Shown here one piece after another: positions 1 to 64,000 of a stretch of 64,000 nucleotides of DNA. Location: assembly GCF_027947535.2 (NCBI RefSeq), contig NZ_JAAGKO020000023.1, positions 1 through 64,000 on the forward strand, given 5' to 3'. Both the position numbers and the translations under genes were made by a program. The number at the start of each line of letters is the position of its first letter. Position 1 is the stretch's first letter. This stretch comes from Streptantibioticus silvisoli. Its GTDB lineage: Bacteria; Actinomycetota; Actinomycetes; Streptomycetales; Streptomycetaceae. Below the pieces are notes generated by a model. The model did not search any database. It was not told the origin of the DNA and saw only the letters and a program-made list of their open reading frames with translations.

Positions 1-357
1 CGCAGGGCGGCGAGCGGGCCGGAGCGAAGGCGGCGCGAGGGGGGCGGCGGGCGCGGCTGGGGCAGCGGGCGCCGGAGGGGGCGGGCGGGGAAGCGGGCCG
101 CGGACGGGGGGATCGTCAAGTGGCCGGGGCGGTCCGCCAGTTGCTCGGAGCGTGCCGCCGACCGGGTGGCCGGTCGCCGTCGGGACGGGCACGCGACGGG
201 TCGGAGCGGACTCCATGCGCGGTTGCGGGCTGCGGAGGCCGAGGGGTGCGTGAGGGAACGGTCGCCGTCGGTCACGGGTGGGCCCCGGGCCGTCAGCCGG
301 TACGCACGGCATCTCGACGGCACCGGTCCGTCCGAGGTCGGCCTTAGGGTGGGTGGC
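1..357. other. Non-coding GC-rich stretch, no gene seen
   Basis: This stretch holds no reading frame with a recognisable family, ribosome site or normal codon use. The first 120 bases are a purine-rich G/C run that may belong to a feature outside the window. Short frames that start inside it give only Arg/Gly/Ala-rich shadow translations. Confidence 0.5.
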
Positions 358-603
358 ATGCGGCAGGACTCTCCAGGCGATCCATCTCCCGACGACGCGT
401 TCCCCGACGACCCGTCACTCCTGCCCGGCCCGCCGCCCGGCCAGCGCGCGCTGGTCACCTGCCGGCTCTGCGGACGGCCGCTCACCGGCCGGGCCGCCCG
501 GCTGCGCGGCGTCGGCGACGGCTGCCTCGCCAAGCTGCACGAACGCACCGCGCCCCGGCCACCGGAACAGCCCGTCGAACAGGACCCGTTGCCCGGCATC
601 TGA
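358..603 (+). CDS. Small zinc-ribbon protein, DUF6011-like
   Basis: An 81-residue soluble protein. An acidic, Pro/Asp-rich N-terminus (about residues 1-32) is followed by a compact motif CRLCGRPLTG with a second Cys in GVGDGCLAK. This fits the small DUF6011-type zinc-ribbon proteins common in Streptomyces, whose function is not known. The ATG at 358 is chosen because a GGGTGG ribosome-site-like stretch lies just before it and because the frame upstream of it is Arg-rich nonsense. Function unassigned; nucleic-acid or partner binding through a single zinc site is only inference. Confidence 0.6.
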   Translation: MRQDSPGDPSPDDAFPDDPSLLPGPPPGQRALVTCRLCGRPLTGRAARLRGVGDGCLAKLHERTAPRPPEQPVEQDPLPGI

Positions 604-910
604 CGCCCCCGCACGACGTCGTCACGGGCCGGCGCACGAAGTCCGGCCGGCGCCGGCCGCGTCGCGCGTGGCGGAGGCGGCCGACGGCGCTCCGGCGCTC
701 CGCCGCACGGAGTTGAGCACCGGCATCCGCACCGCGCCCGCCGCCAACGCCACGGCCGGCACCAGCACGGCCGGCGCCGCCGCGATCAGCGCCCCACCGC
801 CATCAGCCCGGCACCGCCGGCTACTCCCCCGCGATCAGCTCCCCACCGCCGGCTCCTCCCCCGCAATCAACTCCGCGCCGCCGCCACCGCGCCCGCCCCG
901 GAACCGCCGG
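604..910. other. Intergenic, imperfect short repeats, no gene
   Basis: No coding signal. Between about 780 and 890 the motif GATCAGC(T/G)CCCCACCGCC and its variants recur three times at roughly 33-base spacing, a weak minisatellite. It lies between two convergent genes, so it is the 3' side of both. Confidence 0.5.
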
Positions 911-1987
911 TCAGGCCTTCGGCATGTGGACGCCGACCGCGTAGGTCGTTCCTCCGGCCAGTACCAGCAGGCCGGGTTGGCTGGTGACCGCCTGCGGCAG
1001 TGGGCAGGGGAACTTCAGCGCGGGGGCGGAGCCGGTGGGGGTGCAGTTCCTGGCGGGGCCGGGGGCTGCGGAGGAGACCGTCAAGTCGGCCGTGCCGCCG
1101 TGCAGATGGAGGACGTAGTCGCCGATGGCCGAGCTCAGCGTGCCCAGGCCGCCGCGGCGGATGGCGTGGACGTACAGGCCGTTCTTGCCGTCGCTGCTCT
1201 CCGACAGCGGGGTGAGGGTGCCGGGGTCGCCGGAGACGCCCGGCACCGAGGCCGGCAGCTTGAGACGTTTTGCGGTGCCGGACGGGGTGATGACGACCGT
1301 GTCGCGGAGTGCCGCCTCGCTGCCCTCGGGCACCAGGTAGAGCGTGCCGTCGGGGGTGACGGCGTAGCTGTGGCCGAGCAGCGAGCCGCGGTAGATCCGG
1401 GTCAGCTTGCCGGCCCGCATCCGCCAGGCGGCGTCGCCGTCGGCGAGGATCAGCGAGCCGTCGGCGACCGGGCCGACCGGGGTCAGGTAGCGGGTGAAGT
1501 GCACGGCGCTCGCGGTCCCCCCGGAGGGCGGCGCGGTGGCCAGCGAGCGGGCGGCGCCCCGGGCACCGGCGATCGGCGCGGGCTGCTGGCCGGGCATGAT
1601 CCGCATGAGCTGGTCGCCGGCGCCGGTGACGAAGCTGCCGTCGGGCAGGCCGACCACGCCGCTGGGCGAGGTGGCCTTGGAGCCGGTGGCGGCCGGCGTC
1701 AGGTCGCCCTTCGGCCCGAGCCGGGCGACCCAGCCGGGCACCGCCATCAGCAGTGAGCCGTCCGAACCGGACGACATCGACAGCAGCCCGGGAGTGAACG
1801 GCGCGGTGGTGACGGCCTTGCCGACCGGTGTGGAGCCGCTCAGCCGCGCGATGACCGTGGCCTGGCCGGCGGTGGATTTCGGCGCGGTGGAGGTGTGGCC
1901 GCCGGAGCAGGCCGCCAGGACACCCATCCCGGCGACGACCGCCAGGACGGCTCGCGCGCGGCGTGGTCGGGTCGTTGGCTCCGGCAT
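911..1987 (-). CDS. Secreted lipoprotein, NHL/beta-propeller-like
   Basis: A 358-residue exported lipoprotein. The N-terminus has a basic stretch, a hydrophobic core and the lipobox LAAC, so the mature protein should be anchored by Cys at about residue 26. The rest has recurring VGLPDGSFV / ADGSLILAD / TPDGTLYLV segments, each about 45-60 residues apart, as in NHL or SMP-30-like beta-propeller blades. A repeating Gly-Asp-Gly pattern and lack of catalytic residues that I can recognise suggest a binding or scaffold role at the cell surface. The ATG at 1987 is chosen because it puts the lipobox at the normal distance; an upstream start would add an Arg/Pro-rich tail. Ligand unknown. Confidence 0.65.
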   Translation of the reverse strand: MPEPTTRPRRARAVLAVVAGMGVLAACSGGHTSTAPKSTAGQATVIARLSGSTPVGKAVTTAPFTPGLLSMSSGSDGSLLMAVPGWVARLGPKGDLTPAATGSKATSPSGVVGLPDGSFVTGAGDQLMRIMPGQQPAPIAGARGAARSLATAPPSGGTASAVHFTRYLTPVGPVADGSLILADGDAAWRMRAGKLTRIYRGSLLGHSYAVTPDGTLYLVPEGSEAALRDTVVITPSGTAKRLKLPASVPGVSGDPGTLTPLSESSDGKNGLYVHAIRRGGLGTLSSAIGDYVLHLHGGTADLTVSSAAPGPARNCTPTGSAPALKFPCPLPQAVTSQPGLLVLAGGTTYAVGVHMPKA

Positions 1988-2206
1988 CCCTGCGTCCTTC
2001 CGTTGCGTGCGTGCGGTGCGTCGTGCGCGGGCCGGGGTCCGTGCGCGCGCCGGACGCCCGGGGCACCGGCGGCGGCCCGCCGCAGGTCCGCGGCGAGAGG
2101 TATCCAAGCAGTGCGGCGCGGGCGGCGGGCGCTCCGGGGAGGGTTGTTCACCGAACGCACACGCATGACCGGCGGCGGACCGGCACGCTCGCGGGGCCGG
2201 CACCCG

Positions 2207-2310
2207 GCGCTCACCCCGTCACCGTCCGGCATCGGCCGTCCCCCCGCGACCGCATCGCGCTCACCCCGTCACCGTCCGGCGTCCGGCGCCCACCCCGTGA
2301 CCGCCCGGCG
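2207..2310. repeat. Short direct repeats between genes
   Basis: The 24-base unit GCGCTCACCCCGTCACCGTC plus CGGC occurs at 2207-2230 and 2257-2280, exact and 50 bases apart. A degenerate third copy (CCCACCCCGTGACCGCCCGGCG) lies near 2288-2309, just past the stop of the permease gene. The rest of 1988-2311 shows no gene. Confidence 0.7.
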
Positions 2311-2311
2311 C

Positions 2312-3703
2312 TCACCCCGCGCTCCCCCGGTCCGGCAGCCGGCGCCGCAGCAGTCCGTAGGCCAGCAGGGCCACCAGCACGACGCCGAGGGCGACGAGCA
2401 GATCGCGGGCGTGCTGCTGGGTGAGGGCGATCACGGCGCCGGCGATGGCGACGAGCGGCGGGAACGGCCACAGGGGCATGCGGAACGGGCGGGGCGCGGC
2501 GCGGTCGCGGACCCGGCAGACCAGGGCGGAGACGGCGACCAGCAGGTAGACGGCGACGATCATGACGCCGGTGAAGGTGATGAGGTCGTCGAGGGAGGAG
2601 AACAGGCACAGCACGCCGTTGCCCGCGAGGAGGAAGGCGAAGCCGAGGACCGGGACGCCGGAGCGCGCGGAGACGTGGCCGAAGAAGCGGGCGGCCGGGC
2701 CGGGGAGCATGCCGTCGCGGGCGGCGGCGTAGTAGACGCGGGCGTAGCCGAGGTTGGCGGCCAGGCCGGTGTCGAACATGGCGATCACCACACCGCCGAT
2801 GAGGATCTTCGCACCGGTGGGGCCCATGACCTGGCGGGCGATCAGCGACAGCGGCGAGGCGTCGGCGGTGGTGGCGCCCAGGCCGTGGATGGCGCCGGTG
2901 GCGGCGATGACCGCGAGCAGTTCCAGCACGACGGCGAGGGCGGCGGCGACCACGACCGCGCGCGGGCCGGTGCGGCGCGGGCCGCGGGTCTCCTCGGCGA
3001 AGTACAGCGGCCAGTCGTAGCCGTTGAAGGCGAACAGCGCGGGGACGACGGCGGCCAGCGTCATGCCCGTGCCGACGCCGTGCGGTGCCGCGCCGGGCGC
3101 GGCGGCGGCCTGCGGGTGGGTGAAGGGGTGGGTCTGCCCGGACCAGTGGGCGAAGGCGGCGCCGGTGAAGACCAGGATCACCGTGACCTCCAGGGCGAGC
3201 ATCACCGCGGCGACCCGGCTGGCCGGCGCGACCTTGCCCATGGACAGCGCGGTGACCAGCGCCATCATGGCGAGCGCCGTCCAGTTCACCGGCAGTCCGC
3301 CGGGCACCAGCGAGGACAGGTAGGTGGCGCCGGCCACCAGGATGGAGGCGGTGGAGACCAGGCCGAGCACCAGGAACAGGGCGGCGGCCACCCCGCCGGC
3401 CACCGGCCCCAGCGCCCGGCGCACGACGGTGTACGCGCCGCCGGCCGACGGGAAGACCGAGCCGACCTCGGCGTAGCACAACGCCATGCCCAGCGCGATG
3501 ACGCCGCCGATGGCGAACGCCGCGACCACACCGGTGCCGGCCGACGACAGGCCGGAGCCGTAGACGAGGAAGACCGACGTGGTCGGGGAGATCGCGGCGA
3601 CCGCGATGGCCAGGATGTTCAGCGGGCCGAGCGCGGCGGAACGCAGGCGGCCCCCGCCGGGCGCGGGCGGGCCGGTGCGGTCGGTGGGGTTGTTGTCGGT
3701 CAT
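2312..3703 (-). CDS. APC-family amino acid permease
   Basis: A 463-residue integral membrane protein with about 12 hydrophobic segments. The first helix carries AVAAISPTTSVFLVYGSG, the small-residue-rich helix typical of the amino acid/polyamine/organocation (APC) superfamily, and helix 2 to 3 has PSAGGAYTVVRRALGP, matching the APC consensus GG.Y. This family imports amino acids or related amines by proton symport or exchange. It stands alone, divergent from the next gene, with no catabolic gene beside it, so the substrate cannot be read from context. The N-terminal 25 residues are polar and cytosolic. Confidence 0.8.
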   Translation of the reverse strand: MTDNNPTDRTGPPAPGGGRLRSAALGPLNILAIAVAAISPTTSVFLVYGSGLSSAGTGVVAAFAIGGVIALGMALCYAEVGSVFPSAGGAYTVVRRALGPVAGGVAAALFLVLGLVSTASILVAGATYLSSLVPGGLPVNWTALAMMALVTALSMGKVAPASRVAAVMLALEVTVILVFTGAAFAHWSGQTHPFTHPQAAAAPGAAPHGVGTGMTLAAVVPALFAFNGYDWPLYFAEETRGPRRTGPRAVVVAAALAVVLELLAVIAATGAIHGLGATTADASPLSLIARQVMGPTGAKILIGGVVIAMFDTGLAANLGYARVYYAAARDGMLPGPAARFFGHVSARSGVPVLGFAFLLAGNGVLCLFSSLDDLITFTGVMIVAVYLLVAVSALVCRVRDRAAPRPFRMPLWPFPPLVAIAGAVIALTQQHARDLLVALGVVLVALLAYGLLRRRLPDRGSAG

Positions 3704-3952
3704 CGCGCCGCCTTGGGGTCGTTACGGCCGGGACGCGCCGGGACGCCGCTGGTGGGGGCGGTGGCGCATGGCGGTATTCCTCGGCCGTGGAGCCGTCCGG
3801 CAAACCTGCCGTCCCGCCGGGTGGCCCGCGGGCGTCGGCGCGCACCGCACGCCGGGGGTGCGCCCCGGCGCGTGCTCCGACTGCCCGCGGTGCCGCCGGA
3901 CGTGCGGCGCGCGACCTTACGCGGGCGCCGCGCGGTGGGCCATCATCGGCCG

Positions 3953-4861
3953 GTGGAGTGGTTGAGCGGTCTGGTCTCGGCGATGAGGTTCGTTCCGCTG
4001 GTCCTGGCGTCGGCCGGCCTGTTCGTGCTGATCCGCAGCAGCTGGCGCGCGGGGGTCGGGCGGGGCCGTTACCTGGCGGTCAACCTGCGGCGGCTGGCGC
4101 CGTTCGTGCGCCCGGAGTACGTGACCGGGCTGTTCGGGGAGCACGCCTGGCAGGAGACGGTGCCGGTGCGGCTGGTGGCCGAGGGCGGCAGCGAGGTGTT
4201 CACCGGTCCCTACGAGGCGGCGGGCTCGCTGATCCGGCGCACCTGGGCGCTGGGCAGGATGGGCTACCTGACGACCTGGTCGACCGACGACTCGGTGTGG
4301 ATGTACTCGGTGACGACCCGCAGCCGCTGGTTCCGGCCGCGGCTGGACATCGGCCCGGCCGGTTTCCCCCGGGCGCGCTCGATCCGGCTGGGGTCCACCC
4401 GGATCGGGTCGTTCGAGGTGCCGCAGGACGGCTACGGGTTCGGCGAGGTGCTGGGCGGCGACCGGGCGCCGGGCACGCCGCCGGACGACTTCGCCTACGC
4501 GGAGCTGCACGAGTTCCGTTTCCAGAGCGGTATCGACCTGGCGTACGCGGTCGGGGTGAGCACGTCGGGTTTCCCGGTGCACCGCCAACTGGTCCGGCAC
4601 CTGCGGGACCGGGGCGAGCCGGGCTGGGCGGAATACCGCCGGGCCGCGGTCATCAACTCGGTGCTGGTGCTGGGCTCGACGCCCCTGGTGCGCAGCAGTG
4701 TGCTTCCGGAGGGCATCGGACCGTCGCGTTATCTGGTCCGGCACCTGGACACCCCGCCGTCGCGCCGCACGGTCCGCCGGCGCCGGCGGGCGTTCCGCCG
4801 GCACGAACACGCCGCCGCCTACCGGGAGATAGCCCGGCGGGAGAAACGCAACGAGTGGTGA
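3953..4861 (+). CDS. Membrane-anchored protein of unknown function
   Basis: A 302-residue protein that I do not recognise. One hydrophobic segment (about residues 4-26, ending LVLASAGLFVLI) is followed by Arg, so it is probably a single N-terminal anchor or uncleaved signal. The rest is soluble with many aromatic residues (WSTDDSVWMY, RSRWFRPRLDIGP) and a strongly basic C-terminus (RRTVRRRRRAFRRHEH) that may contact membrane or nucleic acid. The GTG at 3953 is preferred since it completes the hydrophobic helix; an ATG at 3983 is the alternative. Third-position GC is normal for the window, so the frame is real. No operon partner: flanked by divergent and convergent genes. Confidence 0.6.
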   Translation: MEWLSGLVSAMRFVPLVLASAGLFVLIRSSWRAGVGRGRYLAVNLRRLAPFVRPEYVTGLFGEHAWQETVPVRLVAEGGSEVFTGPYEAAGSLIRRTWALGRMGYLTTWSTDDSVWMYSVTTRSRWFRPRLDIGPAGFPRARSIRLGSTRIGSFEVPQDGYGFGEVLGGDRAPGTPPDDFAYAELHEFRFQSGIDLAYAVGVSTSGFPVHRQLVRHLRDRGEPGWAEYRRAAVINSVLVLGSTPLVRSSVLPEGIGPSRYLVRHLDTPPSRRTVRRRRRAFRRHEHAAAYREIARREKRNEW

Positions 4862-5028
4862 TCGCGCGGTCGTCGCCGGGGCCGGGCACGGCGCGGACCC
4901 CGAGCCCGGGTGGGCGCGGGGTCCGGCGTACGGCGTGGCGGTGCGGCGTGCGGTGCGCCGTCCGGTGTGACGGTGCGGCGCGTGCCGTTGGCCGCGGGTC
5001 GGGCGGTGCGGGGTCGGGCCGTGCGGGG

Positions 5029-5835
5029 TCAGGCCGTGCGGGCGCCGGTCATGATGGCGACCGCGTCCTCCATGGAGTGGGTGGCCGGGGAGATGACCGC
5101 GGCGCGGCGGCCGAGGCGCTGGACGTGGATGCGGTCGGCGAGTTCGAAGACCACGGGCATGTCGTGGCTGATGAGCACGATGGGCATGCCGTGGTCGCGC
5201 AGTCGTTTGATCAGCTCGGCGACCTGGCCGGATTCGCGGACGCCCAGGGCGGCGGTCGGCTCGTCGAGGATGACGACCTTGCTGCCGAACGCGGCGGCGC
5301 GGGCGACCGCGACCGCCTGGCGCTGGCCGCCGGAGAGCGTCTCGACCGGCTGGGTGATGTCCTGGAGGGTGGCGATGCCGAGGCGCTTGATGTGCTCCTC
5401 GGCCTGCTTGCGCATCGCGGCGGTGTCCAGCATGCGCAGCAGCGTGCCGAGCGGGCCCTTGCGGCGGATCTCCCGGCCCAGGTAGAGGTTGCTGGCGATG
5501 TCGAGGGCGGGGGTGACCGCGAGCGTCTGGTAGACGGTCTCGATGCCGGCCGCCTTGGCCTGGGCCGGGGTGCGGAAGTCGGCGGGCGCGCCGTCGAGCA
5601 GCAGCGTTCCGGAGTCCGGGACGGCCGCGCCGGACAGGCACTTGATGAGGGTGGACTTGCCGGCGCCGTTGTCGCCGATGACCGCGAGCACTTCGCCGGG
5701 GAACAGCTCGAAGTCGGCGCCGCGCAGCGCCTCGACGCGTCCGTAGGACTTGACCAGGTCGCGCGCCGCCAGGACCGGGGTGCGGCCGGCGGCGTCGGGG
5801 GCCGGGGGGCGGGGTGGGTTCGTCGTCGTGTTCAT
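5029..5835 (-). CDS. Sugar ABC transporter ATPase, FrcA-like
   Basis: A 268-residue ABC ATPase that energises uptake through the neighbouring permease. All motifs are present: Walker A GDNGAGKST, signature LSGGQRQ, Walker B VVILDEPTAAL, and the switch His in LISHD. It has a single nucleotide-binding domain. RbsA/XylG-type sugar ATPases are double-domain (about 500 residues), so the closer match is FrcA of the rhizobial fructose importer. Its ATG overlaps the permease stop by four bases (5832-5835), so the two are translationally coupled. Last gene of a three-gene unit transcribed leftwards from about 8.05 kb. Fructose as substrate is inferred from subunit layout and the linked kinase, not proven. 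Confidence 0.85.
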   Translation of the reverse strand: MNTTTNPPRPPAPDAAGRTPVLAARDLVKSYGRVEALRGADFELFPGEVLAVIGDNGAGKSTLIKCLSGAAVPDSGTLLLDGAPADFRTPAQAKAAGIETVYQTLAVTPALDIASNLYLGREIRRKGPLGTLLRMLDTAAMRKQAEEHIKRLGIATLQDITQPVETLSGGQRQAVAVARAAAFGSKVVILDEPTAALGVRESGQVAELIKRLRDHGMPIVLISHDMPVVFELADRIHVQRLGRRAAVISPATHSMEDAVAIMTGARTA

Positions 5836-6896
5836 GAGCGCACTTTTCGGATCCATCGGTCGAGGCTGACCGCGGCGATGACCAGCAGCCCCTCCGCCAG
5901 TTGCTGGTAGAGGTCCTGTACGCCGGCGAGGGCCAGGCCGTTCTGGAAGACCTGCACGATCAGGGCGCCGAACAGCGTGCCGAGCACCATGCCGCGGCCG
6001 CCGAAGAGGCTGACGCCGCCGATGACGACGGCGGTGATGCTGTCCAGGTTCAAGGTGGAGGAGATGTCGGTGCTGGCGTCGCCGACCCGGCCGATCTGCA
6101 CCCAGGCGGCCACGCCGTAGACCAGGCCGGCCACCAGGTAGACGCTGAGCAGCAGCCGGGCGGTGTTGATGCCGGTCAGCCGGGCGGCCTCCGGTTCGTC
6201 GCCGACCGCGTAGACGTGCTTGCCCCAGGCGGTGCGGCCCAGCGCGTAGCCGACGATCAGGTAGAGCGCGATCATCATGAGCACGCCGACGGTGATGTGG
6301 AACGAGCCGAGGGTGACGATCTTGCCGGTCCACAGCAGGAAGCTGCCCGGTTTGGGCGACAGCGTCTGGCCGTTGGCGTACTTCAGGCCCACCGCGGTGA
6401 AGACACCGAGGGTGCCCAGCGTGCCGATGAACGGTGGTACGTGGAACCGGGTGACCAGGAAACCGTTGACGAGGCCGGTCAGCAGGGCGACCAGCAGGCC
6501 GACGGCGAGGGCGAGGACCACCGGGCAGCCGTTGGTGACGGCGAGGCCGGCCATCACCATCTGCGCCAGGATCATCGCGGCGCCGACGGACAGGTCGATG
6601 CCGGCGGTGAGGATGATGACGGTCTGACCGAGGGCCAGCAGGCCGACCACCGCGACCTGTTGGAGCATGATCGACAGGTTCGCCATGCCCAGGAAGCGGC
6701 TGTTGAACAGGTCGAAGACCACGCACGCCAGGACCAGCACGGCGAACGGGCCGAGCGAGGGGTAGGAGTGCAGCAGGGACTGGACCGGGTTGCCGAACCG
6801 CGCGGCGCCGGCCGGCCCGGGGTCGGCGGCGGAACCGCCGGGCACCGGGTCGGCCGGACCGCCGGCCCGGGCCCTCACATCGTCTCGCGGTGCCAT
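5832..6896 (-). CDS. Sugar ABC transporter permease, FrcC-like
   Basis: A 354-residue polytopic inner-membrane protein of the BPD_transp_2 (RbsC/FrcC) family, with about nine to ten hydrophobic helices after a 45-residue polar N-terminus rich in Pro/Gly/Ala. Family landmarks are present: the LGQTVIILTAGIDLSVGA segment after helix 3 and ITAVVIGGVSLFGGRGM near the C-terminus, the EAA-like loop that contacts the ATPase. It forms the channel for the sugar bound by the upstream lipoprotein. It starts three bases after the binding-protein stop and overlaps the ATPase start, so all three genes are one transcript. Confidence 0.87.
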   Translation of the reverse strand: MAPRDDVRARAGGPADPVPGGSAADPGPAGAARFGNPVQSLLHSYPSLGPFAVLVLACVVFDLFNSRFLGMANLSIMLQQVAVVGLLALGQTVIILTAGIDLSVGAAMILAQMVMAGLAVTNGCPVVLALAVGLLVALLTGLVNGFLVTRFHVPPFIGTLGTLGVFTAVGLKYANGQTLSPKPGSFLLWTGKIVTLGSFHITVGVLMMIALYLIVGYALGRTAWGKHVYAVGDEPEAARLTGINTARLLLSVYLVAGLVYGVAAWVQIGRVGDASTDISSTLNLDSITAVVIGGVSLFGGRGMVLGTLFGALIVQVFQNGLALAGVQDLYQQLAEGLLVIAAVSLDRWIRKVRS

Positions 6897-6899
6897 CGC

Positions 6900-8009
6900 T
6901 CAGCCCCAGCAGACCTTGGAGGCGGCGGCGCTGGTGATGCTGGGCACCCCGGTCTGCGGGCTGTCGGTGTACAGCTTGGTGCCGGTGTTGTAGAAGTCCT
7001 GGCCCTGCTGGTTGGTCGGCTTGGTACCGCTCCTGGCGAACGTGGCGATGGCGTCCACCCCGTCCTTGGCCATGGTGCCGGGCGCCTGGCCCGCGCTGGC
7101 GCCGATCTCGCCGCTGGAGACGAACGGCAGGTTGCTGCACCCGCCGTCGATGGCGACCACGGTGACGTCCTTGCGGCCGGCGGCCTTCAGCGCCTTGGCG
7201 GCGCCTTCGGCGGCCGGTTCGTTGATGGCGTAGACCACGTTGATCGAGGAGTCCTTCGACAGGCAGGTCTCCATCGCGGACTGGCCGCCGGTCTCGGACC
7301 CGTTGGTGGCCAGCTGGCAGGCGATCTTGTAACTGCCGCCCTTGCCGCCGGTGTAGTGGCCGGACTTGGGTTCGGCGCCGTTGAGGTTCTTGTTGCCGAC
7401 GGGTATCCCCATGCCGTTCAGGAAGCCGTGGTCGCGGTCGATGTCGACGGTGATGACCTGGTTGGCGAGGTCGTCGAGCATCGCGATGTCGGCTTTGCCG
7501 CCGCCGAGCTTCGACGCCATCCACCTGCCGTCGAGCGTGCCGGCCTGGGTGTTGTCGGTCGCGTACGTGACGTTGGCGACGCTGCTGGGGATCGGCGGGG
7601 TGTCGAGGGCGACCACGACCAGGCCGGCCGACTTCGCCTGCTGGAGCGCGCTGTTCACCGCGTCGCCGTTGAGCGCGATGATGATGCCCTTGTCGCCGGC
7701 CGCGATGGCCTCGTCGATCTGGTTGATCTGCGAGGTGGTGTCGTCGTCGCTCTTGCCGGCCGAGACCTGGAGGCTGACGCCGCGCTTGGCGGCCTCGGCC
7801 TTCGCGGACTTCTCCATCGAGATCCAGTAGGGGTTGGTGAACTCCTTCAGGATCAGCGCGACCTTGGCGCCCTTGCCGTCCGCCGACGACCCCGACCCGC
7901 TGCCCCCACAGGCGCTCAGCGCCAGCAGCGCGGTCGCCACCGCTACGGCGCCCGCCGCGCGAGTCAGCGTGATCCGGCGCGAACCTCCTCGCCCACCGAC
8001 TCCGTACAT
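6900..8009 (-). CDS. Sugar-binding lipoprotein, FrcB/RbsB-like
   Basis: A 369-residue periplasmic-binding-protein type 1 lipoprotein. Signal: basic start, hydrophobic ALLALSACG with lipobox LSAC at about residue 34. A Gly/Ser linker follows, then the LacI-like two-lobe fold (Peripla_BP_4) with ALILKEFTNPYWISM near the first strand, IIALNGDAVNSALQQAK, and VVAIDGGCSNLPFVSSGEIG in the second lobe. It captures a monosaccharide outside the membrane and delivers it to the permease. First gene of the unit; two LacI-type operator candidates lie 50-75 bases upstream, between it and the divergent repressor gene. Confidence 0.87.
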   Translation of the reverse strand: MYGVGGRGGSRRITLTRAAGAVAVATALLALSACGGSGSGSSADGKGAKVALILKEFTNPYWISMEKSAKAEAAKRGVSLQVSAGKSDDDTTSQINQIDEAIAAGDKGIIIALNGDAVNSALQQAKSAGLVVVALDTPPIPSSVANVTYATDNTQAGTLDGRWMASKLGGGKADIAMLDDLANQVITVDIDRDHGFLNGMGIPVGNKNLNGAEPKSGHYTGGKGGSYKIACQLATNGSETGGQSAMETCLSKDSSINVVYAINEPAAEGAAKALKAAGRKDVTVVAIDGGCSNLPFVSSGEIGASAGQAPGTMAKDGVDAIATFARSGTKPTNQQGQDFYNTGTKLYTDSPQTGVPSITSAAASKVCWG

Positions 8010-8060
8010 GACCGGGCCTCCTTGTCCGTCCTGTGAGTTGCCCAGGACCCTAGGGGCCGC

Positions 8061-8084
8061 GCAACCGCTTTGGCAACCGCTTGC
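8061..8084. promoter_or_regulatory. Candidate LacI-family operator pair
   Basis: GCAACCGCTT occurs twice, at 8061-8070 and 8073-8082. The second copy extends to GCAACCGCTTGC, a near-perfect palindrome with central CG as in LacI/GalR-family operators. It lies between the divergent transporter and repressor genes, so the repressor encoded at 8188 probably binds here to control both units. Confidence 0.6.
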
Positions 8085-8187
8085 GAGCCCTCACTTGCGT
8101 TGGCTATACAAGTTGTGTGAACGCGCGACGGGCCCGCCGGGCGGCGTCGTCCAGGGGTACGTTTCAGGACGGGATGGGGCGCCTTCG

Positions 8188-9204
8188 GTGGTCAAAATGG
8201 CGGATGTCGCTGCCGCGGCGGGGGTGTCGATCACCACCGTCTCGCACGTGCTGAACAACACCCGCCCGGTCAGCGACGAGTTGCGGCGGCGGGTGCTGGC
8301 CGCGGTCGAGGAGTCCGGCTACACCACCAACGGGGTGGCCCGGGCGCTGGCCACCCGCAACACCATGCTGATCGGCGTGGTGATGTCGTTCCTGTCCAAC
8401 CCGTTCTTCGCGCCGCTGGTCTCCGCGATCGAGAAGACCGCGCGCCGCAACGGCTACACGCTGCTGCTGACCGACAACCACGAGAACGCCGCCGACGAGA
8501 CCACGCAGGTCGGCATCATGCTCGACCGCCGGGTCGACGGCGTCATCCTCGCCCCGGCCGCCGCGCACGCCGAACCGGTGCTCGACCTGCTGACCCGGCG
8601 CGGCACCCCGACCGTGCTGGTGGACCGGTTCGCCGACCACCGGTTCGACGAGGTGTGCGTGGAGAACGTCGAGGCCACCGCCGGGCTGGTGACCCACCTG
8701 ACGGGGATCGGCCACACCCGCGTCGGCCTCGTCTCCGGCCGCGCGGGCCTGTCGACCACCGCCGAGCGGCTGACCGGGTACCGCGAGGGCCTGGAACGCG
8801 CCGGGCTGCCGTTCGACCGGGCGCTGGTGCGGTCCGGTTCGTCGCGCGTCGCACCGGCCACCGAGGCGGTCAAGGCCCTGATGGCATCGGCCGACCCGCC
8901 CACCGCGATCGTCTCGGCGAACAACGCGATGACGGTCGGAGTGCTGCGCGGGCTGCGGGAGTTGGGGGTGCAGGTGCCGGCCGACGTGGCGGTGGTCTCC
9001 TTCGACGACATCGCCTGGGCGGACCTGATGAACCCCTCGTTGACCGCGGTGGCCCAACCCATCGCGGAAATGGGCAACTTGGCGGCGAAGACGCTGATCA
9101 AACGGATCGGCGGCTACGCCGGGCCACCCGAACACCGCACCCTGGCACCGACGTTCCAGCACCGCCAGTCGTGCGGTTGCCCGGTGCCGGGCAGCACGTC
9201 GTGA
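8188..9204 (+). CDS. LacI-family transcriptional repressor
   Basis: A 338-residue regulator. N-terminal helix-turn-helix with KMADVAAAAGVSITTVSHVL and the hinge helix ALATRNT at about residues 48-60, then a sugar-binding core of the PBP1 fold (DRRVDGVILAPA, FDDIAWADLMNPSLT). It presumably represses the divergent importer and its own unit until the sugar or a phosphorylated form binds. GTG at 8188 is chosen because it gives the usual fMet-Val-Lys-Met-Ala-Asp start; ATG at 8197 would trim three residues. Its stop overlaps the kinase start (GTGA), so the two are coupled. The C-terminus contains CGCP, an unusual Cys pair for the family. Confidence 0.88.
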   Translation: MVKMADVAAAAGVSITTVSHVLNNTRPVSDELRRRVLAAVEESGYTTNGVARALATRNTMLIGVVMSFLSNPFFAPLVSAIEKTARRNGYTLLLTDNHENAADETTQVGIMLDRRVDGVILAPAAAHAEPVLDLLTRRGTPTVLVDRFADHRFDEVCVENVEATAGLVTHLTGIGHTRVGLVSGRAGLSTTAERLTGYREGLERAGLPFDRALVRSGSSRVAPATEAVKALMASADPPTAIVSANNAMTVGVLRGLRELGVQVPADVAVVSFDDIAWADLMNPSLTAVAQPIAEMGNLAAKTLIKRIGGYAGPPEHRTLAPTFQHRQSCGCPVPGSTS

Positions 9205-9854
9205 GCGCCGGGCCGCAGCCGGTGCTGCCGTGGTCCGTGCCGGTGCTCGCCGGGCACGCGCGCCGGCTGGTCGTGCCGGGGGAACGCCGGCTGCTGGGGC
9301 TGGCCGGGCCGCCGGGCGCCGGCAAGAGCACGCTGGCCGCCGCGCTGTGCGACACGCTCGGGCCCGCGGTCGCCGCCCGGGTGCCGATGGACGGCTTCCA
9401 CCTGGCCAACCGGGTGCTCGACCGCCTCGGCCTCGCCGACCGCAAGGGCTCCCCCGCCACCTTCGACGCCGGCGGCTTCCAGTCCCTGCTGCGCCGGCTG
9501 CGCGCCGGCACCGAGGAGGTCGTCTACGCGCCGGAGTTCCTGCGCGAGCTGGAGGAACCCGTCGCCGGCGCCCTCGGCGTGCCGCGCGGCGTCCCGCTCG
9601 TCGTCGTCGAGGGCAACTACCTCCTGCTCGACGACGGTCCCTGGCACGGCACTTCGGCCCTCTTCGACGAGATCTGGTACCTGCGCCCGCCGGAACCCCT
9701 GCGCCGGGAACGCCTGTTCCAGCGGCACGTCCACCACGGCCGCACCCCCTCCGCCGCCGAGGCGTGGGTCGCCGCCAACGACGGACCGAACGCGGACACC
9801 GTCGCCGCGACAGCCGGCCGGGCGGACAAGATCGTGGCGGGCGAGGGGAGTTGA
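9201..9854 (+). CDS. P-loop sugar/nucleoside kinase, FrcK-like
   Basis: A 217-residue P-loop kinase. Walker A GPPGAGKST at about residues 33-41, a substrate loop PMDGFHLANRVLDRLGLADRKG (Asp and His as in the pantothenate kinase/uridine kinase group), VVEGNYLLLDDGPW as Walker B, and the lid RLFQRHVHHGRTP. Proteins of this type sit beside fructose ABC importers in rhizobia (FrcK), so phosphorylation of the imported sugar is the best guess; a role as a nucleoside kinase remains possible. The GTG start overlaps the repressor stop by three bases. Confidence 0.75.
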   Translation: MSAGPQPVLPWSVPVLAGHARRLVVPGERRLLGLAGPPGAGKSTLAAALCDTLGPAVAARVPMDGFHLANRVLDRLGLADRKGSPATFDAGGFQSLLRRLRAGTEEVVYAPEFLRELEEPVAGALGVPRGVPLVVVEGNYLLLDDGPWHGTSALFDEIWYLRPPEPLRRERLFQRHVHHGRTPSAAEAWVAANDGPNADTVAATAGRADKIVAGEGS

Positions 9855-9903
9855 CGGAGCGTCAGCAAAACCGCCGGCGCGCACCGGAACGCGGACGGTA
9901 CCG

Positions 9904-10335
9904 TCAGGCCGTGAAGCGGCGGACGTAGCGGCGCTGCCAGGGGGTTTCGACCGCGTGCGGGCTGTAGTGCTCGCGGACCCAGGCGACGGCGTCGGCGGCC
10001 GGGACTCCGTCCAGGACGGCGAGGCAGGCCAGCGCGGTGCCGGTGCGGCCCCGGCCGCCCCGGCAGGCCACTTCGACGCGCTCACCGGCGGCGCGTTCCC
10101 AGGCGGCGGTCAGCACCGTGCGGGCCTGCGTCCGGTCGCGGGGCAGCCGGAAGTCCGGCCACGGCAGCCAGACCGACTCCCACGGCAGGTCGGCCGGACG
10201 CTCGCCCAGCAGGTGGACGCCGACGTCCGGCACCGGTCCGGCGGGCAGCGGACGGCCGAGCCCCCGCCCCCGCACCAGCCGCCCCGACGGCAACACCAGC
10301 ACACCGTCGGCACCCGGCTCCCACGTCCGCGTCAT
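9904..10335 (-). CDS. Dual-specificity-type protein phosphatase
   Basis: A 143-residue small Cys-based phosphatase. The signature is VACRGGRGRTGTA, giving C-x5-R with the P-loop Cys and Arg, and the general-acid Asp probably lies in PWPDFRLPRD upstream. Such one-domain proteins are common in Streptomyces and hydrolyse phosphoesters of proteins or small molecules; the target is not known. The ATG at 10335 is chosen since residues before it are Arg-rich junk. It stands alone, divergent from the carboxypeptidase gene. Confidence 0.7.
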   Translation of the reverse strand: MTRTWEPGADGVLVLPSGRLVRGRGLGRPLPAGPVPDVGVHLLGERPADLPWESVWLPWPDFRLPRDRTQARTVLTAAWERAAGERVEVACRGGRGRTGTALACLAVLDGVPAADAVAWVREHYSPHAVETPWQRRYVRRFTA

Positions 10336-10598
10336 GCGCCGGGCCCAGACGGTGTCCGGTGATCGTTGCGAACGCGGTTGCCGGGCACACGGACGCATCC
10401 GGGCCACGCCGTCACACACACGAACGCAATCCGGGCCACCTCATGGTCGTCGAACAGCGCAGTTCGCTCCACCGGGTCAACTCCCTGGCCGGTTTGCGGA
10501 GTCCGGGCGCGACAGCGTGCATCCGTTCGGGGTATGGGTGAGTCTTGCACCACGGCACTGTCGTCTCGCTGCCCGCTGAGGGCATTTGGGGAACTCAC

Positions 10599-11489
10599 TT
10601 GAAGAATCGCACCACACGCACGCGACGCGTCTCCGCGGTGGTCGTCACCGCCGGAGCCGTCCTCACCAGCACGGCGCTGGCCGTTCCGGCGCAGGCCGCA
10701 GCGCCCAAGGCGCCCACGATCGTGGCCAAGGGCGGCTACGTGATGAACAACGGTACGGGGACGACCCTGTACACCAAGGCCGCGGACACCCGCCGCTCGA
10801 CCGGTTCCACCACCAAGATCATGACGGCGCGGGTGGTCCTCGGCGAGAAGAAGCTCAACCTCGACTCCAAGGTCACCGTCCAGAAGGCGTACAGCGACTA
10901 CATCGTCGCCAAGGGCGCGTCGTCCGCGCACCTGATCGTCGGCGACAAGGTCACCGTCCGCCAGCTGCTCTACGGTCTGCTGCTGCCGTCCGGCTGCGAC
11001 GCGGCCTACGCGCTGGCGGACACGTACGGCAGCGGGTCGACGCGGGCCGCCCGGGTGAAGTCGTTCATCGGCCAGATGAACAGCTCCGCCAAGAGCCTGG
11101 GGCTGAAGAACACCCACTTCGACTCCTTCGACGGAATAGGGAACGGCAGCAACTACTCGACACCGCGCGACCTGACGAAGCTGGCGAGCAGCGCGATGAA
11201 GAACGCGACGTTCCGTGCCGTCGTCGGGACCAGGTCCACCAAGCAGAAGGTCACGACGAAGAGCGGCGGCTACCGCTACATGTCGTGGACCAACACCAAC
11301 ACCCTGCTCGGTACGTACTCCGGCACCATCGGAGTGAAGACCGGCTCGGGCCCGCAGGCGGGTTACTGCCTGGTCTTCGCGGCCACCCGTGGCGGCAAAA
11401 CGGTCATCGGCACGGTCCTCGCGTCCACCTCGGTGAGCGCCCGCACGTCGGACGCGAAGAAGCTCATGGACTACGCCTTCAAGAAGTAG
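10599..11489 (+). CDS. Exported D-Ala-D-Ala carboxypeptidase
   Basis: A 296-residue penicillin-binding protein of the S11 (DacA-like) family that trims the last D-Ala from peptidoglycan stem peptides. A cleavable signal peptide ends at VPAQAAAP (about residue 32). Catalytic motifs: STTK (S-x-x-K) at about residue 69, SGC in LLLPSGCDAAYAL as the second motif (the SxN variant used by Streptomyces enzymes), and KTG in IGVKTGSGP. No C-terminal amphipathic anchor, so it is secreted or loosely wall-bound. Start is a TTG with GGGGA six bases upstream; an in-frame upstream start would spoil the signal peptide. A strong hairpin follows the stop. Confidence 0.85.
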   Translation: MKNRTTRTRRVSAVVVTAGAVLTSTALAVPAQAAAPKAPTIVAKGGYVMNNGTGTTLYTKAADTRRSTGSTTKIMTARVVLGEKKLNLDSKVTVQKAYSDYIVAKGASSAHLIVGDKVTVRQLLYGLLLPSGCDAAYALADTYGSGSTRAARVKSFIGQMNSSAKSLGLKNTHFDSFDGIGNGSNYSTPRDLTKLASSAMKNATFRAVVGTRSTKQKVTTKSGGYRYMSWTNTNTLLGTYSGTIGVKTGSGPQAGYCLVFAATRGGKTVIGTVLASTSVSARTSDAKKLMDYAFKK

Positions 11490-11518
11490 CCGCGGCGCAC
11501 GCCGCGCGGTGATCCGCC

Positions 11519-11559
11519 CGTGCCCCGGACGAGGACGACCGTTCCCCGTCCGGGGCACG
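11519..11559 (+). terminator. Strong stem-loop after the carboxypeptidase gene
   Basis: A 13-base perfect inverted repeat, CGTGCCCCGGACG at 11519-11531 and its complement at 11547-11559, with a 15-base loop, starts 30 bases after the stop codon. There is no U-tract, as is usual in Streptomyces terminators. Confidence 0.75.
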
Positions 11560-11945
11560 TCCGTCGGCTGCCCGCGGTGCCGGCAGCCGACGGCGACGGA
11601 GGATTCCGGTCGTTCCCGGGGGCCCCGGTGCCGGGGGCGTCGGCGGCGCCTGGCGCCCGGCGGTCCGCGTCGGTGGGCCGGTCCGCCCGCTTCGCCGGGC
11701 CACGGCGATGCAACCCGGCCGTGCGAAACCCGCGCCGTTGCGCCACCGTACCGGCCTGAGCTGCGCGGACGGCGGGTCGTGCGGGCGATCGCGCATGGAG
11801 CGCCGTTGACTGGGAAGCCGCACGACGCGGAGCGTCCCGGGGGCCCGGGGCACCGCACGGGCCGTGTGCGGCCGCCGCCGGAACGGGACCTGCCCGCCGC
11901 CCGGCGAACGGCCCGCCCGGCGGGAACCACCAGGAAGGCACCCCG
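11560..11945. other. Intergenic, no gene seen
   Basis: Nearly 390 bases with no supported reading frame. It must contain the promoter of the MFS gene; the only clear signal is AGGAAGG about ten bases before its ATG. Confidence 0.5.
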
Positions 11946-13322
11946 ATGACCTCAACCGCGAGTGCCGCCACGACGCGGGCGGACGACAGCGAGCGGGCCG
12001 GCAGATTCCTGCGGCGGCTGACCCTGGCCACCGGCGGCGGGATGTTCATCGACGGCTTCATCTTCGCCTCAGTGGCCGCCGCGCTGGCCGGCAGCGCGAT
12101 GTCGCGGGACATCGGGGTGACGTCGACGTGGAGCCAGCTGATCTCCTCCTCCACGCTGGTCGGCACCTTCTTCGGCGGGCTGCTGCTGGGCCCGCTGACC
12201 GACCGGGTCGGCCGCAAACCGATGTTCACCGCCGACCTGATGGTCTTCCTGCTGTGCTCGGTGCTGATGTTCTTCGTCGGCGCCGCCTGGCAGGTCTTCG
12301 TGCTCGGCCTGGTGATGGGCCTGGCGGTGGGGGCCGACTACTCGATCGGCTCGCCGCTGCTGACCGAGTTCGCGCCGAGCGCCCGACGCGGCCACTACCT
12401 GGGGATTCTGGAGATCCTGTGGAACGTCGGCTACGTGGTCGCCTACCTGGTCGGCTACCTCGTCAACACCAACTGGCCGGGCGCCTGGCACGTCACGCTG
12501 GCCGCCAGCGTGGTACCGGCGGTGGTCTGCCTGATCGCCCGGCACGGTCTGCCGGAGTCGCCGCGCTGGCTGATCTCCAAGGGGCGGCGGGCGGAGGCCC
12601 AGGAGGTCATCACCCGTGAGCTGGGCAGTTCCGCGGACGCCGAGGACTTCGCCGAGGAGACGCAGCAGTCCACCCGCTACCGGGTGCTGTTCTGCGCCGA
12701 CTACATCCGCCGCACGGTGTTCGCCTGCACGTTCTGGATCTGCATCGTGCTGCCGTACTTCGCGCTCACCTTCTTCCAGCCGACGGTGCTCAAGGCGATC
12801 GGCCTGGGCGGCAGCGCGCTGGCCGGGGCGCTGCTGGGCACGGTCATCGCGCTGCTCGGCGCCGGCACCGGCTGGTACCTGGTGGACCGGGTGGGCCGCC
12901 GCAAGATCCTGGTGGGGCCGATGTTCGGCTGCGCGGCGGCGCTGGGCCTGGTGAGCCTGGGCCACCTGCTGCCGGTCTGGCTGAGCACGGTGTGCTTCTT
13001 CGGCTACCTGTACTCCTACGGGATCATGAGCATCCTGCCCGGCATCTACCCCGACGAGGTCTTCCCCACCTCGGTGCGCACCTCCGGGGTCGGGCTGGCG
13101 TCGGCGGCCAGCCGGATCGGCGCCGCGCTCGGCACCTTCCTGCTGCCGGTGTCGCTGCACCACCTCGGCCTGTCGTGGTCGATGGGGTTCATGGCCGCCG
13201 TCTCGCTGATCGGCGGCCTCACCGCGGTCAGCTGGGCACCGGAGACCGCCGGCCGCCGGCTCACCGAGACCGCGCACCGCTCCGCCTCCGGGCCCCGCTC
13301 GCTGGACCGCGTGGCGGCCTGA
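11946..13322 (+). CDS. MFS transporter, sugar-porter/aromatic-acid type
   Basis: A 458-residue major-facilitator protein with 12 predicted helices. Landmarks: DRVGRKP between helices 2 and 3, its repeat DRVGRRK between helices 8 and 9, PESPRWL after helix 6, and PETAGRRLTE after helix 12. These sugar-porter signatures also occur in the metabolite:H+ symporters of SV2-like type. It exchanges a small organic substrate, probably with protons. It is monocistronic, and the gene downstream (a HAD phosphatase) starts 110 bases later, so no substrate clue comes from context. Confidence 0.82.
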   Translation: MTSTASAATTRADDSERAGRFLRRLTLATGGGMFIDGFIFASVAAALAGSAMSRDIGVTSTWSQLISSSTLVGTFFGGLLLGPLTDRVGRKPMFTADLMVFLLCSVLMFFVGAAWQVFVLGLVMGLAVGADYSIGSPLLTEFAPSARRGHYLGILEILWNVGYVVAYLVGYLVNTNWPGAWHVTLAASVVPAVVCLIARHGLPESPRWLISKGRRAEAQEVITRELGSSADAEDFAEETQQSTRYRVLFCADYIRRTVFACTFWICIVLPYFALTFFQPTVLKAIGLGGSALAGALLGTVIALLGAGTGWYLVDRVGRRKILVGPMFGCAAALGLVSLGHLLPVWLSTVCFFGYLYSYGIMSILPGIYPDEVFPTSVRTSGVGLASAASRIGAALGTFLLPVSLHHLGLSWSMGFMAAVSLIGGLTAVSWAPETAGRRLTETAHRSASGPRSLDRVAA

Positions 13323-13432
13323 CCGCCGCACGGGACGCCGCGCCCGAACGCCCGCGGGCCGCGGCGGCCGGAAGGTGCCCCGGGGCGCAATAAGGCCGGG
13401 CCCGGCGGGGGCGGGGTCCGTAGGATCGCCGG

Positions 13433-14335
13433 ATGAGAACTCCCCGGCTGATCGCCACCGACCTCGACGGCACCGTGCTGCTCCGTGACGGCACCTTGTC
13501 GCCACGCACCCTGCGCGCGCTGCGGGCGGCGGCCGCGGCCGGCACCGGGACGGTGGTCGTCAGCGCCCGGCCGACGCGGTCCGTGCGGCGGGTGGCCGCC
13601 GTCAACGGACTGACCGGCACCGCGATCTGCGGCAACGGCGCGGTGGTGTGCGACCTGGGGAGCGGCGCGACGCTACTGAGCCGGCCGCTGGACACGGCGG
13701 TCGCCCGGGACGTCGCGCAGGCGCTGGCGGACGCGGTCCCCGGGGTGGCGTTCGCGGTGGAGACCGGTGAACAGCTGCTGTGCACACCGCGGTTCACGAT
13801 GCGGTTCGAGGAGCCCAGCACGATCGAGGTGGACGTGAGCGGGCCGCAGGAGCTGTGGGCCTGCCGCGAGCCGGTGCTGAAGCTGCTGGCCTGGTCGCCG
13901 ACGCTGGACGCGGACACCCTGCTGGCGGCGGCGGACCGGGCGGCGGCCGGGCGGGTGCAGTGCACGCACTCCGGCGGGCGCGGCCTGGTGGAGATCACCG
14001 CGGCCGGTGTCACGAAGGCGAGCACGCTGGCCGCCTGGTGCGCCTCCCGCGGCATCACCGCCGAGGAGGTGGTGGCCTTCGGCGACATGCCCAACGACCT
14101 GCCGATGCTGGCCTGGGCCGGGGCCGGCTGGGCGATGGGCAACGCGCACCCGGCGGTGCTGGCCGCGGTCCCCCGCCACACGCTGTCCATCGGCGAGGAC
14201 GGCGTGGCGGCCGTCCTGGAACGGCTGTTCGCCCCGGAACCCACGGTCGCCGGGGCGGTCACCGCGGACGGCGCCGCGGACGCCGATCCGGCCGCCGCCG
14301 ACGGCTCGCCGGACCCCGACAAGGTCGGCGCCTGA
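13433..14335 (+). CDS. HAD-superfamily hydrolase, Cof-type
   Basis: A 300-residue cytosolic phosphatase of the haloacid dehalogenase class IIB (Cof) group. Motif I is DLDGTVL with the nucleophile and acid Asp at residues 10 and 12, motif II VVSARPT, motif III Lys in GVTKASTL, motif IV GDMPNDLPML. The cap domain lies between about residues 85 and 190. Such enzymes dephosphorylate sugar phosphates, pyridoxal phosphate or nucleotides. The last 30 residues are an Ala/Asp/Pro-rich tail with no known role. No operon partner. Confidence 0.85.
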   Translation: MRTPRLIATDLDGTVLLRDGTLSPRTLRALRAAAAAGTGTVVVSARPTRSVRRVAAVNGLTGTAICGNGAVVCDLGSGATLLSRPLDTAVARDVAQALADAVPGVAFAVETGEQLLCTPRFTMRFEEPSTIEVDVSGPQELWACREPVLKLLAWSPTLDADTLLAAADRAAAGRVQCTHSGGRGLVEITAAGVTKASTLAAWCASRGITAEEVVAFGDMPNDLPMLAWAGAGWAMGNAHPAVLAAVPRHTLSIGEDGVAAVLERLFAPEPTVAGAVTADGAADADPAAADGSPDPDKVGA

Positions 14336-14550
14336 CCGGGCGGACCGCCGCGGCCTCAGCGGGAGCGGTGCGGACGACGCCGGGCGCGGGAGCGGTGCGG
14401 ACGACGGCGGATGCGGTGGCCGGCGGAAGTGGTGGGGCCGTTCGGGCCGTTCCGCGGGTTCGGGGTGCCCGGCGCGGTGGGGCGGGCACCCGGGGAGCGC
14501 GCTTCCTCCGGCGGCCCGGGGAGGACGGCCGCCGGAGGGCGGGACGCTGA

Positions 14551-15078
14551 TCAGGAGCGCGGGACCACGTAACCGACGTAGGTGCCACCGTTGTTCACGG
14601 CGACGACTCCGGGGATGTTCTGGATGGAGCCGTACCGGTTGATGGCGTAGTTCATCCCGGCGAAGATGTTGGCCGCCGGGTCGAAGAGGTTGTCGGCGAG
14701 GTCGGCGCTCTTGTACGCGTCGAACGTCGGCTGGATGACCTGGACGAGGCCGGTGGAGGGGTGGCCCTCCTGGGCGTTCTCGTCCCAGTTGTTCACGGCG
14801 TTGGGGTCGCCGCTGGACTCGTGCAGGATGACGATGTCCACGTCGTTGATCAGCTCGGTGCTGGCGGGCTGGCCGAGCATGCCGAGCACGCAGGAGACCA
14901 CGGGGTTCCACTGCGTGACCGCGTCGCCGGCGCCGGGGGTGGAGCTGCACGCGTAGGCGGGCTTGACGGTGCTGTGGTGGGCGGCCGGAGCGGCGGCCAT
15001 CGCCGGGGCGGCGAAGGCGGTGCCCAGCAGGACGGCCGAAGCGATGACGGCGGCGCGGGCGGTGGTGGCTCGTCTCAT
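14551..15078 (-). CDS. Secreted lytic transglycosylase, SLT domain
   Basis: A 175-residue exported protein. Signal peptide ends at APAMAAAPA (about residue 30). The SLT/goose-lysozyme-like core has the catalytic Glu in ILHESSGDPNAVN, then GLVQVIQPTFDAY and ANIFAGMNYAINRYGS, the standard order for family-1-type transglycosylases in Streptomyces. It cleaves the MurNAc-GlcNAc bond of peptidoglycan outside the membrane. An AGGAG ribosome site precedes the ATG. Together with the carboxypeptidase at 10.6 kb and the glucanase at 16 kb it is one of several exported wall- or polymer-active enzymes here. Confidence 0.85.
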   Translation of the reverse strand: MRRATTARAAVIASAVLLGTAFAAPAMAAAPAAHHSTVKPAYACSSTPGAGDAVTQWNPVVSCVLGMLGQPASTELINDVDIVILHESSGDPNAVNNWDENAQEGHPSTGLVQVIQPTFDAYKSADLADNLFDPAANIFAGMNYAINRYGSIQNIPGVVAVNNGGTYVGYVVPRS

Positions 15079-15333
15079 GGTCGATCTCCTCGATCGGTGG
15101 GGGATGAGATGCCGTACGGCGCCGGGGCGATCCGGGCTGGGGACCCGGTGGGGTGGTGTCGCCGCGGCGCGGACCCATCAGACATCGATGTCATGCTCCG
15201 GTCAAGAGTTCCGTTCGCTGCCTTTCCGCCATCCGCGTCGGCCCCGCCCGACGGGCCGCGACCGGACGCGGGCAGGCCGGACCGCGGTACGGACGGTCCC
15301 GCAGGACCGCCCGCACCGGACCCGGCCTCACCT

Positions 15334-15356
15334 GCGCGGCGCTACGTGCGCCGCGC
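15334..15356 (-). terminator. Hairpin after the glucanase gene
   Basis: GCGCGGCGC at 15334-15342 pairs perfectly with GCGCCGCGC at 15348-15356 around a TACGT loop. It lies 12 bases past the stop of the leftward glucanase gene. Confidence 0.55.
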
Positions 15357-15367
15357 CGGCGCCGACG

Positions 15368-16717
15368 TCAGGAGGGCAGGTGCCACACCTGGGCGGTGGA
15401 GCCGTTGCAGTCCCAGATCTGCACCTGGGTGCCCGGCGTGGTCGAACCGTTCGGATCGTCCAGGCACTTGTTGGACTGCGGGTTGTACAACGCCCCGTCG
15501 GACTGCGGGATCCACACCTGCGAACCGGTGTTGTTGCAGTCGTAGAGGTCCACCAGCGTGCCGTCCGCCGTACCGGCCCCGGAGACGTCCAGGCACTTGC
15601 CGAGCACGTGCAGCGTGGTGCCGGCCTGCACGAAGCTCCACTGCTGCGCGGTGCTGCCGTTGCAGGTGTAGACCTGGACGGGGTTGTAGTCCGCGGTCGA
15701 CCCGGACCGGTCGTCCAGGCACAGACCGCCCGGGCCGGTGACCGCGCTGCCGCCGGACGGCGGCGGGGTGGTGCCGCCACCGCCGGTGGTGTACGCGGCC
15801 ACGTAGGCGACGCTCATCGTGCCGCCGGAGCTGGTCGAGCTGCTCGGCGTGGTGCAGCCGCACTGGCCGTTGGGGAAGCCGCCACCCATGGCCAGGTCGA
15901 AGATGATCGACAGGTTGTGGTCGTAGGCCGCCTGCCAGGTGGAGGCGCCGACCTGCGACTCGCTCACGCTGAAGTACGACGTGCCGTCGAGGTAGAAGGT
16001 GATCGACTCGTTGGAGGTGTTCGTCCGGTCGAGGATCATCGAGTACGTGTGGAAGCCGCTCTGGCAGCCGGAGCAGGCACGCAGGCCGCTGCCGATGCCG
16101 TTGCTCTCGTTGCACGGGCCGCCCGGGTCGGTGCCGCAGTGGATCGTCCCGGCCACGTCGGAGAGCGAGTTGACGTCCTCCATGATGTCGATCTCGCCGT
16201 TCTCCGGCCACTGACCGGGGCCCAGCATCCAGAACGCCGGCCAGTAACCGGAGCCGCTGGCGTTGGGCTGCTGGATGGAGGCGGTGACCTCCAGCTTGCC
16301 GCCGGCCGGCGCGCCGACGTTGGCGCTGGTGGTCTGGATACGACCCGACGTCCAGGCACTGCCGCTCTTCAGGGCGGTGATGTCCAGGTGACCGTTGCCG
16401 TCGAGGTGCACGTTGCTCGACGAGTTGGTCATCGTCTCGATCTCACCGGTCCCGAAGTTCGAACCGGGACCGGTGTCGTACATCCACTGGCCGGACGGCG
16501 CGGCGCCCGACCCGCCGGAGAAGCCGTCGCTGAAGACGGTGCTCCAGCCGGACGGCGGCGCCGGGACGGTGGTGGCGTTCGCGGCCGTCGGGAAGGCGGC
16601 GAAGACGGCCAGCAGGCCGACCGCCACGACCGCCACCTCGCGGTGACAGTGTCTGAGGAACGTGCGGAGCGGGCGCCGGCGCGCGGGCGCGCTCGGTCTC
16701 GCGGGTGTCGATCTCAC
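15368..16717 (-). CDS. Secreted GH16 beta-glucanase with ricin-B domain
   Basis: A 449-residue exported enzyme. After a basic N-region and hydrophobic core the signal peptide ends near TAANATT (about residue 48). The GH16 domain (about residues 55-305) has the catalytic ENGEIDIMEDVN (E-x-D-x-x-E) and YWPAFWMLG. A Gly/Thr/Pro linker leads to a ricin-type beta-trefoil (CBM13-like, about 320-449) with three QxW repeats: AQQWSFV, SQVWIPQ, AQVWHLP. It should bind and cut a beta-1,3(1,4)-glucan such as laminarin or fungal wall polymer. GTG at 16717 is preferred because GGGAG lies seven bases before it; the frame upstream is not signal-like. Confidence 0.88.
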   Translation of the reverse strand: MRSTPARPSAPARRRPLRTFLRHCHREVAVVAVGLLAVFAAFPTAANATTVPAPPSGWSTVFSDGFSGGSGAAPSGQWMYDTGPGSNFGTGEIETMTNSSSNVHLDGNGHLDITALKSGSAWTSGRIQTTSANVGAPAGGKLEVTASIQQPNASGSGYWPAFWMLGPGQWPENGEIDIMEDVNSLSDVAGTIHCGTDPGGPCNESNGIGSGLRACSGCQSGFHTYSMILDRTNTSNESITFYLDGTSYFSVSESQVGASTWQAAYDHNLSIIFDLAMGGGFPNGQCGCTTPSSSTSSGGTMSVAYVAAYTTGGGGTTPPPSGGSAVTGPGGLCLDDRSGSTADYNPVQVYTCNGSTAQQWSFVQAGTTLHVLGKCLDVSGAGTADGTLVDLYDCNNTGSQVWIPQSDGALYNPQSNKCLDDPNGSTTPGTQVQIWDCNGSTAQVWHLPS

Positions 16718-17003
16718 TTGCGGCTCCCGGGGAATCCAGCGGCCGCCACGGAGAAGTCGACGGCCATACCGAAGGTGCGCCGACCGGGGCCGGGCGTCCG
16801 GGGGACGGCCAGCGACGGCCGTCGCGTGACTGGGCTGCGCGGTGGAGTGAGCCTCCGCCCGGCAGTATGTGGTCCAGGCCAAACGCCGTCAAGGTACGGA
16901 CCAATGCCGCTTTCGAGGGGGGTCGCACCGCGGCGGATTCCGGCCGCCGACCGGTGGTTTCACCGTGCGCGTACCGGAATCCGCCCGCCCGGCCGACGCC
17001 GCG

Positions 17004-17954
17004 TCAGCCCGCCACCAGAGCGTCGAGCGCGCGGCGTTTGGCCTCCTTCATCGTGGCGCCGCCGGTGTGCCCCTCGCCCTCGATCACCACCAGTTGGGCC
17101 AACGGCATCGCCCGCGCCAGCCGCCAGGCGGTCTCCAGCGGCGAGCCGAGATCGAACCGGCCGTGGATCAGCGTGCCGGGCACCCGCGCGAGCCGGCCGG
17201 CCTCCCGCAGCAGGACGCCCTCCTCCAGGAACGCGCCCCGGGAGAAGTAGTGCGCGCAGATGCGGGCCCGGGCGAGCATCGCGGTCTCGTCGCGGTCGCT
17301 GTAGAGGGTGGTCGGCCCCTTCGGCTCCAGGGAGATCGTCGCGTCCTCCCACGTGTGGAAGGCGCGGGCGGCGGCCAGCCGGACGGCCGGGTCCGGGTTC
17401 TCCAGGGCGCGGGCGTAGTCGGCCACCACGTCGCCGCCGCCCGGCACGGCGGCCCGGAACCGCTGCCACTGCTCGGGCAGGAAGCGCCCGACGCCGTTGT
17501 ACAGCCAGTCGATCTCGGACCGCCGGGTGGAGGTGACACCGTCGATGACGACGGCCGCCACCCGGTCGGTGTGCCGTTCGGCGTACGCCAGCGCCAGCGT
17601 CGAACCCCAGGAGGTGCCGGTCACCACCCAGCGGTCGATCCCCAGGTGCTCGCGCAGCCGTTCCAGGTCGGCGACCAGGTGGGCGGTGGTGTTGAGCGAC
17701 ATGTCGGTGGCCGGATCGGACGCGTGCGGCAGGCTGCGGCCGCAGCCACGCTGGTCGAACAGCACCACCCGGTAGCGTTCCGGGTCGAAGTACCGGCGGT
17801 ACCCCGGCGCGCACCCCGACCCCGGCCCGCCGTGCAGCACGACGGCCGGCCGGCCCCGCGGGTCGCCGCACACCTCCCAGTACACGAGGTTGCCGTCACC
17901 GACGTCCAGCATGCCGTGGTCGTACGGCTCGTACAGCGGGTGGAGCGGGTCCAT
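17004..17954 (-). CDS. pip: Proline iminopeptidase, alpha/beta hydrolase
   Basis: A 316-residue cytosolic serine peptidase of family S33 that removes N-terminal proline from peptides. Oxyanion loop HGGPGSG, the conserved DQRGCGRS, nucleophile Ser in GTSWGSTLAL, acid Asp in GRFDLGSP and catalytic His in GEGHTGG are all present in order. The ATG at 17954 gives the standard PLYEPYDHGMLDVGDG start; the longer frame upstream has no family match. It may be cotranscribed with the ArsC-like gene, whose stop is 84 bases upstream. Confidence 0.9.
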   Translation of the reverse strand: MDPLHPLYEPYDHGMLDVGDGNLVYWEVCGDPRGRPAVVLHGGPGSGCAPGYRRYFDPERYRVVLFDQRGCGRSLPHASDPATDMSLNTTAHLVADLERLREHLGIDRWVVTGTSWGSTLALAYAERHTDRVAAVVIDGVTSTRRSEIDWLYNGVGRFLPEQWQRFRAAVPGGGDVVADYARALENPDPAVRLAAARAFHTWEDATISLEPKGPTTLYSDRDETAMLARARICAHYFSRGAFLEEGVLLREAGRLARVPGTLIHGRFDLGSPLETAWRLARAMPLAQLVVIEGEGHTGGATMKEAKRRALDALVAG

Positions 17955-18038
17955 GACGGCCTTTCGGAGGCGGGCCGCGCCGGCGCCGCGCGGGCCGGGG
18001 CGGCGAATCCGCCAGCCTGTCACGCGGCGCCGGGAGCG

Positions 18039-18413
18039 TCAGCCGGTTTTCCGGCCGCCGGGCAGCGCCGACCGCACGGCCTCCTCGGTCCTGGCCACCA
18101 CCGCGTGACCGTCGTCGGCGGTGATGATCGGGCGCTGGATCAGCACCGGGTGCCGCGCGAGCGCCGCGATCCACCGCGCCCGGTCCGCCGCGCCGCGCGG
18201 CCACCGCGGCAGGCCGGCCTGCTGCGCGACCGGCTCACCGACCCGTGCGATGTCCCACGGTTCCAGGCCCAACCGCTCCAGCAGCGCGCCGAGTTCGGCC
18301 TCGGTCGGCGGATCGTCGAGGTAGCGGCGCACGGTGTACGAGGCGCCCTCCGCGTCCAGCACCGACAGGGCGGAACGGCACTTCGAGCACGCCGGGTTGA
18401 TCCAGATCTCCAT
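18039..18413 (-). CDS. ArsC/Spx-family thioredoxin-fold protein
   Basis: A 124-residue glutaredoxin-fold protein. INPACSKCRSAL carries the redox Cys, here as a CxxC pair where classical ArsC has C-S-K-S, and LIQRPIIT is the second conserved element (RPI). Homologues are called arsenate reductase, but the extra Cys and lack of any ars genes nearby make a thiol-redox or Spx-like role equally likely. Start at 18413 by homology; residues before it are an Arg/Cys repeat translation. Confidence 0.75.
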   Translation of the reverse strand: MEIWINPACSKCRSALSVLDAEGASYTVRRYLDDPPTEAELGALLERLGLEPWDIARVGEPVAQQAGLPRWPRGAADRARWIAALARHPVLIQRPIITADDGHAVVARTEEAVRSALPGGRKTG

Positions 18414-18427
18414 ACGGCAAGTCTGCC

Positions 18428-18585
18428 GTCCCCCCGGCCCGCGACGGTACGGACGCCGGCCTCGGCAACGGCATCGGCGCCGGCGCCGGTTCGGGCCTCG
18501 GCACCTGCACCGGCAACGGCACCGGCGCCGCATCGAGCCTCGGCACCGGCGCCCGCACCCGCACCGGCCGGGGGGCGGCCCGCGG
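18428..18585. repeat. GGCACCGGC-type simple repeat
   Basis: About 110 bases built from six-base variants of GGCACC, GGCAAC, GGCGCC and GGCCTC, with longer repeats such as GCCTCGGCA(AC/CC) at intervals. It separates the 5'-nucleotidase stop from the ArsC-like start and has no supported gene. Confidence 0.6.
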
Positions 18586-18588
18586 CCG

Positions 18589-20412
18589 TCAGAACAGCGG
18601 CACGCCCGCGCGGGTCAGCCGCCAGGTGTCGCCGCCGAAGGTGGACGGGTCGATCGTGCCGGTGGCCTGCACCCAGGCGATGATCGTGTTGCGGATCTCG
18701 TCGCTGCTGGACCACACCGACTGGGCGGTGGCGATGTGCGGGTAGCCGCTGCCGCCGCCGGAACGGTAGTTGTTGACCGCCAGCACGAACTGCGCGGCCG
18801 GGTCGAGCGGCGCGCCGCCGTGCGTGAGGCCGACGATCCGCGAGCCCGCCGGCTGGGCGATGTCGATGTCGTAGGAGACACCGCTGAGCACGTCGTAGCT
18901 GAAGTCCGCGGTGCCGTTGGCGTTGGTGATCTTCGTCAGGTCCACCGGGTCGCCGGGCGCGGTCTGCACGAAGTACGCGGCCGACCACTCCAGGTAGTCC
19001 TTGACCTGGGCGCCGGTGAGGATCTTGGCGTCCAGGGTGTTCTCGTAGATGTACAGCCCCGCGACGTCGCGCAGCGAGACCTGGCCGGCCGGGATGGCGG
19101 CGGTGCGCGAGAAGCAGGACGCCTGCGACAGCACCGGCAGCGCGGCGTAACCCGTGCCCGCCAGCGCCTTGGTGACCGTGTCGGCCTGCACCAGGTTGAT
19201 GAAGTCGATGATCGGGGTGTCCTTGTACGTGGACTCCGTCGCCGACATCGCCGCCGTGCAGGTGCCGACCACCTGGTTGACGTACTCCACCACGACGTCG
19301 TGCTCGGCCTTGACCAGTTCGACGACGCGCGGGTCCTCGGCGGCGGTGTTGGCGTTGCGGACCTCGGCGGTGACCGAGGCGACCTGCCAGCGGCCGCCGG
19401 TCAGTTCGAGCTCGAAGTCGAAGACGCTCAGCCGCATGCCCCACATCAGCGGCTCGGAGAGCACGACCTGCTTGCCGGTCTGCTCGTTGGCGACGATCGT
19501 GCAGGGCCGTTCGACGTGCGTGTGGCCGACCAGGATCGCGTCGATGCCGGGGACCTGGGCGGCCACCAGGGAGGAGGCGTTCTCCGGGTACGGCACACCG
19601 TCGCCGTAGGTGGTGCCGCCGTCCAGGCCGGAGTGGTCGGTGCAGAAGACCACGTCGCAGCCGAGGGAGCGCAGCTTGGGCACGTAGACCTTGGCCTGCT
19701 CGACCAGGCCGGGAAAGGTCATCCTCCCCTGGACGTTGGCCTTGTCCCAGATGGCGATGCCGGGGTTGGTCAGGCCCAGGACGCCGATCTTGATGTCCGG
19801 GGCGCCGGGGACCCGCACGTGCTTGACGATGTAGGGCTCGAAGGCGGGCTTGAGCGTCTTGGCGTCCAGCGCGTTGGCGGCGATCAGCGGGAAGTCGCAC
19901 TGGGCCTCGAAGGCGCGCAGCACCGGGATGCCGTAGTTGAACTCGTGGTTGCCGAGCGCGGCGGCGTCGTACTTCATGTGGTTCATGGCCAGCGCCATCG
20001 GGTGCTTCGGCGGGCGCTTGCCGTCGCCGCCGGTGATCGGGTCGACCCGGGCGTAGTAGTAGGACAACTGGGTGCCCTGGATGATGTCGCCGGCGTCGAT
20101 CAGCAGCGTGCGGTGCCGGCCGGCCTCCTCGCGGGCCTGCTCGACGAGGGTGGCGACCTTGGCCAGGCCCACGTCGTTGTGGGTGGCGTCGTCGTACTCG
20201 GCGTTGGTGAAGTAGTCCCAGTTGAGCACGTGGCCGTGCACGTCGGTGGTGCCCAGGATGCGCAGCGAGGTGCGGTGCGGCCGGTGCCCGTGGCCGTCGT
20301 CGCGCGGGTCGGCCTGGGCGGTGTCCGCTCCGGCGACCACGCCGCCGGCCAGCGCGACACCCGCACCGGTCGCGGCGGTGCGGTTGAGGAAGGTCCTGCG
20401 GTCGATCGGCAT
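18589..20412 (-). CDS. Tat-exported 5'-nucleotidase/cyclic phosphodiesterase
   Basis: A 607-residue secreted metallophosphoesterase. The N-terminus DRRTFLNRTAA is a twin-arginine signal, cleaved near TAQADPRD. The catalytic domain holds the di-metal motifs DVHGH, GDIIQG, GNHEF, HSGLDG and GHTHVE; the C-terminal 5'-nucleotidase domain (about 380-580) contains the substrate lid. It releases phosphate and nucleosides from extracellular nucleotides or 2',3'-cyclic nucleotides. AGGAG precedes the ATG. A phosphate transporter is encoded at 50 kb but is not linked. Confidence 0.88.
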   Translation of the reverse strand: MPIDRRTFLNRTAATGAGVALAGGVVAGADTAQADPRDDGHGHRPHRTSLRILGTTDVHGHVLNWDYFTNAEYDDATHNDVGLAKVATLVEQAREEAGRHRTLLIDAGDIIQGTQLSYYYARVDPITGGDGKRPPKHPMALAMNHMKYDAAALGNHEFNYGIPVLRAFEAQCDFPLIAANALDAKTLKPAFEPYIVKHVRVPGAPDIKIGVLGLTNPGIAIWDKANVQGRMTFPGLVEQAKVYVPKLRSLGCDVVFCTDHSGLDGGTTYGDGVPYPENASSLVAAQVPGIDAILVGHTHVERPCTIVANEQTGKQVVLSEPLMWGMRLSVFDFELELTGGRWQVASVTAEVRNANTAAEDPRVVELVKAEHDVVVEYVNQVVGTCTAAMSATESTYKDTPIIDFINLVQADTVTKALAGTGYAALPVLSQASCFSRTAAIPAGQVSLRDVAGLYIYENTLDAKILTGAQVKDYLEWSAAYFVQTAPGDPVDLTKITNANGTADFSYDVLSGVSYDIDIAQPAGSRIVGLTHGGAPLDPAAQFVLAVNNYRSGGGSGYPHIATAQSVWSSSDEIRNTIIAWVQATGTIDPSTFGGDTWRLTRAGVPLF

Positions 20413-20606
20413 GCACGGCTCCTGTCAGGCGGCTGTGAAACGGTGACGCGCGTAGATTGTGCCGTGCGAACCCGGCAGGCGGTACCCCCGGCCCCGCGGG
20501 GCGGCCGCGGCGGGGCACCGCGGGCCGTGTTCGGCGGTGCGGGCGCACGGGCCGCGGGCGGGCGTTCTAGGCTGGGACCGCCGCCGCCCGCCCCCAAGGA
20601 GCAAGC

Positions 20607-21368
20607 ATGCGTGTCGCGCTCTTCGTCACCTGCGTCAACGACGCCCTGTATCCGGGGACGGCGCGGGCCACCGTGCGGCTGCTGGAACGGCTCGGGGTGG
20701 AGGTGGACTTCCCCGCGGCGCAGACGTGTTGCGGGCAGCCGCAGTTCAACACCGGGTACCGCCGGGAGACCGAGCCGCTGGTACGGCGCACCGCCGCCGC
20801 GTTCGCCGGCTACGACCACGTGGTGACGCCGTCGGGATCGTGCGTGGCGATGGTGCGCGACAACTACCCGCGGATCGGGGCGAAGGCGGCCGCCGAGGGC
20901 CGGGGCGGTGAACTCGCCGACGCGGCGGCCTCGTTGGTGCCGCGGGTGCGGGAGCTGACCGAGTTCCTGGTGGACGTCCTCGGGGTGGAGGACGTCGGCG
21001 CCTGGTTCCCGCACACGGTGACCTACCACCCCTCCTGCCACGGCCTGCGGATGCTGGGTCTCGGCGACCGGCCGCGCCGGCTGCTGGAGGCGGTGCGCGG
21101 CCTGGAGCTGCGGGAGCTGCCGGGCGCGCAGGAGTGCTGCGGCTTCGGGGGGACGTTCGCGGTGAAGAACGCCGACGTCTCCGCCGCGATGGCCGACGAC
21201 AAGATCCGCAACGCCCGTTCCACCGGCGCCGAGCTGCTGTGCGGCGCGGACAACTCGTGCCTGATGCACCTCGACGGCACCCTGCGGCGGCAGGACGACC
21301 CGCTGCGGACCCTGCACCTCGCCGACATCCTCGCCAGCACCGAGGACGACCCCTGGAGCCCGTCATGA
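20607..21368 (+). CDS. lutA: Lactate utilisation protein A, iron-sulfur
   Basis: A 253-residue subunit of the LutABC L-lactate oxidase complex. It has the two cysteine-rich CCG domains: TCCGQPQFNTGY (about residue 40) and ECCGFGGTFAVKN (about residue 178), plus the HPSCHGLR motif. In Bacillus and Streptomyces the Lut complex oxidises L-lactate to pyruvate. AAGGAG lies six bases before the ATG. The stop overlaps the lutB start as ATGA, so the three lut genes form one operon. Confidence 0.92.
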   Translation: MRVALFVTCVNDALYPGTARATVRLLERLGVEVDFPAAQTCCGQPQFNTGYRRETEPLVRRTAAAFAGYDHVVTPSGSCVAMVRDNYPRIGAKAAAEGRGGELADAAASLVPRVRELTEFLVDVLGVEDVGAWFPHTVTYHPSCHGLRMLGLGDRPRRLLEAVRGLELRELPGAQECCGFGGTFAVKNADVSAAMADDKIRNARSTGAELLCGADNSCLMHLDGTLRRQDDPLRTLHLADILASTEDDPWSPS

Positions 21369-22786
21369 CCGGCACGTACCTCGGCATGCCCGCCTTCCCC
21401 GAGGCCGCGGCGAGCGCGGTCAACGACACCGTCCTGCGCGGCAACCTGACCCGTGCCACCCACACCATCCGCGACAAGCGCGCCCAGGCGGTCGCCGAAC
21501 TGGACGACTGGGCCGCGCTGCGGCAGGCCGGCAAGGACATCAAGGACCGCACGCTGCGCCACCTGGACGACTACCTGCTCCAGGTCGAGGAGAAGGTCAC
21601 CGCGGCCGGCGGTGTCGTGCACTGGGCCGCCGACGCCGACGAGGCCAACCGGATCGTCACCGAACTCGTGCGGGCCACCGGTGAGTCGGAGGTCGTCAAG
21701 GTCAAGTCGATGGCCACCCAGGAGATCGGCCTGAACGAGGCGCTGGCCGCCGAGGGCATCACCGCCTACGAGACCGACCTGGCCGAACTCATCGTGCAGC
21801 TCGGCGACGACCGCCCCTCGCACATCCTGGTGCCGGCCATCCACCGCAACCGCGGCGAGATCCGCGACATCTTCCGCGAGAAGATGGCCCGCTGGGGCCG
21901 TCCGGCGCCCGAGGGGCTGACCGACACCCCGGCGGAACTGGCCGAGGCGGCCCGGCTGCACCTGCGGGAGAAGTTCCTGCGCGCCAAGGTCGCCATCTCC
22001 GGTGCCAACTTCATGGTCGCCGAGACCGGCACCCTGGTGGTGCTGGAGTCCGAGGGCAACGGGCGCATGTGCCTGACGCTGCCGGAGACGCTGATCTCGG
22101 TCGTGGGCATCGAGAAGGTCATCCCCGAATGGCGCGACCTGGAGGTCTACCTCCAGCTGCTGCCGCGTTCCTCCACCGCCGAGCGGATGAACCCCTACAC
22201 CTCGACGTGGACCGGCACCACCGACGGCGACGGGCCCGGCACCTTCCACCTGGTCCTGCTCGACAACGGCCGCACCGACACCCTCGCCGACGAGGTGGGC
22301 CGCCAGGCGCTGCGCTGCATCCGCTGCTCGGCCTGCCTCAACGTCTGCCCGGTCTACGAACGGGCCGGCGGGCACGCGTACGGCTCCGCCTACCCGGGCC
22401 CGATCGGCGCGATCCTCACCCCGCAGCTGCGCGGCACCGCGAGCGAGATCGACGCCTCGCTGCCGTACGCCTCCTCGCTGTGCGGCGCCTGCTACGAGGT
22501 CTGCCCGGTCGCCATCGACATCCCCGAGGTCCTGGTCCACCTGCGCGAACGCGTCGCCGACCAGGGCGGGGCCGGCCACCGCCTGGAGAAGGCGGCGATG
22601 AAGGCCGCCGGGTGGCTGCTGAACCACCCCGCCGCGCTGGAGGCCGGCGAGCGGGCCGCGTCGGCCACCCGCCGCCTGCACCCCTCCCGGCTGCCCGGCC
22701 CCGGGGCGGGCGCCTGGACCCGCAGCCGCGACCTGCCGGACGTGCCGGCGGAGTCGTTCCGCACCTGGTGGAAGAGGAACCGCTGA
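21365..22786 (+). CDS. lutB: Lactate utilisation protein B, 4Fe-4S
   Basis: A 473-residue iron-sulfur protein. The N-terminal part is the LUD domain (NFMVAETGTLVVLESEGNGR), followed by two 4Fe-4S clusters: CIRCSACLNVCPVY (about 318-331) and CGACYEVCPVAI (about 375-388). It passes electrons from lactate oxidation between LutA and LutC. Its ATG overlaps the lutA stop by four bases and its stop shares one base with lutC. Length and motif order are normal for the family. Confidence 0.93.
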   Translation: MTGTYLGMPAFPEAAASAVNDTVLRGNLTRATHTIRDKRAQAVAELDDWAALRQAGKDIKDRTLRHLDDYLLQVEEKVTAAGGVVHWAADADEANRIVTELVRATGESEVVKVKSMATQEIGLNEALAAEGITAYETDLAELIVQLGDDRPSHILVPAIHRNRGEIRDIFREKMARWGRPAPEGLTDTPAELAEAARLHLREKFLRAKVAISGANFMVAETGTLVVLESEGNGRMCLTLPETLISVVGIEKVIPEWRDLEVYLQLLPRSSTAERMNPYTSTWTGTTDGDGPGTFHLVLLDNGRTDTLADEVGRQALRCIRCSACLNVCPVYERAGGHAYGSAYPGPIGAILTPQLRGTASEIDASLPYASSLCGACYEVCPVAIDIPEVLVHLRERVADQGGAGHRLEKAAMKAAGWLLNHPAALEAGERAASATRRLHPSRLPGPGAGAWTRSRDLPDVPAESFRTWWKRNR

Positions 22787-23439
22787 TGACCGCCGAAACG
22801 TCCAGGGACCGCGTGCTGGCCCGGATCAGGGCCGCGATCGCCGACGCCCCCGAGGTGCCCGAGCCGCCGCGCGACTACCTGACCGTCCACGAGAGCGGTG
22901 ATCCGCGGGCCGTCGCCGATCTGCTGGCCGACAACCTCGCCGACTACCGGGCGGTCGTGCACCGGGTGACCCCGGCGGGCCTGGCCGCGGCCGTGGCCGG
23001 TGTGCTGGCGGCGGCCGGGGCGCGCCGGGTCGCCGTGCCGGACGGGCTGCCGGCCGGGTGGCTGGCGGACTGCGGCGCCGAACAGGTCGCCGACCGGCCC
23101 GGGCAGCCGCTGACCGCCCGGGAGCTGGACGGCGTCGACGCGGTGGTCACCGGGTGCGCGGTGGCGATCGCGGAGACCGGCACCATCGTGCTGGACGCCG
23201 GCCCGGCGCAGGGCCGGCGGCTGCTGAGCCTGGTGCCCGATCTGCACGTGTGCGTGGTCCGGCTGCCGGAGCAGCTGGTGGCCTCGGTGCCGCTGGCCCT
23301 GCCCCGGCTCGACCCGGCCCGCCCGCAGACCTGGATCTCCGGGCCGTCCGCCACCAGCGACATCGAACTCGACCGGGTCGAAGGCGTGCACGGCCCGCGC
23401 ACGCTGCACGCGGTGCTGGTGGCCGACACGGACGCCTGA
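22786..23439 (+). CDS. lutC: Lactate utilisation protein C, LUD domain
   Basis: A 217-residue LUD-domain protein (LutC/YkgG). Landmarks are CAVAIAETGTIVLDAGPAQG and the C-terminal GPSATSDIELDRVEGVHGPR, which are near-invariant. Third subunit of the lactate oxidation complex. Its ATG begins on the last base of the lutB stop. The RpiR-type regulator is encoded convergently 76 bases downstream and is not clearly linked to it. Confidence 0.92.
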   Translation: MTAETSRDRVLARIRAAIADAPEVPEPPRDYLTVHESGDPRAVADLLADNLADYRAVVHRVTPAGLAAAVAGVLAAAGARRVAVPDGLPAGWLADCGAEQVADRPGQPLTARELDGVDAVVTGCAVAIAETGTIVLDAGPAQGRRLLSLVPDLHVCVVRLPEQLVASVPLALPRLDPARPQTWISGPSATSDIELDRVEGVHGPRTLHAVLVADTDA

Positions 23440-23515
23440 CCGGCGGACCGGGGGCGCGCTCGGAGCCGGGACCGGGGTCGGCGGCGGAGCCGAGGGCGCG
23501 ATCGGGGTGTCGGGC

Positions 23516-24436
23516 TCAGCGGCGGCCCCGGCGGCGGTGGACGGCGCCGTAGGTGTTGTGCAGGGCCAGCGCGCTGGCGTCGTAGCTGCGTTGCGCGACG
23601 CCCACGAACAGGCAGTCGACCAGGGCGAGTTGGGCTATCCGGCTGACCGTGGCGCCGGAGCGGTAGGGGGTCTCGCGGGCGCAGGTGGTCAGTACCAGGT
23701 CGGCGCTGTCGGCGAGGGTGGAGCGGGCGTCGTTGGTCAGCGCGATGGTGGTGGCGCCGCGTTCGGCGGCCGCCTGGAGCGCCTCGACGGTGTCGGCGGT
23801 CTCCCCGGAGTGCGAGATGGCCAGGGCGACGTCCGCCGGTCCGAGCAGCGCGGCCGCGGTCAGCGCGGCGTGCACGTCGGTCCAGATGAAGGCGATCCGG
23901 CCGATCCGGTGCAGTTTCTGGTGCAGGTCCTGGCCGACGAAGCCGCTGGCGCCCACCCCGAAGATGTCGACCCGGCGGGCCCGGGCGACCGCGTCGACCG
24001 CGAGGCCGAGGGTGGCGACGTCCAGCGCGGCGCCGGACTCCTCCAGGGCCCGCACCTCGTTGTAGACGATCTTCTCCACGATGCGCTCCAGCGGATCGGT
24101 GGCGCTGATCTCGGTGCTCACCGGGGTACGGCCGGCGCCGAGGGCGTCCTCGCGGGCGGCGGCCGCGGCCAGCGCCAGCCGCAGCTGCGGGTAGTTGGCC
24201 AGCCCGACGGTGCGGCAGAACCGCATGACGGTGGTCACCGAGGTCGCGGCCCGTTCGCTCAGCGCGCTGATCGACAGCCGGGCGGCGGCGGCCGGGTCGG
24301 CCAGCACCGCGTCGGCCACCCGGCGTTCGGCCGGCGCGAGCGACGGCAGGGCCGCGCGCACCCGGACCAGGATGTCGGCGGCCGACGGGCCGGGGACCGG
24401 ATCGGCCGCATCGTGCCGCGGGACCGGACGAGCCAT
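23516..24436 (-). CDS. RpiR/MurR-family regulator with SIS domain
   Basis: A 306-residue regulator. An N-terminal helix-turn-helix (ATSVTTVMRFCRTVGLANY, about 58-76) is followed by a phosphosugar-binding SIS domain (about 135-265) with GVGASGFVGQDL and AISHSGETADTVEAL. Proteins of this type sense sugar phosphates. It is divergent from a sodium symporter and an anhydro-MurNAc kinase, so the likely effector is MurNAc-6-phosphate, as for MurR of E. coli; this is inference from context. A perfect AGGAGG lies five bases before the ATG. Confidence 0.87.
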   Translation of the reverse strand: MARPVPRHDAADPVPGPSAADILVRVRAALPSLAPAERRVADAVLADPAAAARLSISALSERAATSVTTVMRFCRTVGLANYPQLRLALAAAAAREDALGAGRTPVSTEISATDPLERIVEKIVYNEVRALEESGAALDVATLGLAVDAVARARRVDIFGVGASGFVGQDLHQKLHRIGRIAFIWTDVHAALTAAALLGPADVALAISHSGETADTVEALQAAAERGATTIALTNDARSTLADSADLVLTTCARETPYRSGATVSRIAQLALVDCLFVGVAQRSYDASALALHNTYGAVHRRRGRR

Positions 24437-24495
24437 GGATACCTCCTGGTGGGTGCAGCGCACCCTATCCGGCCCGGCATGGTCAAAAATATACG

Positions 24496-24549
24496 GGCTG
24501 CTCGAATACTGGTTACTTCTTGACATGTCTCGGCTGCTCTTCCGATACT
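24496..24549 (+). promoter_or_regulatory. Promoter and direct repeats before the symporter
   Basis: TTGACA at 24520-24525 and GATACT at 24544-24549 with an 18-base spacer form a sigma-70-type promoter directed at the symporter gene. GGCTGCTC is repeated at 24496-24503 and 24532-24539 and each copy is followed by ATACT, 36 bases apart, so the second repeat lies between the two hexamers. It is a candidate RpiR-family operator. The region is also the most AT-rich part of this 295-base gap. Confidence 0.5.
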
Positions 24550-24730
24550 CGCTGGACCGTGAACCGGACCACCCGCACGCACCCGTCGTGCCGTCGCGGC
24601 TTCGCCACACGGCCGGGGCAGGATCGTTTCCGCGCCCGGCCGTGCCGACCGCGTACCGCGCCGGACCCGGCCGGCACGGCCCGCCCCGGCGGTGTCCCAC
24701 GGCGAAGGCCCCCAACGAAGGAGTGAGCAC

Positions 24731-26293
24731 GTGCGGCAACTCGACCTCGTGGTGATCGTCGTCTACCTGGTCGCCATCGCGGCGATCGGGCTGCGGCTTT
24801 CGGGGCGGCAGAAGTCGTCGAAGGAGTACTTCGTCGGCGAGGGGAACATGCCGTGGTGGACGGTGTCGTTCTCGGTGGTGGCCACCGAGACCAGCGTGCT
24901 GACGGTGATCAGCGTGCCGGGCGGCGCGTACAGCGGCCAGGGCTTCGGCAACGTGGAGCTGGCGCTCGGCTACGTGGTCGGGCGCGTGGTGGTGGCCACC
25001 GTGCTGATCCCGCTGTACAAACGCGGCGGCTTCGTCAGCGCCTACCAGTACCTGGGCGACCGGTTCGGCCTGCGGCTCCAGGGGCTGGCGTCGGTGACGT
25101 TCGTCTTCACCCGGCTGCTGGCCGAGGGGGTGCGGCTGTTCGCCTCGGCGATCCCGATCAAGCTGCTGCTGGACGAACTGGGCGTGCCCGCGGGATACAA
25201 GCTGATCATCGTGGTACTGACCCTGATCACCGTCGTCTACACCTACCTCGGCGGCATCAAGGCGGTCATCTGGACCGACGCGATCCAGATGGGGCTCTAC
25301 CTGGGCGGCGCGCTCCTGGCGCTCGGGGTGCTCTACGGCCACGTCGGCGGGCACGGCCTGTCCGGCGCGCTGCACGCCGGCCGGCTGAAGCTGTTCGACA
25401 CCGACTTCTCCTTCGACCACATCCTGACCAGCCCGTTCGCCCTGCCGACCGCGATCATCGGCGGTGCGATCTTCGCCATGGCCAGCCACGGCTCCGACCA
25501 GTTGATCGTGCAGCGCATCCTGGCCACCAGGAGCCTGCGCGACGGCCAGAAGGCGATGATCGGCTCCGGGGTCTTCGTCACCGTGCAGTTCGCCGCCTTC
25601 TCCCTGGTCGGCGCGCTGCTGTGGTCGTACAACCACGGCAAGACCTTCGCGCAGCAGGGCCTGGCCAGCTCCGACTACCTCTACCCGGAGTTCATCCTGC
25701 ACGGCCTGCCGGTGGTGGTCTCCGGACTGCTGGTGGCCGGCATCCTGGGCGCCGCGATGGGCTCGCTGTCGTCGGCGCTGAACTCGATGTCGAACTCCAC
25801 GGTCTCCGACATCATCCGCACCCTGCTGCGCCGCGAGACCTCCGAGGCCGGGCTGCTGAAGCTGGCCCGGGTGATGACCTTGGTGTGGGCGGTGCTGATG
25901 GCGGTCTTCGCCTGCGCGTTCAGCACCAGCACGGGCAACGTCTACCTGACCGGCCTGGCCATCGCCGGCTACACCTACGGCGCGCTGCTCGGCGCGTTCC
26001 TGCTGGGCCGGCTGGTGAAGCGGGCGACCGAGCTGGACTCGGTGATCGCCTTCGTGGTGACCCTGGCGGTGATGACCTACATCGTGCGGGACGTCAAGAT
26101 CGGCGTGACGGTGGCCGGCGCGACGGTGCCCACCGCCATCGCGGCGCAGTGGCTGGTGCCGATCGGGGTGGCCGTGACGCTGGCCGTCGGCTCGCTGGCC
26201 AGCCTCTTCCACCGCACCGGCGCGGTCACCGCGGGCACCGCGTCGCCCCCCGCCTCCCAGGACGACGACGCCGCCACGGCCGACGTGAGCTGA
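24731..26293 (+). CDS. Sodium:solute symporter (SSS family)
   Basis: A 520-residue membrane protein with about 13 hydrophobic helices. The family signature is seen in TETSVLTVISVPGGAYSG and GAAMGSLSSALNSMSNSTVSDI. It probably imports a sugar acid or amino sugar with sodium. Start GTG at 24731 is chosen because GAAGGAG precedes it by seven bases. The kinase gene for anhydro-MurNAc starts 156 bases downstream on the same strand, so anhydro-MurNAc or MurNAc is the best substrate guess. The tail ends in a polar Ala/Asp-rich segment. Confidence 0.85.
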   Translation: MRQLDLVVIVVYLVAIAAIGLRLSGRQKSSKEYFVGEGNMPWWTVSFSVVATETSVLTVISVPGGAYSGQGFGNVELALGYVVGRVVVATVLIPLYKRGGFVSAYQYLGDRFGLRLQGLASVTFVFTRLLAEGVRLFASAIPIKLLLDELGVPAGYKLIIVVLTLITVVYTYLGGIKAVIWTDAIQMGLYLGGALLALGVLYGHVGGHGLSGALHAGRLKLFDTDFSFDHILTSPFALPTAIIGGAIFAMASHGSDQLIVQRILATRSLRDGQKAMIGSGVFVTVQFAAFSLVGALLWSYNHGKTFAQQGLASSDYLYPEFILHGLPVVVSGLLVAGILGAAMGSLSSALNSMSNSTVSDIIRTLLRRETSEAGLLKLARVMTLVWAVLMAVFACAFSTSTGNVYLTGLAIAGYTYGALLGAFLLGRLVKRATELDSVIAFVVTLAVMTYIVRDVKIGVTVAGATVPTAIAAQWLVPIGVAVTLAVGSLASLFHRTGAVTAGTASPPASQDDDAATADVS

Positions 26294-26449
26294 CGGCCGC
26301 GCCGCTGCCCGTCACGGCCGTCCCGGACCGTTCGTCCGCCACCGCCGTGCCAGACCGTCCGTCCGCCCCGGGTGCGCGCCCGGGGCGGCCCCACCCGGTG
26401 ACGCGACCCGTCACCACCCACCGCGCCGGCGGGCGCTCCGGAGGATCCC

Positions 26450-27622
26450 GTGCGGGTGATCGGCTTGATGTCGGGCACGTCCTACGACGCCATCGAGGCC
26501 GCGGCGGCCGACCTGACGCTGGACGGCGACACGTTGACCCTGCGGCCGCTGGGGGCGTTCGGCGTGCCGTACCCGGCGCCGCTGCGGGAGCTGATCGCCT
26601 CGGTGCTGCCGCCGGCCGCCACCACGATCGGCGACGTCTGCGCGCTGGACGCCGGTGTCGGCCGGGCGTTCGCGGCGGCCGCGGTCCGCGCGGTGGACGA
26701 ACTGTGCCCCGGGCGGGCCGACCTGGTGGTCTCGCACGGCCAGACGGTGCACCACTGGGTGACCGACGGCGTGGTGCGCGGCAGCCTGCAACTCGGCCAG
26801 CCCGCCTGGATCGCCGAGGCGACCGGGCTGCCGGTCGTCTGCGACCTGCGCAACCGCGACATCGCGGCGGGCGGGCAGGGCGCACCGCTGGTCGGCGTGG
26901 TCGACGCGCTGCTGCTCGCCGCCCTCGACGGCGTGCCGGCCGCGCTCAACCTCGGCGGCATCGCCAACGTCACCGTGGCCGCCCCCGGCACCGCCCCGCT
27001 CGCCTTCGACACCGGGCCGGCCAACGCGCTGCTGGACGCGGCGGTGCGGCACCTCACCGGCGGGCGGGAGGCGTTCGACGAGGACGGCCGGCGGGCCGCC
27101 CGGGGCCGCCCGCACCGGGGACTGCTGGACCACCTGCTGGCCGACCCCTACTACGCCCGGCCGGCGCCGAAGAGCACCGGCAAGGAACTGTTCCACCTGC
27201 CGTATCTGCTGGCCGCGCTGGCGGCGGTGCCGGTGGAGCGACCCGACGACGTGCTGGCGACGCTGGCCCGGCTGACCGCGGTCACCGCGGCCGCCGCCTG
27301 CCGCGCGTACGGCGTGACGCGGCTGGTGCTCTCCGGCGGCGGCACCCGCAACCCGGTGCTGGTCCGGATGCTCGCCGAGGAACTGCCCGGGGTGGGGCTG
27401 CTGCCCAGCGACGCGCTCGGCGTCCCGTCCGACGCCAAGGAGGCGCTGGCCTTCGCCGTCCTCGGCTTCCTCACCGTCAACGGCCTGCCGGCCGCCCTGC
27501 CGTCGTGCACCGGCGCCCGGCACGCCACCCTGCTGGGCTCGGTCACCCCGGGCGCCGGCCCGCTGAGGCTGCCGGCACCGGCTGCGGAGGCACCACGCCG
27601 GCTGGTGGTGACGCAGGGGTGA
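26450..27622 (+). CDS. anmK: Anhydro-N-acetylmuramic acid kinase
   Basis: A 390-residue sugar kinase of the ASKHA fold. It opens the 1,6-anhydro ring of anhMurNAc and phosphorylates it to MurNAc-6-phosphate, using ATP, during cell-wall recycling. Motifs: LMSGTSYDAIEA at the N-terminus, SHGQTVHH, NLGGIANVT, AFDTGPANALLD and LSGGGTRNPVLV. The canonical second Gly of SLDG is Ala here (YDAI), seen in actinobacterial members. GGAGGA lies before the GTG start. No MurNAc-6-phosphate etherase (murQ) is encoded nearby. Confidence 0.92.
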   Translation: MRVIGLMSGTSYDAIEAAAADLTLDGDTLTLRPLGAFGVPYPAPLRELIASVLPPAATTIGDVCALDAGVGRAFAAAAVRAVDELCPGRADLVVSHGQTVHHWVTDGVVRGSLQLGQPAWIAEATGLPVVCDLRNRDIAAGGQGAPLVGVVDALLLAALDGVPAALNLGGIANVTVAAPGTAPLAFDTGPANALLDAAVRHLTGGREAFDEDGRRAARGRPHRGLLDHLLADPYYARPAPKSTGKELFHLPYLLAALAAVPVERPDDVLATLARLTAVTAAAACRAYGVTRLVLSGGGTRNPVLVRMLAEELPGVGLLPSDALGVPSDAKEALAFAVLGFLTVNGLPAALPSCTGARHATLLGSVTPGAGPLRLPAPAAEAPRRLVVTQG

Positions 27623-27635
27623 CGGGCGGGGCGCT

Positions 27636-30137
27636 TCAGACGGCGGTGGACGGGGGCAGGCGGTCCAGCACGGCCTCGAACTCCGGATCGGCGGTCAGGA
27701 CGGCCGTCCCGTTCTCCAGCGCGGTCAACGGGGTCAGGGCGCCGTCCCGCCACCAGTACACCGCCGGGGCCAGCGCGGCCGGCCCCTGGGCATATCGGCC
27801 GGCGGTGTGGTGGGCCATCGCTTCCAGCGCCCCGCGCGCGGCGGCGTCCCGCACGGGGTGGAAGACCAGTTCGTACCGGGTCGGTATGCCGACCAGCGCG
27901 CCGTCCGGCGGCAGCGGCCGACCGGTGGCGGCGGCCACCACCCGGTCCAGGACCAGCACCGTGGAGGCGGTGAACGGCGACGTGCCCGCCATCCGGTGGA
28001 AGACGGCGCCGCCCGGCGCGCCCAGCGTGTGGTGCTCGCCGACCGTGACCGTCATCAGGTTCTCCACCGCCCGGCGGAAGACCTCGCCCGGGTCGCCGAG
28101 CGCCGCCATCCCCGGCGCCGACAGCAGCCGCATCGTCCCGGGCCCGTCGAAGGCGGTCAACACCTCGATGCCGGGGGCGAGTTCGATCTCCTGCCCGATC
28201 CGGTGCCCGTCCGGCAGCTCCGCCTCCGTCAACAGCACGGCATAGACCCGGGCCAACGCCTCCGCGACGGTCATCGGCTTGGCGTCGGGGGCGGGGGGTT
28301 GCGGTGCGCTGGCCTGCGGCGCGGGGGCGGGGGGTTGTGGTGCGGCGGGGTGCGGGGTGTTGGCTTGCGGTGCCGACACGGGGGCCTGGGGCGCGGCGGG
28401 CTGCGGTGCGGGGGCTTCCGGTGCGGGGGCCGGCGGTGCGGGGGCCTGCGCTTCCGGTGCGGCGGGCTGCGGCACTGAACCGGTGGGGCGCGGCTCGGAG
28501 GCGGAGGCGGGCGACGCCTGCCCGGGAACCTGCGGATCGGCGGCTCGCGGTGCCGAACCGGTGGGCTGCGGTGCGGCGGCGTCGACCTGCCGCCCCGGCG
28601 CCGGGGACTGCGGCGCGGAGGCAGCGTCCAGCGGTGCGGTGGGGCGCGGCTCGGAGGCGGAGGCGGGCGACGCCTGCGCGAGAACCTGCGGATCGGCGGC
28701 TCGCGGAGCCGATGCCGGAACCTGCGGTGCGGAAGCGGCGTCCTGCGGTGCGGATGCCTGCGGCGCGGCGGTGGTCTGCGGCGCCGGTGCAACCGTCCGC
28801 GGCGCCGGCGCGGGGGGCTCCGGTGCGGCGTCCCGCCGTGCCGGTGCCGGTATCTCCGGCCCACCTGCCGTCCCCGCGGGTTCCGCCACTTCACGCTCCG
28901 CCCCCGCACGTTCAGAGATCGCACGTTCAGAGGCCGCACGCTCCGGCGTCGCATCCTCCGGTGCCCCGGCAGCCCCCGCCGAGGTCTCTGCGGGGTCCTC
29001 CGTCGCCCGCGCGGCCCCGCGCCTCCTGCTCGGCTTCGACCGCGGGCCCGGACCCTGCTCGGCCGCCGCCAACTTCGCCTCGATCGCGTCCAGTTCGGTC
29101 AAGCAGTCCTCGGCGGTGATGTTGCCGAGGGCGGCGGAGCGTTCCAGGTGGGTGCGGGCCTCGGCGCGTATCGCGGGATCGCCGCCGGCCCGGCGCATCA
29201 TGACGATGGCGAGGTTCTCCATGGCGACGGGGTCGCCGGCGGCGGCGGGGCCGCGCAGCAGTTCCTCGGCGTCGCCGAGCCGTCCGTCGTTGACCAGCGG
29301 GGTGACCTCCGCCAGCAGGCCGGTCGCCGCCGTCTTCAGCAGCGTCCACAGCTCCTGGTCGGCCAGGTCGCCGCCGGTGCGGCGGGCGCGTTCCTGGCGG
29401 ACGGCGAGCAGGTCGTACTGCGCCCGCCAGTCCCCCGCGTCGGCGGCGGGGCGGACGGCGGCCTCGGCGGCGTCCAGGTCGCCGACCGCCAGCAGGGCGC
29501 TGACCAGGGCGGGGATCATGGCGCGGTCGCCGCGGGAGATGACCTTGCGCAGCAATGGCACGGCGGCGGAGGCGTCGCCGTCCTCCAGCAGCCACAGCGC
29601 GGCGAGCCGGGCGGCGCCGTCCTTGCCGCCGCGGTCCGCGAGCCGCATCAGCTCGACGGCGCGGGCGTGTTCACCGCGGTCGCGGCGCAACTGGGCCAGC
29701 AGGTAGGCGGACGCGGGGTGTCCGGCCTGGACGGCGCGGTCCAGGAGCCGTTCGGCCTCGTCGGTCCGACCCGACCGCAGCAGCGCGGTCGCCGCGCGGT
29801 GGGCCGCCTCACGGTCACCGCCGGCCGCCCGGCGCCGGTAGCGGTCGAGTTCGTCCTCGGCGGCGGAAGAGGCGGAACGGGCGGCGGTGTCGGCTGCGGC
29901 GTCCGCTGCGCTCTCCTGGGCCGGGCCGCGGGCGGCGAGCAGCTTGCCCAGGCGTTCGGCCGCGCGCAGGTCGCCGTTGCGTACCGCGGCGCGCAACGCG
30001 GCGGTCTCGGCCGTCTCGGCGGCGGGCCCGGTGCGCCGCGCGTCCGCGCCGTCCGGTGGACCGGGCGGGCCGGCCGTGCCGGCCTGTGGCCGTACGGCGT
30101 CACGCCGGTGTTCCTGCCTGCGCCCGAAAAACCCCAT
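27636..30137 (-). CDS. TPR/Sel1-like protein with long PAQ-rich linker
   Basis: An 833-residue cytosolic protein in three parts. Residues about 45-345 form helical repeats (AERLLDRAVQAGHPASAYLLAQ, AEAAVRPAADAGDWRAQYDLLA, AEELLRGPAAAGDPVAMENLA) with the 36-residue period of TPR/Sel1 units. Residues about 350-620 are a low-complexity linker of Pro, Ala, Gln and Ser that should be disordered. Residues about 625-833 are a compact domain with EIELAPGIEVLTAFDGPG and PTRYELVFHPV that I cannot name. Codon use is normal. An adaptor role is plausible but unproven. Its 3' end meets the anmK stop 13 bases away, convergently. Confidence 0.7.
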   Translation of the reverse strand: MGFFGRRQEHRRDAVRPQAGTAGPPGPPDGADARRTGPAAETAETAALRAAVRNGDLRAAERLGKLLAARGPAQESAADAAADTAARSASSAAEDELDRYRRRAAGGDREAAHRAATALLRSGRTDEAERLLDRAVQAGHPASAYLLAQLRRDRGEHARAVELMRLADRGGKDGAARLAALWLLEDGDASAAVPLLRKVISRGDRAMIPALVSALLAVGDLDAAEAAVRPAADAGDWRAQYDLLAVRQERARRTGGDLADQELWTLLKTAATGLLAEVTPLVNDGRLGDAEELLRGPAAAGDPVAMENLAIVMMRRAGGDPAIRAEARTHLERSAALGNITAEDCLTELDAIEAKLAAAEQGPGPRSKPSRRRGAARATEDPAETSAGAAGAPEDATPERAASERAISERAGAEREVAEPAGTAGGPEIPAPARRDAAPEPPAPAPRTVAPAPQTTAAPQASAPQDAASAPQVPASAPRAADPQVLAQASPASASEPRPTAPLDAASAPQSPAPGRQVDAAAPQPTGSAPRAADPQVPGQASPASASEPRPTGSVPQPAAPEAQAPAPPAPAPEAPAPQPAAPQAPVSAPQANTPHPAAPQPPAPAPQASAPQPPAPDAKPMTVAEALARVYAVLLTEAELPDGHRIGQEIELAPGIEVLTAFDGPGTMRLLSAPGMAALGDPGEVFRRAVENLMTVTVGEHHTLGAPGGAVFHRMAGTSPFTASTVLVLDRVVAAATGRPLPPDGALVGIPTRYELVFHPVRDAAARGALEAMAHHTAGRYAQGPAALAPAVYWWRDGALTPLTALENGTAVLTADPEFEAVLDRLPPSTAV
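28481..28706. repeat. Duplicated 70-base coding segment in the TPR linker
   Basis: A segment of about 70 bases at 28481-28550 recurs at 28637-28706, 156 bases (52 codons) away, with few mismatches. It encodes the repeated peptide ASPASASEPRPT, preceded by APRAADPQV. The duplication is in frame, so the linker can change length without loss of frame. Confidence 0.75.
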
Positions 30138-30263
30138 CGGTCGGACTCCCCCTCATCGATGCGACGCGTCTCCGGCGCGCGTGCGGACCTACCGCGACGG
30201 GTCAACGATTTCGCACGATGGGAGGGGAGTTCAACCACGCCGGTGTCACAGCACGACGGCGGA

Positions 30264-30743
30264 TCAGATCCGGCCGCCGGTGGCCCGGGTCAGCGGGCCG
30301 AAGTTGCGGGCGGCGGAGAGCCGTCCGGCGGCGAAACAGGCACCCGCGACCGCGACGCCGGCTCCGGCGCCCGCGGCGATCAGCTTGCGGGCGCGCAGCA
30401 CGGTCCAGGCGGCCACCGCGCCGTGCGCGGCCTTGCGGGTCGCGGAGGAGACGAGCTGCCGTCCGTCGCCCATCGCGTCCACCGCCGCGCGGCCCGCCTT
30501 CCCGGTGTGCTCGGCGGCCTTGTCGGCGGCCGAGGAGACCGTGGCGGTCACCGTGTTGCCGGCGGTGGAGGTCGCCGCGGCCGCGGTGCGGCCGGAGCTG
30601 GCGGTACGCGACCGGGTGGTCCGGGCGGCGCTCTGCGTCTTCTTGCCGGTGGCGGCGGCCCGCGTCGTGGTCTTCTTCCGCGCCTTCGACGTGGGGGTCG
30701 AAGCGCGGCTGCTCTTCTCCGAATTGGCGTTTTCTTCACTCAT
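30264..30743 (-). CDS. Basic Lys/Ala-rich membrane protein next to gvp
   Basis: A 159-residue protein. The first 60 residues are Lys/Arg/Thr/Ser/Ala-rich without hydrophobic stretches (KARKKTTTRAAATGKKTQ), like histone H1-type tails. One hydrophobic segment (LIAAGAGAGVAVAGACFAAG, about 119-138) near the C-terminus could insert in a membrane. It ends the same-strand series that follows gvpK but is separated by 166 bases and has its own AT-rich upstream region. No family recognised. Its tail composition is like that of the gvpY product. Confidence 0.6.
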   Translation of the reverse strand: MSEENANSEKSSRASTPTSKARKKTTTRAAATGKKTQSAARTTRSRTASSGRTAAAATSTAGNTVTATVSSAADKAAEHTGKAGRAAVDAMGDGRQLVSSATRKAAHGAVAAWTVLRARKLIAAGAGAGVAVAGACFAAGRLSAARNFGPLTRATGGRI

Positions 30744-30753
30744 GGTGTTCGCC

Positions 30754-30799
30754 TAACCCGTCGGGGGCGGTCAAAACTCCGTTTTTCGTTCACACGAAC
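30754..30799 (-). promoter_or_regulatory. Possible SigB-like promoter and small palindrome
   Basis: Read on the minus strand, GTTT (30774-30777), 14 bases, then GGGTTA (30754-30759) resembles a SigB-type promoter, but the -10 differs from GGGTAT and would leave a leader of only a few bases. GTTCACACGAAC at 30788-30799 is a small inverted repeat in the same AT-rich stretch. Weak evidence. Confidence 0.3.
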
Positions 30800-30909
30800 A
30801 ATTTTCTTTCACGCGGCACCACCGACTTACCGCACGGTTACCGCAATTGACGCGTTGTCGCCGCACGGGCGCGCGAATTCGCAGCCGTGCGACGGAAGGT
30901 GAACCGGCG

Positions 30910-31299
30910 TCAGCGGTCGGCGGGCGGCAACAGCGTGCCGAGCGGGCCGAGATCGAGGTTCAGGTCGGCCATGGTGAGGCCGTAGCGGTCGCACAGTTCG
31001 GCCATGCGGTCCTGAAGGACCATGAGCGTCATGCCGATCCGCTCCTCCTGGTCCTCGCTCAGGTCGCCGTGGTCGACGCGGTGCAGCGCGGTACGTTCCA
31101 TCAGCTGGCGCAGCAACTCCACGATGGTGAGCACGAGTTTGATCAGGTCGCGCTCGACGGTGTCCGGGTCGGTGGCCAGCCGGGTGGTCAACTGCCGCTG
31201 CTCGCCCGGCGCTTGAGGCTCACCGGCGGGCGGCGGGGTCAGGTCGAAGGCGCGGGCCGCCGCCTGGGCGACCTCGTTCCAGCGCTGATCGGCGGTCAT
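30910..31299 (-). CDS. gvpK: Gas vesicle protein K
   Basis: A 129-residue soluble gas vesicle accessory protein. The family core VERDLIKLVLTIVELLRQLMERTALHRVDHGDLS and LMVLQDRMAELCDRYG is well kept (positions about 48-115). GvpK is needed for vesicle assembly in halophiles and cyanobacteria. Last gene of the cluster, 13 bases past the gvpS stop, so almost surely cotranscribed. Confidence 0.92.
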   Translation of the reverse strand: MTADQRWNEVAQAAARAFDLTPPPAGEPQAPGEQRQLTTRLATDPDTVERDLIKLVLTIVELLRQLMERTALHRVDHGDLSEDQEERIGMTLMVLQDRMAELCDRYGLTMADLNLDLGPLGTLLPPADR

Positions 31300-31312
31300 G
31301 GCATCGCTTCCC

Positions 31313-31549
31313 TCACCAGGGCGCCGGACTGTCCGGCGTGATCGAACGGATGACGGCGCGCAGGCTGATGTGGACCAGGTCGACGTCGGCCACCGACAGC
31401 ACGATGTCGCCGGTCAGCACGGCGCCGCCGTTGAGCAGCCGGTCCAGCAGGTCGACCAGGGCCACCTGGCGGTCCGCCAGCGGATCGAGGTCGGCGCCGG
31501 CGGTCGGCCAGCTGGGCACCGGGCCCGCCTCACCGGACACGTTCGCCAC
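31313..31549 (-). CDS. gvpS: Gas vesicle protein S, GvpA-like small protein
   Basis: A 78-residue GvpA-family minor protein. VALVDLLDRLLNGGAVLTGD matches the amphipathic helix-strand core of GvpA/J and is followed by DIVLSVADVDLVHISLRAVI. Such minor forms nucleate or cap the vesicle shell. GTG at 31549 is chosen to keep the whole frame, overlapping the gvpL end by 20 bases; GTG at 31540 is an alternative. Small size and position between gvpL and gvpK match Streptomyces gvp clusters. Confidence 0.82.
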   Translation of the reverse strand: MANVSGEAGPVPSWPTAGADLDPLADRQVALVDLLDRLLNGGAVLTGDIVLSVADVDLVHISLRAVIRSITPDSPAPW

Positions 31550-32423
31550 CGGGACGCCCGACGGCGCCGTCCGGCCCGGCACCGTCCGCCACGCCGGCGC
31601 CCCCGTCCGCCGCCCCGCCCCCGTGCTGCGGCGCGTCGGCCGGCAGCGCGGTGGCGAAGGAGTACGGCGCCCAGGGGCCGGTGACCTCGACGCGGGTGCC
31701 GGGCCGCGCGACGCCGGCGTCCTGGACGGCGGTGACGAACGAACCGGCCCGGTCGTCGGGCACCAGGAAGGCGAGGTTGGCGATGTTCTCGCCGGGGCCG
31801 GTGGCGAGGGCGCCCTGCTGCGGCCGGTGGACGACGCGGTCGGTGGCCAGGGCCGAGGCCGCCTCGGCGACCCGGTCGGCCAGCGCGCCGGCCGCACGCT
31901 GGGCGGAACGCCTGCCGTCGCGTTCGGCACGCCGGCGCAGCAGGTAGGCGCGGCCGGGGCTGCTGGCCGGGGCCGCCGCGGAGTCGGCGGCGCCGGGCAC
32001 GACGTCCTCCTGCGGACCGCCGGCGTAGACCTTGACGCCGTACTCGGCGTGGCCGGTCAACCGGTCCAGCAGGCCGAGCAGTTCGGCCTCCCGGTCGCGC
32101 AGGACGGCGGCCACCCGGTCGTCGTCGGCGTAGACGGTGGCCAGCCGCAGCGGCAGGGCGACGCCGGCCCGGTAGGCGGCGGCGACCACCTCGTGGTGGG
32201 CGCGGGCCATCGCCTCCAGGCCCGCGAGGTCGTCGAGCCGTTCGCGCAGGCCGGCCTCGCCGAAGCGGTCGGCCGGCACCCGCGAGACCAGGGCGCCGAG
32301 GGTGCCGCCGGTGACCGGCAGCACCTCGGCGCCGCCGACCCCGGCGGGCAGCGCGCCGGCGGCCGCCACCTCGGCGGCCCGTCCGATCGCGTACACGTAA
32401 CTGACCTGGTCCGGGGCGGTCAC
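31530..32423 (-). CDS. gvpL: Gas vesicle protein L (GvpL/F family)
   Basis: A 297-residue member of the GvpL/GvpF family. It starts SYVYAIGRA, has ALPLRLATVYADDDRV and LLDRLTGHAEYGVKVY in the middle, and ENIANLAFLVPDDRAGSF then WAPYSFA near the end, as in GvpF. It is longer than GvpF because of an Ala/Gly/Asp-rich C-terminal tail of about 40 residues. Its GTG overlaps the gvpJ stop (GTGA). GvpF/L proteins attach to the GvpA shell and assist its assembly. Confidence 0.9.
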   Translation of the reverse strand: MTAPDQVSYVYAIGRAAEVAAAGALPAGVGGAEVLPVTGGTLGALVSRVPADRFGEAGLRERLDDLAGLEAMARAHHEVVAAAYRAGVALPLRLATVYADDDRVAAVLRDREAELLGLLDRLTGHAEYGVKVYAGGPQEDVVPGAADSAAAPASSPGRAYLLRRRAERDGRRSAQRAAGALADRVAEAASALATDRVVHRPQQGALATGPGENIANLAFLVPDDRAGSFVTAVQDAGVARPGTRVEVTGPWAPYSFATALPADAPQHGGGAADGGAGVADGAGPDGAVGRPGGERVR

Positions 32424-32854
32424 CGGCCGGCCTCCTCGGTTCCGGAGGCCGGCGCGGACTCGCGCAGCCGCTCGATCTCGGCGCGCAGCCGTTCGTTCTC
32501 CGCCGCGAGGTCGGACGGGTCGCCGCCCGGCCCGACCTCCTGCGCCGCGTCGCGCCCGGCGACCCGGCCGGGCCCGTCGCCGTCCCGCCGGCGGGCGCCG
32601 GAGGACAGCGACGGGTCGTGCTCCCACCAGTCGATGCCCATCTCCTTGGCCTTGTCGACCGAGGCGACCAGCAGCCGGAGCTTGATCGTGAGCAGCTCGA
32701 TGTCGAGCAGATTGATCTGGATGTCTCCGGCGATGACGACGCCCTTGTCGAGGACGCGTTCCAGGATGTCGGCCAGGTTGGCCGACGACTCCTGCTGCCC
32801 GTACGGGGACATCGCCTGCGACGACCCCAGACGGCCGGACAGTGCATCAGACAT
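32420..32854 (-). CDS. gvpJ: Gas vesicle protein J
   Basis: A 144-residue GvpA-family protein. The GvpA core is LADILERVLDKGVVIAGDIQ followed by LLDIELLTIKLRLLVASVDKAKEMGIDWW. After it comes a 65-residue tail, polar and charged, with a short coiled-coil stretch (LAAENERLRAEIERLRE). GvpJ is a minor shell component, probably at the tips. It starts 32 bases after the gvpZ stop. Confidence 0.92.
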   Translation of the reverse strand: MSDALSGRLGSSQAMSPYGQQESSANLADILERVLDKGVVIAGDIQINLLDIELLTIKLRLLVASVDKAKEMGIDWWEHDPSLSSGARRRDGDGPGRVAGRDAAQEVGPGGDPSDLAAENERLRAEIERLRESAPASGTEEAGR

Positions 32855-32886
32855 GTGTCGTCACCTCTTCGTGGGTTGCGGCCGGC

Positions 32887-34113
32887 TCAGCGGGCGGCTG
32901 CGGCGCGGCGACGCGAGCGGCGGGCCGGCGCCGGCTTTTCCTGCGGCTCGTCGTCCTCGAACTCCTCGCCGTCCTCGGCGAGTTCGTCCTCCGGCAGGTC
33001 GTCGCGCGCGGCCTCGCCGTCCTCGGCGTCGTCCAGCGGGGCGTCGTCCTCGTGGATTTCCCCCTCGGCCCGGTCGTCGTCGAATTCGTCGTCGGCACCG
33101 GATTCGCCGTCGTCCGCGAACTCCTCGTCCTCGTCCGCGAATTCACCGTCGTCGCCATCCTCGGCGTCTTCGGCGTCCTCGGCGTCCTCGGCGTCGTCAC
33201 GGTCCTCGAACTCGCCGTCGTCACCGTCGGCGGCGTCACCGGATTCGGCGGCGGCGTCCTCGCGTTCCTCGCGTTCCATCGCCTCCTGGTGGTCGACCAC
33301 CACCTCGCCGTCGCGGATCTCGCCGCGCCAGCCGTCGGTGGCCTCACCGCGCATCATGATGAACTTGCGGTAGAGCTTGAGGTCGAGCCGGGCGCGGCGG
33401 CCCTGGGCGCGCCAGATGTTGCCGGTCTTTTCGAACAGGCCCTTGGGGAAGTACTCCAGGACGAGCAGCACCCGGGTCAGGTCCTCGGTGATCCGGTGGA
33501 AGGTGACGACGCCCTTGACGGTGCCCTTGGCGCCCTCGGTGGTCCAGGTGATGCGTTCGTCCGGGACCTGTTCCGTGACGTTCGCCGTCCAGCTGCGGGT
33601 GGACTTGGCGACCTTGACCTTCCAGTTGCTGGTGGTGTCGTCGGACTTGTCGACGCTGACGACGCCCTTGGCGAAGGTGCTGAACTCCTGGAACTGCGTC
33701 CACTGGTCATAGGCCTCGCGCACCGGGACGCCGACGTCGATGTCCTCCACGATGGTGACGCTCTTGGACTTGCCGCCGCCACCCTTGCGGCCCTTGCCGA
33801 ACAGACCCTTGATCTTGTCCTTCACGGTGTCCTTCAACGTCTCCTTGAGGTGGGAGGCGCCGGCCGTGGCCAGTGCCTTGCCCGGGGACTTGCCCTCGGC
33901 GAGCGCCTGGCCGCCCTTGGCCACGCTGCCGGCCAGCGCGCCGGAACCGGAGCCGGCCAGGCCGCTGATGCTCTGGCCGAGCCGGTCGCCGAGGCCGGTG
34001 ACCGCCTTGCGGGCGCGCGCCTCGACGTATTCGCGCAACTCCTCCTTGAGGCGGTCGGCGGCCGGGCTGTCGAGCACCTCGTCCTTCAGGGTGCGCAGTA
34101 CGGACTCAGGCAT
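32887..34113 (-). CDS. gvpZ: SRPBCC-domain gas vesicle protein, acidic tail
   Basis: A 408-residue protein. Residues 1-115 are helical and basic. Residues about 118-255 form an SRPBCC (START-like) domain (VTIVEDIDVGVPVREAYDQW, ERITWTTEGAKGTVKG, RVLLVLEYFPKG). Residues about 280-395 are extremely acidic, with runs of Asp and Glu including repeated EDAEDAEDAED, then a basic end RRSRRRAAAAR. The name is given by position in the O-A-F-G-Y-Z-J-L-S-K order known in Streptomyces. Function is not known; a hydrophobic ligand pocket and a charged tail suggest a chaperone-like role. Overlaps the gvpY stop by eight bases. Confidence 0.75.
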   Translation of the reverse strand: MPESVLRTLKDEVLDSPAADRLKEELREYVEARARKAVTGLGDRLGQSISGLAGSGSGALAGSVAKGGQALAEGKSPGKALATAGASHLKETLKDTVKDKIKGLFGKGRKGGGGKSKSVTIVEDIDVGVPVREAYDQWTQFQEFSTFAKGVVSVDKSDDTTSNWKVKVAKSTRSWTANVTEQVPDERITWTTEGAKGTVKGVVTFHRITEDLTRVLLVLEYFPKGLFEKTGNIWRAQGRRARLDLKLYRKFIMMRGEATDGWRGEIRDGEVVVDHQEAMEREEREDAAAESGDAADGDDGEFEDRDDAEDAEDAEDAEDGDDGEFADEDEEFADDGESGADDEFDDDRAEGEIHEDDAPLDDAEDGEAARDDLPEDELAEDGEEFEDDEPQEKPAPARRSRRRAAAAR

Positions 34114-34729
34114 CGTCGCCTCCCCGGCGGGCGCCGGAGGTCGCCTTGCGGGTCGTGGACCGGCCGCCCTTGGCCGCCGTCTTGGCGCCGGAAGCCGTCT
34201 TCTTCGCCGTGCGCGTCCCGGAGGCCGCCGTCTTGCGGGTACCACCGGATCGGGTGGCGGTACCGCGCCGGGCGCCGGAGGAGGCGGAGCGGCGGGCGGA
34301 CTTGCGCGGCGCGGGCTCGTCGCCGCTGTCGTCGGCCGGCTCGTCGTGCTCGTCGGCGGCGTCGTCACCGGCGTCGTCGTCGCGGTCCTCGGCGGCTTCC
34401 TCCGCCTCGTCCGCCTCGTCCGCCGCACCGGAGCCGCCGCTCAGGCCGCGGGTGCGCTCCTGGAGGGAGTCGGCGATGCCGGTGACCCGCTGGGTCAGGG
34501 CGCGGGAGGCGGCGGCCTTGGTGGCGCCGACCAGTTCGTCGCGCACCTGGGTGTTCAGGGCGCCGATCAGCGGGGAGTCGGTGACGAAACGTTTGATCGC
34601 CCGAGGATCGAGGTCGAGTTTCTTGCCGGCCAGGAACATGCCCAGGCCGATGGCGAGCTTGGCCTTCTTGGTGCGGCCCAGCAGGTAGCCGCCGACAAGT
34701 GCGGCGCCCACCTTCGCGTTGGTCATCAT
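34106..34729 (-). CDS. gvpY: Gas vesicle-associated protein with H1-like tail
   Basis: A 207-residue protein. The N-terminus carries a hydrophobic stretch (KVGAALVGGYLLGRTKK, AKLAIGLGMFLAGKKLDLD), then a helical middle (residues about 45-105), an acidic block (about 110-150) and a Lys/Arg/Ala/Ser/Thr-rich tail (KTAASGTRTAKKTASGAKTA) like histone H1. Named by position in the gvp order; the family has no assigned biochemical role. ATG at 34729 is chosen over 34726 as the first of two adjacent ATGs. Its stop overlaps the gvpZ start. Confidence 0.7.
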   Translation of the reverse strand: MMTNAKVGAALVGGYLLGRTKKAKLAIGLGMFLAGKKLDLDPRAIKRFVTDSPLIGALNTQVRDELVGATKAAASRALTQRVTGIADSLQERTRGLSGGSGAADEADEAEEAAEDRDDDAGDDAADEHDEPADDSGDEPAPRKSARRSASSGARRGTATRSGGTRKTAASGTRTAKKTASGAKTAAKGGRSTTRKATSGARRGGDDA

Positions 34730-34829
34730 CTGTCGTGCACCTCGTTCTCCCCCGTGCTCGTGGTTCTCCTCGTGGTGTTCGTGCGTCGCGCGGTGCCCGG
34801 TGCGCCGGCCCGCGGGCCGCCGTGCTCCC

Positions 34830-35087
34830 TCAGCACTGCCCGTCCAGGCGGCGCCGCTGGGACTCCAGCCACTCCAGCCGGTCCAGGAGGTCGTCCTCGC
34901 GCTGGTCGAACTCCTCCTCGTCGATGCGTCCGTCGAGCAGCGCCCGTTCCAGTTCGGCGAGTTCACGCTTGACCGGCTCGGGGTCGTAGTACTGCCGCTC
35001 GGCGGTGCGCACCACCTGGTCGATCGCCCACACCGTGCCGCGCACCGGGGCGAGCGGCAGGGTGAGGATCTGGCTGATGAGGCCCAT
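34830..35087 (-). CDS. gvpG: Gas vesicle protein G
   Basis: An 85-residue protein of the GvpG family: LISQILTLPLAPVRGTVWAI at the start and a heptad-like charged region ELAELERALLDGRIDEEEFD then LLDRLEWLE. GvpG is a small accessory needed for assembly in other systems. ATG at 35087 has TTGTTCCTCC on the plus strand just upstream, giving GGAGGAAC for the minus-strand ribosome site. It lies 47 bases after gvpF. Confidence 0.9.
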   Translation of the reverse strand: MGLISQILTLPLAPVRGTVWAIDQVVRTAERQYYDPEPVKRELAELERALLDGRIDEEEFDQREDDLLDRLEWLESQRRRLDGQC

Positions 35088-35134
35088 GGGTTGTTCCTCC
35101 CTGGCGGGCCGCCGGAGCACGGCGGCACCGGCGC

Positions 35135-35848
35135 TCACACGAAGCTGTACGGCGGCAGCGGACCGTTGAGGCTCAGCGTGTAGGCGTCGCCGCGGTCGGC
35201 CGCCTCCTGGTGCACCGCCTCGGAGAACGCCGCGACCTGGTCGCGCGCGACCAGGAAGGAGACGTTCAGGAAGTGCTCGCCGGTCGGCTCGGCGAGCGCC
35301 TGGCGCACCGCGTTCGGCGCGAGGCGGGCGATCATGTCCTGCGCGGTCAGGTCCTGGCGGGACTGCACCTCGCGGGCCACGATCTCGCCGAGGGCACGCC
35401 GTTCGCGGTGCGCGCCGGGGTCGCCGCGGGTCACGTCGTTGAGCCGGCGTGCCTCCGGGACGGTGGCGATGATCTCCCGCAGCAGGTCGTCCTCGTCGCG
35501 GGAGACCTTCAGGTTGTACTCCCGGCAGTCGCCGAGCTCGCCGAGCCGCTCGGTGTAGGCGGCGGCGTTGTCCTCGACCACCGCGCGCACCCGCTCGTCG
35601 TCCGGGCCGATCAGCCCGAACCGCATCGGCAGTACCGCCCCGTCCTCCATCAGGCGGTCCAGCACCCGCTGGTGGGCCAGCAGGTCGCGGCGCTTGGCGC
35701 GCAGGCCGTCGGGCGCGTCGCCGACCACGGCCTTCAGCGGTCCGGCGGACAGGACGCGGACCGGGGCGGCCGGGTCACCGACGCCGGTGACGTCGGTGAG
35801 CCGGGCCGGGTGATCGCCGGCGGTGACGGCGTAGAGGTAGGTCGGCAT
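35135..35848 (-). CDS. gvpF: Gas vesicle protein F
   Basis: A 237-residue GvpL/F-family protein. It starts TYLYAVTAGD, contains LRAKRRDLLAHQRVLDRLME with ILPMRFGL-like VLPMRFGLIGPDD, CREYNLKVSRDEDDLLREI and LNVSFLVARDQVAAF, and ends PLPPYSFV, which matches family ends. GvpF lies on the inner gas-facing side in cyanobacteria. The gene starts three bases after the gvpA stop. Confidence 0.93.
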   Translation of the reverse strand: MPTYLYAVTAGDHPARLTDVTGVGDPAAPVRVLSAGPLKAVVGDAPDGLRAKRRDLLAHQRVLDRLMEDGAVLPMRFGLIGPDDERVRAVVEDNAAAYTERLGELGDCREYNLKVSRDEDDLLREIIATVPEARRLNDVTRGDPGAHRERRALGEIVAREVQSRQDLTAQDMIARLAPNAVRQALAEPTGEHFLNVSFLVARDQVAAFSEAVHQEAADRGDAYTLSLNGPLPPYSFV

Positions 35849-35851
35849 GGG

Positions 35852-36316
35852 TCATTCCTCCCGGCGGCGCGTGGTGCGCCGGCTGCCGCTCGACGAGGAG
35901 GACGAGGAGGACTTGCGTTCCGGCTGCTTGTCGTCGTCGTCGTCCGAGTCGCCGTGCAGCGATTCGGTGATGGCCTCGACCGCCCCGGACAGCGCGCCCT
36001 TGGACTTGCCCTTGGCACCGCTCTCGGTGGCCTCGCCGACCAGGTCGGTGAGCTGGCTGGGGGCCTTGCGGCCGGATTCGAGGTCGAGGCGGTTGCACGC
36101 CTCGGCGAACCGCAGGTAGGTGTCCACGCTGGCCACCACGACGCGGACGTCGATCTTGAGTATCTCGATGCCGACCAGCGACACCCGTACGAAGGCGTCG
36201 ATGACCAGACCGCGGTCAAGGATCAGTTCGAGGACGTCGTAGAGGGTGCCGGAGTTGCCGCCGCCCCCATTGGTCGTGGTGGAGGCGCTTGACTGCTGTA
36301 CCACACTCACGTTCAT
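35852..36316 (-). CDS. gvpA: Gas vesicle structural protein A, extended tail
   Basis: A 154-residue major shell protein. The conserved core [20 protein letters not shown] then [29 protein letters not shown] lies at about residues 24-75. Unlike the roughly 70-residue cyanobacterial GvpA, it has a long tail with an Asp run, then Ser-rich [19 protein letters not shown]. Extended GvpA proteins are usual in Streptomyces. It forms the gas-permeable ribs. The N-terminus has a Gly/Ser/Thr stretch before the core. Confidence 0.93.
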
Positions 36317-36366
36317 TCATCCTTTCCTGCTCGGGCAGGACGGGCTCGTCCTGAGGGACCGGGGAC

Positions 36367-36672
36367 CTAGCGGTCCAGCTGGCCCCTCGCGTAGCGGCGG
36401 ACTCGCTCGTAGCCGGTGATCTCACCGCGTTCGTCGAGCTGCACCCGGTACGACGCCATCACGCTGGTGGTGTCGGGGACGCGCTCGATCTCCACGATTT
36501 CCACATCCGCGGCCCACCCGTGATCGGTAGACTTCATCGCGGACACTGCGCCCGGTTCGCACCGGAGCAGTTCGGAGAGCTGTCCGGTGGCGGCACGCAT
36601 GGCCTGAGCCATCGTGACGCGCCCGTCCTGGTCGTCGTCCTTGTCTGTGCTCGTCGCCATGCTGTCGTCCAT
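36367..36672 (-). CDS. gvpO: Gas vesicle protein O
   Basis: A 101-residue protein of the GvpO family. Core: VTMAQAMRAATGQLSELLRC then GWAADVEIVEIERVPDTTSVMASYRVQLDERGEITGYERVRRYARG. First gene of the cluster and a regulator or chaperone in halophiles. Two ATGs (36672 and 36660) fit; no good ribosome site marks either, and the outer one is listed. The spacer to gvpA is 50 bases, so it heads the operon. Confidence 0.88.
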   Translation of the reverse strand: MDDSMATSTDKDDDQDGRVTMAQAMRAATGQLSELLRCEPGAVSAMKSTDHGWAADVEIVEIERVPDTTSVMASYRVQLDERGEITGYERVRRYARGQLDR

Positions 36673-36844
36673 GGGGTGTGCGGTCGATTGACGGTGTACC
36701 GCGTCCTTTTCGTGCTGTTCGCGGCTGACAGCCCGCCTGCCCTCCCAATCCGAACGTATGCGCCATCGCGCCACGAACCTGTTGCCGACCGGTTGTGACA
36801 AAACGTCAGGCACTACCCGGCCGCCGACCGGGCACAGGTGCGGC

Positions 36845-37627
36845 ATGAACGCTCCCCCCGCGGAACCGCGGACCGTCTGCCCTCCCCCGCCGGCCGGGCC
36901 GCGCCGCCCGCTGACCGCGCCGCTCGCCCTGGCGGGCGCCCTGCTGCTGGCCGGCTGCGGCCACACCGCCTCCGCCGCGCCGGCCGCCGGCACCCTGCCG
37001 TCCGGCGGCCACCTGGTGATCGTCACCGACAACGGGGTCGTGCTGCGCCCGGCCGACGGGCGGCGGGCGGCCGCCGACCGCACGGTGCGGTCCCGCTGGA
37101 CCCGGCACGGCTCGACCTGGGTGCTCGACCTGGCCTGCCCCGCGCACCCGCCGGCCGGCGCCGGCTGCCCGCGCACCCCCACCGTCGAGGTGCCGGCCGG
37201 CACCTCGGTCACCGTCTCGGCGCGCAACGCCGGGGTGGACGCCGCCGGGCTGACCGGCTCGCTCGACCTGACCACCGTCAACGGCGACGTCACGGTGGAG
37301 AAGGCCGGCAGCGCGCACGCCACCGTGCGGCTGACCACGCGCAACGGTTCGGTACGGGCCACCGGCCTGCGGGCCGCCCACCTGGGCGCCGTCACGGTCA
37401 ACGGCGACGTGGTGCTCGGCTGCTCCGCCGCCCCCGGCACGGTCGACGCGACCACCACGAACGGGTCCGTCGGCGTCACCGTCCCGCCCGGCGGCCCCGG
37501 CTACGCCGTCGGTGCCCGCACCACCAACGGCCGCACCGACGTCACGCTGCCCACCGCCGCGGCCGGCTCGCCCCGGACGATGACGCTGCGCACGGTCAAC
37601 GGGGACGTGACCGCAGGGGCCGCCTGA
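36845..37627 (+). CDS. Lipoprotein with DUF4097-type beta-helix
   Basis: A 260-residue exported lipoprotein with lipobox LAGC in LLLAGCGHT near residue 38. The rest is an Ala/Thr/Gly/Val-rich beta-helix with recurring TVNGDV, TRNGSVRATG, TTNGSVGVTVP and TVNGDVTAG, matching the DUF4097 adhesin-like fold. Such proteins sit outside the membrane; no activity is known. ATG at 36845 has an AGGTG upstream. It is transcribed away from gvpO with the divergent promoter region between them. Confidence 0.75.
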   Translation: MNAPPAEPRTVCPPPPAGPRRPLTAPLALAGALLLAGCGHTASAAPAAGTLPSGGHLVIVTDNGVVLRPADGRRAAADRTVRSRWTRHGSTWVLDLACPAHPPAGAGCPRTPTVEVPAGTSVTVSARNAGVDAAGLTGSLDLTTVNGDVTVEKAGSAHATVRLTTRNGSVRATGLRAAHLGAVTVNGDVVLGCSAAPGTVDATTTNGSVGVTVPPGGPGYAVGARTTNGRTDVTLPTAAAGSPRTMTLRTVNGDVTAGAA

Positions 37628-37671
37628 GACCGCGTGGTGTGGCCGGCGCCGACCCTGGGCAGGCGTCCGTT

Positions 37672-39273
37672 ATGGCACACAAGAACCTGGAAAGGGAAGA
37701 GACGTACGAGGGCGCCGCCACGGGCCCGGTGCCGGACCTCGGCGGCCTGCCGGGGGTGGCGCGGGTGACGGCCGTCCCCGCCGAGGAGCTCGACACCGTC
37801 TACTACGACACCGACGGCCTGGCCCTGCTGGCGTCCGGCTGCACGCTGCGCCGGCGGTCCGGCGGGCACGACGCGGGCTGGCGGCTGACGCTCCCGGCCG
37901 GCGGGGGCGGACCCCGGCAGGAGGTCCGGCGGCCCGCGGCGGCCGGCGGCCCCGACGAGGTGCCGCCGGACATCGCCCGGCACCTCGCCGCCCGCGCCCG
38001 GGGCCGCGAGGTCGTACCGGTCGCCCGGCTGCGCACCCACCGTGAGCGGCGGTCGCTGCTCGACAAGCGCGACCGGGTGCTCGCCGAGGTCGTCCGCGAC
38101 GACGTCTCCGCGCAGGTCCTCGGCACCGGCCGCACCGCCCCGCCCGCCGGGGCCGGCCCGTCGCGCACGCCGCGTTCCGGCGGCCGGGACGCCGGCACCG
38201 GGACCACGCTGACCGCGTGGTCGCAGGTGGGGATCGAGCTGAAGCACGGCGGCGGCAAACTGCTGACCGCCGCCGGGCACCGCCTGCGCGAGGCCGGGCT
38301 GCGGCCGGCGGTCGCCACCGGGCTCGGACACGCGCTGGCCGCCGCCGACCTGGCCCCGCGCGCCCCGGCCGCACCGCCGTCCGGCACGGCGGGCGACGCG
38401 GTACTGGCCCGGCTGCGCTCGCAGACCGCCGAGCTGCTGGCGGCCGACGCGGCGGTACGCGGCGGCGAACCGGACGCGGTGCACCGGATGCGGATGACGG
38501 TCCGGCGGCTGCGGTCGGCGCTGAAGACCTACCGGCGGCTGTTCCTGCCGGGGAGCACCCGCCCGCTGGCCGGGGAGCTGGGCCGGCTGGGCCGGGTGCT
38601 GGGTGAGGCCCGCGACCACGAGGTGCTGGCGGAGCGGCTGGCGGCCGACGCCGCCGCACTGCGCGACGGCGACCGGATCGGGCCGGCGCTGGCCGGTCCT
38701 GCCGGTGCGGTGGCCGCCGGCGAGGCGGCCGCGTACCGGCAGGCGTGGCGGCGGGTGTGCCGGGAGCTGGACGGCGCCCGGTACTACGCGCTGCTCGACG
38801 CGCTCGACGTCTTCCTCGCCGCGCCGCCGCTGGATCCGAAGGCGGACCGTGACGCGCGGCGCGAACTGCGCAGCGCGGCGCGCAAGGCGCAGCGCGCGGC
38901 GGACCGGCGCAGCGGCAGGGCGCTGGCGACCGGCCCGGGGCCGGAACGCGACCGGGCGCTGCACTCCGCCCGCAAGGCGGCGAAACGGCTGCGGTACGCG
39001 GCGGAGACCGCGCGGCCGGTGGTGGGCGGCCCGGCCCGACGGCTGGCGAAGCGCGCGAAGGCGGTGCAGCAGGCGCTGGGCGAGCACCAGGACGCCGTGG
39101 TCACCGCTCGCACGCTGCCCGCCCTGGCCGAACGCGACCACGCCGCCGGACGCGACACCTTCGTCCACGGCGTGCTGTACGCCCGGCACCGTGCCGCGGC
39201 CGACCGGTCCGAGCACGACCTGCCGGCGCTGCGCGCGAGGGCGGGCCGCAAGGGGCTGACCCGGTTCCGCTGA
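37672..39273 (+). CDS. CYTH and CHAD domain protein
   Basis: A 533-residue protein. The N-terminal CYTH (triphosphate tunnel) domain spans about 1-210 and carries LDTVYYDTDGLALLASG, LRRRSGG and GWRLTLPAG. The C-terminal CHAD domain (about 240-525) is a His-rich helical bundle with AVHRMRMTVRRLRSALKTYR, EARDHEVLAERL and HSARKAAKRLRYAAE, which binds polyphosphate. The normal ExExK of CYTH is ExExT here (EREET), so triphosphatase activity may be reduced. This pair handles inorganic polyphosphate or triphosphate. Start ATG by family; longer frame upstream is not real. Confidence 0.87.
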   Translation: MAHKNLEREETYEGAATGPVPDLGGLPGVARVTAVPAEELDTVYYDTDGLALLASGCTLRRRSGGHDAGWRLTLPAGGGGPRQEVRRPAAAGGPDEVPPDIARHLAARARGREVVPVARLRTHRERRSLLDKRDRVLAEVVRDDVSAQVLGTGRTAPPAGAGPSRTPRSGGRDAGTGTTLTAWSQVGIELKHGGGKLLTAAGHRLREAGLRPAVATGLGHALAAADLAPRAPAAPPSGTAGDAVLARLRSQTAELLAADAAVRGGEPDAVHRMRMTVRRLRSALKTYRRLFLPGSTRPLAGELGRLGRVLGEARDHEVLAERLAADAAALRDGDRIGPALAGPAGAVAAGEAAAYRQAWRRVCRELDGARYYALLDALDVFLAAPPLDPKADRDARRELRSAARKAQRAADRRSGRALATGPGPERDRALHSARKAAKRLRYAAETARPVVGGPARRLAKRAKAVQQALGEHQDAVVTARTLPALAERDHAAGRDTFVHGVLYARHRAAADRSEHDLPALRARAGRKGLTRFR

Positions 39274-39363
39274 GGCCGGAAGGGGCTGACCCGGTTGCGC
39301 TGAGGCCGCAAGGGGCTGACCCGGTTCCGCTGAGGCTGGAAGCGGCTGACCCGGTTCCGCTGA
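39241..39363 (+). repeat. Four 30-base tandem repeats across the CHAD stop
   Basis: Units at 39241-39270, 39271-39300, 39301-39330 and 39331-39360 share the core AGGGGCTGACCCGGTT with CCGCTGAGGC ends. The first is the last ten codons of the CYTH-CHAD gene, and each later unit begins with TGA and re-encodes the same C-terminal GRKGLTRFR-like peptide in the same frame. This is a recent tandem duplication. Confidence 0.85.
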
Positions 39364-39433
39364 GCGGCGTTCCGCCGACCGGGTCCCCCGGGGCCGCCGT
39401 CCGCGTGGCCGCGGCCCCGGCCGAGCGCCGGTC

Positions 39434-40411
39434 CTACAGCTTGCGGGTGTCGCGGGGTTCCGCGTAGGGCTCGTCGTCGGGGCGGTGGCCGTCGTGGATG
39501 GCGCGTTCACGTTCCAGTTCGGCGTTGAACTCCAGGCCGAGCAGGATCGCGATGTTGGAGATCCACAGCCAGACGAGAAAGATGATGATCGCCGCGAAGC
39601 TGCCGTACGTCTTGTCGTAACTACTGAAGTTCGCCACGTACAGGCCGAACAGCGCGGAGGCGATCAGCCAGATGAACACCGCCAGCAGGCCGCCGGGCGT
39701 CACCCAGGAAAAACCGCGCCGGACGTTGGGCGCCGCCCAGTACAGCAGGCCGATGACCAGGGCGATCAGCACCAGGATCACCGGCCACTTGGCGTAGTTC
39801 CAGACGGTCAGTCCGGTGTCGCCGATGCCCAGGACCTGGCCGGCGCGGCGGGCCAGGGTGCCGGTGAAGACCACGCCGATCGCGATGAGCGCCAGCACCA
39901 CCACCACGACCGCGGTGATGCCGAACCGCACCGGCAGCGTCTTCCACACCGGGCGGCCCTCACCGATGTCGTAGACCACGTTGGCCGAGCGCATGAAGGC
40001 GGCCACGTAGCCGGAGGCGGACCACAGGGCCAGCACGATGCCCACGGCGAGGGTGAAGCCCGCCGCGCCGCGGTTGCGTTCCAGCTGGTCCAGCATGCTG
40101 ACCAGCAGGTCGCGCACCGCGCCGGGGGCGAGCGAGCCGAGGTTGTCGACGAGCGGCTTGATGGCGCCGCGGCCCAGCAGCCCCAGCACGGAGACCAGGG
40201 CCAGCAGCGCGGGGAAGACCGCCAGCACGCCGTAGTAGGTCAGTGCGGCCGCCCGGTCGGTGAGTTCGTCCTGCTTGAACTCCGACAGCGTGCGTTTGAC
40301 CACCGGCTTCAGGCTGCGGGCCGGCAGTCCCGCCGGGCTGCGCACCGACAGTTCCTCCTGCGGTCCCGGCCCCGGGGTCCGCTCGGGGTCGTCGTCGTGC
40401 GGTGCGGTCAC
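39434..40411 (-). CDS. YihY/BrkB-family membrane protein
   Basis: A 325-residue membrane protein with six or seven helices. The conserved ELTDRAAALTYYGVLAVFPALLAL opens the family domain, with FSWVTPGGLLAVFIWLIASALFGLYV and a C-terminal NIAILLGLEFNAELER. Formerly misnamed ribonuclease BN; no proven function. The polar N-terminus (about 40 residues) and charged tail are cytosolic. GTG at 40411 has GGGAGG upstream. Convergent with the CYTH-CHAD gene. Confidence 0.88.
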   Translation of the reverse strand: MTAPHDDDPERTPGPGPQEELSVRSPAGLPARSLKPVVKRTLSEFKQDELTDRAAALTYYGVLAVFPALLALVSVLGLLGRGAIKPLVDNLGSLAPGAVRDLLVSMLDQLERNRGAAGFTLAVGIVLALWSASGYVAAFMRSANVVYDIGEGRPVWKTLPVRFGITAVVVVVLALIAIGVVFTGTLARRAGQVLGIGDTGLTVWNYAKWPVILVLIALVIGLLYWAAPNVRRGFSWVTPGGLLAVFIWLIASALFGLYVANFSSYDKTYGSFAAIIIFLVWLWISNIAILLGLEFNAELERERAIHDGHRPDDEPYAEPRDTRKL

Positions 40412-40474
40412 CGGGCATCACCTCCCGGTCCATCGCAACCGGTACCGGCCCCGCGCGCCAGTCGGGCGGCGGCC

Positions 40475-40521
40475 GGTTGGCGGACACCGGCCCGGGTACC
40501 CGGGCGGCAGGCCGGGGATCC
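40475..40521. promoter_or_regulatory. Two-way SigB-type promoter around a palindrome
   Basis: A perfect 14-base palindrome CCCGGGTACCCGGG lies at 40491-40504. Rightwards, GGTT (40475-40478), 15 bases, GGGTAC (40494-40499). Leftwards, GGAT (complement 40518-40521), 16 bases, GGGTAC (complement 40496-40501). Both fit GNNT-N14-16-GGGTAC/T, the SigB consensus of Streptomyces coelicolor. It would drive the membrane protein leftwards and the iron enzyme rightwards. Confidence 0.55.
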
Positions 40522-40620
40522 GCCCGACGCGGCATCCCCGCGGGGCGCGGTCCGTGCGAGGCGGTACCCGCGCGGAACGCGATCCGTACGACGGGCGCAC
40601 GACGAGCGGAGGAAGTGCCG

Positions 40621-41598
40621 ATGAGGATGCCGCAGGCCCGCGGGCCGCTGTCGCAGGCGCTGACCAGCGCGCTCGCCGACCGGCCGGGCGGCCGGCGGGC
40701 GGTGCCCATGGGCCCCGCCGGGCGCGCCGACCCCTACGGTGAGGACCTCCAGCTGGCGCTGTACCTGTGCTACGAGCTGCACTACCGCGGCATCGACCGG
40801 GTGGCCGACGACTGGGAGTGGGACCCGCGGCTGCTCGACGCGCGGGCCGCGCTGGAACGCCGCTTCCTCGCCGCGCTGCGCCGTGACGTGCCCCGCCACC
40901 CGGACGTGGCCTCGGCGCTGGCCGAGCTGCTCGTCGAACCGGCCGGCGGCACCGGCGTCTCCGCGTACCTGCGCGACGAGGGCGAGCACTGGCAGCTGCG
41001 CGAGTACGCCGCACTGCGCTCGCTGTACCACCTGAAGGAGGCCGATCCGCACGCCTGGGTGCTGCCCCGGCTGACCGGCCGGGCCAAGGCGGGCATGGTG
41101 GCGGTGGAGTACGACGAGTTCGGCGCCGGCCACGCCGACCGGGCGCATTCACAGCTGTTCGCCGAGCTGATGACCGACCTCGGGCTCGACGCCCACTACG
41201 GGCGGTACCTGGAGTCCGGCACCGCGGACGTGCTGGCCACCGTCAACCTGATGTCGCTGCTGGGGCTGCACCGCGGGCTGCGCGGCGGCCTCGTCGGCCA
41301 CTTCGCCGCGGTGGAGATCGCCTCCTCCCCCGGCTCCCGGCGGCTGGCCCAGGCCATGGAGCGCACCGGCGCGGGACCGGCCGCGGTGGGCTTCTACACC
41401 GAGCACGTCGAGGCCGACGCGGTGCACGAGCAGCTCGTACGGCACGAGGTCATCGGCGGACTGCTGGAGCAGGAACCCGGCCTGGAACCGGACGTCGTCC
41501 TCGGGCTGGACGCCACCGTCTGGCTGGAGGACCGGCTCGGCGACCACCTGATGTCCGCCTGGCGCACCGGCCACTCCGCGGTCCGCGTCCCGCTGTGA
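40621..41598 (+). CDS. Iron-containing redox enzyme, haem-oxygenase fold
   Basis: A 325-residue cytosolic protein of the iron-containing redox enzyme family (haem-oxygenase-like diiron fold). Candidate ligands are the Glu and His residues in ELHYRGID, EYAALRSLYHLKEADPH, EYDEFGAGHADRAHSQLF, GHFAAVEIASSPGS, FYTEHVEADAVHEQL. Members oxidise small substrates with a dinuclear iron centre; no substrate can be named. A GGAGGAAGTGCC ribosome site precedes the ATG. It lies downstream of the SigB-type promoter at 40494. Confidence 0.8.
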   Translation: MRMPQARGPLSQALTSALADRPGGRRAVPMGPAGRADPYGEDLQLALYLCYELHYRGIDRVADDWEWDPRLLDARAALERRFLAALRRDVPRHPDVASALAELLVEPAGGTGVSAYLRDEGEHWQLREYAALRSLYHLKEADPHAWVLPRLTGRAKAGMVAVEYDEFGAGHADRAHSQLFAELMTDLGLDAHYGRYLESGTADVLATVNLMSLLGLHRGLRGGLVGHFAAVEIASSPGSRRLAQAMERTGAGPAAVGFYTEHVEADAVHEQLVRHEVIGGLLEQEPGLEPDVVLGLDATVWLEDRLGDHLMSAWRTGHSAVRVPL

Positions 41599-41748
41599 CG
41601 CGAGCGCCGGCTCACGTGGCGTACGGTCCGCGTACCGCTGCGCTCCGGACGGCCGGTGGTCCCGGCGCCGGCTCACCGGTCGCATGCGGGGGGCGACGCC
41701 AGCGGGCGTTCACCGGTCGTGCGGAGGGCCGGCACCGGTGGCTGATGC

Positions 41749-41982
41749 TCACCGGTCGCGCGGGGGACGGCGGCGGTGGCTGGTGTCGCAGAACGGGTAG
41801 CGGCGGCTGCGGCGGCACGCGCACAACGCCACCATCGGCCGGTCGGACCGCACCGTCGTGCCGTCGGCGGCCACCACCTCCACCGGTCCCTCCACGACCA
41901 CCGGGCCGCCCGGCTCCATGAAGACCCGGCGGGCGGGCCCGCGGCGTTCGTCGCGGTGGCCGTCAGGCGTCGCGTTCGGCAC
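41749..41982 (-). CDS. CDGSH iron-sulfur protein
   Basis: A 77-residue 2Fe-2S protein. The motif ALCACRRSRRYPFCDTSHR gives C-x-C, then Cys, Asp, Ser and His for the 3Cys-1His cluster. CDGSH proteins carry redox-active clusters and often act in stress or iron-sulfur transfer. Start is GTG at 41982, overlapping the methyltransferase end by 20 bases; ATG at 41919 would give a 56-residue form that keeps the whole motif. Cotranscribed with the methyltransferase. Confidence 0.85.
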   Translation of the reverse strand: MPNATPDGHRDERRGPARRVFMEPGGPVVVEGPVEVVAADGTTVRSDRPMVALCACRRSRRYPFCDTSHRRRPPRDR

Positions 41983-42619
41983 GGATCACCACCAGCTCCT
42001 CGCTGTCCTGCCCCGGCCGGATCAGGCCCCGCGAGCGCAGCCAGGCGGCGCGTTCGCGGACCACGGGACCGAACGGCACCGCCCGGCGCCGCGAGACCCC
42101 GGCCCGCAGTCCGGCCGCCGCCAGCAGGCGCACCGTCCGGTCGGGATCGCCCAGTTCCGAGTGGACGACGAGCACGACCCCGCCCGGCAGCAGCATCGAC
42201 GGCACGCCGGCGCACAGCCGGTCCAGCACCGCGCGGCCGTCGCGGCCGGCGTCCCAGGCGCGGGCGGCGCCGCGGGGCGCGCCGGCCGCGGGGGCCGGGA
42301 CGTAGGGCGGGTTGGCGAGCACCAGGTCGAAGCGGTGGCCGCGGACCGGGGCAAGCAGGTCGCCGCGGCAGGCGCGCACCGGCAGGCCGGCCGCCAGCGC
42401 GTTGAGCCGGGTCGCCCACACCGCGCGCCGTGAGAGGTCCACCGCGACGACCCGGGCGGCGCCGCGCCGGGCGGCAGTCAGCGCGAGGGCACCGGTGCCG
42501 GCGCCGACGTCCAGCACCAGGGCTCCGGTCACGTCCTCCGCCAGCAGGGCCTCCCCCAGCAGGTAGGTGTCGTGCTGCGGCGCGTAGACGCCGGGCGGCT
42601 TGAGGAGTGAGATGCTCAC
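41963..42619 (-). CDS. HemK/PrmC-like N5-glutamine methyltransferase
   Basis: A 218-residue SAM-dependent methyltransferase. Motif I is VLDVGAGTGALALTAARRG (about residues 40-58), and the catalytic NPPY is in LVLANPPYVPAP. HEN-type PrmC-like proteins methylate glutamine in release factors or related targets. This one is short and lacks the N-terminal helical domain of true PrmC, so a different substrate is likely. Start GTG at 42619 follows an AGAGGG site; a 55-residue Ala/Pro-rich extension upstream is not homologous. Confidence 0.82.
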   Translation of the reverse strand: MSISLLKPPGVYAPQHDTYLLGEALLAEDVTGALVLDVGAGTGALALTAARRGAARVVAVDLSRRAVWATRLNALAAGLPVRACRGDLLAPVRGHRFDLVLANPPYVPAPAAGAPRGAARAWDAGRDGRAVLDRLCAGVPSMLLPGGVVLVVHSELGDPDRTVRLLAAAGLRAGVSRRRAVPFGPVVRERAAWLRSRGLIRPGQDSEELVVIRAERDA

Positions 42620-42814
42620 GCGGACCCTCTTGCGTCTCGGGGGCGGTGGAGCGGCTGACGGGCGCCCGGCGGCGGTTGCCGCAGGGGCGCCCGTATCTCC
42701 ACACTGCCCGCGTTCCGCCGTTTCCGCAGCCCGGGGGCCCGGGCGCACCAGAATGCCGGGGCCACCGTGCGGTGACCCCGGCATCCGTGAGGCGGGTGGA
42801 AAGCCGTGCGGACG

Positions 42815-42988
42815 TCAGTCCTTGAAGGCGTCCTTGGCCTTCTCCTTCGCGGAGCGCAGGTCGCCCTTGGCCTGGTCGGTGCGGCCCTCGGTGGCCAGCT
42901 CCTCGTCGTCGGTCAGACGTCCGGCGGCCTCCTTGACCCGGCCCTTGGCCTGCTCGGCCGCTGCCTTCGCCTTCTGCTCGCCGCTCAT
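42815..42988 (-). CDS. CsbD-family stress protein
   Basis: A 57-residue helical protein. AKGRVKEAAGRLTDDEEL is the CsbD signature and TEGRTDQAKGDLRSAKEKAKDAF completes the domain. CsbD proteins are made under general stress and their role is unclear; in Bacillus csbD is SigB-controlled. AGAGG precedes the ATG. It lies beside a cluster of stress-linked genes. Confidence 0.88.
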   Translation of the reverse strand: MSGEQKAKAAAEQAKGRVKEAAGRLTDDEELATEGRTDQAKGDLRSAKEKAKDAFKD

Positions 42989-43203
42989 GACCGTACCTCT
43001 TTCCCGGAAATGTTGTTCCGTGCTGTCACGGATTCTCCGTCGAGGTTCGGCTGCCCGGCTTCGGCGCGGGCAAACGGAATCCGTTTCCGCGCGTGGGACA
43101 ACGGATGCCGGGAACACGTGAACGGAATATCGCACCGCGGGAAAGCGCGCCGGAGAGAAACCGGCCGCGCCGGCCCGGGGCGGCACGGGAACGGGAGCGG
43201 CCG

Positions 43204-43629
43204 ATGAACGCGCACGACAGCGGGGACCACCGCGGGCCCGACCTCGACGACGCCACGGTGGAGGCGCTGGGCGCGTTGTCGGAGGCACTGGAGACCACGC
43301 ATCGCGCCCGCGGCCAGCTGTACACGTTCCACCAGCTCACCGGCAGTGCGGACCTCCAGCTCGGCCGGTCCGTCGAACTGCTGCGCGCCGCCGGGCACGG
43401 CGCGGTGGCGGACCGGCTGGAGCACGAGCTGGTGGGGCGCAACGTCGTCCCGGACCACTGGACGTTCCAACTGGTCGAGGAGTACGACGACACGTATTGG
43501 GAGCCGTTCGTGCGGGCGGAACGCGAGGTGCGCGAACAGCTCGCGGACGGCGCACGGCATTCCCACGAGGCACGGATGAAGGCGGCCCGGCGCACCCACG
43601 GCCATTCCGACCACACGGCGGGACGCTGA
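43204..43629 (+). CDS. Conserved helical protein of unknown function
   Basis: A 141-residue soluble protein with a long helical core (VEALGALSEALETTHRARGQLYTFHQLTGSADLQ) and an end rich in Glu, Arg and His (RTHGHSDHTAGR). I recognise this as a conserved Streptomyces hypothetical but cannot give it a function. ATG at 43204 has GAGCGG upstream. It is divergent from csbD and lies before the first sigma gene, which is on the same strand but 396 bases away. Confidence 0.6.
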   Translation: MNAHDSGDHRGPDLDDATVEALGALSEALETTHRARGQLYTFHQLTGSADLQLGRSVELLRAAGHGAVADRLEHELVGRNVVPDHWTFQLVEEYDDTYWEPFVRAEREVREQLADGARHSHEARMKAARRTHGHSDHTAGR

Positions 43630-43961
43630 ATCTCCGGCGATTACCCGGAAACGCGGTGCCGGACGCCGGGGGGCCGGGCGGTGAATTCCGCGCGGTGCCG
43701 GCCGTCCCGCCCGCCCCGATCCATGCGGCGCCCCCGGCGTCCGCACGGCGCCGGGGCGAGTGCGGAGGGCCTTTGTACGGCACCGGCGGCGTCCGCACGG
43801 CACCGGGCACGAGTGCGGGGGCGGCGGAGACGGATGCGTACAGCGCCGAGACGTATGCGTACCGCACCGGAAGGGGCCCGTGCGGCACCCGGCGCGCGAG
43901 CCCGCGGGGGCCGGAATCCGGCCTGGGGGTGGCGTCGCGGGGGGCCGCGCCGGACAATGAT
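43630..43961. other. Intergenic stretch before the first sigma gene
   Basis: About 330 bases with no gene. Variants of GATGCGTACAGC/TATGCGTACCGC and GCACGGCACCGG recur near 43790-43880. The sigma-gene promoter lies at its right end. Confidence 0.45.
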
Positions 43962-43985
43962 GTTTGAGGCCGGTCAGGCGGGTAT
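43962..43985 (+). promoter_or_regulatory. SigB-type promoter of the first sigma gene
   Basis: GTTT at 43962-43965, a 14-base spacer, then GGGTAT at 43980-43985. This matches GNNT-N14-16-GGGTAC/T exactly. Transcription would start near 43992, giving a leader of about 34 bases with GGGAGGA before the ATG. Autoregulation is expected. Confidence 0.75.
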
Positions 43986-44025
43986 ACCCGGAAAGCCACT
44001 CACGGCGGGCCCCTCGGGAGGAAGC

Positions 44026-44877
44026 ATGTCCCTTCAGCTCACTGACCACGCGGTCACCGGGGTCGTCCGCCAGGCGGCGGGCGACGCGCCGACCGGTCGT
44101 ACCGCGTCCGTCTCCGATGTGCGCGACATGTCGCGGACGCTGTTCCGCAGACTCGCGACGCTGGAGGAGGGCACCGAGGAGTACCAGTACGTGCGCTCGA
44201 CCCTCATCGAGCTGAACACCACGCTGGTGCGGTACGCGGCGAAGCGCTTCAGCAACCACGCCGACCAGATGGAGGACATCCTCCAGGTCGGCACGATCGG
44301 CCTGATCAAGGCGGTCGACCGCTACGACCCGGACTACGGCACCGAGTTCGTCACCTTCGCCATGCCGACGATCCTGGGCGAGATGAAGCGGTTCTTCCGC
44401 GACACCTCCTGGGCGGTCCACGTGCCGCGCCGCCTTCAGGAGCTGCGCATCGACCTGGCGAAGACCACCGAGGCGCTCGCCGCCGAGCTGGACCGCGCCC
44501 CGACCGTCGCCGAACTCTCCGCGCGCCTGGAGGTCCCGGAGGAGGAGGTGATCGAGGCCCAGGTCGCCGCCAACGCCCACACCGCCGGCTCCATCGACGC
44601 CCAGATCGGTGGGGACGACGACGATGAGGGCCCGTCCTGGACGCACCGGCTGGGCTTCACCGACCCGGCGCTGGAGAGCGTGGAGAACGTGACGGCGCTC
44701 GCCCCGCTGATCGCCGGGCTGCCGGAACGCGAACGGGCCATCCTGTCCATGCGGTTCGGCGCCGACATGACGCAGTCGGCGATCGGCGCCGAGCTGGGCG
44801 TCTCCCAGATGCACGTCTCGCGCATCCTGACCCGCACCCTCGCCCGGCTGCGCCGCCAGCTGCTGGCCGACGCGTAG
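44026..44877 (+). CDS. SigB/SigF/SigG-family RNA polymerase sigma factor
   Basis: A 283-residue alternative sigma factor of group 3. Region 2: TLVRYAAKRFSNHADQMEDI then QVGTIGLIKAVDRYDPDYGTEFVTFAMPTILGEMKRFFRD. Region 3: ELDRAPTVAELSARLEVPEEEV. Region 4: ERERAILSMRFGADMTQSAIGAELGVSQMHVSRIL. It recruits core polymerase to SigB-type promoters and is usually held by an anti-sigma kinase freed by a dephosphorylated antagonist; none of these partners lies beside it. It shares about three quarters of its residues with the product at 58871. Confidence 0.93.
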   Translation: MSLQLTDHAVTGVVRQAAGDAPTGRTASVSDVRDMSRTLFRRLATLEEGTEEYQYVRSTLIELNTTLVRYAAKRFSNHADQMEDILQVGTIGLIKAVDRYDPDYGTEFVTFAMPTILGEMKRFFRDTSWAVHVPRRLQELRIDLAKTTEALAAELDRAPTVAELSARLEVPEEEVIEAQVAANAHTAGSIDAQIGGDDDDEGPSWTHRLGFTDPALESVENVTALAPLIAGLPERERAILSMRFGADMTQSAIGAELGVSQMHVSRILTRTLARLRRQLLADA

Positions 44878-44890
44878 GACTCCGCCACGA

Positions 44891-44920
44891 GCCGCCGGGT
44901 GCCCACGGGCGCCCGGCGGC
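44891..44920. terminator. Hairpin between sigma and Lrp genes
   Basis: Arms at 44891-44904 and 44907-44920 pair over 14 bases with a single G-U, and the loop is only AC, so about 12 base pairs in practice. It lies between two convergent genes and can end both. Confidence 0.7.
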
Positions 44921-44943
44921 TTCGTCGTTCGACGGGCGCCCGT

Positions 44944-45489
44944 TCAGCCGCGGTCGGGGCCGGCCGGGGACCGCGCGGGCCGGTCGGCGTCCGGCCGGTG
45001 GGCCCGGCGCGGGCCGGTCTGCGGGGCGCCGGCCGGCTCGACGACCGGGCTGCGGATGTGCTCGTAGACGACGCTGGTACGCACGTCGACGACCTCGGGC
45101 CGCTGGGTGAGGCGGTCGATGACGAAGGCGTACAGGCTCTCGTTGTCGGGGACGGCGACGTGGATGAGGAAGTCCTCGGCACCGGTGACCACGAAGACGC
45201 CGACGGTTTCGGGCAGGTCGGTGGCCCATTCGCGGAACGCCTCGATCCGGGCGCGGGACGGCGGGCGGACGCGGACCGCGATGAGCGCCTGGACCGGGCG
45301 GCCGATCCTGGCGAGGTCGAGGTCGACCTGGTAGCCGCGGATCAGCCCGCGTTCGCGCAGCGCCCGGACCCGTTCCAGCGAGGTGGAGGGCGAGACACCG
45401 GTCAGCGCGGCCAGTTCCCGGTTGGTGCGCCGCGCGTCGCGCTGGAGCTCCCGCAGGAGCGCCCTGTCCAGTTCGTCGAGATCGGCCAT
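44944..45489 (-). CDS. Lrp/AsnC-family transcriptional regulator
   Basis: A 181-residue regulator. Helix-turn-helix: ELDRALLRELQRDARRTNRELAALTGVSPSTSLERVRALRERGLI (about 5-49). The RAM ligand domain follows with PVQALIAVRVRPPSRARI and TGVFVVTGAEDFLIHVAVPDNESLYAFVI. The last 35 residues are a Pro/Arg/Ala-rich tail. Lrp proteins sense amino acids. GGAGGGG precedes the ATG at 45489; the upstream extension lacks support. Target genes are unknown. Confidence 0.9.
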   Translation of the reverse strand: MADLDELDRALLRELQRDARRTNRELAALTGVSPSTSLERVRALRERGLIRGYQVDLDLARIGRPVQALIAVRVRPPSRARIEAFREWATDLPETVGVFVVTGAEDFLIHVAVPDNESLYAFVIDRLTQRPEVVDVRTSVVYEHIRSPVVEPAGAPQTGPRRAHRPDADRPARSPAGPDRG

Positions 45490-45651
45490 GCCGCCCCTCC
45501 ACCGAATGAAGTTCGCCATATCGCCCGATGGCAAGGCTTCCAGCCTACCTATCCCGGTGCGGCACCATGTCGTTCGCCGTACGGCCGTGATCGCCGAACG
45601 TCGTTGCGGCGGTCACGGCACGGCCCCGGCCCCGAGCGGACCGGCCGGGTG

Positions 45652-47361
45652 TCAGACCGCCGCGATCGGGGCGTAGACCGGCTGCCACATCGCGGCGCGC
45701 ACGCGGTCCTCGATGTCGTCGCCGACCGGCTCGGCGACCCCGGCGTCGGCGGCGGCGCGGGCCACGGCCACCGCGACGGCGGCGGAGGTGTCCCGCAGCC
45801 GTTCGACCGGCGGGAGCAGGGGTTCGCCGGGCAGCCGGGCGTCGGTCCCGGCGGCCACCGCGTGCGCGGCGGCGACCAGCATGGAGTCGGTGACCCGGGT
45901 GGCGCCGCCGACGACCACACCGAGCCCGAGGCCGGGGAAGACCAGCGCGTTGTTGGCCTGGCCGATGCGGTGGCTGACGCCGTCGTGGGCGACCGGCGGG
46001 AAGGGGCTGCCGGTGGCCACCAGCGCCCGGCCGCCGGTCCAGGCCAGCAGGTCGGCGGGGACGGCCTCGGCCAGCGGCGTCGGGTTGGACATCGGCAGGA
46101 TCACCGGCCGCTCCACCCCCCGCGCCATGGCCCGCACGACCTCCTCGGTGAACGCGCCGCCCTGGCCGGAGGTGCCGATCAGCACGTGGGGCCGGACCCG
46201 GCGCACCACTTCGGCGAGACCGGCGCCGCCCGGGCCGGGGTCACGGGCCCAGTCGGCGGTCTCGGCGGCCGGGCGGGCGTAGCGGACCTGGACGTCGCGC
46301 AGGTCCGGCTGGTCGTCGGTGAGCAGGCCGTGCCGGTCGACGCACCAGCAGCGCCGGGTCGCCTCGCCCGCCGCGAGCCCGTCGGCGATCATCGCGTCGC
46401 GCAGCTGGTCGGCGATGCCCACCCCGGCGCTGCCGGCGCCCAGGACCACGACGCGGTGCTCGCGCAGCGGGATGCCGGTGGCCCGGGCGCCGGCCAGTAC
46501 GGCGGCCAGGTTGACCGCGCCGGTGCCCTGGATGTCGTCGTTGAACGTCAGCACCCGGTCGCGGTAACGCTCCAGCACCCGGCGGGCGTTGTCGGCGCCG
46601 AGGTCCTCCCAGTGCAGCAGGGCGCGGGGGAAGAGCCGGCTGGCGGTGGTGACGTAGGTGTCGATGAAGGCGTCGTAGGCCGCGCGGGCGGCGCGCGGGT
46701 GGCGGTTGCCGAGGTAGAGCGGGTCGTCGAGGAGTTCGCGGCGGTTGGTGCCGGTGTCGAGCATGACGGGCAGCACCCGGGCCGGATCGAGGCCGGCCGC
46801 GGCGGTGTAGACGGCGAGCTTGCCGACCGCGATGTCGATGCCGCCGACCCCCCAGTCGCCGATGCCGAGGATCGCCTCGCCGTCGGTGGCCACCACCAGG
46901 TCGACCTCGCCGGCGCCCGGCGCGCCGGCCCGCAGCGCGTCCTCCACGTCCTCGGGCGCGTCGACGGACAGGTAGACCCCGGCCGGGCGCCGGTACTCGT
47001 TGCTGTAGCGCTGGATGGCGACGCCGACGGTGGGCGTGTAGACGATCGGCAGCGTCTCCGCGAGGTGGTCGCCGACCAGGCGGTGGAAGAGCACCTCGTT
47101 GCGGTCGCGCAGGGCGGTGAGGTTGACGTTCTTGGCCAGGTCGCCCGGCTGGGCGCTGAACTGGGCGTAGGCGCGCACCACTTGGCGTTCCAGCGGCAGG
47201 GTGGCGCCGGGCAGCAGTCCGGTCAGCCCCAGGGCGCGGCGCTCGGCCGCGGTGAAGGCGGTGCCGCGGTTGAGCCGGGGGTCGGCGAGGACGGCGCGAC
47301 CGCGGGCGGTGGTCTCCCAGCGCCGCGCGGTCGCGTTCCACCGGGTGGTCTCGCCGGCCAT
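45652..47361 (-). CDS. NAD-dependent malic enzyme
   Basis: A 569-residue enzyme of the large malic enzyme class that decarboxylates malate to pyruvate and CO2 with NAD(P). Motifs: LPIVYTPTVGVAIQRYS, the malate and metal site WEDLGADNARRVLER and TFNDDIQGTGAV, the Rossmann fold RVVVLGAGSAGVGIADQL, and ILPMSNPTPLAEA. GAAGGAG lies before the ATG. It is monocistronic and convergent with nothing; it follows the Lrp gene by 162 bases on the same strand. A tail of about 10 residues is poorly conserved. Confidence 0.93.
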   Translation of the reverse strand: MAGETTRWNATARRWETTARGRAVLADPRLNRGTAFTAAERRALGLTGLLPGATLPLERQVVRAYAQFSAQPGDLAKNVNLTALRDRNEVLFHRLVGDHLAETLPIVYTPTVGVAIQRYSNEYRRPAGVYLSVDAPEDVEDALRAGAPGAGEVDLVVATDGEAILGIGDWGVGGIDIAVGKLAVYTAAAGLDPARVLPVMLDTGTNRRELLDDPLYLGNRHPRAARAAYDAFIDTYVTTASRLFPRALLHWEDLGADNARRVLERYRDRVLTFNDDIQGTGAVNLAAVLAGARATGIPLREHRVVVLGAGSAGVGIADQLRDAMIADGLAAGEATRRCWCVDRHGLLTDDQPDLRDVQVRYARPAAETADWARDPGPGGAGLAEVVRRVRPHVLIGTSGQGGAFTEEVVRAMARGVERPVILPMSNPTPLAEAVPADLLAWTGGRALVATGSPFPPVAHDGVSHRIGQANNALVFPGLGLGVVVGGATRVTDSMLVAAAHAVAAGTDARLPGEPLLPPVERLRDTSAAVAVAVARAAADAGVAEPVGDDIEDRVRAAMWQPVYAPIAAV

Positions 47362-47491
47362 TGGGGACTCCTTCGGACGTCGGGCGCCCCCGGCGCGGGC
47401 CGGTGGGCGTCGCGCCGGGCACGGTACCGCCGGGGGCGCGGCGCGCGATGTCGCGAAAGGTAGCATTCGTCCACCGGTCCGGCGGGGCGCG

Positions 47492-48913
47492 TCAGTCCGC
47501 GTCCGGCACCCAGCTGCCGTGGAAGCCGGCCGGGACGCGCCGGGGCAGGTGGACGGTGGCGACGCGGGACATGTCGTGGGCGTCCAGCACCAGCAGGTCG
47601 GAGCCGGCGCCGGCCCGGTCGGAGACGATGCTCAGCAGCCAGCCGGCGTCCTCGTCCCGGCCGGCGTCGGGGGCCGGGACGAAGACCGCCTCTCCGGGCG
47701 CGTTCCCCTCGCCGCAGGCGTAGCCGGCCGACGTGCCGCGCTCCAGGTCGTACTTGACGACCGCGTCGCGGGCGGCGGCGTAGCGGAAACGGCTCGGCAG
47801 GCCGGTGCGTTCGTCGTCGTGGGTGGGGAACTCCACGTCGCGGTCGTCGAGTTGCTCGCCGGTGACGGTGCCGGCCACCGGGTCGAGCGTCCAGCGGTGC
47901 AGCACGGTCGAACCCGGCGCAGCGCCGAACCCGCCGGGGACGAAGCCGCCCGGGACGAAGCCGCCGATGCCGCCCCAGAAGTGGTTGAAGACCTCCGGCG
48001 TGTAGCGGACCGCGTCGAGCACCACGCGGCCGGCGGCGTCCTCGTGGGCGTTGCCGACGTGGAAGACGTAGCAGGGGTCGACGGGGAACCAGCGCACCGC
48101 GGCGTGCGGGTCGTCGCGGCGCATCAGGCCGATCCGGGCGCCGTAGCCGTCGTCCCAGCGGTACGGCATGCCGCGCCCGAGCAGCGCGAGGTCGACGACC
48201 ACCGGCAGGTCGAGCCAGACCGCGTAGGTCCCGGTGATGGCGAAGTCGTGCGTCATCGTGCCGCCCGGCACCTCGACCTGGCGGCTCTCGACGAGGTCGC
48301 CGGCCGCGGACAGCCGGTGGTAGGTCAGGTACGGCGGCACGGCGCCGTAGCCGAAGAAGAGCAGCTCGCCGGTGGCCGGGTCGGTCTTGGGGTGCGCGGT
48401 CATCGACGTGGTCAGCCGGCCGCCGAAGTCGCACGGGCCGACGGTTTCGAGATCGGGCGTCACCTCGTAGGGGAAACCGTTCTCGACCAGCGCGAACACC
48501 TTGTCGGCGTGCCCGATGACGTGGGTGTTGGCGCTGACCGCCGAACGGTCGGGGCGGCCTGCGGGATCGAGGTACGGCACGCCCTCCAGCGCGCGGGTGC
48601 GCACCCAGCGGTTGCGGTACCACTCGGCGCGGCCGTCCCGCAGCCGGACGCCGTGCAGCATGCCGGGCCCGGTGAACCAGTGCGGGACGTCCTCGCCCGG
48701 ACGCGGGTTGGGGCCGTTGCGCAGGTAGCGGCCGGTGAGCTCCGGGGGCAGCGTGCCGGTGACGGCGAGCCGGGTGCCGTCGATCTCGTCGGGCACGGGG
48801 GCCAGGTGCCCGGTCAGGCTGGGCGCCCGCCGGGCCGGCTGCGGCTGCGGCTGCTGGGGGTGCGGGGGCTGCGGGGCCGGCGGCGTCCGCGGGGGCTGCG
48901 GTGCGGTGGTCAT
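47492..48913 (-). CDS. Carotenoid cleavage oxygenase
   Basis: A 473-residue member of the carotenoid oxygenase family. Four metal-binding His are in TAHPKTD, THDFAIT, FHVGNAHED and FHGSWVPD, in family order. The N-terminal 35 residues are Pro/Gln-rich and likely disordered. It cleaves a carotenoid or stilbene double bond with O2; no carotenoid biosynthesis genes are in the window. It is divergent from the PadR gene, which may regulate it. Confidence 0.9.
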   Translation of the reverse strand: MTTAPQPPRTPPAPQPPHPQQPQPQPARRAPSLTGHLAPVPDEIDGTRLAVTGTLPPELTGRYLRNGPNPRPGEDVPHWFTGPGMLHGVRLRDGRAEWYRNRWVRTRALEGVPYLDPAGRPDRSAVSANTHVIGHADKVFALVENGFPYEVTPDLETVGPCDFGGRLTTSMTAHPKTDPATGELLFFGYGAVPPYLTYHRLSAAGDLVESRQVEVPGGTMTHDFAITGTYAVWLDLPVVVDLALLGRGMPYRWDDGYGARIGLMRRDDPHAAVRWFPVDPCYVFHVGNAHEDAAGRVVLDAVRYTPEVFNHFWGGIGGFVPGGFVPGGFGAAPGSTVLHRWTLDPVAGTVTGEQLDDRDVEFPTHDDERTGLPSRFRYAAARDAVVKYDLERGTSAGYACGEGNAPGEAVFVPAPDAGRDEDAGWLLSIVSDRAGAGSDLLVLDAHDMSRVATVHLPRRVPAGFHGSWVPDAD

Positions 48914-49177
48914 GCGGTGCTCCTCGGGTCGGCGGGCGGTCCGTCGGGGGGCGGGGTGGCCGCGGGGCGTGCACGGGCTGCGGGACGTGCACGGGCTGCG
49001 AGGGCGTTAGCGGGCTGCGGCGGAGGGCGGCGCGGGGCGGGGGCGGGGGCGCGTGGTCCTTCAACGCGCCGCTCGGAGGTGTACGGCCCCGAAGCGCGCA
49101 GCCCGGAAGCGTGCCGCCCGGAGGTGTGCGGTCCGGAAGCGAAGCGGTCCTCCCTCCTCGACTACACGTTCCACTAC

Positions 49178-49215
49178 TGACATGTCAAAGCTAAAAGGTA
49201 ACTCTTCGACATGTC
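49178..49215. promoter_or_regulatory. Two PadR-type operator palindromes
   Basis: TGACATGTCA at 49178-49187 is a perfect palindrome, and GACATGTC at 49208-49215 is a second copy (flanked CGACATGTCAA), spaced 30 bases start to start, about three helical turns. They lie upstream of the padR start and within the 327-base divergent region. Autoregulation and shared control of the oxygenase gene are likely. Confidence 0.65.
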
Positions 49216-49240
49216 AACTGAGGAAGGTAGACTTCGGGCC

Positions 49241-50026
49241 ATGAGTCTTCGGCACGCGATGCTGGGCCTGCTGGCCCAGGGCCCCGCCAGCGGTTACGAC
49301 CTGCTGGGCGTCTTCAACAACTCGCTGACCCACGTGTGGCCGGCCACCCAGAGCCAGCTGTACACCGAACTCGGCCGGCTCACCGACGCCGGCCTGGTCA
49401 CCGTGGCCGCCGAAGGCCCCCGCGGCCGCAAGGAGTACGAGATCACCGAGGCCGGCGGCACCGAACTGCGCCGCTGGCTCACCGAGGTCACCCCCGACCA
49501 GCCCCGACGCAACGACGCCCTGCTGCGGGTCTTCTTCCTCGGCCGCCTGTCCAACGCCGAGGGCCGCGCCTACCTCGACAACCGCGCGACGGCCGCCGCC
49601 GACAGCCGCACCCGGCTCATCGCCCTGCGCGAACGCATCAGCCACAACCCCAGCGAACTCGCCGTCCACGGCCGGCTCGCCGTCGAATTCGGCATCCGCA
49701 TGATGCAGACCACCCACGACTGGGCCCTCTGGGCCTCCGCCGAACTGGCGGCCGAGGAGGCCGCCGGCTCCGGCGAGGACACCGCCGCCACCGCTGAGAC
49801 CGCCACCGGCGGAAGCGGCGCGGGCGCACCCGGCGACGGCGAGGGCCGGACGGACGACGGCGAGGCGGCCGCACCCGGCGACGGCGGGACGGGCGAGGGC
49901 GGCGCGGGCCGCGAGAGGGAGGCGGCCGGCAGCGGGGCCGGCGCGGGCCGGTTCGACGACAGCGGGGCCTCCGACAGGGCCTCCGACAAGGCCCACGACA
50001 GCGCGAGCGACCCGGCGGCGGGCTGA
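49241..50026 (+). CDS. PadR-family transcriptional regulator
   Basis: A 261-residue regulator. Winged helix: LRHAMLGLLAQGPASGYDLLGVFNNSLTHVWPATQSQLYTELGRLTDAGLVT, then PadR C-terminal helical domain with LLRVFFLGRLSNAEGRAYL and WALWASAELAAEEA. After residue about 175 there is a long Gly/Ala/Glu/Asp-rich tail. ATG at 49241 is chosen because it gives the normal winged-helix start; the operator copies lie outside the frame. PadR proteins bind aromatic or drug-like compounds. Confidence 0.9.
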   Translation: MSLRHAMLGLLAQGPASGYDLLGVFNNSLTHVWPATQSQLYTELGRLTDAGLVTVAAEGPRGRKEYEITEAGGTELRRWLTEVTPDQPRRNDALLRVFFLGRLSNAEGRAYLDNRATAAADSRTRLIALRERISHNPSELAVHGRLAVEFGIRMMQTTHDWALWASAELAAEEAAGSGEDTAATAETATGGSGAGAPGDGEGRTDDGEAAAPGDGGTGEGGAGREREAAGSGAGAGRFDDSGASDRASDKAHDSASDPAAG

Positions 50027-50190
50027 CGCCCCCGCCGGCCACGGCCACCGGGCGCATCCGGGTCGCGCGGGCCGCCGGGCACTCTTAGCGTGGGGGTGAC
50101 CACGGTACCGGTGCGCTGCTGGCGGGTGTGTCGATACGAAAGCAGGGGCGGCGGTATCGCGCCGCCCCGGGGCGGCGCTGGAGGCCTTAC

Positions 50191-51330
50191 GTGGGCTCCG
50201 TTTCCTTCCTCATGGTGGTCGTGATCGTGACGGCCCTGGCCTTCGAGTTCACCAACGGTTTCCACGACACGGCCAACTCGATGGCCACCTCGATCGCCAC
50301 CGGGGCCCTGCCGCCCCGGGTGGCGGTGGCCATCGCCGGCGTGCTCAACCTGGGCGGCGCCTTCCTGTCCACCGCCGTCGCCCGCACGGTCTCCGGCGGC
50401 ATCGTGGACGACGGCCGGGTCTCGCTGGTCATGATCTTCGCCGGCCTGGTCGGCGCCATCCTGTGGAATCTGGTGACCTGGCTGGTGGGGCTGCCGTCCA
50501 GCTCGTCGCACGCGCTGTTCGGCGGGCTGATCGGCGCGGTGTGGGTGGGGGCCGGCGGCTCGGCGGTCCGGTTCGGCGCGGTCGTCGAGAAGATCGTCAT
50601 ACCGGCGCTCGCGTCACCGTTGATCGCCTGCCTGGTGGCGCTGGTCGCCACCTATCTCGCCTACACGCTCACCCGCCGCCTGCCCGGCCGGACCACCCGC
50701 AAGGGTTTCCGCGCCGGGCAGATCGGTTCGGCGTCCCTGGTGGCGCTGGCGCACGGCACGAACGACGCCCAGAAGACGATGGGCGTCATCACCCTGGCGC
50801 TGATCTCCGGCGGCGTGCTGACCCGCGGTTCCGGACCACCGTGGTGGGTGGTGCTGGCGGCCGGCCTGACCATCGCGGTCGGCACCTACGTCGGCGGCTG
50901 GCGCATCATCCGCACCATGGGCCGGGGCCTGACCGACATCGAGCCACCGCAGGGTTTCGCGGCGGAGACCGGCTCGGCCGCCGTCATCCTCGCCTCCTCC
51001 CACCTGGGCTTCGCGCTGTCGACCACGCAGGTGTGCACCGGCGGCATCCTCGGCGCCGGGCTCGGCAGGCGGCTGGCCCGGGTGCGCTGGGGCGTCGCCG
51101 GCCGGATCGCGGTCTCCTGGCTGCTGACGCTGCCGGCCGCGGCGGCCGTCGGCGGGGTCGCCGCCTGGGTCGCGGACCGCGGCGACCTCGGCGTGGCCCT
51201 GGTGGCCGGCGTCGCGGTGGCCGCCGCGGCCGGTCTGTACGCGCTCTCCCGCCGCCGCCCGGTCACCGCCGACAACGTCAACCACCTCCCCGGCGAACGC
51301 CCGGAGCCGGTGGAACGGACGGCGGCCTGA
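50191..51330 (+). CDS. pit: Low-affinity inorganic phosphate transporter
   Basis: A 379-residue PiT-family membrane protein with about 10 helices. The two duplicated signatures are FTNGFHDTANSMATSIATGA and LAHGTNDAQKTMGVITLAL. It imports phosphate as a metal-phosphate complex by proton symport. GTG at 50191 follows a GGAGG seven bases upstream; an earlier GTG at 50128 would add a polar Arg-rich tail. A short membrane protein follows it on the same strand. Confidence 0.88.
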   Translation: MGSVSFLMVVVIVTALAFEFTNGFHDTANSMATSIATGALPPRVAVAIAGVLNLGGAFLSTAVARTVSGGIVDDGRVSLVMIFAGLVGAILWNLVTWLVGLPSSSSHALFGGLIGAVWVGAGGSAVRFGAVVEKIVIPALASPLIACLVALVATYLAYTLTRRLPGRTTRKGFRAGQIGSASLVALAHGTNDAQKTMGVITLALISGGVLTRGSGPPWWVVLAAGLTIAVGTYVGGWRIIRTMGRGLTDIEPPQGFAAETGSAAVILASSHLGFALSTTQVCTGGILGAGLGRRLARVRWGVAGRIAVSWLLTLPAAAAVGGVAAWVADRGDLGVALVAGVAVAAAAGLYALSRRRPVTADNVNHLPGERPEPVERTAA

Positions 51331-51487
51331 GCAGGACGGGCGGCACGGCACGGGGCCGGGCCGGGGCCGTCAGGGGTCAACGGGGACGACCGGGGCCGGG
51401 ACCGGGCCGGGGCCCTCCGCCGGGACGGCCGCGCGATACCCGCCGCCGGGTGCACCCCCGGCGACCTCCGACGGAAGGAGCCCGGCG

Positions 51488-51715
51488 ATGGACATCCACT
51501 GGGGTGCGCTCGGTACCGTGCTGGTCGCGGCGCTCGGCGTCACCGTCGGCGTGGTCGTGCTCTTCTCGCTCGGCGTCGCCGCCTGGTCCAGGGCCACCGC
51601 CACCGCACCGGCCCAGGGCCTGCGGGGACGCCCCGCCGGGGCCGTCGCCCTGCTGTGCTTCGCCGCCTGCCTGGCGGTGGCCGGCTACGCCATCGACGTC
51701 ATCGTCCCGGGCTGA
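51488..51715 (+). CDS. Small two-helix membrane protein
   Basis: A 75-residue protein with two hydrophobic helices (LGTVLVAALGVTVGVVVLFSLGVA and AGAVALLCFAACLAVAGYAI) and a short polar loop. GGAAGGAG precedes the ATG. It follows the phosphate transporter by 157 bases and similar small proteins often accompany PiT genes in Streptomyces, but no function is known. Confidence 0.72.
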   Translation: MDIHWGALGTVLVAALGVTVGVVVLFSLGVAAWSRATATAPAQGLRGRPAGAVALLCFAACLAVAGYAIDVIVPG

Positions 51716-51839
51716 CCACCGGCACCCGGAACGCGGCGGTCGCACCGGGCTTCCGCCCGCCGCCCCGGGGCGCCGATCCGGCACCGGCCGCGATTCCGGC
51801 AGCGGGACGCGGTGGACACCGACGTACGCGACGCGGCAG

Positions 51840-52982
51840 TCACCCCCGCGTTCCGCCGCCGGAGGCCGCCGCAGCGGGGGCCAGCGTGCTGCGGCCGGCG
51901 GCGATGATCCGGGTGGCCCGGGGCAGGTCCTTCAGGCGGCCGGCCAGCAGGTCCAGGGTGAGCGGCAGGGAGTCCGCCGCGACGCGGCGCGCGGTGAGGA
52001 CGTCGGCGGACCAGGCCAGGTACGCCTCGAACAGGTCGTCGTCGTCGACGTAGAGCGCGGCGGCCAGGTAGCCGACGAGGTGGCCGAGGTCCTCGGCGGT
52101 GTGCCGCCGCTGCGTCGCGGTGGACTCCCGTACGGCGGGGACCCGCTCCTCCAGGCCGGCCAGCATCTCGCGGACCAGGGTGGTCGAGGTCTGGGTGACC
52201 AGGGCGTACTCGTGGTCGGCCAGGTGCGGCAGGTCGTCCAGGGCGGTCCGGTCGGAGCCGATGGGGAGCAGCGGGTCGGCCGTGAGCCGGTCGGCGGCGG
52301 AGCGGGCGTCCGGTGCCCAGGCGTCGGCGCCCAGCAGCCGGGCGTACCGGCCCCCGGGGCCGAAGGCGGCGCCGCCGGCCATCACCGGTACGCCGGCCGC
52401 CTGGCAGGCGGTGATGGTGGCGTGCGCGGCGGGCAGCCGGGTGGCCAGCGAACCGGACAGCAGCAGGACGTCCGGGTCGGTCAGGTGCAGGTGCGGGACG
52501 AGGTGCCGGGCCGGGACCTGCGCGCCGAGGTAGTCCACCCGCCAGCCGCGCAGCCGCAGCACCTCGGCCAGCATCCTCGCGGGCAGCGCGTGCCACTCGC
52601 CGTCCACGCAGGCCACCGTGGCCCGGCCCGGGGACGGGGCGCCGTCCGGGCGGCGGGCGGCGGGGTGCTGGGCCAGCGCGGCGACCGCCCGGTCGTTGAT
52701 GGCGGTGGCCAGGTGCTCGCGGGTGACGCTCATCCGGTTGGCGGCCCACTCCTCGCCGACCCGGCGCTGCACCGCGCCGACGACGTCGAGCAGCACCGCC
52801 TCCGGATCGATCCCGGCGCTCAGCGCGGTTCCGACGATGTCCAGCGCGGCCTGCTCGTCACCGGCGTCGACGGCCCGCCACAGGCATCGCGTCCACGGCA
52901 GGAGGTCGTCACCGCCGGTGCGGCGGCCCGGTTCGGCGGCGGCCGGGCCGGTCGCGGTGGCGGTACGGGAGTGACTGCTCAT
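51840..52982 (-). CDS. Cobalamin-binding protein, CarH-like without DNA-binding domain
   Basis: A 380-residue protein with a B12-binding helical bundle (about 35-115; TREHLATAINDRAVAAL) and a Rossmann-like B12 domain (about 118-245) with VDGEWHALPARMLAEVLRLRGWRVDYLGAQVP, DPDVLLLSGSLATRLP and GVPVMAGGAAFGPGGR. The His in GEWH may be the lower cobalt ligand. The rest (about 250-380) is helical (LLRDM-type phosphatase-free region). There is no MerR helix-turn-helix, so it differs from CarH/LitR; it may act as a partner that passes a B12, light or redox signal. Divergent from a MarR gene. Confidence 0.7.
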   Translation of the reverse strand: MSSHSRTATATGPAAAEPGRRTGGDDLLPWTRCLWRAVDAGDEQAALDIVGTALSAGIDPEAVLLDVVGAVQRRVGEEWAANRMSVTREHLATAINDRAVAALAQHPAARRPDGAPSPGRATVACVDGEWHALPARMLAEVLRLRGWRVDYLGAQVPARHLVPHLHLTDPDVLLLSGSLATRLPAAHATITACQAAGVPVMAGGAAFGPGGRYARLLGADAWAPDARSAADRLTADPLLPIGSDRTALDDLPHLADHEYALVTQTSTTLVREMLAGLEERVPAVRESTATQRRHTAEDLGHLVGYLAAALYVDDDDLFEAYLAWSADVLTARRVAADSLPLTLDLLAGRLKDLPRATRIIAAGRSTLAPAAAASGGGTRG

Positions 52983-53044
52983 CCTTCCAGCGTGCCTGAT
53001 CCCACGGAATCAGCCATTTCGCAACGTTCGCCCCCGCCGGTGAT

Positions 53045-53120
53045 ATCACGTTGCGCCATCGCCCGGGAACGTCACGTCGCGTCCTCGCCGGGGACGTCAC
53101 GTCGCGCCGTCGCCGGGGAC
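53045..53120. repeat. Three 25-base tandem repeats before the B12 gene
   Basis: Units at 53045-53070, 53071-53095 and 53096-53120 share GTCACGTCGCG and CGCCGGGGAC, with a partial fourth copy after. They contain repeated CACGTCGCG and lie about 60-140 bases upstream of the cobalamin-binding gene. They may be an array of operator sites. Confidence 0.65.
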
Positions 53121-53251
53121 GTAGGGCGCCGTCCGCCGGACGGCTCGGCAGGGCGCGCGGTCGCCGTCATACGCACCCGCCCGCCACGGTGCCGTTCGAC
53201 CTGCCGCCGCGCCGCGGGCGCCCGCTCCCCCCGGCCGGGCGGCGCGCCCGA

Positions 53252-53290
53252 ACAGTTGCCGTTTGACAACAGTACCCCGATGGCAACAAT
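53252..53290. promoter_or_regulatory. Palindrome ACAGTTG-CAACAGT and promoter-like elements
   Basis: At 53252-53273, ACAGTTGCC and GACAACAGT form an imperfect inverted repeat of 22 bases, MarR-like. TTGACA (53263-53268), 16 bases, AACAAT (53285-53290) resembles a rightward sigma-70 promoter, although no gene starts soon after on that strand, so its role is unclear. The rest of 52983-53448 (about 466 bases) has no gene. Confidence 0.4.
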
Positions 53291-53448
53291 CTTTACCCTG
53301 TCGGGGGCTGCCGCTGGGGAGGGTGACGGATGAGCCCATGGGCGGGATCGTCATGGGGCTGCGCCGGCGGTGACCCGGTGGCGCGCGCGGAGCCGCGGCC
53401 GTACCGCGCGCGGCAGGCGGCCGGCGTACGGCGGAGCTGCGGGACGGG

Positions 53449-53943
53449 TCAGGCGGTCTCGGCCTCGGACGTGCCGGACGGCCGCAACGGTGACTGCATG
53501 CGGGAGAAGGCGGTGTCGCAGAACGCCTCCAGCCCGTCGAGCAGCGCCGCGCGCTTGGCGGCCGGCATCTGCTCGATCACCGCGCTCAGCTCCTTCTCCC
53601 GGCGAGTGCGCAGGTCCCGCAGGAACGCGCTGCCGCGACCGCTGAGGTGCAGTTGCAGCTCACGGCGGCTGCTGGAACTCGGCGCGCGCTCCACGAACCC
53701 GACCGCCTGGAGCCGGTCGCACAGCCGGCTCACCGACGGCGGTGTGGAGCCCAGCGCGTCGGCGAGGGTGCGCAGGTTGATGCCCTCGTTGTGTTCGAGG
53801 ATGAACAGCACCCGCAGCTGGGAGGACGACACCGGCGCGGTCGAGGCCCGTCCCCACAGCACCTCCAGCAGTTCCGCGGCTACGGAGGTCACCCGCGACA
53901 CCTCGTCCGACACCCGCCGGCGCTGTGGAAGGGAAGGATTCAC
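53449..53943 (-). CDS. MarR-family transcriptional regulator
   Basis: A 164-residue winged-helix regulator: VSSSQLRVLFILEHNEGINLRTLADALGSTPPSVSRLCDRLQAVGFVERAPSSSSRRELQLHL at about 40-105, then a dimerisation helix (KELSAVIEQMPAAKRAALLDGLEAF). GTG at 53943 is listed as the outer start; GTG at the VSDEVSR residue is an alternative. Divergent from the first SpoIIE-like phosphatase with 145 bases between, so it may control that gene. MarR proteins release DNA on binding phenolic or oxidising ligands. Confidence 0.85.
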   Translation of the reverse strand: MNPSLPQRRRVSDEVSRVTSVAAELLEVLWGRASTAPVSSSQLRVLFILEHNEGINLRTLADALGSTPPSVSRLCDRLQAVGFVERAPSSSSRRELQLHLSGRGSAFLRDLRTRREKELSAVIEQMPAAKRAALLDGLEAFCDTAFSRMQSPLRPSGTSEAETA

Positions 53944-54088
53944 GGTCCCACTCTGACAGGCCCCGCCAATGAATGTCAGCTCACCGGTGGTCCGTGAGGG
54001 CACCGCCGGGTCCCGGCACCCCCGCGCGAGCCCGTCCGGCACCGGCGCGCACCCCGTCCTTCGTCGTCCTTCGTCTTCAGAGAATGGC

Positions 54089-55258
54089 GTGAACACCAAC
54101 GTGAACAGATTCCTGGCGGCGGAACGCGCCCTGCGTACCGCGGCCCCGCACCGGCTGGTGGAGGAGGTACGCCGCGTACTCACCGAGTCCTACGCGGTGG
54201 AGGGCGCCGACCTGCTGATGGCCGACTACGGGCTGACCGTGCTGCGTCCGGTCGGCGGCGAGCGGGAGCCGGGAGCGGAGACCGGGCTGCACAACACGCC
54301 GCAGGGCCGGGCGTTCGCCTCGCAGCAGCCGCTGCTGGAGGAGACCGGCGACGGCCGGGTCCTGGTCCACCTGCCGGTGTCGGTGCGCGGCGACCGGCTC
54401 GGGGTGCTGTCGCTGACCGCGGCGGCCGACCGGTGCGGCCCCGACGCGGTCGCCGAGTGGAGCGACCTGGCGCAGGTGCTGGCCCGGGAGGTGGTGATCG
54501 CCGAACGGGACACCGACCTGTACCTGCGCGCCCGGCGGCGCAGCCGGCTGACGCTGGCCGCCGAGATGCAGTGGCGGCTGCTGCCCGGCAACTCCCGGGT
54601 GCACCGCGAGTACGCCTGGGGCGCCCACCTGGTGCCGGCGTACGCCATCGACGGCGACAACTTCGACCTGTCCGCCGACGACGACCGCCTGACGGTGACG
54701 GTGACCAGCGGCATGGGCGAGGGCGCGGAGGCGGCGCAGCTGACCGGGCTGACCATCAGCGCGCTGCGCAACGCCCGCCGGGCCGGCCTGGGGGTGGCCG
54801 ACCAGGCGGCGCTGGCCGACCAGGCGGTCTTCGCGCACTACCGGGGCCGCGCCCACCTGTCGGTGCTGCTGCTGGAGTTCGAGTTCGGCACCGGCAGGGT
54901 GCAGGTGGTCGACGCCGGTTCGCCGCGGCTGCTGCGGCTGCGCTCCGGGGCGGTCGAGCCGGTCGAGTTCGAACCGCAGCTGCCGCTGGGGATGTTCGAG
55001 GAGACCGACTACGCGGCGCAGGAGTTCTTCGTGGAGCCCGGCGACCGGCTGGTGATCGTCAGCGACGGGGTGCACGCCACGGCCCCGGACGCCGAGCGCG
55101 ACGGGCTGCGGGCGCTGGCGCGGGCCATCACCACCACGCGGCTGCTGTCGGCCGCCGAGATGCCCGGCGCGGTGCTGCGGGTGCTGGCCGGCCACCGGGA
55201 GATCACCACGCCGGACGCCGACGCACTGGTGCTGTGCCTGGACTGGTTCGGCCGCTGA
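54089..55258 (+). CDS. SpoIIE-like PP2C phosphatase with lost metal Asp (A)
   Basis: A 389-residue protein: a GAF-like sensor (about 20-135; EGADLLMADYGLTVLRPVGG), a short helical linker, and a PP2C/SpoIIE domain (about 160-389). GDNFD at 189-193 and SDG at 325-327 are kept, but the usual D-G-M/V-x-G-H-G is SGMGEG at 207-212, so the second metal-binding Asp is Ser and His is Glu. It may have weak or no catalysis. Its neighbour B shows the opposite loss. In Streptomyces such proteins act on anti-sigma antagonists. Start GTG at 54089. Confidence 0.85.
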   Translation: MNTNVNRFLAAERALRTAAPHRLVEEVRRVLTESYAVEGADLLMADYGLTVLRPVGGEREPGAETGLHNTPQGRAFASQQPLLEETGDGRVLVHLPVSVRGDRLGVLSLTAAADRCGPDAVAEWSDLAQVLAREVVIAERDTDLYLRARRRSRLTLAAEMQWRLLPGNSRVHREYAWGAHLVPAYAIDGDNFDLSADDDRLTVTVTSGMGEGAEAAQLTGLTISALRNARRAGLGVADQAALADQAVFAHYRGRAHLSVLLLEFEFGTGRVQVVDAGSPRLLRLRSGAVEPVEFEPQLPLGMFEETDYAAQEFFVEPGDRLVIVSDGVHATAPDAERDGLRALARAITTTRLLSAAEMPGAVLRVLAGHREITTPDADALVLCLDWFGR

Positions 55259-55364
55259 GCAGCGCTCCGTCCCGGCGGAGCGACGACTACGGTGGGGCGT
55301 GCGGACGGCTCGCGTCTCACCGGCGGCCGGGAAACGGCACCGCAGGCCCCGAAAGGACAATCCG

Positions 55365-56552
55365 ATGAGCGAAGCCCGTCCCCGGACGACGGTGGAGAGC
55401 GCCCTGCGCGACACGCCGCCGCACGCCCTGCTGAGAACCGTCCGCTCGCTGCTGGCCGAACGGGTCGGCGCCCAGGACGTCACGCTGCGGCTCGCGGACT
55501 ACGGTGCCGCCGTCCTCCAGGCGGTCGGCGACGGCCCCGAGCCCGACCCCGAGCTGACGGTGCCGGCCCGCAGCGGCACGCCGGGGCGGGCGTTCTCCGC
55601 GCAGCGGCCGGTGCTGGAGGAGGTCGGCGACGACGGGGCGGTGCTGACCCACCGACCGGTCACGGTGCGCGGTGACCGGCTCGGGCTGCTGTCGGTCCTC
55701 CTGCCGTCCGCGGCGGCGGCCGAGAAGGCGGCCGACGAGCTGGCGGCGATGGCCGACGCGCTGGCCCACGAACTGATGGCGGCCGACCGGGACACCGACC
55801 TGTACGTGCGCAGCCGGCGCCGCAAGCGGCTGACGCTGGCCGCCGAGATGCAGTGGGCGATGCTGCCGGGGCGCGGCTGCGTACGGGACGAGTACACGAT
55901 CGGCGCCCACCTGGAGCCCGCGTACTCGATCGGCGGGGACAACTTCGACTGGAGCAGCGGCGACGGGCTGCTGACGCTGAGCGTGACCGACGGCATGGGC
56001 CACGGCATGGACGCGGCGCTGCTGACCGGGCTGGCGGTCTCCGCGCTGCGCAACGCCCGCCGGGCCGGGCTGGGGGTGGTGGACCAGGCGGCGCTGGCCG
56101 ACCAGGCGGTCTTCGCGCAGTACCAGGGCGCCTCCTACGCCGCGAGCCTGCTGCTGTCGTTCGACCTGGCCACCGGCGCCGTGGAGGCGGTCGACGCCGG
56201 CTCGCCGCGGGTGTACCGGATGCGGGCCGGCGAGGTGAACCTCGTTCCGCTGGAGCCGCAGCTGCCGCTGGGGATGTTCGAGGACACGCCGTACACGTCG
56301 CAGACGTTCCAGATGGAGGCCGGCGACCGGCTGGTGATCGTCAGCACCGGGGTGCACACCACGGCGTCGGCGACGGGTGTGGCGTACGGGGAGCGGGAGC
56401 TGTGCCGGCGGGTGCGGGCGACCCGGCTGGGGTCGCCGACCGAGACGGCGCACGCGGTGGTCAACGGGCTGATCGAGTACTCCGGCTCGTCCGAGCTGGC
56501 CGCCGACGCCTCGGTGGTGTGCGTGGACTGGCGGGGCCGCCCGACACCCTGA
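55365..56552 (+). CDS. SpoIIE-like PP2C phosphatase with lost metal Asp (B)
   Basis: A 395-residue paralogue of A, with the same order of GAF-like and PP2C domains. TDGMGHG at 208-214 is intact and resembles SpoIIE, but the SDG motif is STG at 327-329 (Asp to Thr). GDNFD is at 191-195. GAAAGGA precedes the ATG. It starts 107 bases after A and the two share long identical stretches (RLTLAAEMQW, RNARRAGLGV, QAALADQAVFA), so they are a tandem duplication. Whether they form a heterodimer is unknown. Confidence 0.85.
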   Translation: MSEARPRTTVESALRDTPPHALLRTVRSLLAERVGAQDVTLRLADYGAAVLQAVGDGPEPDPELTVPARSGTPGRAFSAQRPVLEEVGDDGAVLTHRPVTVRGDRLGLLSVLLPSAAAAEKAADELAAMADALAHELMAADRDTDLYVRSRRRKRLTLAAEMQWAMLPGRGCVRDEYTIGAHLEPAYSIGGDNFDWSSGDGLLTLSVTDGMGHGMDAALLTGLAVSALRNARRAGLGVVDQAALADQAVFAQYQGASYAASLLLSFDLATGAVEAVDAGSPRVYRMRAGEVNLVPLEPQLPLGMFEDTPYTSQTFQMEAGDRLVIVSTGVHTTASATGVAYGERELCRRVRATRLGSPTETAHAVVNGLIEYSGSSELAADASVVCVDWRGRPTP

Positions 56553-56670
56553 ACGGACCGTCCGCAGCGGTCGGAGGCGGTCGGGGGCGGCTGCGGTCAG
56601 GAGCGCTGGACGGGAAGCCGCCGGGCGGACGGCTGCCGTCAGGAGCGCCCGGGGCCGGCGGAGGCGGTCG

Positions 56671-57147
56671 TCAGGACGCGTTGTCCTGCTCGGCGTCGCG
56701 GCCGGGGTCGGCGGCGTCCTGGAAGGCGGTGAGGCCGCTGGTCAGGTCGCGGACCCGGTCGGGCGGCATGCGGCGCAGCACGTCGTTGAGGTCGCGGCGG
56801 CGCCGGTCGTCGACGGCGGCGAGCAGTGTCCGGCCCTGGTGGGTGACGCGCAGCGCGGTCTCGCGGCGGTTGCCCGGTGAGGCGGTGCGTTCCAGCAGGC
56901 CGGCGGCCTCCAGCCGGTCGCACAGCCGGCTGGCCGAGGACAGTGCCATGCCGGCCGCCTCGGCGAGGCCGGTGATGTTGGTGCCCTCCTCCTGGGCCAC
57001 GATGCCCAGCGCCCGCAGCTGGTGCGCGGACAGCCGGGGTGAGGCGGCGGCCCCGCCGCGCGCCCACAGTTCGGTCAGCGCGGCCACCGGCGCGGCGATC
57101 TCCTCGACCGCCGCCGGATCACGGTTTCGTCCGCCCTCGTCCGCCAT
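56671..57147 (-). CDS. MarR-family transcriptional regulator 2
   Basis: A 158-residue winged-helix protein: LSAHQLRALGIVAQEEGTNITGLAEAAGMALSSASRLCDRLEAAGLLERTASPGNRRETALRVTHQGRTLL. It shares the LGSTPPSVSRLCDRL-like recognition helix (SSASRLCDRLEA) with the MarR at 53449. Convergent with phosphatase B. It may be the second regulator of this locus. Confidence 0.87.
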   Translation of the reverse strand: MADEGGRNRDPAAVEEIAAPVAALTELWARGGAAASPRLSAHQLRALGIVAQEEGTNITGLAEAAGMALSSASRLCDRLEAAGLLERTASPGNRRETALRVTHQGRTLLAAVDDRRRRDLNDVLRRMPPDRVRDLTSGLTAFQDAADPGRDAEQDNAS

Positions 57148-57182
57148 GACGGCCTAGCGGGCCGGACGACGGCGCGGGGCGG

Positions 57183-57209
57183 GTACCCGGCCCACCGCGG
57201 GCCGGGTAC
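57183..57209 (-). terminator. Hairpin between RR-PP2C and MarR genes
   Basis: GTACCCGGCCC at 57183-57193 pairs exactly with GGGCCGGGTAC at 57199-57209, five-base loop. It lies about 70 bases past the stop of the leftward response-regulator gene. Confidence 0.6.
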
Positions 57210-57279
57210 GGGCGCGGTACGGATGACGCACGTCAGGCCTCTTTCCGGCCGGGCTCCGAGCCCTGCCTGAGGTCGCTGC

Positions 57280-58563
57280 TTACCCGCTGGCGCCCGGATC
57301 ATGCGGAACCGGTTCGAGCAGTACGACGGCGACGTCGTCGGCGAAGCCGTCCCCGGCGGTGGTGACCGCTTCGGCGTCCGCCATCAGGCCGTCGGTGAAG
57401 GCCGGTCCCGGCAGGCCGGTGAGGCGGTTGGCCAGCGCCACCAGGCCGTCCTCGCCGAGCCGGGCCGCACCGGCGCCGCCGAGCCGCCCCTCGCACAGCC
57501 CGTCGGTGAACAGCACCGCGCTGCCGCCCGGCGGCAGCTCGACCTCGTCCTGGGTCCAGTCGGCCCCGGCCAGCAGGCCCAGGGCCGGTCCGCGCGCGGG
57601 GTCGGCCAGCCGTACCCCGGTGGGCGAGCGGATCAGCAGCCCGGGGTGGCCGGCCCGCAGCACCCGCAGCACCGGGTCGCCGGGGTGCAGGGCGAGCACG
57701 CAGACGGTGGCGTACATCTCGGGGCCGGCCCGCTCGGCGAGCGTGATGCGTTCCAGGTAGCGGATCAGCGCCGGGCCGCGTACCCCGCTGAGGACCAGGG
57801 TGCGCCAGGCGATGCGCAGGCAGACGCCGAGCGCGGCGGCGTCGGGGCCGTGCCCGGAGACGTCGCCGATCACGGCGTGCACCACACCGTGGTCGTCCTC
57901 CACGACGTCGTAGAAGTCGCCGCCGAGCAGCGCGGTGCTGCGGCCGGGCCGGTAACGGGCGGTGACCCGCACCCGGGGCACGTCGCCGAGCAGCGGGACC
58001 GGCAGCAGGCCGCGGGCGAGGCGGGCGTTCTCCTCGGCGCGCAGCCGTTCGGCCTGGAGGGCGGCCGCGGCGGCCTCGGTCTGCTTGCGCTGGACGGCGT
58101 AGCTGACGGTACGGCGCAGCAGGTCGGGGTCGACGCGGTCCTTGATGAGGTAGTCCTGCGCGCCGGCGGCGACGGCGGCCAGGCCGTCGCGTTCCCCGGC
58201 CAGGCCGGTCATGACGACGACGGCGGCGCCCGCCGCGTGGGCCAGCACCTCGGCCAGCACGCGCCGGCCGCGCGCGTCGGGCAGGTGGAGGTCGAGCAGC
58301 ACGCACTGCGGGGGCCGGGTGCGCAGGGCCAGCAGGGCGTCAGCCAGCGTGCTGGCCCAGCGCGGCCGGGCGCCGAGTCCGCTGTCGGCGAGCAGCGTCT
58401 CGATCAGCAGGGCGTCGGCCGGGTCGTCCTCGACCAGCAGGACCGACAGCGGCGCGGTGCCGGTCCCGGAACGCGGTTCGGGCAGCGTGCCCTGCCGGGG
58501 CGGCGGGGCGGTGGTGGAAGGCGGTTCTGGCGCCGGGCGCAGGGGCCCGAGCTCGGAGGCCAT
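57280..58563 (-). CDS. Response regulator fused to PP2C phosphatase (RssB-like)
   Basis: A 427-residue protein. After a Pro-rich N-terminus (1-37), a receiver domain (about 38-160) has the acidic EDD at 45-47, phosphoacceptor Asp in LLDLHLP (residue 91), Thr at 119 and Lys at 141. A short coiled coil leads to a complete PP2C domain (about 195-415) with GGDFYD, IGDVSGHG, FTDGL and ADDVAVV, all metal ligands present. It should be an active phosphatase switched by phosphorylation and probably feeds the sigma system beside it. It is divergent from the sigma gene at 58871. Confidence 0.9.
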   Translation of the reverse strand: MASELGPLRPAPEPPSTTAPPPRQGTLPEPRSGTGTAPLSVLLVEDDPADALLIETLLADSGLGARPRWASTLADALLALRTRPPQCVLLDLHLPDARGRRVLAEVLAHAAGAAVVVMTGLAGERDGLAAVAAGAQDYLIKDRVDPDLLRRTVSYAVQRKQTEAAAAALQAERLRAEENARLARGLLPVPLLGDVPRVRVTARYRPGRSTALLGGDFYDVVEDDHGVVHAVIGDVSGHGPDAAALGVCLRIAWRTLVLSGVRGPALIRYLERITLAERAGPEMYATVCVLALHPGDPVLRVLRAGHPGLLIRSPTGVRLADPARGPALGLLAGADWTQDEVELPPGGSAVLFTDGLCEGRLGGAGAARLGEDGLVALANRLTGLPGPAFTDGLMADAEAVTTAGDGFADDVAVVLLEPVPHDPGASG

Positions 58564-58702
58564 CCGTTGTCACCTCGTCTTCGACGTCACGGCAGGGGGC
58601 ACCGCCGTTCCGTGACGCCGGCCGGGGCGCGGGGGCGCCGGGCGGCCGGGCGGGGGGATGACGGCGAGGTCGGTGTGCGGTACGTGACCGAACCGTAAAT
58701 TT

Positions 58703-58721
58703 ATTGCTGGTCGACAACAAT
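58703..58721. promoter_or_regulatory. MarR-like palindrome upstream of the second sigma gene
   Basis: ATTGCTGGTCGACAACAAT is a 19-base imperfect palindrome (6 of 9 paired positions match). It shares GACAACA with the site at 53252-53273. It lies between the divergent response-regulator and sigma genes. The MarR proteins encoded close by are the candidate binders. Confidence 0.45.
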
Positions 58722-58804
58722 GCAGCGTGACCGGGACGCTGGCAAGTCGAAGTGCCCGGCGCGTCGCGGCCCGGAAGCCGCCGACATCCGGTGGGAGGAA
58801 ATAT

Positions 58805-58828
58805 GTTTGGACTCCGGGACCGGGGTAA
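58805..58828 (+). promoter_or_regulatory. SigB-type promoter of the second sigma gene
   Basis: GTTT at 58805-58808, 14-base spacer, GGGTAA at 58823-58828. Same spacing as the promoter of the first sigma gene; only the last base differs from GGGTAT. The expected start is about 36 bases before the ATG. Confidence 0.65.
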
Positions 58829-58870
58829 CCGCTGACTGTTGTCGTTCGGCAAGAGTCCTTGGGAGAGGCC

Positions 58871-59752
58871 ATGACGGTTGGGTTCCAGGAGCAGGTCACC
58901 ACGGGTGCCGTCGCACCCCTGTTGAGCGGATCGGCCGCCATCCCGTCGGCGCGCTACGGCACCGCGGCGGGCGGCCGGGAGACCCCGGTCTCCGAGATCA
59001 AGGAGGTCTCCCGGACGCTGTTCCGGCGGCTGGCCGCGCTGGAGGAGGGCACCGGCGAGTACCAGTACGTGCGCGGCACCCTGATCGAACTCAACATGAC
59101 CCTGGTCCGGTTCGCCGCCAAGCGGTTCAGCAACCACGCCGACCAGATGGAGGACATCATCCAGGTCGGCACGATCGGCCTGATCAAGGCGGTCGACCGC
59201 TACGACCCGGACTACGGCACCGAGTTCGTCACCTTCGCCATGCCGACCATCGTCGGGGAGATGAAGCGGTTCTTCCGCGACACCTCCTGGGCGGTCCACG
59301 TGCCGCGCCGCCTTCAGGAGCTGCGCATCGACCTGGCCAAGACCAACGACCTCCTGGCCGCCGAACTCGACCGCGCCCCCACCGTCGCCGAACTCGCCGC
59401 GCGCCTGGAGGTCTCGGAGGAGGAGGTGATCGAGGCCCAGGTCGCCGCCAACGCCCACACCGCCAGCTCCATCGACGCCCAGATCGGTGACGAGGAGGAC
59501 GAGGGCACCGCGTGGGCCACCCGGATCGGCTTCGAGGACCCGGCGCTCGAGGGCATCGAGAACCTCAACGCCCTCAAGCCGCTGATCGCCGAACTCCCCG
59601 AGCGCGAGCGGGCCATCCTGTCGATGCGCTTCGGCGCCGACATGACCCAGGCCGCCATCGGCGCCGAACTCGGCCTGTCCCAGATGCACATCTCGCGGCT
59701 GCTCTCCACCACGTTGAACCGGCTGCGCCGCCGGCTGCTGACCGAGGCCTGA
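58871..59752 (+). CDS. SigB/SigF/SigG-family sigma factor, second paralogue
   Basis: A 293-residue sigma factor closely related to the product at 44026; regions 2 to 4 are nearly identical (FSNHADQMEDIIQVGTIGLI, VTFAMPTIVGEMKRFFRDTS, RAILSMRFGADMTQAAIGAE). The N-terminal 40 residues differ, and that is where the two may be told apart by partners. ATG at 58871 has GGGAGAGG upstream. No RsbW-type kinase or RsbV-type antagonist is encoded in the window, so regulation must use partners elsewhere or the nearby phosphatases. Confidence 0.93.
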   Translation: MTVGFQEQVTTGAVAPLLSGSAAIPSARYGTAAGGRETPVSEIKEVSRTLFRRLAALEEGTGEYQYVRGTLIELNMTLVRFAAKRFSNHADQMEDIIQVGTIGLIKAVDRYDPDYGTEFVTFAMPTIVGEMKRFFRDTSWAVHVPRRLQELRIDLAKTNDLLAAELDRAPTVAELAARLEVSEEEVIEAQVAANAHTASSIDAQIGDEEDEGTAWATRIGFEDPALEGIENLNALKPLIAELPERERAILSMRFGADMTQAAIGAELGLSQMHISRLLSTTLNRLRRRLLTEA

Positions 59753-59775
59753 CCGGCCCGGAGCCGAACGGCGGG

Positions 59776-59815
59776 CCGCGGGCCCGACGCCCCCCGGGGG
59801 GCGTCGGGCCCGCGG
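59776..59815 (+). terminator. Perfect 40-base palindrome after the sigma gene
   Basis: Arms of 20 bases at 59776-59795 and 59796-59815 are exact complements with no spacer (CCCCCGGGGG at the centre), 23 bases after the stop. A very stable hairpin and clear terminator. Confidence 0.8.
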
Positions 59816-60430
59816 TGCGGTTGCCTGCGGCGCGGCGTCGGGGCTAGCGGTGCGGCTGCTTGGGGGGCGGTGCGGGGTCTGCGGTGGGGGCCGGCTTGCG
59901 GTGCGGCTGCTTGCGGCGCGGTTGCCTGCGGCGCGGTGTCGGGGCTTGCGGTGCGGCGTCGGGGCTTGCGGTGCGGCTGCTTGGGGGGCGGTGCGGGGGG
60001 CTGCGGTGGGGGCCGGCTCGCGGTGCGGTTGCTTGAGGCGCGGGGGGCGGTCTGCGGAGCGTCCGGCTTGCGGTGCGGTGTTGGGGCTGGCGGTGGGGCT
60101 GCCTGGGGCGCGGTGCGGCGGGTCCGCGCGGCGTCCGGCCTGCGGCGCGGCGTCGGGGCTTGCGGTGCGGCTGCTTGGGGGGCGGTGCGGGGGCCGGCTT
60201 GCGGCGCGGCGTCGGACTTACGGTGCAGCTGCCTGCGGCGCCGTGCAGCGAGTCCGCAGGGCGTCTGGCTCGCGGCGCGGTGTCGGGGCTGGCGGTGCGG
60301 TGTCGGGGCTGGCGGTGCGACTGCCTGGGGCGCGGTGCGGCGGGGGCCAGCCTGCGGCGCGGCGTCGGGGCTGGCGGTGCGGCTGCCTGCCGCGCGGTGC
60401 GGCACGTCCGGCTTGCGGTGCGGTGTCCGG
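59816..60430. repeat. G-rich minisatellite, about 600 bases
   Basis: Imperfect repeats built from TGCGGTGCGGCTGC, GCGGCGTCGGGGCTTGCGG and CTTGGGGGGCGGTGCGGGG. A larger unit of about 75 bases recurs near 59829, 59954 and 60140. All G runs are on the plus strand and many reach four to six Gs, so G-quadruplexes are possible. Long open frames crossing it in several frames translate to Pro/Arg/Ala/Gln repeats and are not credible genes. Confidence 0.8.
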
Positions 60431-60475
60431 CCCGCGACGTCCTCCCCCGCGCCCCGGACCCGTGCCCCCGTCCCC

Positions 60476-61351
60476 TCAGCCGCGCAGCGCCGTTCGGGCG
60501 GCCGTCAGGGCGCGGCGGCCGTAGGGGGCGCCGAACAGCGTGGCGTGGACCAGCAGGGGGAACAGCTGGTGCAGCGCGACCCGTTGGGGGCGGCCGGGAG
60601 GCAGCGGTGCGGCCTCGTCGTAGGCGGCCAGGACGCGGTCCAGGTGCGGGCAGCCGAACAGTTCCAGCATGGCCAGGTCGGTCTCGCGGTGGCCGCCGTG
60701 CGCGGCCGGGTCGATCAGCCAGGGGCCGCCGTCCTCGCCCCACAGCACGTTGCCGTTCCACAGGTCGCCGTGCAGCCGGGCGGGCGGGAGCGGCGGGCCG
60801 GCGAGTTCCGGCAGGCGGCGGCACACCTCCTCGACGACCCCGCCCTCCCCCGGTCCGACGGCCCCGGCGTCCACCGCGCCGCGCAGGTACGGCAGTACGC
60901 GGTGCTCGGCGTACCAGGCCGGCCACTCCCGCCCCGGTTCGTCGCGCATCGGCGCCCGGCCGATCCACGCGTCGGACGGGCCGCCGGGCGGGGGCGAGCC
61001 GAAGTGCGGCGCGCCGGCCGCGTGCAGGGCGGCGAGTTCGCGACCGAGGCGTTCGGCGCCGCGCACCGTCGGTCCGCCCTCGGTGATCCGCTCGAGGACC
61101 AGCCACTGCTCGTCGGAGCCGTGGATCGCGGGAACGCGGACCGCCGCGGTGTCCGCCAGCCAGCGCAGGCCGGCCGCCTCCGCGGCGGTGGCGCCGGGGC
61201 CGGTGCCGCGTTTGGCCACCAGCTGCGCCCCGCCGGCGAGTTCGACCAGCGCCAGCCCGGCGCCCCACGGCCGCACCGCGCGCACCCGGCGCCCGGTCAG
61301 CCGGGCGGTGGCCGCCGCGGCCTCGCCCGGCCCGGCGGCCGGCCCGGTCAC
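60476..61351 (-). CDS. Fructosamine kinase family protein
   Basis: A 291-residue FN3K/APH-fold kinase. N-lobe: LVAKRGTG with the ATP-binding Lys; catalytic loop RLHGDLWNGNVLWGED; metal site LIDPAAHGGHRETDLAML. FN3K proteins phosphorylate ketosamines to remove glycation from proteins. Its start overlaps by four bases the stop of the upstream tyrosine phosphatase, so the two are cotranscribed. They may act together in repair of sugar-modified or phosphorylated amines. Confidence 0.9.
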   Translation of the reverse strand: MTGPAAGPGEAAAATARLTGRRVRAVRPWGAGLALVELAGGAQLVAKRGTGPGATAAEAAGLRWLADTAAVRVPAIHGSDEQWLVLERITEGGPTVRGAERLGRELAALHAAGAPHFGSPPPGGPSDAWIGRAPMRDEPGREWPAWYAEHRVLPYLRGAVDAGAVGPGEGGVVEEVCRRLPELAGPPLPPARLHGDLWNGNVLWGEDGGPWLIDPAAHGGHRETDLAMLELFGCPHLDRVLAAYDEAAPLPPGRPQRVALHQLFPLLVHATLFGAPYGRRALTAARTALRG

Positions 61352-61812
61352 CGCTCCAGCCGTTCGCGGACGTGGGCGAGCAGGCCGGGGGTGGCCGCCT
61401 CGATCATCGTCAGGACGTCGTCGAACCCGTCGGCGCCGCCGTAGTACGGGTCGGGCACGTCGAGGTCGTCACCGGCCGCCGGGTCGAACGACCGCAGCAG
61501 CACGACCCGTTGCGGATCGTCGACCAGGTCGAGCAGCTCGGCGCGGTGCCAGTCGTCCAGGGCCACCAGCAGGTCGGCGCCGAGGTGCGGGCCGCCGACC
61601 TGGGCGGCGGTGTGCGCGGTGGGGTAGCCGCGGGCGGCGAGCGCCCGGCCGGAGCGGGTGTCCATCGGTTCGCCGACGTGCCACGGGCCGGTGCCGGCGC
61701 TGGTGACCCGGACCCGGTCGGCCAGGCCGGCCCGTTGCACCTGGTGGGCGAAGACGGCGGCGGCGCTGGGCGACCGGCAGATGTTGCCGGTGCAGACGAA
61801 GCAGATATGCAC
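61348..61812 (-). CDS. Low-molecular-weight protein-tyrosine phosphatase
   Basis: A 154-residue phosphatase. P-loop VCTGNICRSP at the very start gives C-x5-R, and the acid DPYYGG carries the general-acid Asp near the C-terminus. GTG at 61812 is chosen because it gives the usual HICFVCTGN start; longer upstream frames are Arg/Pro-rich. First gene of the pair with the fructosamine kinase. Confidence 0.9.
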   Translation of the reverse strand: MHICFVCTGNICRSPSAAAVFAHQVQRAGLADRVRVTSAGTGPWHVGEPMDTRSGRALAARGYPTAHTAAQVGGPHLGADLLVALDDWHRAELLDLVDDPQRVVLLRSFDPAAGDDLDVPDPYYGGADGFDDVLTMIEAATPGLLAHVRERLER

Positions 61813-62026
61813 GCGTCCAGCGTAGAGCCGGCGACCGCGGCGGGCAGGTGCGGCGGACGCGCGCGGCGGGGGCGGCGGCTTCGGCGGCTTCGGCGGCTTC
61901 GGCAGAACGGTGGGGTCGACCGGCCGGGTGGACGCGCGGCGCCGGGTGGGGCGTGTCACGTCGGCGGGCATTGCACCGGTCACCCGCGCCGGTTATCGTC
62001 ACTTCGACGTAATCAAGGGGGTCGCC

Positions 62027-62683
62027 GTGTCCGTACCCGACGCGCTCAGTGTCGTCGTGGCGCCGCTGAACCACGTCCTGTTCCACTTCGGGCAGGACGC
62101 GGTCAGCTGGGCCGAACTGCTGGGCTTCGCCACCGGCGCGGCCTGCGTGTGGCTGTGCGTGCGCGCCAACGTGTGGAACTTCCCGGTCGGAATAGCCAAC
62201 AACCTGTTCTTCCTGGTGCTGTTCTGGAGCGCGCGGCTGTACGCGGACGCCGCGCTCCAAGTGGTCTACCTGGTGCTGGCGGTGATCGGCTGGTGGCAGT
62301 GGCTGCGCGGCGGCCGGGCCGGGACCGGGCAGCCGATGGGCCGGGCCCGGCCGCGGGTCCTGCTGGTGCTGGCGGTGCTGCTGGTGCCGGCGACCTGGGG
62401 GCTGACCGCGGTCCTGACCCGCGCGTCCGACATCGCGCCGTTCTGGGACGCGCTGACCACCGCCCTGTCGCTGGCGGCGCAGTGGCTGCTGAACGGCAAG
62501 CGGATCGAGAACTGGTACCTGTGGATCGTCGCCGACGTGGTCTACGTGCCGCTCTACACGGTCAAGGCGCTGGACCTCACCGCGATCGTCTACGTGATGA
62601 TGCTCGCCATGTGCCTGGTCGGCCTGCGGTCCTGGCACCGTGAACTGGCCGCGCCGGCCGCGCGGTTGGAGGCGGCGGCGTGA
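62027..62683 (+). CDS. pnuC: Nicotinamide riboside transporter PnuC
   Basis: A 218-residue membrane protein with seven hydrophobic helices. WLCVRANVWNFPVGIANNLF and ALSLAAQWLLNGKRIENWYLWIVAD match PnuC. It allows nicotinamide riboside to enter by facilitated diffusion, driven by its phosphorylation inside. GTG at 62027 has AAGGGG seven bases upstream. Its stop overlaps nadR start (GTGA). TTATCGTCACTTCGACGTAA at about 61993-62012 is a possible operator for a NAD-responsive repressor. Confidence 0.9.
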   Translation: MSVPDALSVVVAPLNHVLFHFGQDAVSWAELLGFATGAACVWLCVRANVWNFPVGIANNLFFLVLFWSARLYADAALQVVYLVLAVIGWWQWLRGGRAGTGQPMGRARPRVLLVLAVLLVPATWGLTAVLTRASDIAPFWDALTTALSLAAQWLLNGKRIENWYLWIVADVVYVPLYTVKALDLTAIVYVMMLAMCLVGLRSWHRELAAPAARLEAAA

Positions 62684-63888
62684 GCGCGCGGGCCACGGGG
62701 ACCCGGGCCGCGGCCGGCGGACGGCCGGCACCCGGCGCCGACGCGCAGGCGGACGCGGACGCGCGAGCGGTTGGGGCCGGCGGGCGGTTCGCGCACGGGA
62801 TGGTGATCGGCAAGTTCTATCCGCCGCACTCCGGCCACCACTTCCTGATCCGGGCGGCGGCCGACGCCTGCCAGCGGGTCACCGTGGTGGTGATGGCCTC
62901 GCGCCAGGAGTCGCTGCCGCTGGCGGACCGGGTGGCGTGGATCGCGGAACGGTGGTCGGGCGATCCGCACGTGGTGGTCGCCGGGATCGCCGACGACCTG
63001 GAGATGGACTACGCCAGCGAGACGGCGTGGGCCGGCCATGTCGCCCTGATGCGGCGGGCGGTGGAGTCCGCCGAGCCCGCTGCGCCGGTCGACGCGGTCT
63101 TCTCCTCCGAGCCCTACGGCACCGAACTGGCCCGGCGCTTCGGGGCGGCGCCGGTCCTGCTCGACGTGGGCCGCGACACCTTCGCGGTCTCCGGAACGAA
63201 GGTACGGGCCGACCCCGCCGCGTACTGGGACGAGATCGAGCCGCCGGTGCGCGCCGCGCTGGCCCGCCGGGTCGTCGTGCTGGGTGCCGAGTCGACCGGG
63301 ACCACCACGTTGTCGCGGGACCTGGCCGCCGCCCTGCGGGCCCGCGGCGGACCGCACGCGTCGACCGGCTGGGTGCCGGAGTACGGCCGCGAACTGACCG
63401 TCGCCAAGCTGGCGGTGGCCCGCGGCCGCGCGGCGCCCGGCGATCCGGTGCCGACCGTGTTCGACCTGGAGTGGACCGACGCCGACTTCGAGCGCGTCGT
63501 GCGCCGCCAGACCGAGGCGGAGGACCGTGCGGCGCGGCACGGCGGCCCGGTGCTGGTCTGCGACACCGACGCGCTGGCCACCACCGTCTGGCAGGAGCGC
63601 TACCGGGGCCGTACCACCGCGGCGGTCCGGGACGCGGCGCGGGCGATCGCACCGCGGGCGCTGTACCTGCTGACCGACGACGGCGGTGTGCCGTTCGCCG
63701 ACGACGGACTGCGCGACGGCGAGCACCTGCGGCCCTGGATGACCGGGCGGCTGCGCGAGGTGCTGGCCGAGGCCGGGGTGCCGTGGCGCGAGATGCGCGG
63801 CGACCGCCACGAGCGGCTACGGCGGGCGCTCGCCGAGGTCGACGCGCTGCTGGCCCGCGGCTGGGGGCTGGCGGACCCGCTGGGGTGA
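62680..63888 (+). CDS. nadR: NadR-like NMN adenylyltransferase and ribosylnicotinamide kinase
   Basis: A 402-residue bifunctional enzyme. After an Ala/Gly-rich N-terminus (1-36), the adenylyltransferase domain has GMVIGKFYPPHSGHHFLIRAA (the HxGH nucleotidyl-transfer motif) and FAVSGTKVR. The kinase domain (about 200-400) has the P-loop VVLGAESTGTTTLSRDL, VLVCDTDALATTVWQERY. It lacks the N-terminal DNA-binding domain of the enterobacterial NadR. It converts nicotinamide riboside to NMN and then NAD, and traps the vitamin imported by PnuC. Confidence 0.92.
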   Translation: MSARATGTRAAAGGRPAPGADAQADADARAVGAGGRFAHGMVIGKFYPPHSGHHFLIRAAADACQRVTVVVMASRQESLPLADRVAWIAERWSGDPHVVVAGIADDLEMDYASETAWAGHVALMRRAVESAEPAAPVDAVFSSEPYGTELARRFGAAPVLLDVGRDTFAVSGTKVRADPAAYWDEIEPPVRAALARRVVVLGAESTGTTTLSRDLAAALRARGGPHASTGWVPEYGRELTVAKLAVARGRAAPGDPVPTVFDLEWTDADFERVVRRQTEAEDRAARHGGPVLVCDTDALATTVWQERYRGRTTAAVRDAARAIAPRALYLLTDDGGVPFADDGLRDGEHLRPWMTGRLREVLAEAGVPWREMRGDRHERLRRALAEVDALLARGWGLADPLG

Positions 63889-64000
63889 GCCGCGGCCGGT
63901 CGGCCGCCACCGCCCGCCCGGCCGCCCTGCCCTCTCTCCCGCCGCCCGCCCGGCGGTCCTCCCCCGCCGTCCGCCCGCCCGGCCACCCCGGCCACCTCTC
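63889..64000. other. Pyrimidine-rich end of window, no gene
   Basis: About 110 bases of C-rich repeats (CCGCCCGCCCGG variants). No reading frame with support. Confidence 0.5.

Follow-up and report, generated by a model that had tools for sequence, protein, structure and literature searches.

Two adjacent genes of the window (the whole 64,000-nucleotide stretch of Streptantibioticus silvisoli DNA analysed), called here paralogues A and B, lie on the same strand with a gap of about 106 bases, and their products share 54% identity over almost the full length (Table 1). Both proteins belong to the SpoIIE/PPM (PP2C) superfamily: the matches to Pfam SpoIIE (PF07228, cut-off 25 bits) scored 105 bits for A (E 6e-30) and 121 bits for B (E 7e-35), and the best Foldseek match of both AlphaFold models was SpoIIE 5ucg, with 3ke6, Rv1364c, RsbX and RssB also among the top matches. 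The architecture was alike in the two models: a GAF-like N domain (called from the order of predicted secondary-structure elements, and with no Pfam match), a helical linker and the SpoIIE/PPM domain. Mean pLDDT was moderate (78.5 for A and 76.7 for B), with poor prediction of the linker and of the loop preceding GDNFD.

Table 1. Positions in the window of the A/B genes, their neighbours and the codons aligned with the metal ligands of SpoIIE.
Feature	Positions	Strand	Remarks
Second SigB/F/G-type sigma gene	44080..44817	+	
B12-binding-domain protein	51840..52982	-	PF02310 and PF02607
MarR1 regulator	53449..53943	-	divergent to A; start set by orthologue comparison
Paralogue A	54089..55258	+	389 aa; GTG start; ends at stop 55258
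A Asp190 codon	54656..54658	+	SpoIIE Asp610 equivalent, kept
A Ser207 codon (AGC)	54707..54709	+	SpoIIE Asp628 equivalent; Asn (AAC) in 117/125 A-type relatives
A Asp326 codon	55064..55066	+	SpoIIE Asp746 equivalent, kept
A Ala377 codon (GCC)	55217..55219	+	SpoIIE Asp795 equivalent; Asp in the remaining 124 A-type sequences
Paralogue B	55365..56552	+	395 aa; ATG start; ends at stop 56552
B Asp209 codon	55989..55991	+	SpoIIE Asp628 equivalent; kept in 22/22 B-type
B Thr328 codon (ACC)	56346..56348	+	SpoIIE Asp746 equivalent; Ser 11/Thr 11 in B-type
B Ala380 codon (GCC)	56502..56504	+	SpoIIE Asp795 equivalent; Ala/Ser/Thr across B-type
MarR2 regulator	56671..57147	-	convergent with B
REC-SpoIIE phosphatase	57280..58563	-	ligand set intact
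SigB/SigF/SigG-family sigma factor	58859..59752	+	homologue near 34/105 A-type loci

Metal-ligand residues of the pair and its relatives

The PPM fold and the switch helices of A and B are shared with the phosphatase domain of Bacillus subtilis SpoIIE, which keeps Asp610, Asp628, Asp746 and Asp795, whereas A and B do not. In SpoIIE, Mn1 is bound by Asp628, Asp746 and Asp795, and the second metal site is formed by Asp610, Asp628 and the carbonyl of Gly629 (PMC3517971). The initial annotation had reported Ser207, Glu211 and Asp326 in A, and Asp209, His213 and Thr328 in B; frames, numbering and identities were all correct. Misalignment of the motifs was rejected, since A and B aligned without gaps across them and separate alignments with relatives agreed. 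Equivalents of 610 and 746 (the Asp of SDG) were kept in A and those of 628 (the Asp of the DG motif) and 795 lost; B kept 610 (Asp192) and 628, and lost 746 and 795. The fourth ligand, Asp795 of SpoIIE (the first Asp of the DD motif), had been overlooked and is Ala in both proteins, so the opposite losses proposed for the pair hold at 628 (A) versus 746 (B), but not at 795, which is missing from both. Neither A nor B has the four Asp (610, 628, 746 and 795) of a catalytically active SpoIIE/PPM phosphatase, and, as had been suggested, neither is likely to work as a normal phosphatase alone.

Among 49 aligned SpoIIE-type domains of the same genome, a baseline drawn from the fetched stretches, 44 kept all four ligand Asp, and A and B were among the five exceptions. 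Other altered ligand motifs were also seen in this genome: TNG in place of an SDG-type motif (locus L004), loss of three of the four ligand Asp (L198) and a DG-type Asp changed to Gly (L204).

Two hundred and ninety-nine genomes of the family were searched, A- or B-like proteins were found in 148, and the loci were fetched and aligned. Among A-type proteins (n=125), position 207 was Asn in 117, Asp in 7 and Ser in one (the window protein), positions 190 and 326 were Asp in all 125, and position 377 was Asp in 124, the window protein being the exception. Among B-type proteins (n=22, A numbering), 190 and 207 were Asp in 22/22, 326 was Ser (11) or Thr (11), and 377 was Ala (15), Ser (6) or Thr (1). 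Position 207 was the column separating the A and B clades most clearly, and 326 and 377 belonged to a small set of columns fixed in A and free in B. Whether orthologous pairs would share the reciprocal pattern had been raised initially as a check; they do, and because the same opposite pattern recurs across the homologues (125 A-type, 22 B-type) it is not due to chance. The reciprocal pattern characterises the two clades, and the window pair is an extreme case of it.

The seven A-type proteins with Asp at 207 have the full ligand set, and some of them may be active. Asn and Asp codons (AAC/GAC) are one base apart, and Asp occurred in several A lineages. Spontaneous Asn-Gly deamidation of the A-type motif NGMGEG, which would give back Asp, was also considered. 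The idea that Glu211 must stand in as a ligand for Asn207 was rejected: Lys, Thr, Ala, Asn and Gln were also found at this position together with Asn207. A diverged member of the subfamily encoded beside an A-type gene (L228:3531-5357, + strand) carried H, D, C and E at the ligand positions, and with a single usual ligand Asp left it constitutes a third degenerate form.

These residues bear on the idea that one or both proteins have kept phosphatase activity by means of a remodelled metal site, in which A would hold metal 1 via Asn207, Asp326 and Asp377, and B would hold metal 2 via Asp192, Asp209 and the Gly carbonyl. The ligands kept are invariant in each clade, Asn and Asp interconvert in A, and one crystal form of SpoIIE contained a single Mn (PMC3517971). 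Position 326 of B is always Ser or Thr despite the two base changes needed from GAC, and a hydroxyl therefore seems to be selected there. PPM chemistry nevertheless uses two metals sharing Asp628, and the window A protein is missing two of the four Asp; we consider such residual activity rather unlikely, though worth keeping in mind.

Ancestry and selection of the two clades

A-type and B-type proteins formed two separate clades in a tree with paralogues of genome G000 as outgroup, also when it was repeated without the ligand columns. On the B stem, 746 and 795 were each lost once. At the 628 position, Asp and Asn were equally parsimonious for the common ancestor of A and B, and distant actinomycete relatives had mostly Asn (L219-L222 and L224-L226; Asp in L223). 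The initial view of a duplicated pair that had lost different ligands is thus borne out for B, with two Asp lost once on its stem, but not for A, for which loss from a complete ancestor is not established because the ancestral state is tied and deep relatives mostly have Asn. The same distant relatives (L219-L226) showed that a MarR gene paired with a PPM gene, in which the DG position mostly reads Asn, is present outside Streptomycetaceae; since it is found in other actinomycete families, the MarR-PPM unit is older in actinomycetes than the A/B pair.

Median dN/dS between close pairs was 0.20 for A and 0.28 for B: both lineages are under purifying selection and are not decaying genes, and a pseudogene reading was rejected given these values and the intact ORFs. 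The loop plus alpha1-alpha2 (alpha1-alpha2 being the switch and dimer interface of the SpoIIE/RsbU family; PMC5468089, PMC12143880) was the best-conserved segment between A and B (71% between clades and 78% in the window), and the C-terminal segment the least conserved (39% between clades). In this C-terminal segment, B-B pairs were less similar than A-A pairs (61% vs. 68%), whereas elsewhere B-B identity was equal to or higher than A-A identity, indicating relaxation of the C-terminal half of B. The N-terminal half of A was not relaxed.

Gene neighbourhood and co-occurrence

A MarR gene accompanied 102 of 105 A-type and 17 of 19 B-type loci within the sequence fetched for each; an inverted repeat was looked for between MarR1 and A, and none was found. 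Homologues of rsbR, rsbS or rsbT (assigned from Pfam RsbRD_N+STAS, STAS and HATPase matches of a representative) were found in the stretches around 48/105 A-type and 9/19 B-type loci, but not in the window. Seven loci (L083-L086, L091, L093 and L097) had the order MarR1, A, rsbR, rsbS, rsbT, HATPase-SpoIIE (rsbX-like), an intact SpoIIE phosphatase, B and MarR2. As several genomes encode an intact SpoIIE between A and B, phosphatases with intact ligands are already available at the locus. In the window, A adjoins B without rsbRST, and the single RsbRD_N gene of the genome lies on contig 48, next to rsbS- and rsbT-like genes. The REC-SpoIIE protein of the window, with its intact ligands, is plausibly the active phosphatase of the locus, and a homologue of it (70% identity) adjoins B in L100/L101.

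The second sigma gene of the window, about 14 kb from the one listed beside REC-SpoIIE, was approximately 83% identical to it. The B12-binding-domain protein had weak likeness to CarH and corrinoid proteins, and its homologues recurred near A/B-type loci (9 of 116 stretches), which makes a sensor of light or cobalamin within the A/B regulatory neighbourhood possible.

A and B resemble RsbU and RsbP, PPM phosphatases dephosphorylating RsbV (RsbT activates RsbU), in the succession of sensor domain, helical linker and PPM domain, and their genes often adjoin rsbR-rsbS-rsbT and SigB-type sigma genes. They differ from RsbU/RsbP in the metal ligands missing by a fixed clade pattern, in an N domain which is GAF-like and not that of RsbU, and in the attached MarR genes.

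The location of the rsbRST genes on a different contig in this strain would suit a pair of relaxed, already non-functional relics heading to loss, as would the long terminal branches of the window A and B proteins (0.67 and 0.86, respectively) and the fact that the window A is the sole one of 125 without the Asp795 equivalent and also has Ser207. We find this improbable for the window pair, whose ORFs are intact, whose two MarR neighbours are both present, and whose relatives are under purifying selection.

Every genome in which B was recognised also had A (20/20, vs. 148/299 overall; hypergeometric 4e-7, relatedness ignored), counting G233, where A was seen only as a damaged copy close to the end of a contig. 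The two genes were mostly within about 6 kb of each other, A before B. A with Asn was kept in well over 100 genomes where B was not found; position 207 of A was Asn or Ser in 25/25 proteins accompanied by B, and Asn (93) or Asp (7) in those without B, counts that do not speak for or against a dependence of Asn on B. A truncated or frameshifted B-type copy was observed immediately 3' of the A orthologue in genome G016 (L142:6130-7254, - strand), with an intact B on another contig.

The co-occurrence of A and B could reflect a heterodimer formed by domain swapping and having a single composite active site, in which b1-b3 of B would give the Asp610 and Asp628 equivalents, and the rest of A those of Asp746 and Asp795. 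The crystal dimer of SpoIIE(590-827) swaps precisely b1-b3, with the crossover just past Asp628-Gly629 and Asp628 given by the partner chain (PMC3517971); the losses of the A and B clades fall exactly on opposite sides of this boundary, and the C-terminal segment of B is relaxed compared with its other segments, which would be expected of a part that is not used. That partition would nonetheless arise about once in six by chance when one ligand is lost from A and two from B; the N-terminal half of A shows no corresponding relaxation, and A with Asn persists without B. Moreover, swapping in the SpoIIE dimer is a product of crystallisation, the domain being monomeric in solution and its active dimer unswapped (PMC3517971, PMC5468089); A624I was made in SpoIIE to block swapping (PMC5468089). 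For the window pair, the heterodimer complementation proposed initially is not supported as it stood: a heterodimer could not complete the four-Asp site, both proteins being without the Asp795 equivalent. A complete ligand set is obtained on paper from B and other A-type sequences, and in species with the typical pattern A and B might swap b1-b3 and form one complete Mn site only together, the window pair being a further-degenerated descendant; we judge this quite unlikely. If true, A and B would be a naturally split phosphatase and would serve as an AND gate for a stressosome operon.

Possible roles of A and B

On balance, A and B are probably RsbU-derived pseudophosphatases, or severely altered phosphatases, regulating partner switching via the conserved dimer interface, although this attribution is made with restrained confidence. 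Clade-fixed losses, purifying selection, the retained interface and the intact phosphatases encoded nearby fit a regulatory pseudophosphatase; loss of ligand residues combined with purifying selection is what would be expected of an RssB-like protein. That some twenty related species preserve the same opposite pattern suggests a division of roles that has been maintained, and not decay.

In this view, A and B would be two sister lineages of RsbU-type GAF-PPM proteins, both old and both maintained by selection, that belong to a partner-switching (stressosome) locus flanked by MarR genes. Normal two-metal chemistry would have been given up by A through Asn or Ser in place of the bridging Asp of DGxGxG, and by B through Ser/Thr and Ala/Ser at the two Asp of the C-terminal half, and both would still have the PPM fold, the linker and the dimer interface formed by the switch helices. 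The proteins could bind phospho-STAS or kinase partners, each other or an active paralogue, and may set a threshold for the neighbouring active phosphatases, not dephosphorylating at normal rates themselves; we infer these partners, the lack of activity and an effect on sigma activity that may be up or down. Two features count against the pseudophosphatase reading: the seven A-type proteins with a full ligand set, and the retention of 610, 746 and 795 almost invariantly in A and of 610/628 in B, more than a metal-free scaffold would seem to need, and one-metal or low activity is accordingly possible.

RssB is an accepted pseudoenzyme that has no phosphatase activity and works through the PP2C switch (PMC5468089). 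As in RssB, a PPM domain would be retained in A and B for regulation, and their models match it in Foldseek, but RssB is a REC-PPM protease adaptor, and neither a stressosome neighbour nor part of a reciprocal pair. Another paralogue pair, AdoMetDC-prozyme of Trypanosoma brucei, has a catalytically dead partner that activates the enzyme (PMC5201418); there one partner retains the active site, whereas neither A nor B does. The initial annotation knew of no such system, and a search of open-licence literature found no description of the A/B pair or of MarR-linked degenerate SpoIIE proteins, which is weak evidence of novelty.

The widespread A-type protein of Streptomyces is labelled “PP2C family protein-serine/threonine phosphatase” at NCBI, though the normal metal site is absent in nearly every species; its sister lineage B has the mirror-image defect, and both lie on stress-signalling loci. 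Should A and B prove to be pseudophosphatases, the large partner-switching network of actinomycetes would be partly mis-annotated as enzymatic, and the A/B pairs would offer a clean system for studying how the PPM fold regulates without catalysis, or whether one enzyme can be built from two half-sites.
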